Of a DNA stretch of 64,000 nt, positions 1 to 64,000 are shown one piece after another. Origin of the DNA: Prevotella sp. (GTDB lineage: Bacteria; Bacteroidota; Bacteroidia; Bacteroidales; Bacteroidaceae); contig JAEETD010000002.1 in assembly GCA_016290175.1 (NCBI GenBank), positions 24,254 through 88,253 on the forward strand, given 5' to 3'. The notes beneath the pieces were generated by a model that saw only the letters and a list, made by a program, of their open reading frames with translations, was not told the DNA's origin and ran no database searches. How positions within the stretch are numbered: the stretch's first letter is position 1; the number at the start of each line of letters is the position of its first letter. Position numbers and translations under genes: made by a program.

Positions 1-1307
1 CTGGTGGTCTTGCGGGTATAGGTGGGCACATCGTCGTTGATGGTTACTTCCAGACGTTTGTTGAGCAGTTCATCGGCCCAGTAGTTGTAGATGGAATCCT
101 CGTTGTCGATGAAGCGTCCAGTGTCAGCCAGTGGCAGACGGATGACCGAAGGCTTGGTGAGTCCGGGAACGACATCACGACGGTATTCAGGATTGAGTGA
201 GCGCAGCATGTCGATATCGAGTCCCAATACGGCAGCTACCTGTTCCAGATGAACATTGCGTCTGACGACGACGGTATCTGTCTGGGCAGGCAGACGGGTG
301 GTCATCGGACAGATATTGTGGTCGCAATAATAGGTCATGATGTAGTTGGCCGCTATGAAGGCTGGCACATAGCCGCGTGTCTCTGCGGGCAGATAGGGGT
401 AGATATACCAATAGTCCTTGTCGGCAGCGGTGAGCACGTCGCCCTCCTGGGTCTTACCTTTTGCAGCACGGGCCCGACGGATGGCCTTGTTGATATTCTC
501 AGGTCCGCAGTTATAGGCGGCAATCACCAGATTCCAGTCACCGAAGATCTTATACAGGGCTTTCAGATAACGGGCAGCAGCATACGATGACTTCACAGGG
601 TCGCGACGCTCGTCGACGAGGGAGTTCAGTTCAAGACCATATTGTTTACCGGTGGCAGGCATAAACTGCCACAGACCGGCAGCTCCCACTCTCGACACGG
701 CTTTCGGGTTCAGCGCCGATTCAATAATAGGCAAGTATTTCAGTTCCAACGGCAGTTGATAGGCCTCCAGCGCTTCTTCGAACACTGGCATATAGAAGTT
801 CATGGCGCCTAACATATAACTGACAGAGTAGCGCAGCCGTCCTGCATAGCGGTCGATGAACTTCTGTACCACATCATTGTAGGCCAGTTCCATGACGGAA
901 GGAATCCTGCTGAGACGTTCGATATAGACCTCACGGGGATAGGTGGGATTGACATCCTTCATCTCGCAGTCATTGGTTCCTGTGAGATAGGTCTTCGACA
1001 TATAGAGGTTCAACAGACTGTCGAGGTCATAGGTCATGGCTTCAGGAAACTCTATGAGTTCCTCGTTACCCTGTTTGTCGGTGACGGTGATTTCGTCCTC
1101 AACGGGAACAACAACGTCATCTTCTTCCTCATCCTCTTCATCGCCATCGTCTTCATCCTCATCATATTCATCTTCTTCCTCCTCGTCTTCATCTTCAATC
1201 ACCACGGGAGTATCCTTAGTGGTCTTTTTCACCACTTGTGCCTCGGCCATGCCTCCTGAACCGATCAGGAACAGGGCGAGTAGTATCCAAAATAGTTTCT
1301 TTCTCAT
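1..1307 (-). CDS. mltD: Membrane-bound lytic murein transglycosylase (MltD-like, SLT + LysM), 3' end truncated by window
   Basis: Manual minus-strand translation: MRKKLFWILLALFLIGSGGMAEAQ..., SLT motifs ESALNPKAVSRVGAAGLWQFMPATGKQYGL and AAYNCGP; acidic tract after signal peptide. Confidence 0.85.
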   Translation of the reverse strand, partial: MRKKLFWILLALFLIGSGGMAEAQVVKKTTKDTPVVIEDEDEEEEDEYDEDEDDGDEEDEEEDDVVVPVEDEITVTDKQGNEELIEFPEAMTYDLDSLLNLYMSKTYLTGTNDCEMKDVNPTYPREVYIERLSRIPSVMELAYNDVVQKFIDRYAGRLRYSVSYMLGAMNFYMPVFEEALEAYQLPLELKYLPIIESALNPKAVSRVGAAGLWQFMPATGKQYGLELNSLVDERRDPVKSSYAAARYLKALYKIFGDWNLVIAAYNCGPENINKAIRRARAAKGKTQEGDVLTAADKDYWYIYPYLPAETRGYVPAFIAANYIMTYYCDHNICPMTTRLPAQTDTVVVRRNVHLEQVAAVLGLDIDMLRSLNPEYRRDVVPGLTKPSVIRLPLADTGRFIDNEDSIYNYWADELLNKRLEVTINDDVPTYTRKTT

Positions 1308-1323
1308 ATTCAATTCTTGTCAC

Positions 1324-2082
1324 TTAAAAGTTTAAACAGCAGTTGAGACCCAACGCACCCGACTGGAGTGGGTTGTTCGACGAACAGTTGTTCATAATGG
1401 TTGGCTCCACCTTCAGACTCAGGTCTTTCGAGATGTCGAATACCGAGAGCTCCGCATCCACGTAGGCATCGATGACAGAGAGGGCGTATACACCTACCAT
1501 CACGAAGAAGCTCAGGTCGCGCCAACGGCGGTACTTGTCCCTACGACTCTTGAAGATGTCCTTATACCGTTGCATATTGCCTTCGGTAATCTTTGCACCT
1601 AAATGCAGATAGGTATTATAGCTGGCAGTGCTCGGGTCGCTGTCCGAGATATCAAGAAAGGCCTGCGAGTAGTCCTTATACATGCTGTTGTTCCAGTTCA
1701 TGGCGTACAGACAGCCCATAAAACCACCATAAATCAGAGGCAGCTTCCAGTATTTCCGGTTATAGATCTGTCCGCCGCCAGGGAACACGATTGCCAGCCA
1801 TAGGGCCCGTTTGGGATCGGGTGTCCATTTGTTCCAGTCTTTTTGCACCTTCAGCGGCGGCGTGGTCTCAACCATCACGCTCAGTTGCTTCTGCAGACTG
1901 TCTGCAAAGAGGCTGTCAGTGACATGGTCCTCAATCATCAGACTGTCGGTATCGCTGCTGATGGTGAAGATACTGTCTTCAGGCACCTCATCAATCTCCT
2001 GTGCGAAGCCGGCAATGGTTGTCAGCAACAGTAGTACGACGGCCACAGACCGTCTGCTTATGATCTGTATAATATGCTTCAA
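1324..2082 (-). CDS. DUF5683-like membrane protein
   Basis: ORF; PDPKRALWLAIVFPGGGQIYNRKYWKLPLIYGG motif; adjacent to parB. Confidence 0.75.
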   Translation of the reverse strand: MKHIIQIISRRSVAVVLLLLTTIAGFAQEIDEVPEDSIFTISSDTDSLMIEDHVTDSLFADSLQKQLSVMVETTPPLKVQKDWNKWTPDPKRALWLAIVFPGGGQIYNRKYWKLPLIYGGFMGCLYAMNWNNSMYKDYSQAFLDISDSDPSTASYNTYLHLGAKITEGNMQRYKDIFKSRRDKYRRWRDLSFFVMVGVYALSVIDAYVDAELSVFDISKDLSLKVEPTIMNNCSSNNPLQSGALGLNCCLNF

Positions 2083-3008
2083 TTTGATATTTTATCGAAA
2101 GTGTTCATGATACGTTCCAGCTCATCGGGGTTCTCGAAACCGATGGTGATTTTCCCTTTCCCCTTGGGGTTGTAGGTCATCTGGATCTTTGTCTGGAACA
2201 GGTCTGTCAGTCGTTTGCGCAAGGCATTGAATTCCTCTGGCAGACGGGCTTTCTGCTCTGCGGTCTTCTTGGCGGTTGGCAGATCGGCACCGTCCTTGAT
2301 GATCTTGACAAGCTCCTCAACCTTGCGTACGGAATAGTTGTTCTTCTGGATATCCTTAAACAACTTGATCTGTGCCGACGGACTCTCGAGAGCCAGTAGG
2401 GCACGGGCGTGACCCATGTCTATCTCATGGTTCTTCAGTGCCATCTGTATCTGTGCGGGCAGTTTTAGCAGGCGTAGGAAATTGGTGACGGAGGTGCGGC
2501 TCTTACCCACACGCTCTGAAATTCTCTCCTGTGTCATGCCGATGGCGTCGGCCATGTGCTGGTAGGCAAGGGCTATCTCAATAGCATTCAGGTCCTCTCG
2601 CTGGATATTCTCCACCAATGCCATTTCCATCACACCCTCGTCCTCTACCGTACGGATATAGGCGGGGATGCTCGTCAACCCTGCAGTCTTGGCAGCTCTC
2701 CAACGTCGTTCTCCTGCTATAATCTGGTATTTGCCATCGCTCATTTGGCGCAGCGTGATAGGGGTGATGATACCGATTTCACGGATGCTGTTGGCCAGTT
2801 CCTCCAATGCCTCCTCATCAAATTCCCGACGAGGCTGGTTGGGGTTTGACATGATTTTCTCGATAGCTATCTCGTTGAGGTTCGAACTGCCCTCCGTCTC
2901 AACATCCTTCGTGTTGATCAGGGCGTCCAAGCCTTTGCCTTTGCCATCTCCAATATTATCCAGGCCTCTGCCCAGGACATTACGGTCGTATTTTTTGCGT
3001 ACAGCCAT
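2079..3008 (-). CDS. parB: ParB/RepB/Spo0J family chromosome partitioning protein
   Basis: NPNQPRREFDEEALEELANSI..., GERRWRAAKTAGL, ALVENIQREDLNAIE motifs. Confidence 0.95.
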   Translation of the reverse strand: MAVRKKYDRNVLGRGLDNIGDGKGKGLDALINTKDVETEGSSNLNEIAIEKIMSNPNQPRREFDEEALEELANSIREIGIITPITLRQMSDGKYQIIAGERRWRAAKTAGLTSIPAYIRTVEDEGVMEMALVENIQREDLNAIEIALAYQHMADAIGMTQERISERVGKSRTSVTNFLRLLKLPAQIQMALKNHEIDMGHARALLALESPSAQIKLFKDIQKNNYSVRKVEELVKIIKDGADLPTAKKTAEQKARLPEEFNALRKRLTDLFQTKIQMTYNPKGKGKITIGFENPDELERIMNTFDKISN

Positions 3009-3037
3009 TTTCTTATGTGTTGTTTCTGTTTGTGATT

Positions 3038-3802
3038 CTAGCTATTCTTACTGATAATCTCCTTGGCGAGTGCCAGATGGTTCTTGCTACCCGTTGAGTC
3101 GGCATCGTAGAGGATGACGGGCAGACCGTGGCTTGGACTCTCCGACAGTTTCACGTTCCTTTGGATGACGGTCTTGAATACCAGCTCCTGGAAATGGCGC
3201 TTTACCTCATCGTAGATTTGGTTGGCCAGTCTGAGACGACTGTCGTACATTGTCAGCAGGAAACCTTCAATCTCCAGGGAGGGGTTCAGCTTGTTCTTGA
3301 TGATCTTGATGGTGTTAAGCAACTTGCTGATGCCCTCCAGTGCGAAGTACTCACACTGCACAGGGATAATCACCGAGTCGGCTGCCGAGAGGGCATTCAC
3401 GGTGATAAGACCCAGCGAGGGTGAGCAGTCGATGAGGATATAGTCGTAGTCTGCGCGTATCGGCTCCAGCAGTTGGCGCAGGATCTTTTCACGGTTCTCC
3501 ATGTTCAGCATCTCGATTTCGGCACCCACAAGGTCAATATGGCTGGGGATGATGTCGAGATTGTCGATATCTGTGGTGTAGATGGCGTCTCTGACATCGG
3601 CTTTGTTGACGATACACTCATAGAGGGAGCATTCCACTTCCTTGATATTCACGCCCAGACCGCTGGAGGCGTTGGCCTGAGGGTCGGCGTCGACAATCAG
3701 CACGCTCTTCTCCAGGGTAGCCAGCGAGGCACCGAGATTCATGGTGGTAGTAGTCTTTCCGACACCGCCTTTTTGGTTCGCTAATGCAATAATCTTACCC
3801 AT
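3038..3802 (-). CDS. parA: ParA family ATPase (Soj)
   Basis: KGGVGKTTTTMNLGASLA Walker A; adjacent to parB. Confidence 0.95.
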   Translation of the reverse strand: MGKIIALANQKGGVGKTTTTMNLGASLATLEKSVLIVDADPQANASSGLGVNIKEVECSLYECIVNKADVRDAIYTTDIDNLDIIPSHIDLVGAEIEMLNMENREKILRQLLEPIRADYDYILIDCSPSLGLITVNALSAADSVIIPVQCEYFALEGISKLLNTIKIIKNKLNPSLEIEGFLLTMYDSRLRLANQIYDEVKRHFQELVFKTVIQRNVKLSESPSHGLPVILYDADSTGSKNHLALAKEIISKNS

Positions 3803-3923
3803 ATAATTTTAGTTTACCTTATTTTTAATTGAAAATTTGGGCACAAAGTTACACATTTCTTGTGAGAAAACACGTCGTTTTAAACCTTTTTTCGTACTTT
3901 TGCAGCGAAAACAATGATATTTT

Positions 3924-4691
3924 ATGGAAATTAAACGACCTCTATTGCTCATTTCCAACGATGACGGTTATCTGTCGAAGGGCATCCGGTGCCTTGCCGA
4001 GATGCTGTCTGATATGGGTGACATTATCGTCTGTGCCCCTGACGATGCCCGCAGCGGCTATTCCTGCGCCTTCTCGGCCACCATCCCCCTCCGCCTCCAG
4101 ATGCGCGAACAACGTGAGGGTGTTGAGATCTGGTCCTGCAACGGTACACCCGTCGACTGCGTGAAGCTGGCACTCTCTGAGATCTGTCCGCGTCGGCCTG
4201 ATATGGTCATCGGTGGCATCAACCATGGCGACAACGCTTCTGTCAATGCCCATTACAGCGGTACGATGGGAGTTACGCTCGAAGGCTGTATGAAATACAT
4301 CCCCTCAGTGGCCTTTTCGCTCTGCGACCATCGCGAAGATGCCGACTTCGAACCCCTCCGCCCCTATATCCGTAACATCACGGCCCAGGTGCTCAAAGAT
4401 GGCCTGCCTCAGGGCGTCTGCCTCAATGTCAATTTCCCCGTCGCCCCCATGTTCCAGGGCGTGAAGGTCTGTCGTATGGCTCCAGGCACCTGGTTCAACG
4501 AGGTGTCGAAGTGTCATCATCCCCGAGGCTATGACTATTGGTGGATGGTAGGCCATTACCGCAACGATGAGCCTGAGGCCGAAGATACAGACCGCTGGGC
4601 CCTCGATCATGGCTATGTGGCCATCACTCCTACCCAGATCGACCTCACAGCCTACTCCGCTTTCGACCTCCTTAACAGTTGGGAATTATGA
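3924..4691 (+). CDS. surE: 5'/3'-nucleotidase SurE
   Basis: LLISNDDGYLSKGIRCLAE, VCAPDDARSGYSCA, GTPVDCVKLAL, SGINxG-like VIGGINHGDN. Confidence 0.93.
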   Translation: MEIKRPLLLISNDDGYLSKGIRCLAEMLSDMGDIIVCAPDDARSGYSCAFSATIPLRLQMREQREGVEIWSCNGTPVDCVKLALSEICPRRPDMVIGGINHGDNASVNAHYSGTMGVTLEGCMKYIPSVAFSLCDHREDADFEPLRPYIRNITAQVLKDGLPQGVCLNVNFPVAPMFQGVKVCRMAPGTWFNEVSKCHHPRGYDYWWMVGHYRNDEPEAEDTDRWALDHGYVAITPTQIDLTAYSAFDLLNSWEL

Positions 4692-5806
4692 AGTACTATC
4701 TGATAGTCGGTGAAGCCTCGGGCGACCTCCATGCTTCGCATCTGATGCAGTCATTGAAGAATCTTGACGCCAATGCGCAGTTCAGATTCTTTGGTGGCGA
4801 CCTGATGAAGGCGGTGGGTGGAACCTGCGTTCGCCACTATCGCGACCTCGCCTATATGGGTTTCGTTCCTGTTCTTCTTCACTTGCCTACGATACTGAGG
4901 AATATGCAGATGTGCAAGGATGATATCGTCTCCTGGCAACCTGATTGCGTCATCCTCGTCGACTATCCAGGCTTTAATCTGAAGATAGCGAAGTTTGTAA
5001 AATCTAAGACAAACATACCCGTCTATTATTACATCTCCCCGAAAATCTGGGCATGGAAAGAGTACCGCATCAAGAATATCAAGCGCGATGTCGACGAGCT
5101 CTTCTCCATTCTGCCCTTCGAGGTCGATTTCTTTGAAGGCAAGCACCATTATCCCATTCACTACGTGGGTAATCCCACCGCTGCCGAGGTGCGCGAGTTT
5201 TTGTTTGAAACAAAGAGTGAAGAGTTTAGTTCTTCACTAAAAATAATCGCTCTGCTGGCGGGGAGCCGCCAGCAGGAGATCAAGGACAATCTCCCTGCGA
5301 TGCTGGAGGCCGTGAAACCCTATGAGACTGATTATCAGATTATCCTCGCTGGGGCTCCTGGTATCGCCCCCGACTATTATGCACAATTCATCGAAGGAGA
5401 GAATGTGCAGATTGTTTATAACCAGACTTACGACCTGCTTTCCAAGGCCCATGCTGCCCTCGTCACCAGTGGCACCGCTACTCTCGAGACCTGTCTTTTC
5501 CGGGTGCCGCAGGTGGTATGCTACAAGCTCCCCCTCCCTGTGATTGCTGATTATGTACGTCGTCATCTGATAAAAGTAAAATATGTATCCTTGGTCAATC
5601 TCATTGCCGATCGCGAGGTGGTCACAGAACTCCTGGGACGTACCTTCACCGTCGACCGTATCCGTTGCGAACTCGACAAGATCCTCTCCGGCCCTGCCCG
5701 CTCTGCTATGCTGAAAGGCTATGAAGAGGTCAGCCGTCGCCTCGGAGACCAGATTGCTCCCGACAACGCCGCAAATATAATCATAGAAAAAATAAAAAGA
5801 ATATGA
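4688..5806 (+). CDS. lpxB: Lipid-A-disaccharide synthase
   Basis: MKYYLIVGEASGDLHASHLM..., FFGGDLMKAVGG, YYISPKIWAWKEYRIKNIK, LLAGSRQQEI; ATG at 4688 preferred to TTG at 4679. Confidence 0.95.
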   Translation: MKYYLIVGEASGDLHASHLMQSLKNLDANAQFRFFGGDLMKAVGGTCVRHYRDLAYMGFVPVLLHLPTILRNMQMCKDDIVSWQPDCVILVDYPGFNLKIAKFVKSKTNIPVYYYISPKIWAWKEYRIKNIKRDVDELFSILPFEVDFFEGKHHYPIHYVGNPTAAEVREFLFETKSEEFSSSLKIIALLAGSRQQEIKDNLPAMLEAVKPYETDYQIILAGAPGIAPDYYAQFIEGENVQIVYNQTYDLLSKAHAALVTSGTATLETCLFRVPQVVCYKLPLPVIADYVRRHLIKVKYVSLVNLIADREVVTELLGRTFTVDRIRCELDKILSGPARSAMLKGYEEVSRRLGDQIAPDNAANIIIEKIKRI

Positions 5807-6516
5807 ACATGAAAAAAATCCTTTCCCTTTCTCTCCTGGCCTTCGCCGCTCTCACGGCCAACGCCCAGAACATTCAGTTGCATTACGACTTCGGTCGTAA
5901 CCTCTATCCTGATGAGGAATCCACGCGTCAGAAAGTCACCGTCACCCTCGAGCAGTTCAAGGCCGACAACTGGGGCTCTTGGTACTACTTCGTCGACATT
6001 GACCTTAGCCGCAAGGAGACTCTCGGTGCCTATACGGAGATTTCCCGTGAATTTAACCTCGTCAAGAAACTGCCCCTTGCCCTTCACGTCGAGTATGATG
6101 GCGGCCTGGGTTCCCGTTCTGGTAGCTACCAGCAGGCTGCTCTTGCTGGTATCACCTACAACGGCAATACGCCCAACTACACCGCCACTTGGTCATTACA
6201 GTTGCTCTACAAGCGCTTTTTCAAGAACTACGATTTCAATTCTGCCTACAACAGCATGCAGCTGACGGGTGTGTGGGGTGTCCATTTCTTCGATCGCAAG
6301 ATGTCATTCTCTGGCTTCATCGATTTCTGGCGCGGACAGAAGGCCGACGGTCATGGGCAGCTCGTCATCCTCTCAGAGCCACAGCTATGGTATAACTTCA
6401 CCGAGCACTTCAGCGTAGGTTCCGAGGTGGAGATCAGCAACAACTTCATCTATAACACCGTCAACGACAAAACCTTCTTCGTCAATCCCACTATTGGCGT
6501 CAAGTGGAACTTTTAA
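5803..6516 (+). CDS. DUF5020-like outer-membrane protein
   Basis: Signal peptide; LHYDFGRNLYPDEESTRQKVTVTLEQFKADNWGSWYYFVDID; beta-rich. Confidence 0.7.
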   Translation: MNMKKILSLSLLAFAALTANAQNIQLHYDFGRNLYPDEESTRQKVTVTLEQFKADNWGSWYYFVDIDLSRKETLGAYTEISREFNLVKKLPLALHVEYDGGLGSRSGSYQQAALAGITYNGNTPNYTATWSLQLLYKRFFKNYDFNSAYNSMQLTGVWGVHFFDRKMSFSGFIDFWRGQKADGHGQLVILSEPQLWYNFTEHFSVGSEVEISNNFIYNTVNDKTFFVNPTIGVKWNF

Positions 6517-6521
6517 CAAAA

Positions 6522-6606
6522 GTAAAACAACTTGTTTTACTGTCAATAGGATGCCTTTAAAAACTGAATAAGGTGCCTTTAAATATAGTAAAACAAGTTG
6601 TTTTAC
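6522..6606. repeat. Two copies of a perfect 19-nt palindrome GTAAAACAA(C/G)TTGTTTTAC
   Basis: 6522-6540 and 6588-6606, in the convergent gap between 6516 and 6752. Confidence 0.85.
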
Positions 6607-6751
6607 AGAGAGTGATGGTGGTGTAAGATTGCTAATAACCTACACTCAATGTAAAACGTTGACTGTAAGACTGATAGGGCTAAAAGTGTAGGATTCAGGG
6701 GGAACTGACAAAAAGAAAAAAGAATTCAAATGAGTGGCTGGTTGTCGAATT

Positions 6752-7522
6752 TTATTGCTGCTCTTTTTCCAGGACGAGCTGGCGCATGTTTTTCAGCAGG
6801 TCGCTGGCGAAGATGAAGTCGGTGAGGCGCTGGTTGTCGGAGTGCATGATCTGGCTGCTGATGCCTTGCCACTCCTTGTGGCCTTCGTAGATGAAGATGA
6901 TATTCTCGCCAATACCCATCACGGAGTTCATGTCGTGGGTATTGATGATGGTGGTCATGTTGAATTCCTTCGTGATGCTGTGCAGCAGGTCGTCGATGAC
7001 GAGTGAGGTCTTGGGGTCGAGGCCGGAGTTAGGTTCGTCGCAGAAGAGGTACTTGGGATTCAGGGCGATGGCGCGGGCGATGGCCACGCGCTTCTGCATA
7101 CCACCAGACAACTCTCCAGGGAACTTCTCCTCAGCCCCCACGAGATTCACGCGGTCCAGACAGTCCATAGCCCGTTTGGTGCGCTCGCGGAGCGTCATTG
7201 TCGAGAACATATCCAAGGGGAACATCACGTTTTCCAATACCGTCAGCGAGTCGAACAGGGCGGCACTCTGGAAGATCATGCCCATCTCACGACGCATGTA
7301 TACCTTCTCTTTCTTCGACATGGCCACGAAGTCGCGCCCGTCGTAGAGCACCTGTCCGCTTGTGGGGTCCAGCAGTCCCACGAGGTTCTTCATCAGCACG
7401 GTCTTGCCAGAACCGCTCTGACCGATAATGAGGTTGGTCTTGCCGTCCTCAAACACGGTGTTGATTCCCTCCAGCACCGTCTTGTCATCGAAACACTTGG
7501 TCAGTTCCTTTACTTCTATCAT
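6752..7522 (-). CDS. mlaF: ABC transporter ATP-binding protein (MlaF-like)
   Basis: Walker A GQSGSGKT, signature LSGGMQKRVAIARAIA; paired with MlaE permease. Confidence 0.88.
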   Translation of the reverse strand: MIEVKELTKCFDDKTVLEGINTVFEDGKTNLIIGQSGSGKTVLMKNLVGLLDPTSGQVLYDGRDFVAMSKKEKVYMRREMGMIFQSAALFDSLTVLENVMFPLDMFSTMTLRERTKRAMDCLDRVNLVGAEEKFPGELSGGMQKRVAIARAIALNPKYLFCDEPNSGLDPKTSLVIDDLLHSITKEFNMTTIINTHDMNSVMGIGENIIFIYEGHKEWQGISSQIMHSDNQRLTDFIFASDLLKNMRQLVLEKEQQ

Positions 7523-8265
7523 GACAGCAACTGGGTTAGGAAGACATCGCTGAAGAGTATCAGCACACTTGATGTGACGACAGCATCCGTAGAGGCTTTG
7601 CCCACGTTCACGCTACCACCCTCGACGGTATAGCCGCAAAAGGCGGGAACACTCGATATGATAAAGGCAAAGAACTGGCTCTTGATGATCGACATCCACA
7701 TGAACCACGCCTTGAATTGGTGCTGCAGACCCAAGGTCAGGTCGTCAGGAGGCAGCACATGGCCTATGTAGGCAGTGGCGTAGGCACCCAGGATACCCGT
7801 GGCTGACGAGAAGATCACCAGGAAGGGCATGATGGTGAGCATACCCATGATTTTAGGCAGGATAAGGTAACAGGCAGAGTTCACACCCATGATGTCCAGG
7901 GCGTCGATCTGCTGCGTGACACGCATGGTGCCCAGCTCCGATGCGATGTTCGACCCCACCTTACCGGCCAGGATCAGACACATGATGGAACTCGAGAACT
8001 CCAGCAACAGGATTTCGCGTGTGGTATAGCCGCTCACCCAGCGGGGCATCCACGGACTCTGGATGTTCAGCTTCATCTGGATGCAGATCACGGCACCGAT
8101 AAAGAACGAGATGAGCAGCACGATGCCGATGGAGTTCACGCCTAACTGCGCCATCTCCTTTACATACGATTTGAAGAACATGCGCATGCGCTCGGGAACG
8201 GAAAAAGTGCGCCCCATCAGTTGGACGTAGCGTCCGAATATGGCCAGATATTTGATGATGATCAT
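7519..8265 (-). CDS. mlaE: MlaE family lipid ABC transporter permease
   Basis: IGVNSIGIVLLISFFIGAVICIQ..., ELGTMRVTQQIDALDIMGVN motif. Confidence 0.9.
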   Translation of the reverse strand: MIIIKYLAIFGRYVQLMGRTFSVPERMRMFFKSYVKEMAQLGVNSIGIVLLISFFIGAVICIQMKLNIQSPWMPRWVSGYTTREILLLEFSSSIMCLILAGKVGSNIASELGTMRVTQQIDALDIMGVNSACYLILPKIMGMLTIMPFLVIFSSATGILGAYATAYIGHVLPPDDLTLGLQHQFKAWFMWMSIIKSQFFAFIISSVPAFCGYTVEGGSVNVGKASTDAVVTSSVLILFSDVFLTQLLS

Positions 8266-8307
8266 CTCTTTGTCTTGTCTTTATCGCCCGCAAAGGTACG
8301 AAAAAAA

Positions 8308-8347
8308 GTGAAAAGTGAAAAGTGAAAAGTGAAAAATTTGCTGCCGC
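8308..8347. repeat. 4 x GTGAAAA (7-bp unit) followed by ATTTGCTGCCGC; half copy of the 15044-15138 palindromic element
   Basis: Direct reading of the divergent mlaE/lptB promoter region. Confidence 0.85.
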
Positions 8348-8410
8348 ACGTAAAAATTATGCATGATGCATTATGAATTATGAATTATTTTTGTAACTTT
8401 GCGGTCGATT

Positions 8411-9205
8411 ATGGAGACAGAAGGATTAGTACTACGCACGGAAGGGCTCGTGAAACGGTATGGCAAGCGTACCGTTGTGAACGATGTGAGCTTCAATGTG
8501 AAGCAGGGTGAGATCGTTGGTCTGCTGGGACCAAACGGTGCAGGAAAGACCACCTCGTTTTATATGACCACAGGTCTGATTGTGCCTAATGGCGGACATA
8601 TCTATCTTGGCGACGAGGATGTGACGAAATACCCTGTGTTCAAGCGTGCCCGTGCGGGTATCGGCTATCTGGCCCAGGAGGCTTCGGTGTTCCGCAAGAT
8701 GAGTGTGGAGGACAATATCCTCTCGGTGCTGGAGATGACGGGTAAGCCCCGTGACTATCAGCTGGAGAAACTGGAGGACCTGATCAAGGAGTTCCGTCTG
8801 GGTAAGGTGCGCAAGAACAAGGGTGACCAGCTTTCTGGCGGTGAGCGAAGAAGGACGGAGATAGCCCGATGCCTGGCTATCGAGCCGAAGTTCATCATGC
8901 TTGACGAGCCTTTTGCGGGCGTCGACCCCATCGCTGTGGAGGATATCCAGCAGATCGTGTGGAAGCTGAAGTACAGGAACATCGGTATCCTGATTACCGA
9001 CCATAACGTGGATGAGACGCTGACCATCACCGATCGTGCCTACCTGTTGTTCGAGGGCCGTATCCTGTTCCAGGGTTCACCTGAGGAATTGGCGGAGAAC
9101 AAGATCGTGAGGGAGAAGTACCTGACGAACTCGTTCGTGCTGCGTAAGAAGGATTTCCAGTTGATGGAAGAAGAACGCAAGGCAAAGGAAGAAGCAGAAC
9201 AGTAG
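8411..9205 (+). CDS. lptB: LPS export ABC transporter ATP-binding protein
   Basis: [39 protein letters not shown] at 8411. Confidence 0.95.
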
Positions 9206-9382
9206 TAAAGTGGAGTTAAAGAGGAGTTAAAGGGACAAATGTTTGGTGGAAAGAAGGCGCGAAACGTTAAAAAATAACAAGAGAACGTTATTTTGTTTGC
9301 TTTTCACGCTTCATTTTCCCTTTTTTGTTGTACTTTTGCACCTCAATTTTTGAATGTATTATATAATAAGGTATAAAGAAAG

Positions 9383-10741
9383 ATGAAAATTACATTTGAT
9401 TGCCCTGATAAGATCAATGGCGTGCTGACCATGACCATTGAGCCAGCTGACTATCAGGAGAAGGTCGAGAAGACCCTGAAAGACTATCGCAAGAAGGCCC
9501 AGGTGCCTGGCTTCCGTCCAGGTATGGTTCCCATGGGTATGATCAAGAAGCAGTACGGCACTGCCGTTAAGGTGGACGAGGTGAATCGCCTGATGGGCGA
9601 GAAGCTCTACGAATATGTGCGTGAGAACAAGATCCAGATGCTTGGTGAGCCCCTGCCCAGCGACAAGCAGCAGCCACAGGACTTCGAGAAGGACGGTGAG
9701 ATGACTTTCGTGTTCGACATTGCTGTGGCTCCCGAGTTCAAGGCAGCCCTGAGCGGTAAGGATAAGATTGCTTATTATACGATTGACGTTGACGATAAAC
9801 TCATCGACCAGCAGGTGCAGATGTATGCATCTCAGGGTGGTGAGTTCGTAAAGGCCGAGGTGTTCAGTGGTAACGACACCATCACTGGTGACCTGCGCCA
9901 GCTCGACGAAAAGGGTAACACCCTCGAAGGTGGTATCACCACGGAGAGCGGTATGATCATGCCCGCCTATATCAAGGAAGACAAGCAGAAGAAACTCTTC
10001 GATGGCTGTAAGCCCGGTGATATCATCACCTTCAATCCCAAGAAGGCCTATCCCGACAATGATGCTGAGGTGGCTGCCCTGCTGAAGGTGAAGAAGGAAG
10101 ACATTGCCGATGTGAACAGCGATTTCTCGTTCCAGGTGACGGAGATCCGCCATTTCCAGCCCGCTGAGGTTGACCAGAAACTCTTTGACCGTGTGTTTGG
10201 TGAGGGTACTGTGAAGGACGAGAAGGCTTTCCGTGAGAAGATCGCCGAGCAGCTGAAGGCTCAGTTTGTTGGCAGCAGCGATTATAAGTTCATGCAGGAC
10301 GTACGCGCTCATCTGGAGAAGAAGGTGGGTAAGCTCGAGTTCCCCGAGGCCCTGTTGAAGCGTGTGATGCTGCAGAACAACAAGGACAAGGGTGCCGACT
10401 ATGTGGAGAAGAACTTCGAGGGCAGCATCAAGGAACTTGCCTGGCACCTCATCAAGGAGCAGATCGTGGCTGCTCAGGAGATCAAGATCGAGGATGAGGA
10501 TGTGAAGCGTGTGGCCCGTGAGGCTGTTCGTGCACAGTTCGCCCAGTATGGTATGTCAAATGTGCCCGATGACGTGCTCGACAACTATGCCGAGGAGCAG
10601 TTGAAGAAGCGCGAGAACATCGATGGCTTTGTTGACCGCGCCGTTGATCTGAAACTGACCGAAAAGCTCAAGACAGTTGTCAAACTGGACGAAAAAACGG
10701 TCACTTTAGACGAGTTTAATAAGATGATGGAGGGAAAATAA
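9383..10741 (+). CDS. tig: Trigger factor
   Basis: DYRKKAQVPGFRPGMVPMGMIKKQYG; upstream of clpP-clpX. Confidence 0.92.
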   Translation: MKITFDCPDKINGVLTMTIEPADYQEKVEKTLKDYRKKAQVPGFRPGMVPMGMIKKQYGTAVKVDEVNRLMGEKLYEYVRENKIQMLGEPLPSDKQQPQDFEKDGEMTFVFDIAVAPEFKAALSGKDKIAYYTIDVDDKLIDQQVQMYASQGGEFVKAEVFSGNDTITGDLRQLDEKGNTLEGGITTESGMIMPAYIKEDKQKKLFDGCKPGDIITFNPKKAYPDNDAEVAALLKVKKEDIADVNSDFSFQVTEIRHFQPAEVDQKLFDRVFGEGTVKDEKAFREKIAEQLKAQFVGSSDYKFMQDVRAHLEKKVGKLEFPEALLKRVMLQNNKDKGADYVEKNFEGSIKELAWHLIKEQIVAAQEIKIEDEDVKRVAREAVRAQFAQYGMSNVPDDVLDNYAEEQLKKRENIDGFVDRAVDLKLTEKLKTVVKLDEKTVTLDEFNKMMEGK

Positions 10742-10847
10742 GTATTTTTACGAAAAAATAACTCCTTTTTTTGAAGGGTTATCGACTTTTTTTCTTATCT
10801 TTGTGTCCCAATCACGAGGTAAAAAGGTCGAAAACCCTTTTTTAGTG

Positions 10848-10882
10848 GTGAAAAGTGAGTAGTGAAAAGTAAATAGTGAAAT
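10848..10882. repeat. Degenerate array of 7-bp GTGAAAA-type units (5) just upstream of the clpP start
   Basis: gtgaaaa gtgagta gtgaaaa gtaaata gtgaaat, then agttATG. Confidence 0.75.
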
Positions 10883-10886
10883 AGTT

Positions 10887-11564
10887 ATGAAGCTTATGAA
10901 GAATGATTTTAGGAAATATGCCGTAGGGCATTTAGGCATGGATGGCCTGACACTCGACGAGGTGATGCAGGCACAGGCACAGTATCTGAATCCGTATATC
11001 CTTGAGGAGCGTCAGTTGAACGTGACGCAGATGGATGTGTTCTCCCGTTTGATGATGGACCGTATCATCTTCCTGGGTACCCAGATTGACGACTATACCG
11101 CCAATACATTGCAGGCTCAGTTGTTGTATCTCGATTCCGTTGATTCCGGCAAGGATATCAGCATCTATATCAACTCGCCTGGTGGCAGTGTGACAGCCGG
11201 TCTCGGCATCTACGATACCATGCAGTTCATCTCCAGCGACGTGGCTACCATTTGTACAGGTATGGCCGCCTCGATGGGTGCTGTGCTGCTCGTGGCCGGT
11301 ACCGAGGGCAAGCGTTCGGCACTGCCTCATAGCCGTGTGATGATTCACCAGCCCCTCGGCGGTGTACAGGGCCAAGCCTCTGATATTGAGATTGAGGCCA
11401 AGGAGATCCTGAAGTTCAAGAAAGAACTCTACACGATCATCTCCGAGCACTCCCACACACCGTATGACAAGGTATATGCCGACTCCGACCGTAACTACTG
11501 GATGACGGCTGAGGAGGCCAAGGCCTACGGTATGATAGACAATGTCCTCACAAGAAAGAAATAA
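10887..11564 (+). CDS. clpP: ATP-dependent Clp protease proteolytic subunit
   Basis: [53 protein letters not shown]. Confidence 0.97.
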
Positions 11565-12796
11565 TGGTGAAGAAAGTATGTAACTTCTGCGGAAGAACGG
11601 AAAGAGAGTGCAGGTTGCTCATCACGGGTGTGAACGGCAATATCTGCGAGATCTGCGCTGAGCAGGCTTACCGTATTGTGCAGGAGAATCTTGCAAATGC
11701 TCCCCAGGCAGGTGGCAAGAACGGCAAGCCCAAGACGAAGGCCGTTCCCAAGCCCGTGGAGATAAAGAACTATCTGGACCAGTATGTGATCGGTCAGGAC
11801 CAGGCCAAGCGCTTTCTCTCCGTGGCCGTCTATAATCATTATAAGCGGTTGCAGCAGCCCGAGGACAAAGATGGCGTGGAGATCGAGAAGAGCAATATCA
11901 TCATGGTAGGCTCAACAGGTACGGGTAAGACCCTGCTGGCGCGCACGATTGCCAAATTGCTGGATGTGCCCTTCACCATAGTCGATGCCACTGTGTTCAC
12001 CGAGGCCGGTTATGTGGGCGAGGATGTGGAGAGCATTCTGACACGTCTGTTGCAGGTGGCCGACTACGACGTGGCAGCAGCCCAGAGAGGTATCGTTTTC
12101 ATCGACGAGATCGACAAGATAGCCCGTAAAAGCGATAATCCCTCCATCACGCGTGACGTGAGCGGTGAGGGCGTGCAGCAGGGATTGCTCAAGCTGCTGG
12201 AGGGCACCAATGTCAACGTACCGCCCAAGGGCGGACGTAAGCATCCTGATCAGGACTATATCTCTGTGGATACGAGGAATATCCTCTTTATCTGCGGTGG
12301 TGCCTTCGACGGGATTGAGCGTAAGATAGCCCAGCGTATGAATACGCATGTTGTGGGTTATAACTCTGTGCAGAATGTTGCGAAAATTGATAAAGAAAAT
12401 CTGATGCAGTATGTGGTGCCTCAGGATTTGAAGTCGTTCGGACTGATACCAGAAATCATCGGTCGTCTCCCCGTGCTGACCTACCTGAACCCGCTCGATC
12501 GTGAGGCTTTGGAAAAGATTCTCATCGAGCCGAAGAATTCCATCGTAAAGCAATATGAAAAGCTGTTTGAGATGGATGGTATCAAACTGACGTTTACGCC
12601 TGAGGCCCTGAAGGTGATTGTTGATAAGGCGGTGGAATACAAACTCGGTGCCCGTGGCCTGCGTTCAATCGTAGAGACGGTGATGATGGATACGATGTTT
12701 GAGATTCCGTCGAAGAGAGTAAAGAAATTTGAAGTTACAGCCAAGTATGCGTTGCAACAACTGGAGAAGTCGCAGCTGCATCGGCTGGCATCCTGA
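11564..12796 (+). CDS. clpX: ATP-dependent Clp protease ATP-binding subunit
   Basis: N-terminal Cys4 zinc finger, [32 protein letters not shown]. Confidence 0.97.
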
Positions 12797-12846
12797 GATA
12801 CAGACAGCTACAAGCCTATTACATTAACGAAAGAAGGAAAAATGAT

Positions 12847-15030
12847 ATGACGAAAAAAGCCAATCTGCATGAAGCACTGAAGAAGTATTTCGGCTTTGAC
12901 AAATTCAAAGGTGACCAGGAGAAAATCATCCAGAGTCTGTTGGATGGAAAGGATACCTTTGTACTGATGCCCACAGGCGGCGGCAAGTCGCTCTGCTATC
13001 AGCTGCCCTCGCTGCTGATGGACGGCGTTGCCATCGTGATATCGCCGTTGATTGCCCTGATGAAGAATCAGGTGGACTTCATCTCACAGCTGAGTGAGCA
13101 TGAGGGGACAGCCCATTACCTGAACTCGTCGCTGAACAAGGCGGCCATTGATCAGGTGAAGACAGATATTCAGGCAGGCATCACCAAATTGCTGTACGTT
13201 GCACCTGAGTCGCTTACAAAAGAGGAGAATGTGGAGTTCCTCAAATCGGTGAAGATATCATTTTATGCCGTCGACGAGGCCCATTGTATATCGGAGTGGG
13301 GTCATGACTTCCGTCCGGAATACCGTCGTATTCGTCCGATCGTGAACGAGATCGGACAGGCGCCCATCATTGCGCTGACGGCGACGGCCACTGACAAGGT
13401 ACGATCGGATATCAAGAAGAACCTGGGTATCATGGACGCCAAGGAGTTCAAGAGCTCGTTTAACCGTCCGAACCTCTATTATGAGGTACGTTCCAAGACG
13501 AAGGATGTCGACAAGGATATTATCCGTTTTATCAAGCAGCATCCAGGCAAGAGCGGCATTATCTACTGTCTCTCGCGTAAGAAAGTGGAGGAGTTGGCGG
13601 CCATCCTCAGGGCCAATGACATCAAGGCGGCGGCCTATCATGCCGGACTCGATTCACCCACCCGTACCCAGACACAGGATGATTTCCTGATGGAGAATAT
13701 CGATGTAATCGTGGCCACCATCGCTTTTGGCATGGGTATTGACAAACCCGATGTGCGTTTTGTCATCCATTACGACATACCTAAGTCGCTTGAAGGCTAT
13801 TACCAGGAAACGGGCCGCGCCGGTCGTGATGGCGGTGAGGGCATCTGTCTGGCCTTCTATTCGAGCAAGGATCTCGATAAGTTGGAGAAATTCATGGAGG
13901 GCAAGCCCGTGGCCGAACAGGATATCGGTCGTCAGTTGCTCGTGGAGACGGCAGCATACGCCGAGACAAGTGTCTGCCGGAGAAAGATGCTGTTGCATTA
14001 TTTCGGAGAGATTTACGACCGCGAGAACTGTGGCAACTGCGATAACTGTCTGCATCCGAAGACGAAGATCGAAGCCATGAACCAGTTGGTGACCGTGTTA
14101 CAGGTGATTCAGCGCATCAAGGAGAACTTCCGCTCAGACTATGTGATAGATTTCATTATCGGCAAGGAGACAGAGGAGATTATAGCCCACAAACACCATG
14201 AGTACGATGAGTTCGGCATCGGTGAGGATGATGACCCGAAGATCTGGAACCCCGTGATCCGACAGGCACTGCTCATGGGCTATCTGAAGAAGGAAGTAGA
14301 GAACTACGGTATCCTGAAGATTACTTCTGCAGGCAAGAAATTCCTGAAGGCTCCGCAGTCGTTCATGATTGTGAAGGACGCTGAGTTCAGTGATGAGGTG
14401 GATGGCGGTGGCGACCACGAAGGTGCGGCTGGTGCCCTTGATCCCACGTTGGCTGCCATGCTGCGTGACCTGCGTAAGAAGGTGTCCAAGAGGATGGAAC
14501 GTCCGCCATATGTTATCTTCCAGGATGTGAGCATTGACCAGATGGCCACCGACTATCCCGTGACGCTCGAAGAACTGAAGAATATCCAGGGTGTGGGCGA
14601 AGGAAAGGTGAAACAGCCTTACGCCAAGGAGTTTGTAGACCTCATCAAGAAATACTGCGATGAGAACGAGATAGAGCGTCAGGTGGACCTGCGCGTGCGT
14701 ACGGTGGCCAAGAAATCGATGCTGAAGGTGAAGATCATCCAGAGCATTGACCGTCAGGTGGCTCTCGATGATATCGCCAATGCCCAGGGCATCGACTTCG
14801 ATGAGCTCCTCTCGGAGATCGAGGCCATCGTCTATAGTGGTACCAAACTGAATATCGACTATTTCCTTGAAGAGGTGATGGACGAGGATCATATCGATGA
14901 TATCTATGATTATTTCGCCGAGTCGGATACCGACCGTCTGAGTGTGGCCCAGGATGAGTTGGGCGGTGAGTATTCGGAAGATGAAATCAGGCTCGTCCGT
15001 ATCAAGTTCCTTTCGGAAATGGCGAATTAA
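12847..15030 (+). CDS. recQ: ATP-dependent DNA helicase RecQ
   Basis: MPTGGGKSLCYQLPSLL, DEAHCISEWGHDFRPEYRR, ATIAFGMGIDKPDVRFVIHYDIPKSLEGYYQETGRAGRDG; Zn Cys cluster, HRDC-like tail. Confidence 0.96.
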   Translation: MTKKANLHEALKKYFGFDKFKGDQEKIIQSLLDGKDTFVLMPTGGGKSLCYQLPSLLMDGVAIVISPLIALMKNQVDFISQLSEHEGTAHYLNSSLNKAAIDQVKTDIQAGITKLLYVAPESLTKEENVEFLKSVKISFYAVDEAHCISEWGHDFRPEYRRIRPIVNEIGQAPIIALTATATDKVRSDIKKNLGIMDAKEFKSSFNRPNLYYEVRSKTKDVDKDIIRFIKQHPGKSGIIYCLSRKKVEELAAILRANDIKAAAYHAGLDSPTRTQTQDDFLMENIDVIVATIAFGMGIDKPDVRFVIHYDIPKSLEGYYQETGRAGRDGGEGICLAFYSSKDLDKLEKFMEGKPVAEQDIGRQLLVETAAYAETSVCRRKMLLHYFGEIYDRENCGNCDNCLHPKTKIEAMNQLVTVLQVIQRIKENFRSDYVIDFIIGKETEEIIAHKHHEYDEFGIGEDDDPKIWNPVIRQALLMGYLKKEVENYGILKITSAGKKFLKAPQSFMIVKDAEFSDEVDGGGDHEGAAGALDPTLAAMLRDLRKKVSKRMERPPYVIFQDVSIDQMATDYPVTLEELKNIQGVGEGKVKQPYAKEFVDLIKKYCDENEIERQVDLRVRTVAKKSMLKVKIIQSIDRQVALDDIANAQGIDFDELLSEIEAIVYSGTKLNIDYFLEEVMDEDHIDDIYDYFAESDTDRLSVAQDELGGEYSEDEIRLVRIKFLSEMAN

Positions 15031-15043
15031 AGGTAAAAGGTTA

Positions 15044-16686
<1,643 letters not shown>

Positions 16687-16747
16687 TGAATAGTGAAAAG
16701 TGAATAGTCATAAGTGAAAAATGGTTGAAACTATGAGTAGAGAAATA

Positions 16748-18217
16748 ATGAAGGGTCAGACCATGTGGTGGATGAGAGTGGTAGTGGTACTATTCACTAT
16801 TCACTATTCACTATTCACTGCATCTGCTCAGTCCGATCCGATTATAATGACCATCAACGGTGTGCCTGTGCCCCGTTCTGAGTTCGAGTATTCCTACAAT
16901 AAGAACAATGGTGCTGATGTGATTGACAAGAAAACGGTGGATGAGTATGTGGACCTGTTCATCAATTACAAGTTGAAAGTGGCTGCGGCCCTCGATGCCC
17001 ATTACGATACGCTGACCTCATTCAAACAGGAATATACGATGTATCGTGACCAGCAGGTGCGTCCTACGATGGCCACCGATGCCGATGTGCTCGTGGAGGC
17101 CAGGAAGGTCTATGACCGTGCAAAGGACCAGATCGGTCCCCGTGGCCTGATATTGCCTGCCCATATCCTGATTAAGGTTTCTACGCAGGCTACCCAAGCT
17201 GAGCAGGACGAGGCCAAGCAGCGTATCGACTCTGTCTACAAGGCCCTGAGGAGTGGTGCCGACTTCGCTGACCTGGCCAAGAAGGTGTCTGACGACAAGT
17301 CGACGGCTGTTAACGGTGGACAGTTGCCTTACTGGATTGGTCCGAATCAGGCTTTCAAGGAGTTTGAGGATGCCGCATACGCCCTGCAGACGGGTGAGAT
17401 GAGTCAACCCGTGCTTTCTCCCGCTGGTTGGCATGTGATACAGATGAAGGGTCGTAAGCAGTTGGAACCCTTCGATTCACTGAAGACTCAGATTGTGAAG
17501 AGTATCGAACAGCAGGGTGTCCGCGAACAGATTGCCAAGCAGCGTGTGAAGAGTGAGGTGGACGCCTCTGCCGGCGCCCTCACGGCTGAGAAGGTGATGG
17601 ACCGTCGTGCGGACTCGTTGGCGGCAGCTGATCCTGAGATGAAATACCTGATGAAGGAATACCACGACGGTCTGTTGCTCTATGAGATCAGCAAGCAGAT
17701 GGTCTGGGACAAGGGCAGCACCGATGAGGCTGGTCTGCAGGCCTATTTCAATGATCATAAGAAGGACTATGTGTGGTCGGAGCCCCGTTATAAGGGCATT
17801 GCCTACCACGTGAAGGACAAGGCCGATGTAAAGGCTGTGAAGAACAGTGTGAAGAAATTGCCCTTCGATCAGTGGGCTGATAAGCTGCGTTCTACGTTCA
17901 ATCCTGATTCCGTGGTTCGTATCCGTGTGGAGATCGGTATCTTCAAACCTGGTGACAATGCCCTCGTGGACACGGAAGTCTTCAAGACCGCGCCCAAGAA
18001 CGGGGCAAATGACAAGCAGGCAGCTGTGTTGAAGGATTATCCCATCTCTGCCGTCTATGGTAAGAAACTGAAGCGTCCTGAAAACTATACCGATGTGCGC
18101 GGACAAGTGGTGAACGACTATCAGGATATGTTGGAGAAGGCCTGGGTCTATGACCTGCGACAGAAGTATTCCTTCTCCGTGAATAAGGATGTATTGAAAA
18201 CCGTCAATAAGCATTAA
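16748..18217 (+). CDS. Peptidylprolyl isomerase (PpiC/parvulin type), periplasmic; ORF open from 16721
   Basis: SurA-like PPIC domain (ARGLILPAHILIKVSTQAT... GWHVIQMKGRKQ); signal peptide WWMRVVVVLFTIHYSLFTASAQ; start position uncertain. Confidence 0.85.
   Translation: MKGQTMWWMRVVVVLFTIHYSLFTASAQSDPIIMTINGVPVPRSEFEYSYNKNNGADVIDKKTVDEYVDLFINYKLKVAAALDAHYDTLTSFKQEYTMYRDQQVRPTMATDADVLVEARKVYDRAKDQIGPRGLILPAHILIKVSTQATQAEQDEAKQRIDSVYKALRSGADFADLAKKVSDDKSTAVNGGQLPYWIGPNQAFKEFEDAAYALQTGEMSQPVLSPAGWHVIQMKGRKQLEPFDSLKTQIVKSIEQQGVREQIAKQRVKSEVDASAGALTAEKVMDRRADSLAAADPEMKYLMKEYHDGLLLYEISKQMVWDKGSTDEAGLQAYFNDHKKDYVWSEPRYKGIAYHVKDKADVKAVKNSVKKLPFDQWADKLRSTFNPDSVVRIRVEIGIFKPGDNALVDTEVFKTAPKNGANDKQAAVLKDYPISAVYGKKLKRPENYTDVRGQVVNDYQDMLEKAWVYDLRQKYSFSVNKDVLKTVNKH
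16790..16817. repeat. 4 x CTATTCA (7-bp unit) inside the signal-peptide coding sequence
   Basis: ctattca x4, 28 bp; inverted relative to agtgaatagtgaaaagtgaatag at 16685-16708. Confidence 0.85.
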
Positions 18218-18231
18218 TCGTCATTAAATAG

Positions 18232-19662
18232 ATGAAGACAACAAGAAATCTTATCTTTGCCCTCTTCCTGGCCGTGCCCTTCCTGGGTATTGCCTCTATT
18301 CCTCATGCTCCGAAGACGATGTCTGGTCAGGCTCCGGCAGACTCAGCCCTTTCCGTGCCTGAGCATGCCGTGATCGACGAGGTGATCTGGGTGGTAGGCG
18401 ATGAGGCTGTCCTGAAGTCGGATGTGGAAGCCTTGCGTATGCAGGCTGCGATGGAAGGTGTGAAATGGAATGGCGACCCCGACTGTGCCATCCCCGAGCA
18501 GATAGCCGTCAACAAGCTCTTCCTCCATCAGGCCGATATCGACAGTATCGAGGTGACAGAGGCTGATGTGGCTCAGGAGGTGGAACAGCAGATCAGTTAT
18601 TGGTTGGAGATGGTGGACGGTTCCCGTGAGCGTCTCGAGGAATACAAGCACCAGACGATTTCACAGATGCGTCAGGAACTGCGTCAGGAGATGCGTGACC
18701 GTCGTAAGATCCAGAAAATGAAGATGAAACTGGTGGAGGATATCTCCGTGACACCCGCTGATGTACGTCGTTATTTCAATAACTTGCCACAGGATAGTCT
18801 GCCTTATGTGCCTACGGAGGTTGAAGTGCAGATCGTGACGCTGACACCGCGTATCGATCCCGAGGAGATCAACCGTGTGAAGGATGAATTGCGTGACTAT
18901 ACCGATCGTGTGACGAAGGGAGAGACCTCTTTCCAGGCTCTTGCCCGTCTCTATTCCGAAGACCCGGGTTCTGCCCGTCAGGGAGGAGAACTGGGTCTGA
19001 TGGGTCGTGCCACCCTTGATCCTGCATTTGCCGCTGTGGCCTTCAATCTCACCGATCCGAAGAAAATCTCGAAGATTGTGGAGTCGGAGTTCGGTTACCA
19101 TATCATCCAGCTTGTGGAGAAACGTGGTGACAAGGTCAATGTGCGTCATATCCTGAAGAAACCTGTCGTTTCTGATGAGGCTATTGAGAAGGCAATTGGT
19201 CGTCTGGACTCCATTGCGGCAGATATCCGTCAAGAGAAGTTCTCCTTTGAGGAGGCTGCCAGTCTGTTGTCTGACGACAAGGACACCCATAATAACAAAG
19301 GTCTGATGTCGAACACCAATATGCAGACCGGTCGTATTTCTTCGAAGTTCCAGATGCAGGATCTGCCTCAGGAAGTGGCAAAGGTGGTGGATACCATGCA
19401 GGTAGGACAGATTTCACAGGCTTTCCAGATGATTAACCAGCGCGGTAAGACCGTTTGTGCTATTGTAAAACTGAAGAACCGTGTGGAAGGCCATAAGGCT
19501 TCTATCTCAGAGGATTTCCAGGTGATGAAGGATGTGGTACTCAATAAGCGCAATGAGGAGCGCGTTCATCAGTGGGTGGTCGATAAGATCAAGTCGGTCT
19601 ATACCAGGCTGAATGAGAATTACCGGGACTGTAAATTTGAGTACGAGGGATGGTTTAAGTAG
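18232..19662 (+). CDS. surA: SurA-like peptidylprolyl isomerase
   Basis: DEVIWVVGDEAVLKSDVEALR N-domain, GELGLMGRATLDPAFAAVAF parvulin domain. Confidence 0.88.
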   Translation: MKTTRNLIFALFLAVPFLGIASIPHAPKTMSGQAPADSALSVPEHAVIDEVIWVVGDEAVLKSDVEALRMQAAMEGVKWNGDPDCAIPEQIAVNKLFLHQADIDSIEVTEADVAQEVEQQISYWLEMVDGSRERLEEYKHQTISQMRQELRQEMRDRRKIQKMKMKLVEDISVTPADVRRYFNNLPQDSLPYVPTEVEVQIVTLTPRIDPEEINRVKDELRDYTDRVTKGETSFQALARLYSEDPGSARQGGELGLMGRATLDPAFAAVAFNLTDPKKISKIVESEFGYHIIQLVEKRGDKVNVRHILKKPVVSDEAIEKAIGRLDSIAADIRQEKFSFEEAASLLSDDKDTHNNKGLMSNTNMQTGRISSKFQMQDLPQEVAKVVDTMQVGQISQAFQMINQRGKTVCAIVKLKNRVEGHKASISEDFQVMKDVVLNKRNEERVHQWVVDKIKSVYTRLNENYRDCKFEYEGWFK

Positions 19663-19665
19663 ACG

Positions 19666-21234
19666 ATGAAGAAGGCCGTTTATTTCTTGATGATTGTATT
19701 TCTTCTGGCTGTGGCGGGTGCCGAGGCCCAGAAGAAGCGACCTGCCAGAAAACGGCCGGCGCGGAAGACCGTGAAGGATGACCGCGTCTATCTCGTGCAT
19801 GCCGATGTGCTTCATTTCGACCAGTATAAGGATCCCGATGCCACGATTCTCAACGGTAAGGTCCATTTTACCCATGCCGGTGCCCGTCTGTATTGCGATA
19901 GTGCCTATTTCTATGAGGCCAGTAATTCGTTTGAGGCTTTCGGTCATGTGAAGATGTATCAGGGCGATACCCTCTCTCTGACCTCCGACTATGCCTATTA
20001 CGACGGTAACGAGCAAATGGCAAGGGCCCGTTATAATGTGGTGCTCAAGAACCGCAAGACCACACTCTACACCGACTCTCTAGACTTTGACCGTCTGTAT
20101 GATAATGCCTACTTCTTCGAAGGCGGTAAGATGATTGACGGTAAGACCACGTTGACTTCCGATTGGGGTGAATACAATACCAAGAGTAAGATGTCGGTCT
20201 TCAATTTCGACGTGAAGATGAAGAGCCCGAAATTCTATCTCACCACCGACACCCTTTATTACGACAATGCCCGTTCTGTCGCCCATATTGTCGGTCCTTC
20301 GCATATCACATCAGGTAACAGTCGTATCTATTCCGAGGAGGGCTATTACGATACGAGAAACGACCAGGCCACGCTTTTGAACCGTTCGGTGCTCAATAAT
20401 CAGGGAAAGTCGATGGTGGGCGATAGTGTCTATTACGACAGTAAGCAGGGTTTCAGTCAGGCTTTCCGGAATGTCGTCTACGTGGACTCTGTAAACAAGA
20501 ACAAGATGACCGGCAATTACGGTGAATACTGGGAGAACACCGGTTATGCGTTGTGTACTGACTCTGCGGTGGCCATCGACTATTCGCAAGGCGACTCCCT
20601 GTTTATGCATGCCGATACCCTGAAGGTCATCACCTTTAACATCGAGACCGACTCCGTCTATCGTAAGATCCACGCATACCATCATGTCCGGGCCTATCGT
20701 ACCGATGTACAGGCTGTCTGCGACTCGCTGGTCTATAACTCCCTCGACTCCTGTATGACGATGTACTTCGATCCTATCGTCTGGAACTATAATCAGCAGT
20801 TGTTGGGTGACCGGATCGATGTGTTCATGAAAGACTCCCTTATCGACCATGCCCACGTCATCAACAATGCCTTCTCCATCCAGCAGTTGAAGAGCGACAC
20901 CACATTGTATAACCAGGTGTCGTCGAAGGAGATGTTTGCTTACTTTATAGATGGCAAGATCCACGAGACACGGGCCAAGGACAATGTGTTGATCGGCTAT
21001 TTCTTCGAGGAAGGCGACTCAGTGGCCATCATCTATAATTATCAGGAGACCACTGAGATGCGTATGTTCCTGAAGGACCGTAAGTTGGAGCGGGTATGGA
21101 CGCCGAAGACCTCGGGGACCATGTATCCACCCAACCAGATTCCTGCCGACAAGAAGCGTCTTCAGGGTTTCGCCTGGTATAACTATGTCCGTCCCCGTGA
21201 CCGTTATGACATCTTTAATTGGCGGAAGAAGTGA
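19666..21234 (+). CDS. OstA/LptA-like protein
   Basis: OstA-type repeats (LNGKVHFTHAGARLYCDSAYFYEASNSFEAFGHVKMYQGDTLSLTSDYAYYDG). Confidence 0.85.
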   Translation: MKKAVYFLMIVFLLAVAGAEAQKKRPARKRPARKTVKDDRVYLVHADVLHFDQYKDPDATILNGKVHFTHAGARLYCDSAYFYEASNSFEAFGHVKMYQGDTLSLTSDYAYYDGNEQMARARYNVVLKNRKTTLYTDSLDFDRLYDNAYFFEGGKMIDGKTTLTSDWGEYNTKSKMSVFNFDVKMKSPKFYLTTDTLYYDNARSVAHIVGPSHITSGNSRIYSEEGYYDTRNDQATLLNRSVLNNQGKSMVGDSVYYDSKQGFSQAFRNVVYVDSVNKNKMTGNYGEYWENTGYALCTDSAVAIDYSQGDSLFMHADTLKVITFNIETDSVYRKIHAYHHVRAYRTDVQAVCDSLVYNSLDSCMTMYFDPIVWNYNQQLLGDRIDVFMKDSLIDHAHVINNAFSIQQLKSDTTLYNQVSSKEMFAYFIDGKIHETRAKDNVLIGYFFEEGDSVAIIYNYQETTEMRMFLKDRKLERVWTPKTSGTMYPPNQIPADKKRLQGFAWYNYVRPRDRYDIFNWRKK

Positions 21235-21258
21235 GATAAGAGGAGAGAGGAAAGGGAA

Positions 21259-23115
21259 ATGTCTGATATAATCCATCTTTTGCCCGATAGTGTTGCCAAC
21301 CAGATTGCAGCTGGTGAGGTGATCCAGCGGCCTGCTTCTGTTATCAAGGAGCTGGTGGAGAATGCCGTTGATGCCGGTGCCCATACCATCAACGTGATAG
21401 TGGTTGATGCCGGACGTACCTCCATTCAGGTGATTGACGATGGCTGTGGTATGTCATCGACGGATGCCCGTCTGGCTTTTGAACGTCATGCAACGTCAAA
21501 GATCAAGCAGGCCGACGACCTCTTTGACCTTCATACGATGGGTTTCAGGGGTGAGGCACTTGCCTCTATCGCCGCTGTGGCTCAGGTGGAACTGCAGACG
21601 CGTATGGCCGCTGACGAGATTGGCACTCAGCTCTCCATCGCTGGTTCGAAGGTCCTTGACCAGCAGCCTGTGGCTTGTCCTGTAGGTTGTAATTTCCGGG
21701 TGGAGAATCTCTTTTATAATGTTCCGGCCCGTAGGAAATTCCTCAAGTCGAATGCCACCGAACTGAACAATATCCTCACCGCCTACGAGCGCATTGCACT
21801 GGTTTATCCCGACATTCATTTCACCTTCCATCATAATGGCGCAGAGCTGTTGAACCTGAAACCTGGTAGCCTGCGCCAGCGTATTACCGATGTGTTTGGC
21901 AAGCAGTACGGACAGGATCTGTTGCCTGTGGAGGCAGATACGGTGATGTGTCGTGTGACGGGGTTTGTGTCTAAGCCCGAGGCCGCCCGGAAGAAAGGTG
22001 GCAACGACTATTTCTTCGTCAACGGGCGTTATATGAAGCATCCCTATTTCCACAAGGCTGTGATGACCGCCTATGAGCGTCTGGTGCCAGAGGGACTGCA
22101 ACCTCCCTATTTCCTCTATTTTGAGATCAAGCCCTCGGATATCGATGTGAACATCCATCCTACGAAGACAGAGATCAAGTTCGAGAACGAACAGGCCATC
22201 TGGCAACTGCTGGTGGCTGTTGTCCGCGACGCCATCGGAAAGTTCTGTGAGATTCCTTCCATTGACTTTGATACCGTTGATAAGCCTGATATCCCGGTCT
22301 TTGACCCTTCACACGATCATATCCAGGCCCCGAAGGTCACTTATAATCCCTCCTATAACCCCTTTGATCATGCGTCTTCCTCCCATCGTGCACCCTCCTC
22401 ATGGGAGACACTCTACGAAGGATTGACGCCCACAGCCCCTGACGCCACCGAGACGTCGCTTTTCGGTGAAGAGCAGGGGGGCGGAGGTACGGTGGTGACG
22501 TCGCGCCTTTTGTCTGACAAATCGCCGGCACATTATCAATATAAGGGCCAGTATATTATGACGGCGGTGAAGTCCGGTCTGATGGTGATTGACCAGCACC
22601 GGGCTGATATCCGTATCCTCTTCGAGCGTTATGCATCGGCAGGTTCTACAGAGGGTGGGGGCTCTTCCCAACGTCTGCTGTTTCCCGAGACCATGCAGTT
22701 GTCACCATCAGACAGCGTCATCATGGAACAGATCCTTCCCGAATTGTCTAATCTGGGCTTCGATCTCAGTCCTTTGGGCGGTGGCACCTTCGCGGTGAAT
22801 GGTATTCCTGCGGGGATGGATGGCGTTGACCCGTTGTCGTTGGTACAGCAGATCCTGGTTGATGTTGCCGAGCATGATGCGATGGCAGGGGCTGCTTCGC
22901 AGACGATCGACCTCTCAGTGTCGCAGTCGTTGCATCTGTCGTTGGCACGAGCTGCTGCAATTCCTTATGGTCAGGTCTTGTCGAATGAGGAGATGGAGTC
23001 CATAGTGAACAGTCTTTTCTCTTGTTCCAATGTGAACTACACGCCTGACGGGAAACCGATCCTGGTGATCCTTCCACAGGCGGATATTGACGGCCTTTTT
23101 GATGCAAAACGTTAA
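21259..23115 (+). CDS. mutL: DNA mismatch repair endonuclease MutL
   Basis: [47 protein letters not shown]. Confidence 0.97.
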
Positions 23116-23134
23116 AAAACGTCAACATTCAGCA

Positions 23135-23162
23135 ACTTTTCACTTTTCACTTTTCACTTTTC
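23135..23162. repeat. 4 x ACTTTTC (7-bp unit) directly upstream of the tRNA-Val promoter
   Basis: Direct reading; TACCTTTGC at 23175-23183. Confidence 0.85.
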
Positions 23163-23200
23163 ACTTTTTTGTTGTACCTTTGCACTCGCTTTTGAAAAAA

Positions 23201-23275
23201 GGGCGTTTAGCTCAGCTGGTTTAGAGCATCTGCCTTACAAGCAGAGGGTCGGCGGTTCGAATCCGTCAACGCCCA
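23201..23275 (+). tRNA. tRNA-Val (anticodon TAC)
   Basis: GGGCGTT/AACGCCC acceptor stem, GGTTCGAATCC T-arm, TCTGC-CTTACAA-GCAGA anticodon arm; no encoded CCA. Confidence 0.95.
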
Positions 23276-23283
23276 CAAAATGA

Positions 23284-23316
23284 AGTTTCAGATGAAAATC
23301 TGAGGCTTTTTTTTTG
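23284..23316 (+). terminator. Intrinsic terminator after tRNA-Val
   Basis: tcagat-gaaa-atctga, then ggcttttttttt. Confidence 0.65.
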
Positions 23317-23387
23317 TTGTTTAAAATTAAATGACTACCTTTGTGCCCATAAACCCAACAAACCCATAAAACGAAAGACAAAGACTT

Positions 23388-24689
23388 ATGATTTGGAATC
23401 AAAACATTGAGTGTATGGATCGCGAACAACTTCGCGAGATTCAGAGCCGTCGGCTTGTGAAAATGGCCGAGTATGTTTACCACAACACCCCTTTCTACCG
23501 GAAGAAGTTCCAGGAAATGGGACTGGAGCCTGGTGATATCAAGAGCATTGATGACATCGTCAAGTTGCCCTTTACCAACAAGCTCGACCTCCGTGATAAC
23601 TACCCCTTTGGTCTGGCTGCTGTACCCATGTCACAGATTGTCCGCATCCACGCGTCGTCGGGAACCACCGGTAAACCCGTCGTTGTGCTCTATACCCGCA
23701 AAGACCTCGCCATGTGGTCGGAGGCCATCTCCCGTGCTTTCACAGCTTATGGCGCCGGCAAGGAGGATATTTTCCAGGTGGCCTACGGTTACGGTCTCTT
23801 TACGGGAGGTCTCGGTGCACATGATGGTGCCACGAATATCGGTGCTTCGGTGATCCCTATCTCTTCGGGTAATACGCAGAAGCAGATTACACTCATGCAT
23901 GACTTCGGAACGACGATTCTTTGTTGTACCCCCAGTTACGCCATGTTCCTGGGCGAGGCTCTAGGTGAGTGTGAGTGGCCGCGTGAGGAGTTCAAGTTGA
24001 AGGTCGGTGTCTTTGGTGCTGAGCCCTGGACGGAGAAGATGCGTGTCAAGCTCGAGGCTTCACTGGGTATCAAGGCCTACGATATCTATGGACTCTCGGA
24101 GATTGCCGGTCCTGGTGTGGGCTATGAGTGTGAAGCACAGCATGGTACCCACCTCAATGAGGACTATTTTTATCCTGAGATTCTGGATCCCAATACGGGT
24201 GAGCCTTTGCCAGAAGGTTCCTTTGGTGAACTGACCTTCACTCATCTGACCAAGGAGGGTATGCCGCTGCTCCGTTACCGTACCCACGACCTGACGGCCC
24301 TACACTATGAGAAATGTACGTGCGGGCGCACGCTCGTGCGTATGGACCGTATCCTGGGCCGTTGCGACGATATGCTCATCATCCGTGGTGTCAATGTGTT
24401 CCCGTCGCAGATCGAGGATGTCATCCTCAAACAGCAGGAGTTCGAACCCCACTTCCTGTTGACCGTCGACCGTGTGAACAATACTGATACTTCCGAGCTG
24501 AAGGTCGAGGTGAAAGACGAGTACTTCACCGATGATATGTCGACGATGGTGGGGCTGCAGAAGAAACTCGAAGGTGAGCTCCGCAGCGTTATCGGTCTTG
24601 GTTTCAAGGTGAAACTCGTAGAGCCGAAGGGTATCGAACGTTCCGAAGGCAAGGCCAAGCGTGTCATTGATAAGCGACAGTTGTCTTAA
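23388..24689 (+). CDS. paaK: Phenylacetate-CoA ligase family protein
   Basis: HASSGTTGKPVVVLYTRKD, YDIYGLSEIAGPGVGYECE, MDRILGRCDDMLIIRGVNVFPSQIE. Confidence 0.93.
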   Translation: MIWNQNIECMDREQLREIQSRRLVKMAEYVYHNTPFYRKKFQEMGLEPGDIKSIDDIVKLPFTNKLDLRDNYPFGLAAVPMSQIVRIHASSGTTGKPVVVLYTRKDLAMWSEAISRAFTAYGAGKEDIFQVAYGYGLFTGGLGAHDGATNIGASVIPISSGNTQKQITLMHDFGTTILCCTPSYAMFLGEALGECEWPREEFKLKVGVFGAEPWTEKMRVKLEASLGIKAYDIYGLSEIAGPGVGYECEAQHGTHLNEDYFYPEILDPNTGEPLPEGSFGELTFTHLTKEGMPLLRYRTHDLTALHYEKCTCGRTLVRMDRILGRCDDMLIIRGVNVFPSQIEDVILKQQEFEPHFLLTVDRVNNTDTSELKVEVKDEYFTDDMSTMVGLQKKLEGELRSVIGLGFKVKLVEPKGIERSEGKAKRVIDKRQLS

Positions 24690-24800
24690 CCCCCTAAGTT
24701 AGGGGGGTAGGGGTCTGAACAAGCGCAGACTCCCTTCCAGTATAAACATAAATAGTCTGATAAACGCTTGTTCAGACCCCCATCCCCCTAACTTAGGGGG
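24690..24800. repeat. Compact inverted-repeat element: 36-bp arms (34/36 match), 39-bp spacer with inner cagact/agtctg stem
   Basis: 24690-24725 ccccctaagttaggggggtaggggtctgaacaagcg; 24765-24800 cgcttgttcagacccccatccccctaacttaggggg. Confidence 0.93.
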
Positions 24801-24811
24801 CTATAATAGTT

Positions 24812-25237
24812 ATGAAAGCAAAACAACTATCCGTGTTCCTCGAGAACAAATCCGGCCGTCTGACCGAAGTGACAGAAGCCCTCGGTGCAGCAGGCATTAA
24901 CCTTTCCGCTATGTCGATTGCCGATAACAGTGACTTCGGCATCCTCCGTTGTATCGTGTCTGAACCCGACAAGGCCTATCAGGTCTTGAAGGAGCAGCAC
25001 TTCGCAGTGAAGATCACCGATGTCATCGGTTTTGTATGCCCTAATGTCAGCGGTTCTCTGGCAGTGGTTCTCAAGCACCTCTCGTCGAAGGGTATCTTCA
25101 TAGAGTATATGTACTCCTTTGCCAATGGCGACGTGGCGCATGTCATCATCCGTCCCTCAGACCTGGAGGCCTGTGAGGCCGCCTTGTCGGAGATTAAGGT
25201 CGATTTGCTGGCAGCCAACGACCTCTATCAGTTATAA
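24812..25237 (+). CDS. Tandem ACT-domain protein
   Basis: KQLSVFLENKSGRLTEVTEALGAAGINLSAMSIADNSDFGILR; downstream of paaK. Confidence 0.88.
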   Translation: MKAKQLSVFLENKSGRLTEVTEALGAAGINLSAMSIADNSDFGILRCIVSEPDKAYQVLKEQHFAVKITDVIGFVCPNVSGSLAVVLKHLSSKGIFIEYMYSFANGDVAHVIIRPSDLEACEAALSEIKVDLLAANDLYQL

Positions 25238-25244
25238 ATTGTCG

Positions 25245-25282
25245 GAATCTGCAATTTTTTCGTGAGAAAATTTTGCAGATTC
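25245..25282. terminator. Long inverted repeat (17-bp stem, 2 mismatches), probable bidirectional terminator upstream of the purB promoter
   Basis: gaatctgcaattttttc-gtga-gaaaattttgcagattc. Confidence 0.6.
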
Positions 25283-25294
25283 TGAATTTCTCCG

Positions 25295-25303
25295 TACCTT
25301 TGC
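25295..25303 (+). promoter_or_regulatory. -7 promoter element TACCTTTGC for purB
   Basis: TAnnTTTG consensus upstream of the ATG at 25384. Confidence 0.65.
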
Positions 25304-25383
25304 ACGCGAATTTCGACACACTTGAATATTTGAGAGAAAGAATAGAAAGATAATTATCGATCGTTAGGACTACATTAAATAAA

Positions 25384-26763
25384 ATGGATTTATCATTGCT
25401 GACAGCCATCTCGCCTATTGATGGCCGCTATCGGAGCAAAACGGAGCCACTGGCAGAATACTTCTCTGAGTATGCGCTTATCAGATACCGCATCCGCGTA
25501 GAGATAGAATATTTCATCACACTCTGTGAACTCCCTCTGCCGCAGCTGGCAGATTTCGACCATAGCCTGTTTGCACCTTTACGTGACATCTACAGAGAAT
25601 TCACGCCCGCTGATGCTCAGCGGGTGAAGGATATCGAGGCTATCACTAATCACGATGTCAAGGCCGTCGAATATTATATCAAGGAGCGCATCGATGCGCT
25701 GGAGATTTCTAGCCCATCTAGCCCATCTGGTCAGGCTAGTATATCTAGCTTCAAGGAATTCATCCATTTCGGCCTCACCTCGCAGGATATCAATAATACC
25801 TCGGTGCCGCTTTCTATCAAGGAGGCCTTGGCCGATGTGTATATTCCCCTGCTCGAGGAACTCATTGAGCAGCTCCATGATTATGCCGAAGCTTGGAAGA
25901 ATGTACCCATGCTTGCCAAGACCCACGGACAGCCCGCTTCACCGACGCGCTTGGGTAAGGAGATCATGGTGTATGTCTATCGTCTGGAGGAACAGCTCCG
26001 CTCGCTGAAGGATACACCCATTACCGCCAAGTTCGGTGGCGCTACAGGTAACTTCAACGCCCATCATGTGGCTTACCCCCAGTACGACTGGTGTGATTTC
26101 GGCAACCGTTTCGTCTCGGAGAAACTGGGACTGGAGCGTGAGCAGTTCACCACCCAGATATCCAACTACGACTGGCTGGGCGCACTATTCGATGCCATGC
26201 GTCGTATCAATACAATCGTCATCGACCTCGACCGTGACTTTTGGATGTATATCTCCATGGAGTATTTCAAGCAGAAGATCAAGAAGGGTGAGGTAGGTAG
26301 CAGTGCCATGCCGCACAAGGTGAACCCCATCGACTACGAGAACTCGGAGGGTAATCTTGGCATTGCCAATGCTGTCCTGCAGTTCCTGGCCGCAAAGCTG
26401 CCGGTGAGCCGCCTGCAGCGAGATCTCACTGACTCCACGGTATTACGCAATGTCGGAGTGCCCATGGGTCATGCGCTGATAGCTTTCCAGAGTACTTTGA
26501 AGGGACTCCGTAAGCTGATCCTTAACGAATCGAAACTACAGGAGGATCTTGACAATACCTGGGCTGTGGTAGCTGAGGGTATCCAGACCATCCTCCGTCG
26601 TGAGGCCTATCCCAATCCCTATGAGACTTTGAAGGCCCTGACTCGTACCAATGAGGGTATTACTGCCGAGGCCATCGCCGGTTTTATCGATACGTTGGAC
26701 GTCAGCGAGTCTGTGAAAGACGAGCTCCGTGCCATTACGCCTTCAACCTATACGGGCATTTAA
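25384..26763 (+). CDS. purB: Adenylosuccinate lyase
   Basis: GEVGSSAMPHKVNPIDYENSEGNLGIANAVL; NAHHVAYPQYDW; close to E. coli PurB. Confidence 0.97.
   Translation: MDLSLLTAISPIDGRYRSKTEPLAEYFSEYALIRYRIRVEIEYFITLCELPLPQLADFDHSLFAPLRDIYREFTPADAQRVKDIEAITNHDVKAVEYYIKERIDALEISSPSSPSGQASISSFKEFIHFGLTSQDINNTSVPLSIKEALADVYIPLLEELIEQLHDYAEAWKNVPMLAKTHGQPASPTRLGKEIMVYVYRLEEQLRSLKDTPITAKFGGATGNFNAHHVAYPQYDWCDFGNRFVSEKLGLEREQFTTQISNYDWLGALFDAMRRINTIVIDLDRDFWMYISMEYFKQKIKKGEVGSSAMPHKVNPIDYENSEGNLGIANAVLQFLAAKLPVSRLQRDLTDSTVLRNVGVPMGHALIAFQSTLKGLRKLILNESKLQEDLDNTWAVVAEGIQTILRREAYPNPYETLKALTRTNEGITAEAIAGFIDTLDVSESVKDELRAITPSTYTGI
25708..25752. repeat. 5 x 9-bp TCTAGCCCA-type array, in frame inside purB
   Basis: tctagccca tctagccca tctggtcag gctagtata tctagcttc. 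Confidence 0.85.
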
Positions 26764-26835
26764 CCATCAACCGCCAGCAATCAGGATAACATATATATAT
26801 TATAAATAAGGTATAACACAAAAAAGCGATTAAAA

Positions 26836-28212
26836 ATGGATATTGAGAACATGAATCAAGAGAACACGTCTCAGGAAGAGAAGAAAGAGGGTTTTCAGAG
26901 AGAACAACGTGAGTTCCGTCCGGGCCGTTCACCGCGCCCCCGTATACATACAGGTCAGCATCCTGCTGCAGAGCGTCCTGCCTTTAAGCGTAGCAACGAT
27001 GAGGGCGGCTTCCGTCCCGAAGGATTCGGTGCAGGCTTGCAGTCGAGCTCACCCCGTCAGAGTGAGAACGGTTATCAGCCTCGCGGCGGTTATCAGCCCC
27101 GTCAGGGTGGTTATCAGTCTCGCGGTGGCTATCAGCCCCGTCAGCAGGGTGGTTATCAGTCTCGCGGCGGCTATCAGCCCCGTCAGCAAGGTGAAGGCGG
27201 TTATCAGCCCCGTGGCGGTTATCAGCCTCGTCAGCAGGGTGAGGGTGGTTATCAGCCCCGTCAGGGCGGTTATCAGTCGCGTGGCGGTTATCAGCCCCGT
27301 GGCGGTTTCCAGCAGCCTCGTCAGCAGGGTGGTTACAATCCCAATGGTGGTTATAACAAATTTAATAAGGGTGGCAAACCTTACGGAGCCGCTCCCTATA
27401 AGAAGCAGCGTCAGCACACTGCCGACTACGATCCGAATGCCAAGTACAGCATGAAGAAGCGCATTGAGTACAAGGAGGTCAATATCGATCCCAATGAGCC
27501 GCTGCGTCTGAACAAGTTCCTGGCCAATGCTGGTGTCTGCAGTCGTCGTGAGGCTGATGAGTTCATCCAGGCAGGTGTTGTCACCGTCAATGGTGAGGTG
27601 GTAACCGAGCTCGGTACCAAGGTACTGCGTACGGATGAGGTTCGTTTTCACGACCAGCCCGTCGTCATCGAGAAGAAGGTGTATGTCCTGCTCAACAAAC
27701 CGAAGGACTATGTCACCACCGCTGATGATCCTCAGCAGCGCAAGACAGTATTGGATCTTGTGAAGAGTGCTTGTACTGAGCGCATCTATCCTGTGGGCCG
27801 TCTCGACCGTAACACCACGGGTGTGCTTCTGCTGACCAACGACGGTGATCTGGCTTCGAAGCTCACTCATCCCAAATATCTCAAGAAGAAGATCTATCAT
27901 GTCTTCCTCGACAAGGCTTGTGCGGCTCACGACCTGGAGCAGATTGCTACGGGGATCCAGTTGGAGGATGGTGAGATCAAGGCCGATGATGTGCAATATG
28001 CTCATCCCACCGACAAGAAACAGGTAGGTATCGAGATCCACTCGGGTAAGAACCGTATCGTCCGTCGAATCTTCGAGTCACTCGGCTATAGGGTCCTCAA
28101 ACTCGACCGTGTGCAGTTTGCCGGTCTGACGAAGAAGAACCTGAAGAGAGGCGACTGGCGCTATCTCACTGAGGAGGAGGTTGATCGCCTGAGAATGGGG
28201 GCCTATGAGTAG
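26836..28212 (+). CDS. rRNA pseudouridine synthase (RsuA/RluB family) with ~180-aa N-terminal GGYQPRQ/RGG-like repeat region
   Basis: S4 domain LNKFLANAGVCSRREADEFI, catalytic GRLDRNTTGVLLLTNDGD; N-terminal GGYQPR/GGYQSR repeats. Confidence 0.93.
   Translation: MDIENMNQENTSQEEKKEGFQREQREFRPGRSPRPRIHTGQHPAAERPAFKRSNDEGGFRPEGFGAGLQSSSPRQSENGYQPRGGYQPRQGGYQSRGGYQPRQQGGYQSRGGYQPRQQGEGGYQPRGGYQPRQQGEGGYQPRQGGYQSRGGYQPRGGFQQPRQQGGYNPNGGYNKFNKGGKPYGAAPYKKQRQHTADYDPNAKYSMKKRIEYKEVNIDPNEPLRLNKFLANAGVCSRREADEFIQAGVVTVNGEVVTELGTKVLRTDEVRFHDQPVVIEKKVYVLLNKPKDYVTTADDPQQRKTVLDLVKSACTERIYPVGRLDRNTTGVLLLTNDGDLASKLTHPKYLKKKIYHVFLDKACAAHDLEQIATGIQLEDGEIKADDVQYAHPTDKKQVGIEIHSGKNRIVRRIFESLGYRVLKLDRVQFAGLTKKNLKRGDWRYLTEEEVDRLRMGAYE
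27064..27330. repeat. Coding tandem repeat (GGYQPRQ/GGYQSR) in the pseudouridine synthase gene
   Basis: ggttatcagcc(c/t)cgt...ggtggttatcagtctcgcggc... repeated. Confidence 0.9.
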
Positions 28213-28253
28213 TGAAAAGTGAGAAGTGAAAAGTGAAGAGTGAGAAGTGAATA
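28212..28253. repeat. Six GTGAAAA-type 7-bp units filling the gap to asnS; its ATG starts the seventh unit
   Basis: gtgaaaa gtgagaa gtgaaaa gtgaaga gtgagaa gtgaata | ATGAAAA. Confidence 0.85.
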
Positions 28254-29726
28254 ATGAAAAGAACAAAGATAATCGATGTGCTGAAAAGCACTGAATACGG
28301 TAAGGCCGTCTGCGTGAAGGGCTGGGTGCGTACGCACCGCAGCTCCAAGGCCGTCGACTTTATCGCCCTGAATGATGGCTCTACCATCAAGAACGTGCAG
28401 GTGGTGGTCGATCCGGAAAAGACGAGTATTTCTAGCCTGGCTAGCCAAACTAGCCTTTCTAGCCAAGCTAGCCTGAAGGATGTCACCACTGGTTCGTGTA
28501 TCTGTGTTGAGGGTATGCTCGTTGAGAGCCCGGCTCCCGGCCAACCTTCTGAGATCCAGGCCGCGGCAATTGAGATCTATGGTCTCTGTGGCAATGACTA
28601 TCCTATGCAGAAGAAGGGACAATCGTTCGAGGCTATGCGTAAGAATGCCCACATGCGTCTGCGCACCAATACCTTCGGTGCCGTGATGCGTATCCGTCAT
28701 AACATGGCAATGGCTATTCATACCTATTTTCATGAGCACGGCTTCTTCTATTTCCACACCCCGCTGATCACTGCCAGTGACTGCGAAGGTGCTGGAAACA
28801 TGTTCCAGGTAACCACGAAGAACCTCTACGACCTGAAGAAGGACGAGCAGGGGAAGATCATCTACGACGATGACTTTTTCGGAGAACAGACCTCGCTGAC
28901 CGTGAGCGGACAGCTCGAGGGCGAGCTCGGTGCAACGGCCCTGGGTGCCATCTACACCTTCGGTCCTACCTTCCGCGCTGAGAACTCCAACACCCCGCGC
29001 CACCTGGCAGAGTTCTGGATGGTGGAGCCTGAGGTGGCCTTCCTCGATCAGGAAGAGCTGATGGACCTCGAGGAGGACTTCATCAAATACTGTGTGCGCT
29101 GGGCCCTTGACAACTGCAAGGACGACCTCGCCTTCCTCAACCAGATGATTGACAAGACACTCATCGCCCGTTTGGAGGGTGTGCTCAAGGAGACTTTCGT
29201 GCGCCTGCCTTATACGGAGGGTATCAATATCCTGCAGGAGGCCATCAAGAACGGCAAGAAGTTTGAGTTCCCCTGCAACTGGGGTGACGACCTGGCTTCC
29301 GAGCATGAGCGTTACCTCGTGGAGGAGCATTTCAAGAAGCCCGTCATCATGACCGACTATCCCCGTGCCTTCAAATCATTCTACATGAAGCAGAACGAAG
29401 CACAGGGTGAGGGCTCTATCGGCTATAAGGGTGCCGTGGCTCCTGGACCGACGATGCAGGGCACCGATGTGCTGTTCCCGCAGATCGGAGAGATCATCGG
29501 AGGCTCGGTGCGTGAGGAGAGCTATGACAAACTGATGGCAGAGATCGAACGTCGACAGATGGACCAGACCCATCTGTGGTGGTATATCGATACCCGTCGC
29601 TGGGGCTCCTGCCCCCATGCCGGTTTCGGTCTGGGCTTCGAACGCCTTATCCTTTTCGTCACCGGTATGCAGAACATTCGCGACGTGATTCCGTTCCCCA
29701 GAACACCTAAGTCGGCAGAATTCTGA
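28254..29726 (+). CDS. asnS: Asparaginyl-tRNA synthetase
   Basis: [71 protein letters not shown]. Confidence 0.97.
28432..28476. repeat. 5 x 9-bp CTAGCCNNN array, in frame inside asnS
   Basis: ctagcctgg ctagccaaa ctagccttt ctagccaag ctagcctga. Confidence 0.9.
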
Positions 29727-30010
29727 TAAAAAATCGCAAAAATACTTGTTTTTTCAAAAAATAGTAGTAACTTTGCATGCGAATAGATTAAACAACCAAT
29801 AATATATAATATAATAAATAAGGTATAGGAGGACCTGATAACGCTACGAAGCAGAAACAATGATATTCAGAAAGTGTGCAAAGCCCGATAAATAAAGAGG
29901 TTTTCGCACCAAAATCGCTGATTTTTGTAAAAAAATCGCTTAAAATCGCAAGTTTTTGGCTTTTTTTTAAAAAAATATTCGATTTTGTTTGCAAGATTTC
30001 AGAATTATAT

Positions 30011-30018
30011 CTATATTT
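30011..30018 (+). promoter_or_regulatory. Putative -7 element (TATATTTG) for the large surface lipoprotein
   Basis: atctaTATTTGCacc about 135 nt before the ATG. Confidence 0.5.
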
Positions 30019-30053
30019 GCACCAAAAATGTAAATCCGTCTAGGAGATACAGT

Positions 30054-30087
30054 GCCCTGATGTAGGCTTTCGGGAGCTTTTCGGGGC
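30054..30087 (+). promoter_or_regulatory. Predicted 5'-UTR hairpin
   Basis: gccctga/tcggggc (7 bp, one GU) enclosing aggct/agctt (5 bp, one GU). Confidence 0.5.
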
Positions 30088-30154
30088 GAAGTTTGAGAGA
30101 AGAAAATAGAAGTACAACAACTTAATTTTTTTATTAATTTAAATTATTAATCGT

Positions 30155-33100
30155 ATGAAAAGAAAGATTTTCAGTAAACTGCTTATGGGAGCATTCCTGA
30201 TTGCTTCTGTAAGTATGTTCGTGTCTTGTAAGGATTACGACGATGACATCCAGAAGAACTCGCAGGAGATTGAGGCTCTGAAGTCCAAGCTCAACAGTGA
30301 GATCTCTGCTGCCAAGTCTGACTTTGCAGGTCAGTTGTCTACTGTCACTACTCAGATTTCTACTCTGAAGAGTGATATTGACGCAAAAATCGCCAAGTTG
30401 GCTACCGCTGATGACGTGAAGAGTGCTACCGCAGCTCTTCAGAAGGACATCGACGAACTGAAGGGTCTGACACAGCGCGTTGCTGTTCTTGAGACTCAGA
30501 TTGCTGCAATCGATGCACTTCAGAGCGATGTTGCCAAGAAGGCTAACCAGTCTGACTATGAGGCTCTCGCCAAGCAGGTGGGTGACCTTGCTGCTTTGAC
30601 AGGTAGCTTCGCTTTGGCTTCTGACATTCCGTCTGAGACTCAGATCAAGGCCTATGCTGAGGCTGTTGTGAAGTCTCTGGCTGTTCAGCAGGATGCCTTT
30701 GATGCTTATAAGAAGCAGGTTGAGGGTGATCTTGCCAAGCTGGCAACCAAAGATGAGATCAAGAATTTCCTCACCAAGGCTGAGGCTGCTGACTTTGTGA
30801 CTGCAGCTAAGCTGGAAGAAAGTCTGAAGGGTCTGGATATCGATGCTCTGAATACCAGCATCAAGAAGCTCAACGAGCTGATTGACGATTCTTATAAGGC
30901 AAAGCTCGATGAACTGATTAAGAACGCTCAGACCAAGGCTGACGTTGACGCTGCTGTTAGCGCTGCCATCAAGGAGCTCTCTGACGAGGTTACAAAGAAG
31001 TTTGAGGACCTGAGCAAGGATATTGAGAAGGAAATTGGTACTGAGATCAACGCTCTGTCCGCTTTCATTGCTAAGCAGTTGAAGAGCATCGTGCTGAAGC
31101 CCAACTTCTATTGGGAAGGTATCGAGGGTATCGAGGCTCCGTTCATCTATCAGACTCCTGTCTTCGAGGAGAAGGGTAATTACACCTTCAAGTACAATCT
31201 GACCAATGCTCCTGCAGGTACTCCTGCTGTTAACGTTTGGGTTGAGAAGTCAATGGGTTGGAAGGGCTTCGGTGACAAGCGTGAACTCGCTAAGTATGTG
31301 ATTGCTGGTCCTCGTGCCGCTCACTTCACGTATCCTGATCTTTTTGTTGGCACTACTGGTCCTGTGACGGATGGCCGTGGTTACTATCAGTATAATATGG
31401 GTGCAGTTAATACCAAGGCTGTTAGCAAGATTGATATCGCTTATGGTGCTAAGGCTAAGTATCACCTGAATCCGAGTACTGCTGATATCGAGGGTGCTAC
31501 CTTAGGCTTCTATGAGAATGACGCTCCTGTCTATACACGTGCTGCAGGTCTTAGCATCAATCCTCAGGTTGTTACTGACGGTGTGACCAGAGATGCAAAT
31601 GATAAGGGCATCCTGAATGTTCCTTTCACTGTTAACTATATGAATGTTGTTACCTACTTTGTAGATTGGACAAATTCTCAGACAACAAACTGGGAAGGTA
31701 ATCCAGGTGCTGCTAAAGAGGATTGGTCACAATTGTGGTATCCTGTGATTGGTGGTGCACAATATGGTAGGGTTGATCAAGATGCTTATTCTGGATGTAG
31801 CGATGATGTATATAACGGAAATCTGCCGTTTGTTGCTCTAAAGGTTGACGTTCCCGCTGACACAGAGAAGGGTATTGAGGCTTATAACGTGAACTCTGAC
31901 TATGCAGTAGTTGTTCCCGCTCTCTACGAGATCGTTGCTCTTGCTGACAAGGATCCTGAGGAAGATCTTGACCAGAATACATTCTTTAACAACGCTGCTC
32001 TTGCCAATTATCACGAGATCCGTAACAATCACCTCTATGAGACCGTAGGTTACGATGACAGTGGCATTACCGCTGAGGACGCTCTCCTTGCTAACCAGAA
32101 GTGGAATGATGTGCACGCTTATGGTGCTATTCCTATGCCTGCTACTCACAGAGTGCCTTACAATGGTTCTATCGACCTGTCTAAGTATGTTGAGACTCAC
32201 TTCAACTATCGCACTTTCGCACAGTATGGTAAGAGCTCGTATGATGCTGTTCTTGACACATGGGATGGCGGCCAGCTGATGAAGGAACTCGGTCTGGAGT
32301 ATCGTTACACCATCATCAATTACACCACTGGTGCTGAGACAACTTCTGAGTCTGCACACATCGAGCAGGATGCTACTACACCTAGCATTTTCTATCCTCG
32401 TTCTGTAACAGAAGATGGTAAGACCATTACTGGCAAGACTGCTACCCGTGAGGTTGTTGACCGTGAGCCGCTGATCCGTGTTGACCTGGTGAACACCAAG
32501 GGTAACAACGAGATTATCCGCTATGGTTATATCAAACTGCGTATCACTGAGACCGCTGCTGTGGATAAGGATATTGAGGTTGCTATTAACATGCCTGAGA
32601 TCTGGATGAACTGCGGTGACGAGGCAAAGATCACTTGGTCACAGGTTGAGAACCTGATCCTGGCTCAGCTTGGTGGTATTGATGTTGCTACTGGTAAGCC
32701 TGTAGGTATGACTAAGGGTGAGTTTGAGCGTGTCTACAAACTTGATGTTGAAGGTAACTATGCCTTCATGCCTTTCATCGATCCTACTAAGGTTGCTGGT
32801 GATACTGATCCCGCTGGTCCTCTGTATACTCCTAGCTGGACTGCTAAGCGCTATGTGAAGAACAATGGTGTTTATATTGCTGCTAAGACTGAGGCTACTC
32901 TGGCTAACTGGACTGCTACTGACAACCACTTCGGTGAGGTTTGGTACACTCCGCATGACAACTCTACTGAGGGTCACAACTGGGATGAGCAGACCAACGT
33001 TTTGATCTGGAACTTCTATCCTGGCACATTCGCTGGTGCTCGCGCTACGCTTGCAGCTCCTGTAGGTAAGACCGCTGCCGGTAACATGGATAATGCTAAG

Positions 33101-34732
33101 TATCAGAAGTTGATGGCTGTTTCAGGTGTTGACTATACAACTCAGGGTACAAGCACGAATGAGGTTTCTACTGTTGTCCGCTTCATCAACAAGCAGAATG
33201 GTACCTCTATTTGGGTAACCTTGAAGGTTCCTGGTACGAAGCTGCACTTCCAGTATGGTTATGTTGGCAATAAGAACTGGTCGCACTGGTTCAAGTTCAA
33301 CTCTGCAGAGGGAGGCGTAGAGTCTGCCGAGAAGTATAAGAATATTCTCTATGGTAAGGAATTCGATACACGTATCAACCCGTTCAAGCCTTCTAACGTG
33401 AACTATCGCTTCCTGAACGTTGATGACTTCAACCAGATGCTCACTGACCACTGGATGAATCCTGGTGCAATGATTAATTATGAGGGCACAGCTGGTAAGT
33501 TCTCTAACTTCGCTGCTGGTACTGCAGTTACATTCGAGTTTACAACTCCTGAGGATGGTAAGAACTCTCACAATCTGAGTGCAAATGCTGCTGGTGAGTG
33601 GAATCTTAAGGGTGTATCTGGAACAACCTGGACACTGAAGGTCGGTGCACATGGCGCTGCTTATGCTGCTGGTTCAGACGCTCTGTGGGTAGTTAAGAAG
33701 AACAATGTTCCTTACTTCGAGGAGGTTGCTTATCTGGATCAGAACATCGCTGGTGTTGCTAACAATGTGAAGATTCACTACCACGGTCTTGAGGCTGCTG
33801 CTCCTAACCTCTATCCTGCTGCTACTGACCTCGTCAACCTGATGGGTGCATACGATGAGCAGGGTAACGAGCGCTTCAGCACGACCAGCAATGAGCTGAC
33901 CAACCTGAGCAAGGCTTACTTCCTGGAGGAAAACGAGAACCGTGCATTCACCGCTTACATTAAGATCAGCGTTACACACTGGTGCTACGATCCTATCATC
34001 TCGAAGCAGTACTTCAACGTTCGCTTCCACCGTCCTATCAACGTTGTTGCTAAGGAGTATAACTGGAACGACCGTAACCTGAATGATAACTATATCAACA
34101 TCAAGGATCTGATTGAGGTTGTTGACTGGAACCGCTTCCCCGTTGTTCCTTACAACAATGCAGCTGTCAAGGCTAACAAGAACCTCTTCGGTATTGACTT
34201 CCCGAGCTATGCTGAGGTCTATGCTAACAATAAGGTTAAGCAGCAGAACCTGGGTATCCCGTTCGAGTTCTACGGAATTTCTGAGCTTGCTATCCGCTAC
34301 GGAGAGATTCGTTCTGATATGCCGAAGCCGATGACTGTACGTAACAACCTCGCTGGTACTCTTGCAAACCTGACTGCAAACTCGGTTAAGATCAGTGAGA
34401 TTCCTGCTCTCGTTAGCCCACGTGAGGCTCCTGCAGGCTATAAGACTATCACTCTGTTGAATGCAAACGGCACTATCGCAGGTTGGGGTCCGAACGATTA
34501 CAACCAGAGTAACTACAATGCAGCTGCTCCTGGCAACACTCAGTACGGTCGCATCTACTTCAACAACGATGGTTCGGATACTCAGTTGTTCCACATCTTC
34601 CTGCCTATCGCTGTGAAGTACAATTGGGGTAACATCGCTTATGATAAGATCCTCGATCCGACAGGTGCTAAGCTTGATAAGGATTACACTCAGGTTGTCT
34701 GGGCTGTGATTACTGTCAACGGTACTCACTAA
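30155..34732 (+). CDS. Large (1525 aa) surface lipoprotein with N-terminal coiled coil
   Basis: Lipobox SVSMFVSCK; heptad-like N-terminus (EIEALKSKLNSEISAAKSDFAGQL...); biased codon use (gct, ggt, aac) suggests high expression. Confidence 0.85.
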   Translation: MKRKIFSKLLMGAFLIASVSMFVSCKDYDDDIQKNSQEIEALKSKLNSEISAAKSDFAGQLSTVTTQISTLKSDIDAKIAKLATADDVKSATAALQKDIDELKGLTQRVAVLETQIAAIDALQSDVAKKANQSDYEALAKQVGDLAALTGSFALASDIPSETQIKAYAEAVVKSLAVQQDAFDAYKKQVEGDLAKLATKDEIKNFLTKAEAADFVTAAKLEESLKGLDIDALNTSIKKLNELIDDSYKAKLDELIKNAQTKADVDAAVSAAIKELSDEVTKKFEDLSKDIEKEIGTEINALSAFIAKQLKSIVLKPNFYWEGIEGIEAPFIYQTPVFEEKGNYTFKYNLTNAPAGTPAVNVWVEKSMGWKGFGDKRELAKYVIAGPRAAHFTYPDLFVGTTGPVTDGRGYYQYNMGAVNTKAVSKIDIAYGAKAKYHLNPSTADIEGATLGFYENDAPVYTRAAGLSINPQVVTDGVTRDANDKGILNVPFTVNYMNVVTYFVDWTNSQTTNWEGNPGAAKEDWSQLWYPVIGGAQYGRVDQDAYSGCSDDVYNGNLPFVALKVDVPADTEKGIEAYNVNSDYAVVVPALYEIVALADKDPEEDLDQNTFFNNAALANYHEIRNNHLYETVGYDDSGITAEDALLANQKWNDVHAYGAIPMPATHRVPYNGSIDLSKYVETHFNYRTFAQYGKSSYDAVLDTWDGGQLMKELGLEYRYTIINYTTGAETTSESAHIEQDATTPSIFYPRSVTEDGKTITGKTATREVVDREPLIRVDLVNTKGNNEIIRYGYIKLRITETAAVDKDIEVAINMPEIWMNCGDEAKITWSQVENLILAQLGGIDVATGKPVGMTKGEFERVYKLDVEGNYAFMPFIDPTKVAGDTDPAGPLYTPSWTAKRYVKNNGVYIAAKTEATLANWTATDNHFGEVWYTPHDNSTEGHNWDEQTNVLIWNFYPGTFAGARATLAAPVGKTAAGNMDNAKYQKLMAVSGVDYTTQGTSTNEVSTVVRFINKQNGTSIWVTLKVPGTKLHFQYGYVGNKNWSHWFKFNSAEGGVESAEKYKNILYGKEFDTRINPFKPSNVNYRFLNVDDFNQMLTDHWMNPGAMINYEGTAGKFSNFAAGTAVTFEFTTPEDGKNSHNLSANAAGEWNLKGVSGTTWTLKVGAHGAAYAAGSDALWVVKKNNVPYFEEVAYLDQNIAGVANNVKIHYHGLEAAAPNLYPAATDLVNLMGAYDEQGNERFSTTSNELTNLSKAYFLEENENRAFTAYIKISVTHWCYDPIISKQYFNVRFHRPINVVAKEYNWNDRNLNDNYINIKDLIEVVDWNRFPVVPYNNAAVKANKNLFGIDFPSYAEVYANNKVKQQNLGIPFEFYGISELAIRYGEIRSDMPKPMTVRNNLAGTLANLTANSVKISEIPALVSPREAPAGYKTITLLNANGTIAGWGPNDYNQSNYNAAAPGNTQYGRIYFNNDGSDTQLFHIFLPIAVKYNWGNIAYDKILDPTGAKLDKDYTQVVWAVITVNGTH

Positions 34733-34773
34733 TCTCTGAAAGATTCTAATATCAATTAGAAGCTGAATAACCC

Positions 34774-34813
34774 AAGGGGGAGCTTCCCAGAGCAGGGATG
34801 CTCCCCCTTCTTT
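34774..34813 (+). terminator. Intrinsic terminator (or attenuator) after the surface lipoprotein gene
   Basis: aagggggagc ... gctcccccttcttt. Confidence 0.75.
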
Positions 34814-34834
34814 AAAGAAAGGATATATAATAAG

Positions 34835-35368
34835 ATGAAAAAAACGAGTTTATTTCTCGTCATTCTGATGATGCTGATGACTGTGTTCACTGGCTGTAGT
34901 GACAAGAAGGCACCAAAGCATCATAAGAAGGAATATACATTCTCCAAACAGGATTCTGCTGATGTGATGAACCTGGTGAATCAGTTCGTGAACCGCCTGG
35001 ATAGCAATGACATCAGAGGTGCTGTGGAGATGCTCAATATTCTGAAAGGCGACAGTATCATTCCTCTGGAACCTATCCAGCAGCGCCGTCAGGCTATGGC
35101 TCTGAATATGGTGAAGGGCGTGAAGTATGAGGTGCAATACCTGACCTTCAGGACCGACAAGGATAATGAGGTGAAGATGGAAATCACGCTTTTCGATAAG
35201 GAAGTGGATGATCCCAGGCCGAACAAGACCGCTTTCTATTTCCGTCCTGTCAGGTTTGAGGGACAATGGTTCCTGACCACTAAGGATAATATTACCGATC
35301 GTACGAACGGTAATACCTTTGATGATGATGAAGAGGAAGAAGAGGATGACAAGACTGACGAGGAATAA
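34835..35368 (+). CDS. Lipoprotein of unknown function with acidic C-terminus
   Basis: Lipobox MTVFTGCS; DDDEEEEEDDKTDEE tail. Confidence 0.7.
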   Translation: MKKTSLFLVILMMLMTVFTGCSDKKAPKHHKKEYTFSKQDSADVMNLVNQFVNRLDSNDIRGAVEMLNILKGDSIIPLEPIQQRRQAMALNMVKGVKYEVQYLTFRTDKDNEVKMEITLFDKEVDDPRPNKTAFYFRPVRFEGQWFLTTKDNITDRTNGNTFDDDEEEEEDDKTDEE

Positions 35369-35376
35369 GTTTTAAA

Positions 35377-36519
35377 ATGAATGGAATTATGAAAAGAATG
35401 AAGACAATCCTGGCTGCTGCTCTGCTGATGCTGAGTTCAACGGCCATGGCCCAGGCTACCTATGAGGCAGCTGACGGTACGAAGTACGAGTTCCAGAAGC
35501 ACATGTTCCTGAACCTTGAGGGCGGTGCCCAGTACACGCTTGGTGAGGCTAAGTTCAAGGACCTCATCTCTCCGAATGTACAGCTGGGTCTGGGCTATCA
35601 GTTCAGCCCTGTGTTCGGTGCCCGTCTGCAGGCTAATGCCTGGCAGTCAAAGGGTGGATGGACCGCTGACGTGCTTCCCGCTGACTACAAGTGGAAGTAT
35701 GTTGCTCCCGGCATCGACCTGATGTTTAATCTGAGCAACCTGTTCAGTGGCTGGAATCCAAACCGTGTGTTCAATCTGACCGCTTTTGTCGGTGGTGGTG
35801 CTAACATCGCTTTCTCTAATGACGAGGTAAACGATATCGCTGCTAAGATCCAGCGTGAGACTTGGAGTCACTACAACCTGGAGTATCTCTGGGACGGTAC
35901 AAAGGTAAGTCCTTTCGGCCGCGCTGGTCTGGAGGCTGCCTTCCGTCTGAGCGACGCTGTTGCTCTGACCCTCGAGGGAAACGCCAATATCCTGGGTGAC
36001 AAGTACAACTCAAAGAAGGCTGATCATCCCGACTGGTACTTCAATGCACTGGTAGGTCTGAAGATCAATCTGGGCAAGACCTATAACAAGATCCTGCCTC
36101 CTCCTCCCGCACCAGAGCCCACTCCGGAGCCCGTTGTTGAGCCCGAGCCCGTTGTTGCTCCCGCTCCCGCTCCTGTCGTAGAGGAAGTGAAGATTGAGCC
36201 GCTCCGTCGTGACATTTTCTTCGAGATTAACAAGACCATTATCCGCGACACTGAGGCACAGAAGGTGAAGGACGTAGCCGACTATCTGGCTAAGTATCCC
36301 AATGCCAAGGTTCAGGTGACTGGTTATGCTGATGCCGGAACAGGTAATGACAAGATCAACGACCGTCTGGCCGCTGGCCGTGCTGATGCCGTTGTGAAGG
36401 CCCTGAAGGAGAAATATGGTGTTGCTGAGAGCCGCATCTCTTACGATTCTAAGGGTTCACGCGTACAGCCATTCGCTGAGAACGACCTCAACCGTGTGTC
36501 TATCTGTATCGCAGAGTAA
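35377..36519 (+). CDS. OmpA family outer-membrane protein
   Basis: Beta-barrel N-terminus, Pro-rich linker (PPPPAPEPTPEPVVEPEP), OmpA-like C-terminal domain (GYADAGTGNDKINDRLAAGRADAV). Confidence 0.9.
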   Translation: MNGIMKRMKTILAAALLMLSSTAMAQATYEAADGTKYEFQKHMFLNLEGGAQYTLGEAKFKDLISPNVQLGLGYQFSPVFGARLQANAWQSKGGWTADVLPADYKWKYVAPGIDLMFNLSNLFSGWNPNRVFNLTAFVGGGANIAFSNDEVNDIAAKIQRETWSHYNLEYLWDGTKVSPFGRAGLEAAFRLSDAVALTLEGNANILGDKYNSKKADHPDWYFNALVGLKINLGKTYNKILPPPPAPEPTPEPVVEPEPVVAPAPAPVVEEVKIEPLRRDIFFEINKTIIRDTEAQKVKDVADYLAKYPNAKVQVTGYADAGTGNDKINDRLAAGRADAVVKALKEKYGVAESRISYDSKGSRVQPFAENDLNRVSICIAE

Positions 36520-36544
36520 TCTTTGTGTTACACAATCATCAGAT

Positions 36545-36576
36545 CCGCGGAAGTCGGTTGACTTCCGCGGTTTTTT
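36545..36576 (+). terminator. Intrinsic terminator
   Basis: ccgcggaagtc-ggtt-gacttccgcgg tttttt, perfect 11-bp stem. Confidence 0.9.
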
Positions 36577-36591
36577 AAATCTCGGATAGTT

Positions 36592-37017
36592 ATGAAGGTA
36601 TTTATATATTCATTATTGTTCCTGTTACTGATGGGTTGCGGAAAGAAAGTCCAGCAAACAACGCGGGAAGAGGAAAAACCGGATGTACCCTTGGCTGAGA
36701 TAGAGTTCCCGGAAGGCACCAACTATAATTTCGGCAACTATTATGAGCGTGTCGTAAAGACACATGACTTTCTGGTACATAATCCAGGAAAAGTGCCCTT
36801 GATCATTAGCAAGGTGGAGACTGTATGTCCCTGCACTCAGGCTACATATCCGGAGAAGCCTATCCTTGAAGGACAGACTGATACGATTCATGTAGCTTTT
36901 GACGGCAATGGGTTTGTTGAAGGCCATTGGTACAAGAGTATCAGGATATTTGCCAATATTGCGGGTGACACGAGAGACCTACAAATCCATGGCGCCTACT
37001 TTGACGCTAATAAGTAA
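36592..37017 (+). CDS. DUF1573-domain lipoprotein
   Basis: [48 protein letters not shown]. Confidence 0.85.
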
Positions 37018-37021
37018 GAGT

Positions 37022-37753
37022 ATGATAACAATTGAGAATATCCATAAGAGTTTTGGCGCGTTAGAAGTGCTGAAGGGCATCGACCTTCATATTGATAAAG
37101 GTGAGGTGGTGAGTATCGTCGGTCCTTCGGGTGCCGGTAAGACGACGCTGTTGCAGATTATTGGCACGTTGGACAAACCTGATGCAGGTCGTGTGGTGGT
37201 AGATGGTATTGACACGAGCAAGTTGTCGACCAGGAAACTGAGTGATTTCCGTAACCAGCATCTGGGGTTTGTCTTTCAGTTCCATCAGTTGCTGCCGGAG
37301 TTTACGGCGCTGGAGAATATCATGATTCCCGCTTATATTGCTGGTGTTTCACAGAAAGAAGCCAAGAAGCGGGCGAAGGAACTGTTGGCGTTTATGGGAT
37401 TGAGTGAGCGTGCGTCGCATAAGCCTAATGAACTCTCCGGTGGTGAGAAACAGCGTGTGGCAGTGGCCCGTGCCCTCATCAACAATCCTGCTGTCATCTT
37501 GGCTGATGAGCCCTCAGGCTCCCTCGACTCCAAGAACAAACAAGAGTTGCATCAGCTCTTTTTCGACCTCCGCGACAAATTCGGTCAGACGTTTGTCATT
37601 GTTACCCACGATGAGGGCTTGGCGGAATTAACAGACCGCACGATTCATCTAAAAGACGGCGTTGTTGTTGGAGAATCCGCAAAAAAAGAGGAAGAATCAG
37701 TGGACGAGGTGGAGACCATCGTCACTGATGGTGATAATCTGTCGCTTGTATAG
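37022..37753 (+). CDS. lolD: ABC transporter ATP-binding protein (LolD-like)
   Basis: [58 protein letters not shown] 37022. Confidence 0.88.
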
Positions 37754-38323
37754 GTCACCGATGGCTTGCTTGAAGACTTTCTTGGAGACACCGAAGCGGG
37801 CAGCAATCTCTTCGGCGGGTGACTTGTCGCCAAGGTCGCAATAACCGTCGTGCTCGTAGAGGTAGCGCAATAGTTCTTCCGAGAAATCCAGGGCCAGTTC
37901 ATGGCCCGTTTTCTTTTGATAGCGTTCTACCTTTGCTGTCGCCATCAACCGGTGGGTTTTCTCGTCTTCCATCACGTAAACATAGTATTTCTTGCCTCGT
38001 TCCATACGCTGTTTCTGTTCACGGAAAGGGCAGAACAGGTCTTTCATCAGTCCCCACTTCAGGAAGGCCCCGAATTCATTCGTCCATGCGCACTCCATCC
38101 ACGCAAACTCTCCGACCTTGGCTATCGGATGTTCTGTGGTAGCGATGGTGCGCTCATCCTGATCGAGATAGATAAACACCTCTATCTCATCGCCGATGCG
38201 CATCTCTTTCATCACGTAGCGGTTTGGCAACAGGATGTTCCCTTCGTCGCCTCCGTCCAGATACAGGCCGTAGTCTGTACGTTTCTTGATTCTTAGTGTA
38301 TGATATTCTCCTAATTTCAGCAT
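37697..38323 (-). CDS. CvfB-like S1 RNA-binding / winged-helix protein
   Basis: [49 protein letters not shown]-terminal winged-helix-like [23 protein letters not shown]. Confidence 0.85.
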
Positions 38324-38325
38324 GA

Positions 38326-40485
38326 TTAACTTCTTTTCTTATGAATCCATTGTGAGATGGTGGTATAGAGCGATGTCTCCTCATGGTGCTGGGCCTCGGT
38401 GAAGCTCATGCGGTCATCCTTCTGGTCGCCGTACTGATCTGGGAAGATGATCATGAGATTCTTGCCAGAGAAGTATTTCTGCAATTCGTCAGGCAGTCGC
38501 TCCAAGGCATTTTTGTAAGAGATGGTGCCTTTACGGGCGGTAATGACGACAAACATGTGGTCTTCCTGAATGGTAGCCGCCAGTTGTGGCAGTTCGTTCC
38601 AATGGGCCATGGGCGTATATTCTGCACGGACATTGGGATGGCGGTTGTTGATGTATTCGGCAATCAGCATGAGTGACTCCTCACGGCCATGGAATTGGAT
38701 ACGACAGTCGAGTTGTCCTGCTAAACGACTCAGACGCTCCAGCCAACGGTGGAAACCGGGTTCGAACTCAGCCCGTGAGGGTACAGCCACCTGGATGCGT
38801 CGCAGGGTGTTGAGGGGCTGCACGAAGCGGATGAGGATGATCTGGCGGTTCAAACCATTGTAGAGGCTCTGGATAAAATCACCCCAGAACTTCGGATTAC
38901 GTTCCGTATGGACGTGCATACCCATGATAATCTCGGAACTGCTGAACTCGCGGAAGGCGTGTTTGATGCCGTTGGCGATGTTAGAGGCCAGGCGTACTTG
39001 CGTCTGCATCTGTAATTCAGCAGCGGAAGCCTGTTTCTGCAACTGCTCTAACAGACGGAGTCCTGTTTCACGGTGGGCCACAGACTTTTCGTCATCATAG
39101 ACCACATTCAAGGCCACGAGACCTCTGTTCAATCGTTGGTTACGCATGAGTAATGCGATGGACAGCAGTTGGGGCGCTATTTCCTTGTATTTGACGCATA
39201 GCAGGATCTTCTCGTCATCGTCAGGAGAGTTGCTGTTCGTCGTTGCACCGGGATAGGAGATGGCATCGCGGTTCTGGGTGAGCACAATCTGCTGGGAGGC
39301 ATGGTCGGTCATTATGGTGGAGATAATACAGGTGACGAGAATCATCATGACGACACCATTCAACATGTCGCTGTTGACGAGGTAGACGCCAGGGGATACC
39401 TCCAGACGCATGCCCACCATCACCATCGCGATGGCACCGGCCGCATGGGCTGACGTCATGCCGAACATCATATTTCCGTCGCGCTGTGGCAGTCGGAAGA
39501 TCAGACTGGAGATATAGGCGGCCACAGCTTTGCCGAAGGTGCCGAAGAAGGCGATGAGACACACCACCAACAAGACCTCAAAGGACGTGAAGACGGTGCG
39601 CACATTGATCAGCATGCCTACACCAATGAGGAAATAGGGGATGAAGACCGCATTACCGATGAATTCGATACGGTTCATCAGTGGTGACACCTTCGGGATG
39701 TATCTGTTCAGGATCAGTCCTGAGAAGAAGGCACCGAAGATTCCCTCCAGACCAATGGCTACCGAGAGTGCTGCCGAGAGGAACATGACAGCCAGTACGA
39801 AGATATACTGCATGACCGCATCGGAATAGCGGCGTAGGAAATAGCGGGCCAGACGGGGGATGAGCCAGATAGAGCCGGCGATGAATACCGCGAGGGATAA
39901 GAGGAAAGAGAAAAGGGATAAGAGGAGAGAGGTATGGCCGGAGTCGGTTTTGCTGGCGGTGAAGAGGGTAGAGAGGGCCGCAATCATCACCAGGGCCAGG
40001 AAGAGGGATATCATCGAGGAACCGACGGAGAGCTGGACGGAAGGATGTCGCTGCAGGCCGTATCGGCTGACGATGGGGTAGGCGATGAGGGTGTTGGAAG
40101 CCATGATACAGCCTAAGAGGAAGGAGGCGGGATGACTGTAGCCCAGGAGGGTCTGTGACATGACGTAGGTGAGGACCAGAGGTACGAAACACGTGAGCAG
40201 ACCGAAGATCAGAAACTGGCGGGAGTTGCGCTTGACACTCTCCAGATCCATCTCCAGACCTGCCAGGAACATGATATAGTAAAGACCGACGCTTCCGAAG
40301 ATTTCGAAGGAGACATCGCGCTCCAGGATATCCAGACCGTATTTGCCGATGACGACACCTGCCAGTACCATACCGATGATGTGCGGGATGCGCAGCTTGC
40401 TCATGATGATTGGTGCAAAGAGAATGATCATCAGCACGACGAAAAAAATCATCGTGGGGTCAGAGATAGGGAAATAGTTGGGCAT
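38326..40485 (-). CDS. CPA2-type cation:proton antiporter with C-terminal universal-stress-like region
   Basis: RIPHIIGMVLAGVVIGKYGLDIL, GAFFSGLILNRYIPKVSPLMNRIEFIGNAVFIPYFLIGVGM. Confidence 0.88.
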   Translation of the reverse strand: MPNYFPISDPTMIFFVVLMIILFAPIIMSKLRIPHIIGMVLAGVVIGKYGLDILERDVSFEIFGSVGLYYIMFLAGLEMDLESVKRNSRQFLIFGLLTCFVPLVLTYVMSQTLLGYSHPASFLLGCIMASNTLIAYPIVSRYGLQRHPSVQLSVGSSMISLFLALVMIAALSTLFTASKTDSGHTSLLLSLFSFLLSLAVFIAGSIWLIPRLARYFLRRYSDAVMQYIFVLAVMFLSAALSVAIGLEGIFGAFFSGLILNRYIPKVSPLMNRIEFIGNAVFIPYFLIGVGMLINVRTVFTSFEVLLVVCLIAFFGTFGKAVAAYISSLIFRLPQRDGNMMFGMTSAHAAGAIAMVMVGMRLEVSPGVYLVNSDMLNGVVMMILVTCIISTIMTDHASQQIVLTQNRDAISYPGATTNSNSPDDDEKILLCVKYKEIAPQLLSIALLMRNQRLNRGLVALNVVYDDEKSVAHRETGLRLLEQLQKQASAAELQMQTQVRLASNIANGIKHAFREFSSSEIIMGMHVHTERNPKFWGDFIQSLYNGLNRQIILIRFVQPLNTLRRIQVAVPSRAEFEPGFHRWLERLSRLAGQLDCRIQFHGREESLMLIAEYINNRHPNVRAEYTPMAHWNELPQLAATIQEDHMFVVITARKGTISYKNALERLPDELQKYFSGKNLMIIFPDQYGDQKDDRMSFTEAQHHEETSLYTTISQWIHKKRS

Positions 40486-40488
40486 AAG

Positions 40489-40520
40489 CCCCCTAAGTTA
40501 GGGGGTTGGGGGTCTGAACG
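40489..40520. repeat. Left arm of the G/C-run inverted repeat
   Basis: ccccctaagttagggggttgggggtctgaacg. Confidence 0.92.
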
Positions 40521-40861
40521 CCCTCCTGACCCTGGTTAATACTCAGAATAAAATCTTTAATTCTTTCCAATACGTATTCAATATTTTGTTCTACCTCTTC
40601 ATTCCTAAACCTCAATACTTGAATCCTATTCTGTTTCAGAAACACGGTTCTTTCTTCATCTTTCTGCTTGACTTTCTCATCATTATGCACTCCTCCATCC
40701 AATTCAATACATAATCTTATTGAAGGACAATAGAAATCTAAAACATAAGGTCCGAAACCATGTTGTTGACGAAACCTATAAAACCTATATCCATCAAGTT
40801 GTTTCCCTCTTAATCTTTTCCACAACATTCGTTCTGTGGAAGTTTCGGTCATTCTTAACAA
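40493..40861 (-). CDS. DUF559 / Vsr-like endonuclease domain protein
   Basis: TERMLWKRLRGKQLDGYRFYRFRQQHGFGPYVLDFYCPSIRLCIELDGGVHNDEKVKQKDEERTVFLKQNRIQVLRFRNEEV; stop codon lies in the repeat arm; start uncertain (TTG 40861 or internal ATG). Confidence 0.9.
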   Translation of the reverse strand: MLRMTETSTERMLWKRLRGKQLDGYRFYRFRQQHGFGPYVLDFYCPSIRLCIELDGGVHNDEKVKQKDEERTVFLKQNRIQVLRFRNEEVEQNIEYVLERIKDFILSINQGQEGVQTPNPLT

Positions 40862-41037
40862 CCGACGGTATTCTTTTGTTGCTGGATGATTCGAATAAGT
40901 TCATATAATCAAGGTTTTAGTTGCAAAATTACAACTTTTTTGCGAAATATGAAATAAAGACAAAGTTTTTTTGTAATTTTGCAGTCCAAATAGTGAAATA
41001 TAATTTATTGTTAAACTAGGGTTGGTGGGAAAGGCTA

Positions 41038-41072
41038 GCTTGTTCAGACCCCCAACCCCCTAATTTAGGGGG
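41038..41072. repeat. Right arm of the G/C-run inverted repeat
   Basis: gcttgttcagacccccaaccccctaatttaggggg. Confidence 0.92.
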
Positions 41073-41077
41073 CTTAT

Positions 41078-42091
41078 ATGAAAGTAGCAATTGTTGGAGC
41101 GAGTGGCGCTGTAGGACAGGAGTTCCTGCGCATTCTCGCAGAGAGAAATTTCCCGATGGATGAACTGGTGTTGTTTGGTTCTGAGCGCAGTGCAGGCCGA
41201 AAGTACACATTTAAGGGTAAGGACATCGAGGTGAAGCTGTTGCAGCACAACGATGACTTTAAGGATGTGGACATCGCCTTCACCTCTGCAGGTGCAGGTA
41301 CATCGAAGGAATTCGCCGAGACAATTACGAAATACGGAGCTGTGATGATCGATAACTCTTCGGCTTTCCGTATGGACGATGATGTACCCTTGGTGGTGCC
41401 TGAGTGCAATGCTGAGGATGCACTGAACCGTCCCCGTGGTATTATCGCCAATCCTAACTGTACTACGATTATGATGGTCGTTGTGCTCCAGCCGTTGGAG
41501 AAGATCTCTCATATCAAGCGCATCCATGTGGCTTCTTATCAGAGTGCATCTGGTGCCGGTGCCGCAGCGATGGCTGAGTTGCAGCAGCAATATAAGGAGA
41601 TGGTTGAAGAGGGTGAGGTGAAGACCGTGAAGAAGTTCGCCCACCAGCTGGCTTACAATGTGATTCCTCAGATTGACGTGTTCCAGCCCAATGGCTATAC
41701 CAAGGAGGAGATGAAGATGTACAACGAGACCCGTAAGATCATGCATACTGATGCGAAGTGCTCGGCCATGTGTGTCCGTGTTTCATCGTTGCGCTCTCAT
41801 TCTGAGTCTGTCTGGATTGAGACCGAGCGTCCCATCAGCGTAGAAGAGGCTCAGAAGGCTATTGCCGCTGCACCTGGTTGTACGTTGAAGGATGATCCCA
41901 CGACGCTGACCTATCCGATGCCGTTGGAAACAGCAGGCAAGGACGATGTCTATGTGGGTCGTATCCGTAAGGATATCAGCGATGAGAACGGTCTGACCTT
42001 CTGGCTCAGTGGTGACCAGATCCGTAAGGGCGCAGCGCTGAATGCTGTGCAGATTGCAGAGTACCTGGTGAAAGTAGGGAATGTCAAATAG
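41078..42091 (+). CDS. asd: Aspartate-semialdehyde dehydrogenase
   Basis: [57 protein letters not shown]. Confidence 0.96.
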
Positions 42092-42557
42092 GCTTTTCTT
42101 TTTGCTGTTTCTGCCGTTGTTCATCTGCTGCGGCAGTGGTGATGACGATGGAAGCCGGTTAGCGGAGCAGATCGTCGGTACATGGTATCGTGGCTGGGAG
42201 GAAGGTGATGTGGAGATCATCGGTGACGTAAATGTAGCACCTGAGGACTTCATCTATCATTATTTCAAGTTTAATGGCGACGGTACCTATAACGGTATGG
42301 TAAGAGACGGTTCGTTTTGTGCCTATGACACTTACGGTGATACCATCTATGCCGGCACCTATAAGTGCGACAACGACAACCTCCGTATGGAGTATGGAAA
42401 CGGCAGTCAGAAACAGAAGATCCAGGCCCGTGTATTGTCGTTTGATGAACTGTCCATCAAACTGGAATATAAGAATACGGATTTGGATGTTCCTTTTACG
42501 GTTCGGATTAAGCTCAGTGCGACACCGACCACGCCACCAGACTTTTTCGGCTTTTAA
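42081..42557 (+). CDS. Small lipoprotein, lipocalin-like
   Basis: Lipobox [16 protein letters not shown]..., [10 protein letters not shown]. Confidence 0.6.
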
Positions 42558-43357
42558 TCCTCCTCTTCTTCTACGTTGGCTGCGCGATAGATATACGCTT
42601 TTGTCACCAGCCATTGTGCAGAGAAATATCCCAGGCACCCACCCGTGAAATTCGTCAATGGGTTGGTGCCTGTGTTTTCCATCATCTGCATGGAGTAGAG
42701 ATAGTCGTAAGCCCCCTGGTCGATGGTGTAGAGCTCTATACGCAGATCATCACCGTCACGAAGCACGTCGCTGCCCCCTTCTCCTTCGCGGAAGAAGGTA
42801 AAGAGCTGTTGCCGTTCCTTGTTCGGGTCGTTGCGGTCATCCAGCACTGCCCAGCGGTATCCCGTGTCATTGCGATAGATATGCATGAAATACCAATTGT
42901 CTTCGTTGGGCAGGTCCTGGAATTTCAGCTCTCCAATCTGAAACCATTCGGTGGTAATCTTCTTGCGAATCACTCTGAATGAGTTGATGGTTGGCTTTTT
43001 CTGCATTGTGGAGGTCGCAGTGAAGTGTTCTCCATCAATATCGACCGTAATCGTGTAGGTTACACCCGGTACGCCCTCGTCTTTGGAGAAATAGCGTCCG
43101 TTGGACAGATAGCTGAGTTTTCTGCTGCTGCCATCATCGCCGGTGATGACAACGACAGCGTTATTGAGACTACTTTGGGTGCTGTTGTCGTCCATGTTCT
43201 GAGTCTTACTGACACGAGCTTCCATATGGGTGTTGTTGACTGACGCCTCGACGACATAGAGAGAGGGTACTTGATGGTAGTCGATGTCGATGTCTTTCTC
43301 GCAGGAAGTGAGAAGAACAATATTCAGACAGAATAACAGACAAACATATTTTTTCAT
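42554..43357 (-). CDS. DUF4249-like lipoprotein
   Basis: Lipobox VLLTSCEKDIDIDY; VVEASVNN...; adjacent to TonB receptor. Confidence 0.8.
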   Translation of the reverse strand: MKKYVCLLFCLNIVLLTSCEKDIDIDYHQVPSLYVVEASVNNTHMEARVSKTQNMDDNSTQSSLNNAVVVITGDDGSSRKLSYLSNGRYFSKDEGVPGVTYTITVDIDGEHFTATSTMQKKPTINSFRVIRKKITTEWFQIGELKFQDLPNEDNWYFMHIYRNDTGYRWAVLDDRNDPNKERQQLFTFFREGEGGSDVLRDGDDLRIELYTIDQGAYDYLYSMQMMENTGTNPLTNFTGGCLGYFSAQWLVTKAYIYRAANVEEEED

Positions 43358-43362
43358 AGCGG

Positions 43363-45417
43363 TCAGAAATTGATGTTAAACGATACACTCGGTACGATGC
43401 CGAAGAGGGAATACTGTACGGCACGGGTGCCGGCACCTTGTTCACCGTCCTCGAAGTTGATGAGGAACGGGTTGTAGCGATTATAGAGATTATAGATGCC
43501 AAAGACCCACTCATGGGTGGTGCGACGGTATTTCTTGGACCAGACAGCACTGACATCGAGACGGTGATAGTCAGGTGCGCGGTAACCGTTGCGCTCGGCA
43601 TAATAGTAGATCCAGTTATCGATGATCTGGTATTTCCCGCTTGGGGCCGTAAAGGCCTGTCCGCTGTTGAAGACCCAGGCTGCGCTGAGGCTCCATCGCG
43701 GTGTCAGACGGTACATCGCCACCAGATTGATGTCATGACGACGGTCGTTGTTGGCATCATACCACCGTCCTCCGTTGATGCCTTCGATCTTGGTCTTCGA
43801 CCACGACAACGTATAGCCCAGCCATCCTGTGAAACGACCGTTGTTCTTTCGTGCCAGGAATTCCACACCGTAGGCCTTTCCGTCACCAGGTAGGATAAGA
43901 CGTTCGATCTCAATCTCGCTGCGGAAGGTCTTGCCGTCACGATAGTCCAGGACATTGGCAATTTTACGGTAATAACCCTCGACGGAGAAATCGTAAGTCT
44001 CGTCAGGGGTGACGAAAAAGACTCCCGTACTGATCTGGTCTGCAATCTCGGGTTTGACGATATTGCTGCTGATAGTATAGCGGTCGAAGGGAGTCGACGT
44101 ACTCTGGTTACGCAGTGCATGGATATTCTGTGACGTCCGGGCATATGCTGCCTTAATGTTCATTGTCGGTGTGAGGGAGAAGTTGAGGCTGACGCGCGGT
44201 TCCCAGACGATATGCGTCTTGACTATCTGGTTCTTCTTATAGTTATAATACCAGTCGATCTCGCCATCTGGGGTGAGGTCGTAGTAGAGCGAGCCGCCCA
44301 ACGGAGAGAAGGTGCTCAGACGCAGGCCTGCTGTCGCCGTCAGTCTTTCAAACGGTTTGAGGGTGGCATTGAGCCAGATGGCATTCTCCCAGGCACGACG
44401 CTGTTCTTTCTCGTATGTACTGAGCACCTGCCATTCTGCCGATTTCACATTCTGCAGCGACGACTGCAGACCTGCCTTCAGTTCATGTTGTCCGATGGAG
44501 ATATTGAAGTCTTGTCGGAGACTGGCCTGACGGATATGTCCTTTATACCAGAGGTTTAGTCCCATGAAGTCGACACCATTGTCGTTCTCATAACTGCTAT
44601 AAAGGAGGGTTGTCTGAGCATTTGAACCACCATTGAAGTGATGGAGCCACTTCAGACTTCCGGTGAGGTTTCGCCAACGGATGTCAATCATGTCCTGTAA
44701 GGCAGTGCGGTCGTAGCCTGTGAAGAAGCTGAGAAAGAGTTGGTCACGGGGTGTGATAGTCCAGTCTATCTTCGTGTTGACGTCGTAGAAATAGAGCGTG
44801 TTGTCCTTGAAGTCCTTGTGGAGTTTGAGAAAGGCATCAAGATACGTGCGACGCGCGGTGACGAGAAATGACAGCTTATCCTTTACGATAGGACCTTCGA
44901 TGGTTCCTTTTGCCGACAGCAGACCGATGGTGGCTCCTCCGTGCCATTGTTGTTTGTCGCCTGTCCGTCCGCTGATATCGAGAACGGCCGATGAGGCTCC
45001 GCCATATTGTGCTGGCAGGAGTCCTTTGTAGAGCGTGGCACCAGCCAGGGCGTCGTTGTTGAAAGCGGAGAAGAGCCCCGCCAGATGGCCGACGTTATAG
45101 ACAGGACTGTTGTCGAAAAGCACCATGTTCTGTGCAGAAGTTCCTCCTCGTACCTGAAAGCTGCTTGACGCATCGCTTTCTGCCTTGATGCCCGGCAACA
45201 ACTGGATGCTTCTCATGATGTCGGTCTCGCCGAACAGCTGTGGTGCAGTTGTCAGTTCCTTCAACTGGAGCTGTTCGGCACCTGCCTGCACACTCTGTAA
45301 TCGTTGGCGGGCAGAATTCGACGTAATGATGACCTCGTCGATTCGTTCCGAACGGATTGTATCGGCGTCGTCAGGGACCATCATAAGTGCAAAAAGAAGA
45401 ATGCTTCCTGTAAACAT
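43363..45417 (-). CDS. TonB-dependent receptor
   Basis: Plug: DIMRSIQLLPGIKAESDASSSFQVRGGTSAQNMVLFDNSPVYNVGHLAGLFSAFN. Confidence 0.92.
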   Translation of the reverse strand: MFTGSILLFALMMVPDDADTIRSERIDEVIITSNSARQRLQSVQAGAEQLQLKELTTAPQLFGETDIMRSIQLLPGIKAESDASSSFQVRGGTSAQNMVLFDNSPVYNVGHLAGLFSAFNNDALAGATLYKGLLPAQYGGASSAVLDISGRTGDKQQWHGGATIGLLSAKGTIEGPIVKDKLSFLVTARRTYLDAFLKLHKDFKDNTLYFYDVNTKIDWTITPRDQLFLSFFTGYDRTALQDMIDIRWRNLTGSLKWLHHFNGGSNAQTTLLYSSYENDNGVDFMGLNLWYKGHIRQASLRQDFNISIGQHELKAGLQSSLQNVKSAEWQVLSTYEKEQRRAWENAIWLNATLKPFERLTATAGLRLSTFSPLGGSLYYDLTPDGEIDWYYNYKKNQIVKTHIVWEPRVSLNFSLTPTMNIKAAYARTSQNIHALRNQSTSTPFDRYTISSNIVKPEIADQISTGVFFVTPDETYDFSVEGYYRKIANVLDYRDGKTFRSEIEIERLILPGDGKAYGVEFLARKNNGRFTGWLGYTLSWSKTKIEGINGGRWYDANNDRRHDINLVAMYRLTPRWSLSAAWVFNSGQAFTAPSGKYQIIDNWIYYYAERNGYRAPDYHRLDVSAVWSKKYRRTTHEWVFGIYNLYNRYNPFLINFEDGEQGAGTRAVQYSLFGIVPSVSFNINF

Positions 45418-45441
45418 GGGTGCAAAGGTACAATTTTTTGG

Positions 45442-45478
45442 GGAGTTAAAGGAGTTAAAGGAGTTAAAGGGAGTTAAA
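45442..45478. repeat. 4 x GGAGTTAAA (9-bp unit) directly upstream of the receptor promoter
   Basis: ggagttaaa x3, extra g, ggagttaaa; minus-strand TACCTTTGCACC adjacent. Confidence 0.85.
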
Positions 45479-45539
45479 GGGGCAAATGTTTTGCTATAAA
45501 ATGATTATCTTTGTCCCATCTTACTAAAAATGAACGATT

Positions 45540-46007
45540 ATGAAGAAGATTTTTGTGGCTTTAGTGGCCTTTGTCATGCTATGTGCATGTAGTGGTGAAC
45601 CCGAGTATCTGAACTATCGCGGTTTGTCGATGGGCATGCCGTTCAAGGCTTTCTATGATTCTTTGATGAACCGTGGTTTTGCCCTTGACTCTGCCCGCTC
45701 CGACTCTGACCTGACAAATGTGGTGATGACTAATCCCGGTGAGAAGTATCATCTGGTATTGGCCCAGCAGCACGATACCCTGAAGATGATTCAGGAGACC
45801 TACGAACTGTCAACCAATGACAGTACCCGTAATCTCTGGCAGCAGATACGAGACGGACTGGAGAAAGAACTTGACGCATGGCCAAACTGCCCTGTCCTGG
45901 GCGATGACCATAAGGTGGCAAAGTTCGAGACTGACGGCGGTTTTATTACGGTGACTTTGAAGAACACCTATACCCCGACGCTGAATGTTCTCTATCAGAC
46001 GAAATAA
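45540..46007 (+). CDS. Small lipoprotein of unknown function
   Basis: Lipobox VMLCACSG; ORF with terminator. Confidence 0.65.
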   Translation: MKKIFVALVAFVMLCACSGEPEYLNYRGLSMGMPFKAFYDSLMNRGFALDSARSDSDLTNVVMTNPGEKYHLVLAQQHDTLKMIQETYELSTNDSTRNLWQQIRDGLEKELDAWPNCPVLGDDHKVAKFETDGGFITVTLKNTYTPTLNVLYQTK

Positions 46008-46012
46008 CAAGA

Positions 46013-46038
46013 AGCCCTCCGTTTTGCGGAGGGCTTTC
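46013..46038. terminator. Bidirectional terminator between convergent genes
   Basis: aagccctccg-tttt-gcggagggcttt. Confidence 0.85.
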
Positions 46039-46040
46039 TG

Positions 46041-46895
46041 TTAGATGATAGTCAGTGTATAGAGGTAAACCACAGCCGCGGGAATCGCCAGCAGCGAAGA
46101 GTCGAAACGGTCGAGCATACCCCCATGACCAGGGAGAATCGTTCCACTATCCTTGATGCCTAAGGTACGCTTGAAGAGCGACTCAATCAGATCACCCCAT
46201 GTACCGAAGATGACCACGGTCAGTCCCAATCCTGCCCATTCGAAGGCATTGAGACTGAGTTCGTTGACACCATATTGTTCTGTCAGATACCAAATCAGTA
46301 CAGCGATGGCCATCACAAGGATGCCACCACCAATGCTGCCTTCCCAACTCTTTCCTGGCGAGATACGTGGGAATAGCTTATGTTTTCCTAACAGAGAACC
46401 ACAAAGATAAGCTCCCGTGTCGTTCATCCACAGGAAGACGAACACGCAGAGTGGGATGAGATAGGTATACTGGATGTCGAAGCCTACGGAACGGAACGCC
46501 AGCACATTGAGCAATGAGAATGGTAGTGCGATGTAAAGCTGGCTCATCATCGTGTAGGCCCAATTGCTGATGGGGTCGGGGTGTTTCAGATAGAGCTCGG
46601 CTATCAGTAGGTAGATAATGCTGACGAGATAGGGAATAAAGACTGAAGATGGGGTGAGCCCGCTGTTATAGCCAGCCATTGCAAGGAAGAAATAGACGCC
46701 TGCCACGGTACAGATCATCCGATTGACGGTGATATTTTTGTAATCGTTCACCAATCCTGTGAACTCCCAAACGGTCAGTCCTGTCACTAATGCAAACAGC
46801 AAGATCATGGCCTCCGGTCTCATAAAACAGGTTACAATCGCTGCCACGAACAGCACACCTGTTATCGTCCTTACGATAAAATTCTTCATATGCAA
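46041..46895 (-). CDS. cdsA: Phosphatidate cytidylyltransferase
   Basis: C-terminal GTWGDLIESLFKRTLGIKDSGTILPGHGGMLDRFDSSL signature. Confidence 0.95.
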   Translation of the reverse strand: MHMKNFIVRTITGVLFVAAIVTCFMRPEAMILLFALVTGLTVWEFTGLVNDYKNITVNRMICTVAGVYFFLAMAGYNSGLTPSSVFIPYLVSIIYLLIAELYLKHPDPISNWAYTMMSQLYIALPFSLLNVLAFRSVGFDIQYTYLIPLCVFVFLWMNDTGAYLCGSLLGKHKLFPRISPGKSWEGSIGGGILVMAIAVLIWYLTEQYGVNELSLNAFEWAGLGLTVVIFGTWGDLIESLFKRTLGIKDSGTILPGHGGMLDRFDSSLLAIPAAVVYLYTLTII

Positions 46896-46897
46896 AA

Positions 46898-48928
46898 CTA
46901 TTGTCCCTTTAACTCCTCCTCTTCTTTCTCCTTTTCAGCCTTTGCTTCGAGTTCCTTGGCCCTTTCCTCTGCCATGCGCTCGGCATCGGCTTTCATCTGG
47001 GCTTCCAAGAGTTCTTCGGCACGACTGGTCCAAGGACGTTTGCCGAATATTCTCTCGACATCCTCTGCGAAGATGACCTCACGGTCCACAAGCAATTGAG
47101 CCAGTTGGGCATGACCTTCCTTATGTTCCGTCAGGATGCGCTTGGCACGTTCATATTGTTCATTGATCATGCGTAGTACCTCGTCGTCCATAATCTTGGC
47201 GGTCGTCTCAGAGTAGGGCCTCTGGAACTGGTATTCCTGATTACTGTAATAGCAGATGTTCGGCAGTTTCTCACTCATACCGGCATAGGCAATCATACCG
47301 TAGGCCTGTTTGGTGGTACGCTCCAGGTCGTTCATGGCACCCGTAGAGATCGTTCCGATAAACAGTTCTTCAGCAGCGCGGCCTCCGAGGAGAGAGCACA
47401 TCTCGTCGAGCATGGCATCCTTGGTCTGAAGAACGCGCTCCTCAGGCAGATACCAGGCAGCACCCAAGGCCTGGCCACGGGGAACGATGGATACTTTAAC
47501 GAGCGGGTTGGCAAATTCCGTGAACCAGGAGATCGTAGCATGACCCGCCTCGTGGATGGCGATGCTGCGTTTCTCCTTCTCTGTCATCACCTTTGTTTTC
47601 TTCTCCAGACCACCGATGATACGGTCAACGGCATCGAGGAAATCCTGCTTGCCAACTTTCTCACTATTGTGACGGGCAGCAATCAGAGCTGCCTCATTGC
47701 AGACGTTGGCGATGTCGGCACCCGAGAAACCTGGCGTCTGGCGGGCCAGGAAGTCCACATCGACACTTTCGTCAATCTTCAACGGTTTCAGATGTACCAT
47801 AAACACCTCCTTGCGCTCATTGAGGTCAGGTAGGTCTACGTGAATCTGGCGATCAAAACGGCCAGCGCGGAGCAGGGCAGAGTCAAGCATGTCAGCTCGG
47901 TTGGTGGCAGCAAGGATGATAACACCGCTGTTGGTGCCGAAGCCATCCATCTCCGTAAGCAGGGCATTCAACGTGTTCTCACGTTCATCGTTACCACCCA
48001 TCGCTGGGTTACGGCTACGTGCACGGCCCACGGCATCAATCTCATCGATGAAGATGATGCAAGGCGACTTCGCCTTGGCCTGCTGGAAAAGGTCGCGAAC
48101 ACGGCTGGCACCCACGCCGACGAACATCTCCACGAAGTCGGAGCCCGACATTGAGAAGAATGGTACGCCGGCCTCTCCTGCCACGGCCTTGGCGAGCAGG
48201 GTCTTACCTGTTCCCGGAGGGCCTACGAGGAGGGCTCCCTTGGGGATTTTTCCGCCGAGGTCGGTATATTTCTGGGGGTTCTTCAGGAACTCCACGATTT
48301 CCTGTATTTCCTGTTTGGCGCCTGCCTGACCAGCCACATCCTTGAAGGTGATGCCCAAATCCCCACCTTTCTCGTACATTTTTGCCTTTGACTTGCCGAC
48401 GCTGAATACACTATTTCCACCGGCACCGCCACCCATTCTCCGCATGAAGAACATCATCAAACCGATGATGAAGACGAAGGGCAGGATATTATACAACAGC
48501 ATGTTGAACATCTCGTTCTCGCGACGGTTCTCATAGCTGTACTGACCCGTGAAGGTCTTGGCTGTCTTGGCCTCCTCAATGAAGCTCTCCACCTGATCGA
48601 CAGAGCCGAACTCCACCTCTATGTAAGGTTCATTGCCTGTCTGTTGGGTGCCTTGATGGAAAACGTCGCGGATATGTTCCGGTTTGACATACATACGCAG
48701 CGTTCCTTGTCCTTTGTTGACAACGATCTTCGAGGCGTATCCACGATTTACCATCGTCTTGAACTCAGAGTATGTGGCTTGTTTGGCGATACTACTGTTG
48801 GCGGGACCACCACCGGAGAACCAGAGTAAGGCCAGGGCCGCAATGGCAATGGCATATATCCAGTTCATATTGAATCGTGGCATCTTGGGGTCGTTGCCGC
48901 TGGTGTTGGGAATCTTTTTATTGTCCAT
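46898..48928 (-). CDS. ftsH: ATP-dependent zinc metalloprotease FtsH
   Basis: [34 protein letters not shown]. Confidence 0.97.
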
Positions 48929-48937
48929 AATCTTCTG

Positions 48938-49297
48938 TTAATCGAGGTTTGGAATATAAGTCAGCTTGGCATCGTCCCACAGGTGTTCGAGGTCGTAGTA
49001 CTCCCGCACATCGGGGAGGAAGATATGGACCAATACATCGGTATAGTCCATCGCCACCCACTGGGCATTTTCCAGTCCTACGACATGCGTGGGTTTCTCC
49101 TTGAGCCGTTCCCGGGCAAAATCACCCACAGACTCGGCAATGGCTTCCACCTGAGTGGGAGAACTGCCCTGACAGATAATGAAATATTTGCAGATGGTGC
49201 CTTCAATCTTAGTCAAGTCGGCCACGACGATATCGGAGCCTTTTTTCTCTTGAATTCCTTCTGTAATTGTTTTAACGAGCTGTTTTGTTTGTTCCAT
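48938..49297 (-). CDS. rsfS: Ribosome silencing factor RsfS
   Basis: KGSDIVVADLTKIEGTICKYFIICQGSSPTQVEAIAESV, VDYTDVLVHIF-like AMDYTDVLVHIFLPDVREYYDLEHLW. Confidence 0.93.
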   Translation of the reverse strand: MEQTKQLVKTITEGIQEKKGSDIVVADLTKIEGTICKYFIICQGSSPTQVEAIAESVGDFARERLKEKPTHVVGLENAQWVAMDYTDVLVHIFLPDVREYYDLEHLWDDAKLTYIPNLD

Positions 49298-49381
49298 TAA
49301 TTATATAATATGTATTTAGATGCAAAGGTAGTGCAATTTGGGCGAATTGCAAAATAAATTAGAATTTATTTTGATTTCGTG

Positions 49382-49414
49382 CAAAAGAAAAGAGGCTTCC
49401 TCCGTGGAAACCTC
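49382..49414 (-). terminator. Terminator after tRNA-Gln
   Basis: Minus strand gaggtttcc-acgga-ggaagcctc then ttttctttt. Confidence 0.65.
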
Positions 49415-49424
49415 TCTCTGTCAG

Positions 49425-49495
49425 TTGGGGTACCCGGACTCGAACCAGGAAAGGCAGGACCAGAATCTGCAGTGTTACCATTACACCATACCCCA
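49425..49495 (-). tRNA. tRNA-Gln (anticodon CTG)
   Basis: Minus strand TGGGGTATGGTGTAATGGTAACACTGCAGATTCTGGTCCTGCCTTTCCTGGTTCGAGTCCGGGTACCCCAA; apparent A-C at 31-39. Confidence 0.93.
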
Positions 49496-49581
49496 ATGAA
49501 TCCTTGCAATTTTCAATTGCGGGTGCAAAGGTACTACTTTTTCTGGAATTACCAAAACTTTTCGAGGAAAAATTTGCAAAA

Positions 49582-49613
49582 GAATAAAAAAAATCCCGCC
49601 AATCGGCGGGATT
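49582..49613 (-). terminator. Intrinsic terminator after the DUF349 gene
   Basis: aatcccgcc-gatt-ggcgggatttttttt on minus strand. Confidence 0.85.
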
Positions 49614-49615
49614 TG

Positions 49616-51508
49616 CTATTCTTTATTCTCTGCATCGATAGCCTTGATCTTCTCTCGTAGGAGATTCATGTCATCTTTCAGTTTCTGTACCTTACGGTTC
49701 ATCTCGTCGATGAGGCTATTACCTTTCTTAGAGGAGGCATTCAGGAAACCGAGATTGTTCTCATAGGTCTGAATCTCCTGTTTCAGAGCCTCATATTGGC
49801 GGAACAAGCGGGCGCGCTCGTTGTCAAGAGCATTCTCACCACGTTCAGCCACCTGTTTCAGATTCTGTCTGAAGTTATTCAAGCGGCGCTTGGCCACATT
49901 GACATTCAGCTCTTTATAGAGCTTGTCGAGTACTGCATGGTATTCCTCGTAGAGTTTGTCCTTTTCCTTGAAGGGTACATGACCGATGGCCTGATACTCC
50001 TCAACGAGTTTCTGAACCGTCTCCTGGATATTATCACCAGCTTCTTCAGCAGCAGCCTTGAGTTTTTCGATCACCTCACGCTTCTTTTCCAGATTCTCGC
50101 GCTCTTCGCCACGCTGGCCGGCTCCGGCTGCATTGCGGGCATCGAAGAACTTATTGCAGGCACCAAGGAACTCCTCCCAAAGCTGGTCGCCCAACTTCTT
50201 GGGAACCATACCGATGGTCTTCCACTCTTTCTGGAGGGCAATGAACTTGTCGCCAGTGGCCTTCCAATCCGTTGAATCCTGCAGGGCCTTGGCTTTCTCG
50301 ATCAGGGCGCGCTTCTTCTCAGCATTCTCCTTAAAGGTATCCTTCAGGGTCTTGAAATAGGTGGCCTTTCTACCGAAGAAATCGTCGCAGGCAGCACGGA
50401 AACGCTCGAAGATCTTGACGTTCATCTTCTGAGGTGCAAAACCGATGGTCTTCCACTCTGCTTGGATATCGATGATTTCCTTGGTATGCTTCTCCCAGTC
50501 ACCACTGCCCTTGTTCTCTTGAGCGGCAATGGCCTCTACCTTCTCGCATAGTTCCGTCTTACGGGCCAGATTCTCCTCTTCCTTAGCGCGTACACTTTCG
50601 AAATGCTGCTGATGACGCTTGTTGATGATGGTTGAGGCAGCCTTGAAACGGTTCCAGATCTCTTCACGTTGTTCTTTAGCTACCGGACCGATTTCACGAT
50701 ATTCGGCATGTAGTTTCTGGAGCTGATGGAAGGCACTGATGATATCGGGCTCGTCGGCCAGTTTCTCTGCAGCCTCACAGAGTTTGGTCTTCAGTCCGTA
50801 ATTTTTCTTGAAATCATATTCGCGGGCTTCGCTGTTCAGTTTGAGCAGGTCGTAGAACTGTTCTACATACAGCTGATAGTTACGCCACAACTCATTGGCT
50901 TTCTCAGCTGGAACATTTTTGATCTCACGCCACTCTGCCTGAAGGGCCTTGAACTCCTGATATGCTTTGTTGGCTTCCTCCGGAGAGGTGATCATACTCT
51001 TGATCTTCTCAATGATAGCGAGTTTCTTCTCCAGGTTCACCAGCTTTTCAGCTTCCTGTTCCTTGAAAAGTTTTGCGCGCTTTTCCTTGATTATACCCAT
51101 TTCAGCCTTGAAAACTTCCTCATCCTCATCGGGAGTAATCTGATAAGCTTCAGGATCGCCGCCACCGTCGATATAGGCCTTCAGATTGGCTTCGCGCTCT
51201 GCGATGTGCAGTTTGTAGAAAGAGGTCTTCAGGTAATCGATTTCCTCTTTCTGAGGATTTTCGTCACCATGGGCTATCTCCTTGATGCGGTCGAGCACCT
51301 CCTTCTTGGTCTCATAGACCTTATGGGGTTGCTCTTCTTCTGCAACGGGAGCCTCTTCTTCTGCAGCGGGAGCCACTTCTTCAGCGACAGGTGCCTCCTC
51401 TTCTGTAACGGGAGCCACTTCTGGGGTTTCTACTTCAGGAGCTGTCATTTCCTGATTAACTTCTTCTTTTACCTCTTGCTCGAGGATGTTGTCTTGAGAG
51501 TCCATCAT
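49616..51508 (-). CDS. DUF349 repeat protein with acidic A/P/E-rich N-terminus
   Basis: Repeated W-x(n)-F-x(n)-W helices (LQAEWREIKNVPAEKANELWRNYQ..., IQAEWKTIGFAPQKMN, LQKEWKTIGMVPKKLGDQLWEEF). Confidence 0.9.
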   Translation of the reverse strand: MMDSQDNILEQEVKEEVNQEMTAPEVETPEVAPVTEEEAPVAEEVAPAAEEEAPVAEEEQPHKVYETKKEVLDRIKEIAHGDENPQKEEIDYLKTSFYKLHIAEREANLKAYIDGGGDPEAYQITPDEDEEVFKAEMGIIKEKRAKLFKEQEAEKLVNLEKKLAIIEKIKSMITSPEEANKAYQEFKALQAEWREIKNVPAEKANELWRNYQLYVEQFYDLLKLNSEAREYDFKKNYGLKTKLCEAAEKLADEPDIISAFHQLQKLHAEYREIGPVAKEQREEIWNRFKAASTIINKRHQQHFESVRAKEEENLARKTELCEKVEAIAAQENKGSGDWEKHTKEIIDIQAEWKTIGFAPQKMNVKIFERFRAACDDFFGRKATYFKTLKDTFKENAEKKRALIEKAKALQDSTDWKATGDKFIALQKEWKTIGMVPKKLGDQLWEEFLGACNKFFDARNAAGAGQRGEERENLEKKREVIEKLKAAAEEAGDNIQETVQKLVEEYQAIGHVPFKEKDKLYEEYHAVLDKLYKELNVNVAKRRLNNFRQNLKQVAERGENALDNERARLFRQYEALKQEIQTYENNLGFLNASSKKGNSLIDEMNRKVQKLKDDMNLLREKIKAIDAENKE

Positions 51509-51607
51509 TTAACTTTTTTAGTTACTGACTTGATTGAGTTCACACAATATGTGGCAAAATTAAGCAATTTTTCCGGAACTGCCTAATAATTAACATTCTT
51601 TATGCTA

Positions 51608-52534
51608 TTATACCAGTCTCTTGTGGCGGAAGAACCACCAACACATGCCCGATACGCAGATGGAGAGGATGATGGCGATGATGAATCCCCATGGTTTTTC
51701 TTCCATGCCATTGACGAGGTTCATGCCAAACATCGAAGTGATCAGCGTCGGTATCATCATAATGATGGTGACGGATGTCAGGGTACGCATCACGGTGTTC
51801 ATGTTGTTGTTGATGATGCTCTGGTAGGTGTCCATCGTCGATTCCAGAATATTGGAGTAGATAAGCGTCGTCTCGCGGGCCTGTGTCATCTCAATATTAA
51901 CATCTTCGATGAGGTCGGCATCCAATTCGTCGATCTGGAGTTTGAACTTCAGTTTCGAGAGCAGCGTTTCGTTGCCTCGGATGGAGGTCTGGAAGTAGGT
52001 GAGTGAGTCTTGCAGACGGCTAAGACCGATCAGACTCTCATTGTTCACTTCCTTATCGAGGTTACGCTTAGCCTTGTCGACGAGCATCGAGATCTGTTTC
52101 AGACGTTTCAGGTACCAGACGGCGCTGCTGAGGAACAGACGGAAGATCATGTCCACATGATCGGTAAAGCCCACACCTCGTTTCTGTTGGAAGGATACGA
52201 AATCAATCATCATGTTCGTTTCGTAGAAACAGACGGTGATGGTGACATCGCGTTTGTGAATGATACCAAGGGGCACGGTAGTATAGGGCGTCCTCGACCG
52301 TATCTCCTTGACATAGGGAATACGGAGGATAATGAGCATCCATCCGTCGTCGTACTCATAACGGGCACGCTCGTCGGTATCGCTGATGTCCGACATGAAA
52401 TAGTCGGGGATATTGAACTTCTCTTCGAGTTCACGCTGGTCTTCTTCGGTGGGGCATGTCACCTGTATCCAGCAATTGGGCTGCCACTCTGTGAGTTGGG
52501 CCAGTCCGCCTTGGGTGTTCCAGAAAGTCTTCAT
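51608..52534 (-). CDS. corA: CorA-family magnesium transporter
   Basis: C-terminal TMs with IPTLITSMFGMNLVNGME (GMN motif). Confidence 0.92.
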   Translation of the reverse strand: MKTFWNTQGGLAQLTEWQPNCWIQVTCPTEEDQRELEEKFNIPDYFMSDISDTDERARYEYDDGWMLIILRIPYVKEIRSRTPYTTVPLGIIHKRDVTITVCFYETNMMIDFVSFQQKRGVGFTDHVDMIFRLFLSSAVWYLKRLKQISMLVDKAKRNLDKEVNNESLIGLSRLQDSLTYFQTSIRGNETLLSKLKFKLQIDELDADLIEDVNIEMTQARETTLIYSNILESTMDTYQSIINNNMNTVMRTLTSVTIIMMIPTLITSMFGMNLVNGMEEKPWGFIIAIILSICVSGMCWWFFRHKRLV

Positions 52535-52705
52535 TGTGCTAATCCTTCTTTAATGCATAATTCATAATGCATAATACATAATTGTTAGCGGCAAAGGGAT
52601 TAGCAGCCTTGCCACTCGTCCCCCGCCTTTACGAATTGTAATTTTCCGCCGGGTAATCGTCCATAATTATATTAATACTTTGGTTTATCGGGTGCAAAGA
52701 TAAAT

Positions 52706-52745
52706 AAAAAATGCAGATTTGCCAAGCAAATCTGCATTTTTTTGA
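52706..52745. terminator. Bidirectional terminator downstream of pepD
   Basis: aaatgcagatttgc-caa-gcaaatctgcattttttt. Confidence 0.85.
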
Positions 52746-52749
52746 ATAA

Positions 52750-54207
52750 TTATTTCTCAGGAATGTCCTCAAGGGTTTTCTTGAGCAGCTGCCAGAATGG
52801 TTCGACGGTAGCGATAAGGGCACGTTCGGTGGTGGTGTGAGGCGACTTCATCGTAGGACCAAGAGAAACCACATCGAGATGAGGATACTTGCCGAGAATA
52901 ATCGAGCACTCCAGACCTGCGTGGTCCACTTGAATGATACCATCGGCATTGAACAGTTCCTTGTACTCCTTCAGCAACAAGTGTAGGATTTCTGACTCTG
53001 GGTTGGGATCCCAGCCGCCATACGAACCGGCTGTTTCCACCTTCATACCTGCCATGTTGAAACAACTCTCCAGGGTCTTGACGATATAATCCTTCATATC
53101 CTCACGGCTACTACGGGCGAGGATCTTCAGCATTGACTTGCCTTCACCGATGTTGATGATGGCGAGGTTGCTGGAGGTCTCTACTACACTGGGGTAGGAG
53201 GGAATCATACGTACCACACCGTCGTGGCAGCCGTAAATGGCATTGATGAGGTTGTCCTGGATTTCCTCGGGAACTTCCATCTTCGGCGTCTCGATATCCT
53301 CGCAGATTACTTCGATACCACTCTCGATGCCTTTATATTCATCGGTAAAATCCTCGAGCCAGTCTGCTGCGAGTCCCTTCAGGGCCTCTACGTTCTCCTT
53401 TGGCAATGTCAGTACGGCCTCTGCCTTGAATGGGATGGCATTACGCATGTTGCCACCCTGCCAAGATGCCAAGCGAGCCTCGCACTCTTCGATAGCCTCG
53501 CGAACGAGACGCACCAACAGCTTGTTGGCATTACCACGACCTTCGTGGATCTCCAGCCCAGAGTGTCCGCCACGCAGCCCCTTGACAGTAACCTTCACAG
53601 CAGCATCTTCGGGATCGGTCTCCACCTCTTTATAATCGAGTGTTGCGGTGATATTGATACCTCCTGCAGAGCCGATGACGAATTTGCCCCAGTGCTCAGA
53701 GTCGAGGTTCATGAGGATATCACCGTTCAATTCGCCTGCAGGCAGGCCATTGGCACCAAACATACCCGTTTCTTCGTCAGCCGTAATCAGGGCTTCAATA
53801 GGTCCGTGCTTCAGCGCCTTGTCCTCCATGATGGCCATGATGGCAGCCACACCTAAACCGTTGTCAGCACCGAGGGTAGTACCCTTGGCCTTTACCCACT
53901 CGCCATCGATCCAGGGTTGGATGGGATCGGTCTCGAAGTTGTGGGTACTCTCGGGTGTCTTCTGCGGTACCATATCCATGTGGGCCTGCAGGATGACGCC
54001 TTTTTTCTTCTCCAGACCAGGCGAAGCGGGCTTGCGCATCACAATATTGTCTGCGGGGTCCTTAAAGGCCTCAACACCAACCTGCTTGGCAAAGTCGAGC
54101 AGGAACTGTTGTACTTTCTCGAGATGTCCACTTGGACGTGGAACTTGTGTCAGTGCATAAAAATTCTTCCAAATGCACGTTGGGTTCAGATTCTTAATTT
54201 CACTCAT
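52750..54207 (-). CDS. pepD: Aminoacyl-histidine dipeptidase
   Basis: VILQAHMDMVPQKTPEST, GTTLGADNGLGVAAIMAIMED, GLRGGHSGLEIHEGRGNANKLL. Confidence 0.95.
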   Translation of the reverse strand: MSEIKNLNPTCIWKNFYALTQVPRPSGHLEKVQQFLLDFAKQVGVEAFKDPADNIVMRKPASPGLEKKKGVILQAHMDMVPQKTPESTHNFETDPIQPWIDGEWVKAKGTTLGADNGLGVAAIMAIMEDKALKHGPIEALITADEETGMFGANGLPAGELNGDILMNLDSEHWGKFVIGSAGGINITATLDYKEVETDPEDAAVKVTVKGLRGGHSGLEIHEGRGNANKLLVRLVREAIEECEARLASWQGGNMRNAIPFKAEAVLTLPKENVEALKGLAADWLEDFTDEYKGIESGIEVICEDIETPKMEVPEEIQDNLINAIYGCHDGVVRMIPSYPSVVETSSNLAIINIGEGKSMLKILARSSREDMKDYIVKTLESCFNMAGMKVETAGSYGGWDPNPESEILHLLLKEYKELFNADGIIQVDHAGLECSIILGKYPHLDVVSLGPTMKSPHTTTERALIATVEPFWQLLKKTLEDIPEK

Positions 54208-54209
54208 AG

Positions 54210-55256
54210 TTATGTTGTTTGAGGGTTAAAACGTTTCGTAAACAAGAGGGCGGCCCAGGCATAGATACCGAGAGCAATTACCAATAGGGTCTGTACGGTA
54301 TGTACGATAAGTACGAACCAGAGCGCCTGTTCATCGGCTACGCCATAGAGAATCAGCATCGTCTTGATAGCAAAGTGCCAGGGACCAGCCCCGTTGGGCG
54401 TGGGTACGATGACGGCGAAGTTGGCCACCACGAACGATACCAGTGCACAGCCGATACCAAGATGTGCAGTGAAGTCGAAACAGAAGAACGTCAGATAATA
54501 ATGCAGGAAGTACATCACCCAAATACCGATGGAGAAAAACAGATAGAGTGGCAGGTTTTTGACTCCTTTCAGGGATAGTACACCTTCCCAGATACCACTC
54601 AGTGTCATCTTCACCTTATTATATATAGAGAAATTCTTCAGCAACAGATGCAGTAGAATAAAAACAGCGATAGCGCAAATGGCCGTCACGAGCCAGCCTG
54701 TCAGCGAGAAACTCTCGAGGATGTGGTCTAGGGAGGTGCCCGTTTTTTTGAAGAACGTACCGAAGACACTCATCTCTATTAATAGGATGATACCGGAATA
54801 GAACATTACGATCAGCGTGTCGACAGCTCGTTCTGTCACCACCGTACCCAATGCCTTGCTGAACGACACTCCATCGTAGCGTTTCAGTATGGCGCAACGT
54901 GAGAACTCACCGATACGTGGAATGATAAGACTGGCAGCGTAGGAGATGAAGACGGCATGTAAACAGGTAGCACTGCGAGCCCTGATCTTCTGGCTGGAAA
55001 GGGGTTGTTGGGTAGTGCTTGGCGACAGATCGTCAATAGGATCTAACGTCTGCTTCCATCGCCAGCCACGGAACATCTGTGCCAGGATGCCGAAGGGAAA
55101 TGACAACAGCATCCAGGTCCAGTTCATTTCTTCCCTCACCACACGATCAATCGTCGAGAGGTCCTCACCACGGTACATCCACCACAATATCGCTCCGCCA
55201 AGCAGGAAAGGCAGTACGATTTTGACGATGTTTCCGAGTATGCTTTTCTGTTCCAT
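54210..55256 (-). CDS. Lysylphosphatidylglycerol synthase TM region / UPF0104-like membrane protein
   Basis: Polytopic ORF; RIGEFSRCAILKRYDGVSFSKALGTVVTERAVDTL; start MEQKSIL preferred. Confidence 0.82.
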   Translation of the reverse strand: MEQKSILGNIVKIVLPFLLGGAILWWMYRGEDLSTIDRVVREEMNWTWMLLSFPFGILAQMFRGWRWKQTLDPIDDLSPSTTQQPLSSQKIRARSATCLHAVFISYAASLIIPRIGEFSRCAILKRYDGVSFSKALGTVVTERAVDTLIVMFYSGIILLIEMSVFGTFFKKTGTSLDHILESFSLTGWLVTAICAIAVFILLHLLLKNFSIYNKVKMTLSGIWEGVLSLKGVKNLPLYLFFSIGIWVMYFLHYYLTFFCFDFTAHLGIGCALVSFVVANFAVIVPTPNGAGPWHFAIKTMLILYGVADEQALWFVLIVHTVQTLLVIALGIYAWAALLFTKRFNPQTT

Positions 55257-55274
55257 TGGTGCAAAGGTACATAA

Positions 55275-55302
55275 ATAATTCATAATTCATAATTCATAAT
55301 TC
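55275..55302. repeat. 4 x ATAATTC (7-bp unit) between divergent promoters
   Basis: ataattc x4 plus partial unit. Confidence 0.88.
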
Positions 55303-55338
55303 ATAATTTTACAATATTTTTATTATCTTTGCACCCAA

Positions 55339-56133
55339 ATGAAGCAAGTAAGACCAAAAAAGAATCTTGGTCAGCATTTTCTGACCGACCTGAGTATCGC
55401 CAAACGAATTGCTGATACGGTGGATGAACCCTATGCGGAGCTGCCTGTACTCGAGGTGGGTCCGGGGATGGGTGTAATGACACAATATCTTGTGGAGAAA
55501 CCCCGTCCGTTGAAGGTCGTGGAGATAGACCGTGAGAGTGTGGCTTATCTCCGAGAGAATTTTCCCCGTCTTAATAATAATATAATAGGTGGCGATTTCC
55601 TCCGTATGGATCTTCAAGAGGTGTTTGATGGACAGCAATTCGTTCTGACAGGCAATTATCCCTACGATATCTCCTCGCAGATCTTTTTCAAGATGCTTGA
55701 AAACAAAGACCTGATACCTTGTTGTACAGGTATGATTCAGCATGAGGTAGCTGTCCGAATGGCGTCGCAGCCAGGAAATAAACAGTATGGTATTCTTTCC
55801 GTCTTGATTCAGGCTTGGTATAACGTTGAGTATCTCTTCACCGTCGAACCCTCCGTTTTCAATCCGCCTCCCAAGGTGCAGAGTGCCGTCATCCGTATGA
55901 CACGTAACACGGTCACCGACCTTGGTTGCGATGAACAATTGTTCCGTCGTGTCGTCAAGACCACCTTTAACCAGCGTCGTAAAATGCTCCGTGTCTCTCT
56001 TCGGCAGTTGTTTGATGCAGCACACCCTGTTCCTGTAGGTTTCTTTGACGACCCGATGATGACGCGCAGGCCTGAGCAACTCTCTATTCCGGAATTTGTG
56101 GAACTGACTAATAAGATAGATATCATTATATAA
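55339..56133 (+). CDS. rsmA: 16S rRNA (adenine1518-N6/1519-N6) dimethyltransferase
   Basis: RPKKNLGQHFLTDLSIAKRI, LEVGPGMGVMTQYL, LTGNYPYDISSQI. Confidence 0.96.
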   Translation: MKQVRPKKNLGQHFLTDLSIAKRIADTVDEPYAELPVLEVGPGMGVMTQYLVEKPRPLKVVEIDRESVAYLRENFPRLNNNIIGGDFLRMDLQEVFDGQQFVLTGNYPYDISSQIFFKMLENKDLIPCCTGMIQHEVAVRMASQPGNKQYGILSVLIQAWYNVEYLFTVEPSVFNPPPKVQSAVIRMTRNTVTDLGCDEQLFRRVVKTTFNQRRKMLRVSLRQLFDAAHPVPVGFFDDPMMTRRPEQLSIPEFVELTNKIDIII

Positions 56134-56152
56134 AAGAACACAAAAAGCATCT

Positions 56153-57223
56153 ATGGATAATCATTTGGATCTGCATAGTGAGTTGTTGTTGGAACAATTC
56201 CATGAGCTATTGCCTCGGTTGAAAGAACTGGAGCAGCAGGTGGTGGATAAGTTGACGACCACTTTGTCGCGCATGAGTATCAGTCTTAATACGGTGGAGC
56301 ATCGTATCAAAACAGAGCAGTCGTTTATCGGGAAATTGGAACGAAAAGGACAGAAGTACAAGGATATTAATGACGTGACCGACTTGTTGGGTGTTCGTGT
56401 GGTGACGTTTTTCACAGATGATGTTGATAGGGTGGCGGCCATTGTCAAGGAACTGTTCCGTGTTGATTGGAAAAACTCTGTTGATAAGCGCAAGAGGCAC
56501 GACCTCACCAGCTTCGGCTATAGTTCACTCCATTATATCTGTCGCCTGTATGAGGGTGAACTGAGCAATATTGCCTTTGAGGTGCAGATACGTACGGTTT
56601 TGCAACATGCGTGGTCGGCTATGGAACATGACATCGGTTATAAAGGCTCTGTGAAACTGCCGCCAGAGTTTCAACGTCAGTTCAGTCGTCTGGCAGGTAT
56701 GTTGGAACTAGCCGATGATGAATTCAGTCGTCTCCGTACAACGATGAGCAGATACACGCGAGATTTACAGAATTTGGTGGATTCGGGTCGTCTTGACAAA
56801 GTTCCTTTGAATAATAATACTTTCAGTGACTATCTCAAGACACGTCCCTTCGATCGTCTGAACCATCGTATTGCGGCCGTCAATCAGGCTGAGATTGTTT
56901 CTGTTTCGTTATTGCCTTTTTGTGAGGTGTTTGAGGGCTTCGGTTTCAAGACGTTGGGCGATGTTGATACCTTCGTCCGGGAGAATGAGGAGGATGCCTA
57001 CCAATTGGCCCTGACAGGTCTGGCAGTGACCGACCTTGATATCCTTTCGGAATATGTCGGTGTTCAGAACCTTTGCTTTGTGTATGTTTTGAAAGACGGT
57101 GGAGGACGTTCTGCCATTAAGGCCGTCTACGATACCATCTACGGCGAACAGAAAACCAATGCTCCACTAGCCGACACTGTCATCAAAAAAGCGCGGAACC
57201 TGTCGTTTATGAATCAGTTGTAG
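56153..57223 (+). CDS. RelA/SpoT (nucleotidyltransferase-like) domain protein
   Basis: EHRIKTEQSFIGKLERKG, DVTDLLGVRVVTFFTDDV, FGYSSLHYICRL, EVQIRTVLQHAWSAMEHDIGYK. Confidence 0.88.
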   Translation: MDNHLDLHSELLLEQFHELLPRLKELEQQVVDKLTTTLSRMSISLNTVEHRIKTEQSFIGKLERKGQKYKDINDVTDLLGVRVVTFFTDDVDRVAAIVKELFRVDWKNSVDKRKRHDLTSFGYSSLHYICRLYEGELSNIAFEVQIRTVLQHAWSAMEHDIGYKGSVKLPPEFQRQFSRLAGMLELADDEFSRLRTTMSRYTRDLQNLVDSGRLDKVPLNNNTFSDYLKTRPFDRLNHRIAAVNQAEIVSVSLLPFCEVFEGFGFKTLGDVDTFVRENEEDAYQLALTGLAVTDLDILSEYVGVQNLCFVYVLKDGGGRSAIKAVYDTIYGEQKTNAPLADTVIKKARNLSFMNQL

Positions 57224-57375
57224 TTTTAGACGTTAAAAAATCCCGTTTTCGCACACAAAAGCGGTGTGTTCGCACACAATGAGTTGATTTACATCAAAAG
57301 AAATGCGTTTTTTATGCAAAAACAAGGTGTAATCCATTGCGGATTGCAAAAAACGCCGTACCTTTGCATCGTCAA

Positions 57376-57648
57376 AAGACAAAAAGATAATCTTCAATAG
57401 AATAATTAGTTAAGGTAATAAAAGATTCGTTTCATTGTTAGTTAGAGTTAGTTAGTAGTTAATAGTTAGTAATTAGTTTTGGTTTTAAGTTGATTTAATA
57501 GGTATTACAGTGGTAATAAAGATTTGTTAGAAAGGATAACACAACACCGTCGTGAGACGAAGTTGTTTGTTTCGAAAAAAGGTTTTTAGTTATTCATAGA
57601 TTGTTGGTGCCGCTCCTGAGTCGTTGATGATTCGAGAGCGGTTATTTT
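57376..57648 (+). ncRNA. Candidate noncoding RNA with its own promoter and terminator
   Basis: GCCGTACCTTTGCATC near 57355-57370; no convincing ORF; hairpin gccgctc...gagcggt then attttttg at the 3' end. Confidence 0.5.
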
Positions 57649-59033
57649 TTGTTGGTAACCCTTAACTTCTCAGACCAGTTGCCTTTGAAAAGACGAACGA
57701 GGAAGATGCTTCCACGGAAGGTGAGTTCGGTGGCCATTGCCATCCACACACCTTTCAGACCATACTTCGGCGCGAGGGAGGCAGCGAGTGTCAGACGTAC
57801 GGCCCACATAGAAACAAGACTCATAATGGCAGGGATAATCGTGTCGCCAGCACCGATGAACACACCGTTAGCAACGATGGCGGCTGCAAACATCGGCTCT
57901 GCCCAGGCCTCGATACGCAACACTTGAGTGCCTTGTGCTATCACTTCCTCCACTGGTGACATCAGTGACATCAGTTCTGGTGCGAAGGTCCACATCAGTA
58001 CACCCATCACCGTCATCACAGCGATACCCAGACCCACGGACATCCTTGCAAACGAACGTGTCAGTATCTTCTGGCCAGCTCCAATGCCTTGTCCCACCAG
58101 TGTTGTAGCAGCTTCAGCAATTCCGTAGCCGGGCATATAGCAGAGACTCTCTACAGTGATGGCCAAAGAATGGGCAGCGATAGCGATGGTTCCCAAAGGA
58201 GCAACAATCATCGTACTTACCACATACGCCCCTCCCATCAGCAGATGTTGAAGCCCCATTGGTGCACCTATCTTAAAGGCAGTGCTAATAGTATCCGATT
58301 TGGGTTTGAACGATCCAGGACGTCCTACGAGTGAGAGCATCTTCGATTTGACGAGCAGGAAATATAGCATCAGTCCTGCTGTGATCAGCATAGCGACACC
58401 TGTTCCTATGGCCGCTCCCATCACGCCCAGATCAAGGATATAGATAAAGATGTAGTTGAAAATAACATCCATCACACACATACCAATATTCAGCATCGAG
58501 GGAATCTTCATGTTGCCCGAACACTTCAGCATCGAACCTGCCAAGCCTTCTGCTTGGAAGAAGATACCCGCCAGACCGAAGATGGCAAAGTAGATAGAGG
58601 CATCGTGGGCAATTTCCTCACTGCCACCCATCCAATAGGGGAGGAAAGGTGCGATAATCACTGATATCAATGATGTCATGATAGCCCATACCAAGCAACA
58701 GACCATCGACTGGCGCAGAACCCTTCGTGCCGCCTCGAAGTCGTTGGCACCAATGAAGTGAGCCACCTGAACGGAGAATCCCATATTCGCAGCTGAGGCC
58801 AGACCACCCATCAGCCATCCCGTCGTCTCTACCAGTCCGATGGCGGCTGAGGCCTTGGCTCCTAAGTGTCCCACCATTGAGGCGTCAATGAAAAACATCA
58901 CCGTGGCTGATATCTGAGCTAAGATCGAGGGAATACTCAAACTGACGATGAGCCAGAGTTTTTCACTCTGTGTCATCATTTTCCCCTCTCGAATATAGGA
59001 GAGCAGCAACTCGCTGTTCTTGACTTTCTTCAT
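57642..59033 (-). CDS. MATE family efflux transporter (ORF open to 59081)
   Basis: LSIPSILAQISATVMFFIDASMVGHLG, 12-TM MATE pattern; start MKKVKNSE preferred. Confidence 0.92.
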   Translation of the reverse strand: MKKVKNSELLLSYIREGKMMTQSEKLWLIVSLSIPSILAQISATVMFFIDASMVGHLGAKASAAIGLVETTGWLMGGLASAANMGFSVQVAHFIGANDFEAARRVLRQSMVCCLVWAIMTSLISVIIAPFLPYWMGGSEEIAHDASIYFAIFGLAGIFFQAEGLAGSMLKCSGNMKIPSMLNIGMCVMDVIFNYIFIYILDLGVMGAAIGTGVAMLITAGLMLYFLLVKSKMLSLVGRPGSFKPKSDTISTAFKIGAPMGLQHLLMGGAYVVSTMIVAPLGTIAIAAHSLAITVESLCYMPGYGIAEAATTLVGQGIGAGQKILTRSFARMSVGLGIAVMTVMGVLMWTFAPELMSLMSPVEEVIAQGTQVLRIEAWAEPMFAAAIVANGVFIGAGDTIIPAIMSLVSMWAVRLTLAASLAPKYGLKGVWMAMATELTFRGSIFLVRLFKGNWSEKLRVTNKK

Positions 59034-59119
59034 TTGGCCACAAAGGTAATAAAAAAATAAAAAAATGAAGCATTTTCTCATTTTTATTTCTTACCTTTGC
59101 CACTTGTAAATATAGAATT

Positions 59120-60466
59120 ATGGAAATATACCTGATTATAACCATCATGGCCATCCTTGTAATGACGGTTCTCGGCTATTTTGTCGGCAACCGTGGTAAG
59201 AAGGGCTTGATTGATAACGTCATAAAATTGACGGCTGAGCGTGACGTCCAGAAGACGAACGTAGAGAACCTTGTAAGACAGTTGGAAGCACAGAAGGCCT
59301 CCTACGAAGAACAATTGAACGAAAAGAAGGCAGCTTTCGACGTACAGATTGCTGCTTTGAAGGAGATGAACGAGCAGCAGATGAAGAGTCAGCTCGAACT
59401 CATCAAGGAACAGATGCAGACCACTTCAGAGAAGGTTCTCAAACAACGTCAGGAGGAACTCGGCGAAGAGAATAAGGAACAGGTCTCGAAGATCATCGAC
59501 CCCTTGCAGAAGAGCCTGAAGGACATGCAGGAGGCACTCGACAAGACTAAGCAACAGCAGACGGAAGCCCTCACTCGTCTGGATGAGACCATTAAGATTA
59601 ACATGCAGAAGAGTGCAGAGATTGGCGAAACGGCTGATCGTCTGACACGTGCTTTGACGGGTGAGGTAAAGATACAGGGTAACTTCGGTGAGCTGAAGCT
59701 CAAACAGTTGCTCGAAGACCTTGAACTGAAGGAAGGTGAGCAGTTTGATACCCAGGAAACCCTGAAAGACAAGGTCGGCAAGGGAGCTAAGGGTGACGAT
59801 GGTAAGGGACTCGTGCCTGATTTTATTTTGCACTTCCCCAATAACCGTCACGTGGTGGTTGATTCCAAGATGTCGTTGACGGACTACGAGCGTTATATGA
59901 ATGCCGAAGACGGCACGCCTGAGAAGAGCGGTTACCTGAGGGCTCATATTGATAGCGTTAGGGCTCAGGTTCGTCGTCTGGCCAAGAAAGAATATACCAA
60001 ATATCTGCCTGAGGGCTACAACCGTTTGAACTTTGCCATTATGTACGTACCCATTGAGGGAGCGTTGAATCTGGCCTTGTTGAACGATGCCACTCTCTGG
60101 CGTGAGGCTTACGATGAAGGTGTGATGATCCTCGGTCCCCAGACCATGTATATGAATCTTCGTGTGTTGGAGATGATGTGGACTCAGGTGCGACAGTTGA
60201 AGAACCAGCAGACGATGATGGATGCTGCCAATACGGTGATCGACCGTGTTCAGGACTTTGGCTTGCGCTTCATGGAAGTGGAGTCGAGCATGAACGACAC
60301 TGTCAAGAAGATGAAGAAACTGAAGATCACTACAGGCGACGGAGGTCCTAGTATCATCACTGCTGCCAGGAACCTGATCAAGGCTGGTGCCAGAGAGAAC
60401 AAGAAAAAGAAATCATTGGCCGAGATGGACGAATCTATGTTTATTGAGGGTGAAACAAATGATTAA
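59120..60466 (+). CDS. rmuC: DNA recombination protein RmuC
   Basis: GNFGELKLKQLLEDLEL, VVDSKMSLTDYERYM, APTxTMY-like LGPQTMYMNLRVLEMMW. Confidence 0.93.
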   Translation: MEIYLIITIMAILVMTVLGYFVGNRGKKGLIDNVIKLTAERDVQKTNVENLVRQLEAQKASYEEQLNEKKAAFDVQIAALKEMNEQQMKSQLELIKEQMQTTSEKVLKQRQEELGEENKEQVSKIIDPLQKSLKDMQEALDKTKQQQTEALTRLDETIKINMQKSAEIGETADRLTRALTGEVKIQGNFGELKLKQLLEDLELKEGEQFDTQETLKDKVGKGAKGDDGKGLVPDFILHFPNNRHVVVDSKMSLTDYERYMNAEDGTPEKSGYLRAHIDSVRAQVRRLAKKEYTKYLPEGYNRLNFAIMYVPIEGALNLALLNDATLWREAYDEGVMILGPQTMYMNLRVLEMMWTQVRQLKNQQTMMDAANTVIDRVQDFGLRFMEVESSMNDTVKKMKKLKITTGDGGPSIITAARNLIKAGARENKKKKSLAEMDESMFIEGETND

Positions 60467-62309
60467 GAAACGACTTTGCGCGCAGATATTAATGGTGTCA
60501 TTGTTGACACCCGCTTTTGCGGATAATCTGCTGAAAGGTACAGTTATTGGTACCACCGAATCCGTGAATTATCAGAATAATGCCAAGACCACAACCATCA
60601 ATACGCGTGAGAATGCTTTCGATGGTGATCTGAACACCTTCTTCGCCTCCTGGGAACGGAGTTACACGTGGACGGGTCTCGACTTGGGAGAACCATATGT
60701 GATCACCCGTGTGGGCTGGTCGCCTCGTAACGACGGATTAGGAGAGCAACGTGTGTTGTTGGGTGTCTTCGAAGGTGCTAACCGCGAGGATTTTATGGAT
60801 GCCCTGCCATTGTATGTCATTCCTGAAAATGGTAAGATCGGTACGATGTCATATGCCGATATCCAGTGTTCAAAGGGTTTCCGCTATGTGCGTTATGTCG
60901 GACCCTCTGATGCTCGTTGTAATATCGCAGAACTGGAGTTTTACGGCCATCCTGGCGCAGGCGACAACAGTCACCTCTATCAGGTGACGAACCTGCCCAC
61001 CGTTAGTATCCACACACTGAACGGCGAGATCCCTTATGACAAGGAACACCAGATTGCCTCTCAGCTGACTATCATCTCTGATAATGGCAGCAAACTGTTG
61101 TCTGAGCCTGGTACGACAAGAGAACGAGGCAATGCCTCACGCGACTTCCCCAAGAAACCTTGGAGAATCAAGTTCGATACCAAACAGAACGTGCTTGATG
61201 CCCCTGCTAAGGCGAAGAAATGGACGTTGATCAATAACTACGGTGACAAGACGCTGATGCGCAACCTGTTGGCCTTCGAACTCAGCAGACGACTCGGTAT
61301 GGACTATACGCCCTATGGTACAGCTGTCGACGTGTTGCTCAATGGCGAATACAAAGGTTGTTATCAATTGTGCGACCAGGTGACAATCAATAAGAACCGT
61401 GTGAATATCACGGAGATGACACCTGAAGACAATCAGGGCGTTGCCTTGACGGGTGGTTATTTGATCGAAGTCGATGCCTATGCCTGGCAGGAGAAATCTT
61501 GGTTTAACTCGAATAAAGGCAATCCCGTTACCATCAAGTCGCCTGACGAAGATGAAATTACGGCTAGGCAGAAGCAATACATCAGTAATTTCTTTAATAA
61601 GATGGAGAACCAGTGGTCCACCTATCTCGATCTGAACAGTTTCCTCCGTCATTTCCTAGTAGGTGAGTTGTCAGGTAATACCGATACCTATTGGAGCGTG
61701 TTCATGTACAAGCAACGCGATGAAGATCTGATGCATGTGGGACCTGTCTGGGATTTCGATCTGGCTTTCAATAACGACCAGCGCATCTATCCTGTCAACG
61801 GCCATCGGGACTATCTCTATCGTGATGGTGGCAGTTGCGCTGGACAAATGAGGACCTTCGTCGATAATATCGTTGTCAAGGATGCTGCTGCCAAGCGACA
61901 GATGTTGGCTATCTGGGATGAGGCCCGCCAGTCAGGACTCACAGAGGAAAATATGATTGCCTATATTGACCGTTGGGAGGCTGATCTCCAGCAGTCACAA
62001 CATCTGAATTTTCTGCGCTGGCCGATTCTGAATCAGCGTGTTCATCAGAATCCACCTACCAAGGGTAGTTTCCAAGCTGAGGTGGAAGTGCTGAGAACCT
62101 ACATGAAGGAACGTTTTGCCTGGATGGATAAGAAACTTGGCTATACCTATAAGCCAAATGCAATCAGTGAGTTACCCCTTGACAAGACCCAACCCTATCA
62201 GGTCTTCTCACTTTCCGGCCAACCTTGTGGCAACAGCATAGAATCCCTATCCCCAGGTATCTATATCATTCGCCAAGGATCAGCCACCCAGAAGATCGTC
62301 GTCAGGTAA
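60459..62309 (+). CDS. CotH-kinase family secreted protein: discoidin-like domain + CotH + C-terminal T9SS-type sorting domain
   Basis: ERGNASRDFPKKPWRIKFD..., GDKTLMRNLLAFELSRRLGMDYTPYGTAVDVLLNGEYKGCYQLCDQV, DFDLAFNNDQR; tail YQVFSLSGQPCGNSIESLSPGIYIIRQGSATQKIVVR. Confidence 0.88.
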   Translation: MIKKRLCAQILMVSLLTPAFADNLLKGTVIGTTESVNYQNNAKTTTINTRENAFDGDLNTFFASWERSYTWTGLDLGEPYVITRVGWSPRNDGLGEQRVLLGVFEGANREDFMDALPLYVIPENGKIGTMSYADIQCSKGFRYVRYVGPSDARCNIAELEFYGHPGAGDNSHLYQVTNLPTVSIHTLNGEIPYDKEHQIASQLTIISDNGSKLLSEPGTTRERGNASRDFPKKPWRIKFDTKQNVLDAPAKAKKWTLINNYGDKTLMRNLLAFELSRRLGMDYTPYGTAVDVLLNGEYKGCYQLCDQVTINKNRVNITEMTPEDNQGVALTGGYLIEVDAYAWQEKSWFNSNKGNPVTIKSPDEDEITARQKQYISNFFNKMENQWSTYLDLNSFLRHFLVGELSGNTDTYWSVFMYKQRDEDLMHVGPVWDFDLAFNNDQRIYPVNGHRDYLYRDGGSCAGQMRTFVDNIVVKDAAAKRQMLAIWDEARQSGLTEENMIAYIDRWEADLQQSQHLNFLRWPILNQRVHQNPPTKGSFQAEVEVLRTYMKERFAWMDKKLGYTYKPNAISELPLDKTQPYQVFSLSGQPCGNSIESLSPGIYIIRQGSATQKIVVR

Positions 62310-62313
62310 TGGG

Positions 62314-63657
62314 CTAATGACCTATCGACTGATGGTATTCGAGTAATTTGTTCTGATAGTCGGCGAAGGCATCAGTACGTTTGTCGCATGCTTGTTGGTA
62401 GAGCATCTGGGCTTCTAGTAGATCACTCATCTTCGTCGTACCTGCCTGATAGAAATTGCGGTTCAGACGAAGATTCTCCTCAGCCTGTTCGATGCTGCGC
62501 TGGGCGAGTAGAAGTTGCTGATACGACTCTTCGACACCGTTCCAGGCGTTCTGTATCCGTATTTGCAGCAATTGCGTATTGTCGGCGAGTTGTTCTTGGG
62601 CCTTCTGATGTTCGATCTTCTTACGTTTGATAGCATACGAGCCTCCCCACCAATCAGAAATAGGCACACTGACGGTAGCGAAGAGCATGCCGAAGGTATG
62701 GTCGTTTTCCAAGAGGTTATGGTAGTTATAGCCTGCTCCAACGGCGACAGAGGGCAGATTCTCTCCAACAGCTATTTTCTTTTGAAGAGCCGTTGCCTCT
62801 ACCTGTTTGCTGAGCAGTTGATATTCGGGAGTTAGTGATACAGACTCTGCCCCTTGAGGGGTGGGGGATTGTGTCATATCGGTTTGATAGGTGATGACAA
62901 ACGAGGTGTCTCGTAAACCGCAGTATTGCGAGAGCAGCAGACGAACCAGCGATAGCCCATTCTGGAGTTTGAGTCTTTGACTGGCAATCTCGTTCTGGCG
63001 CAGTTGTACTCTGAGCAGGTCGTTACGCAAGGCCACACCAGCACGGATAGCCACATCCACATCTTTATAGATATCGCGCAGGAGCGTGTCGGCCGCATCG
63101 ATGGTCTTCATCTTTTCCTGCAGTGAAGCCAGTTGCCAGAAATATTGCTCTGCCGTTTTCTCGACTTCGTTTTCTGAGAGTTGTAACTGCAACTTACTGA
63201 CATCTTCACCTACCTTCGCAAGTTTATTGCCGTTGATGATCTGACCACCTGCAAAAACAGGTTGTACGGCTTGTACTCCAGCGATTGTGCCGTTTTTCAT
63301 CATCGATACGCTGATGGGATTAGCCAGAGCTGCAAGCGCTTCAGGAGGAAACGACTGTGCGAGAGCCATTCCTAATTCGGCAGGAATCACCTCAGAGGGA
63401 TTGATTGTCGTCTGCGCCATGCCTTTGTTGGCATTGAACCAAAGACCTGTACCGCTGACGTTGGGGAAGAACTTTGTGAAGGCCTCCTTGCGTTGTTGCT
63501 GGGCGGCTTCAATATTGTATTTGGCACTGCGGATGGCCATATTGATGTGGAGGGCAGAATCCTTGATCTGCTTCAAAGAATAACGTTGTTGTGATGTTGC
63601 AGTTGCACAGCAACAAACCAAACAAACTATGATTACAAATAACTTCTTCATATTCAT
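62314..63657 (-). CDS. TolC family outer-membrane efflux protein
   Basis: Signal peptide; coiled-coil TolC pattern (ALRNDLLRVQLRQNEIASQRLKLQNGLSLVRLLLSQYCGL); adjacent to RND pump. Confidence 0.9.
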   Translation of the reverse strand: MNMKKLFVIIVCLVCCCATATSQQRYSLKQIKDSALHINMAIRSAKYNIEAAQQQRKEAFTKFFPNVSGTGLWFNANKGMAQTTINPSEVIPAELGMALAQSFPPEALAALANPISVSMMKNGTIAGVQAVQPVFAGGQIINGNKLAKVGEDVSKLQLQLSENEVEKTAEQYFWQLASLQEKMKTIDAADTLLRDIYKDVDVAIRAGVALRNDLLRVQLRQNEIASQRLKLQNGLSLVRLLLSQYCGLRDTSFVITYQTDMTQSPTPQGAESVSLTPEYQLLSKQVEATALQKKIAVGENLPSVAVGAGYNYHNLLENDHTFGMLFATVSVPISDWWGGSYAIKRKKIEHQKAQEQLADNTQLLQIRIQNAWNGVEESYQQLLLAQRSIEQAEENLRLNRNFYQAGTTKMSDLLEAQMLYQQACDKRTDAFADYQNKLLEYHQSIGH

Positions 63658-64000
63658 TTAGTCGAAACTTTCCAATAAATGACGGGCAGCATGGTGACCA
63701 CCATGATCAGAGAGCCGATGCCGCCAGCGAAGATGGTGACACCAACGGGCATCCAGAATGAACTCTGTGCAATGATCATCGGCACTACACCTACAGCCGT
63801 TGTGGCTGTCGTGAGGAAGATAGGTACCATACGGCGTTTGCCAGCATCATAGGCAGCCTGCTTTACGGCTGCGTTGTATGCCTCGCGGTCCACCGTCCAG
63901 TTGCCGTGTTCCGCCACATGCTTTTTAATCAGATCGATGGCATGCTCAAAGATTAGGATCTCGTTACGCATGATCATACCCATCAGGGTGATGAGGCCGA
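63654..64000 (-). CDS. RND efflux transporter (AcrB/CusA-like), C-terminal fragment; continues off window
   Basis: GLITLMGMIMRNEILIFEHAIDL..., RRMVPIFLTTATTAVGVVPMIIAQSSFWMPVGVTIFAGG. Confidence 0.92.
   Translation of the reverse strand, partial: GLITLMGMIMRNEILIFEHAIDLIKKHVAEHGNWTVDREAYNAAVKQAAYDAGKRRMVPIFLTTATTAVGVVPMIIAQSSFWMPVGVTIFAGGIGSLIMVVTMLPVIYWKVSTK

Follow-up and report, generated by a model that had tools for sequence, protein, structure and literature searches.

The closest described systems to the locus presented here are the REP/REPIN-RAYT systems, including REPtrons and TIRtrons (PMC3733652), in which short palindromes lie in inverted pairs, many copies hold no gene and a few enzyme genes are flanked by the same repeats as the gene-less copies. 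Rickettsia palindromic elements (RPE) are likewise short palindromes, found in frame in unrelated genes (reviewed in PMC10969869). On the side of the enzyme, E. coli YcjD was tied to Vsr by profile and is a PD-(D/E)XK nuclease (PMC1189080). In the open-access papers found, no mobile role is described for YcjD or for Caulobacter VsrA, and a search of the open-access full-text literature for DUF559 with palindromic or inverted repeats gave nothing relevant.

In this paper we looked at a 64,000-nucleotide stretch of Prevotella DNA (the window), in which a sequence-only reading had pointed to a DUF559 ORF between inverted arms of a palindromic repeat and to a tight, gene-less inverted pair of the same arm; both were borne out (Table 1). 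The 22-base arm core, with up to 3 mismatches, has 4 matches in the window versus none in 100 dinucleotide-preserving shuffles, and no other C-run/G-run palindromes of the arm type are found in the window. The stop codon of DUF559 falls within the left palindrome, and the left arm thus encodes the last residues of the protein, VQTPNPLT. At its other end the gene has one extra T right after the ATG (40897-40904, minus strand), reading ATGAACTTATTC versus ATGAACTATTC in three relatives with the same insertion (L045, L046 and L048). This +1 frameshift puts the original ATG out of frame and leaves only TTG or an internal ATG as starts; the window copy may be decaying, or the extra T may be an assembly error. 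No Rfam family, intron families included, comes near its gathering score at the locus.

Table 1. Coordinates of the arms, the nuclease gene, its neighbours and the compact element in the window
Feature	Position	Strand	Remarks
Left arm	40489-40519	+	CCCCCTAAGTTAGGGGGTTGGGGGTCTGAAC; begins just outside the kefB start codon
Left-arm palindrome	40489-40505		CCCCCTAAGTTAGGGGG, plus inner tail TTGGGGGTCTGAAC
DUF559 (PD-(D/E)XK, Vsr/I-Bth0305I-like) nuclease ORF	40493-40861	-	Pfam PF04480, E 5.9e-29
Former 5' end of DUF559 gene	40862-40904	-	ATG 40904-40902; compared with L045, L046, L048, L049, L052
Region from DUF559 to right arm	40905-41037		Probable promoters of DUF559 and asd; similar stretch in L045, L046, L048 at same site
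Right arm, inverted	41038-41072	-	Directly 5' of asd ATG
Right-arm palindrome	41056-41072		CCCCCTAATTTAGGGGG, plus inner tail
kefB-like antiporter gene, left neighbour	38326-40485	-	Name inferred from sequence
asd (aspartate-semialdehyde dehydrogenase), right neighbour	41078-42091	+	
Compact gene-less element	24690-24800		Same arms 71 bp apart (start to start); long single hairpin

The compact element of the window folds as DNA with -42.6 kcal/mol (z -11.8). In the whole source genome (3.0 Mb in 166 contigs) the 22-base core has 13 matches, compared with 0 for the reversed-pattern control, and there is a single DUF559 match. Nine sites, including the one in the window, hold no gene; all of them are inverted pairs, some with one diverged arm, and their polarity is identical to that of the gene-bearing form. 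Of the RAYT-type Y1 transposase genes of the same genome, two (L069 and L071) are flanked by unrelated inverted repeats of their own (ATGTCACATCG... and CTGACAGGGGACAGG...).

The protein itself matches only DUF559 and restriction-endonuclease families in Pfam. Its AlphaFold model (mean pLDDT 78.5) resembles a solved DUF559 protein (3hrl, E 3.5e-8) and the homing endonuclease I-Bth0305I (3r3p, E 6.9e-4), which is also found by a profile-sequence search (E 1.1e-4); the comparison with the fold of Vsr (1cw0) gives E 0.48 and TM 0.45. Residues D53, E64, D66 and H70 are invariant. Based on profile, fold and active-site residues the protein is a DUF559/PD-(D/E)XK nuclease. The conserved acidic residues, together with a dN/dS of 0.07-0.14 in the three pairs with an estimable dS, suggest that it is functional.

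One question is how general this arrangement is. Bracketing was scored by local alignment between the left flank (350 bp) and the reverse-complemented right flank, with a cut-off of at least 18. Among the Bacteroidales, inverted G/C-run palindromes bracket 63 of 91 DUF559 loci (46/71 when those picked for their similarity to the query are left out), compared with none of the 162 controls (0/25 asd loci and 0/137 shifted positions). The Pseudomonadota give 16/24 DUF559 loci versus 1/48 controls, and the bracketing thus lies far above the controls in two phyla, while about a third of the DUF559 loci have no detectable arms. The arms vary by locus but follow a common plan, a C-run hairpin with an adjoining second tail of G- or C-runs. 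Arms of the window's family, family A, surround DUF559 genes at many unrelated loci, with the hairpin on the outer and the G-run tail on the inner side; the order is reversed in many other families, and any single model of cleavage must therefore account for both. In S. meliloti Ak57 pSymB (L265, 1828-2540) the DUF559 gene lies between two long inverted compact elements, with an alignment score of 104. The rhizobial arms around DUF559 are presumably RIME elements. Near a DUF559 gene of another genome (G099; L084 and L094) arm-like repeats stand on the same strand with a spacing of ~265 bp, as an array and not as an inverted pair, and the DUF559 gene of L190 (G028:C36), broken into two frames beside family-A arms, is probably a decayed copy.

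The arms also diverge together with the nuclease. Between genomes, the more alike two DUF559 proteins are, the more alike are their arms (Mantel rho 0.59, 0/500 permutations), and 89% of the DUF559 pairs with more than 65% protein identity have arms in common. Different DUF559s within one genome carry different arms; in genomes with several of them, an arm has a similarity of 0.71 to the arm of the closest protein from a different genome, versus 0.44 to the other arms of its own genome (p=1e-5). The DUF559 copies in one genome are mostly diverged, which indicates that the gene itself rarely duplicates, and DUF559 genes are few, while compact pairs reach tens of copies in some genomes. Across 60 genomes of the genus, in which family A and a generic B pattern were counted, the mean number of repeats is 22 with DUF559 and 2.5 without it, and at least 10 repeats are found in 17/36 genomes with the gene versus 2/24 without. 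Repeat count and DUF559 presence are thus correlated (Spearman 0.56, p=3e-6, with the kinship between the 60 genomes ignored). Repeats occur with no detected DUF559 in G031 (18 repeats) and G022 (16), and the cognate gene is undetected beside 20 family-A arms in G055, a 62% complete MAG.

Occupied and empty sites can be compared between species, often in MAGs, and such pairs were found at the paaK-ACT and kefB-asd intervals and in the genes for TopB, NspC, an M16 peptidase, LeuRS and a helicase. The distance from the paaK stop to the ATG of the ACT gene is 12-37 bp in six relatives (counted from the printed sequence), compared with the compact element that occupies this place in the window, and relatives such as G013, G020 and G025 have a kefB-asd region free of the element. 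Other insertions are intragenic, with protein names for interrupted or fused genes taken from sequence and not from a family search. Compact elements of the source genome lie in frame inside ORFs that include topoisomerase III (topB), nspC and the M16 peptidase; at the element site, the compared orthologues of these three genes carry a variable linker that is either shorter or different. Whole arm-DUF559-arm units are found in frame inside leuS in G061 and G078, and at another place of the gene in G042, as well as 3' of the Walker A motif of a helicase in G036 and G030; the aligned LeuRS and helicase orthologues of other genomes are uninterrupted. Further units of this kind lie in frame in the genes of an ABC-F protein and an epimerase, among others, and some stand as fusions in front of Gmk, IspF, ArgB and RNase H-like genes. 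No target-site duplication was seen in 27 elements, in which direct matches are close to expectation. An apparently single intragenic compact insertion is present in the same gene of two species (L083 in G038 and L005 in G000), which suggests vertical inheritance. A strain-level empty site in Sinorhizobium pSymB was dropped because a neighbouring IS confounds it.

Both the association of arms and nuclease and the insertion polymorphism are well supported, and the repeat-associated nuclease element that the sequence-only reading had proposed is supported by them. Three results had been named beforehand as speaking against it, namely arms equally common in genomes without DUF559, orthologues usually without arms, and no polymorphic empty sites, and none of them occurred. 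We therefore consider it probable that these loci belong to a mobile element whose sole gene is the DUF559 nuclease and whose ends are inverted G/C-run palindromes, with compact pairs of arms, about 70-130 bp long, as its non-autonomous derivatives, the compact copies being presumably derived from gene-bearing ones. The simplest reading is that the nuclease is the mover of the arms, acting on them and driving their movement. Single-stranded arms would extrude as hairpins, the nuclease would recognise the arms of its own family and nick in them or close by, and the hairpin-forming unit would be copied into AT-rich sites by host repair or replication, with no target-site duplication. The arms of many families leave a reading frame open that codes for Pro/Gly-rich linkers, which lets copies persist within genes, essential genes included.

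The main rival explanation is that the repeats are moved by host replication or repair, or by an unlinked RAYT-type enzyme, and that DUF559 is a homing-type parasite of these independently mobile repeats, which cuts the gene-less pairs and is copied into them through arm-to-arm recombination. The kinship to I-Bth0305I fits with this, as do the small number of DUF559 genes beside many repeats and the arms and polarity common to gene-bearing and gene-less forms. Yet such a process requires a separate mobiliser for each arm family, and it has to face the fact that arm sequence tracks DUF559 sequence. A RAYT in this role was rejected based on the source genome, where the RAYT genes lack DUF559-type arms. 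We regard the homing-type explanation as unlikely.

A less probable option is that DUF559 is a repair or defence nuclease which is merely carried or regulated by passive intergenic palindromes, for example bidirectional terminators. Arms often adjoin gene ends, there are weak PADLOC similarities, and the DUF559-domain protein VsrA of Caulobacter has a damage phenotype that is linked to a DNA methyltransferase (PMC12907096). Against this option, neither the asd nor the shifted-position controls are bracketed, units are found in frame within leuS, the helicase and other genes, and each nuclease family has arms of its own; we find it improbable. It could also be argued that the arms of the window locus are independent insertions that flank the gene by chance. 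The caveat raised from the sequence, that a probable asd promoter lies between the arms, stands, since in the window, as in three relatives that share the insertion, this promoter is found between the DUF559 gene and the right arm, and one clean insertion does not explain the promoter region of the window locus. Against chance stands the same two-arm layout, which recurs at this site in L045, L046 and L048 and is found in 14/15 close relatives of the window gene, mostly at other sites. Independent arms thus seem a very remote explanation for the window locus, and as an account of the whole family they are very unlikely.

With a mobile element moved by its own nuclease as the preferred reading, the findings point to an undescribed kind of mobile element. 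If this is true, a role is found for a common family whose function was unknown, palindromic repeats for which no enzyme is known acquire a candidate one, and there is a REP-like system built on an unrelated nuclease. In-frame insertions would then supply new protein segments in nature, and would account for the odd 'fusions' of DUF559 to leucyl-tRNA synthetase, guanylate kinase or IspF. A wider proposal, which we make tentatively and hold as somewhat less than an even prospect, is that DUF559 proteins are dedicated mobilisers of an unrecognised, phylum-spanning class of palindromic elements, whose ends have evolved to be translatable and allow gene-less copies as well as the nuclease gene to enter host proteins in frame, essential proteins included; several orphan palindromic repeat families, such as those of rhizobial DUF559 genes and E. 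coli ycjD, would then be derivatives of it.

At the E. coli K-12 ycjD locus (L267, 1978-2534) the DUF559 gene is followed downstream by C-run palindromes and the upstream G-run arm is absent; this locus may be a fossil. The repeat downstream of ycjD is, we assume, box C. Places similar to it, searched with 57 bp from the homologous KE47 stretch, occur in 5,372/5,426 E. coli genomes with a median of 16 each, and ycjD was not found in about 2,000 of the 5,426. Its absence was rejected as a strain-level empty site, because another operon stands in its place at the three loci read (PMC12817139).

Compared with the known systems, the DUF559 elements are related to YcjD and VsrA by Pfam family (VsrA: PMC12907096) and to I-Bth0305I by the profile and fold of the catalytic domain; an endonuclease of the latter type has one fixed homologous target, whereas the DUF559 elements occupy many unrelated sites with palindromic arms as their ends. 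They resemble the MITEs of insertion sequences in that compact, non-autonomous copies have the ends of the enzyme-bearing form, and differ from MITEs and DDE insertion sequences in that a transposase gene is missing between the ends and the target sites are not duplicated (27 elements). With RPE they share insertion in frame, but the available excerpt of PMC10969869 names no enzyme for RPE, while here a nuclease with the same ends is itself inserted in frame. Membership in the mobile-element families considered is not claimed, since for each a tested feature failed or the comparison was incomplete. The inverted pairs, the many gene-less copies and the small number of enzyme genes that lie between the same repeats are all as in REP/REPIN-RAYT systems; what separates the two are the copies in frame inside genes and the enzyme, an HUH Y1 tyrosine transposase (PF01797) there and a DUF559 protein here. 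The best reading is therefore of an element class that is REPIN-RAYT-like in its working, but with a PD-(D/E)XK nuclease.
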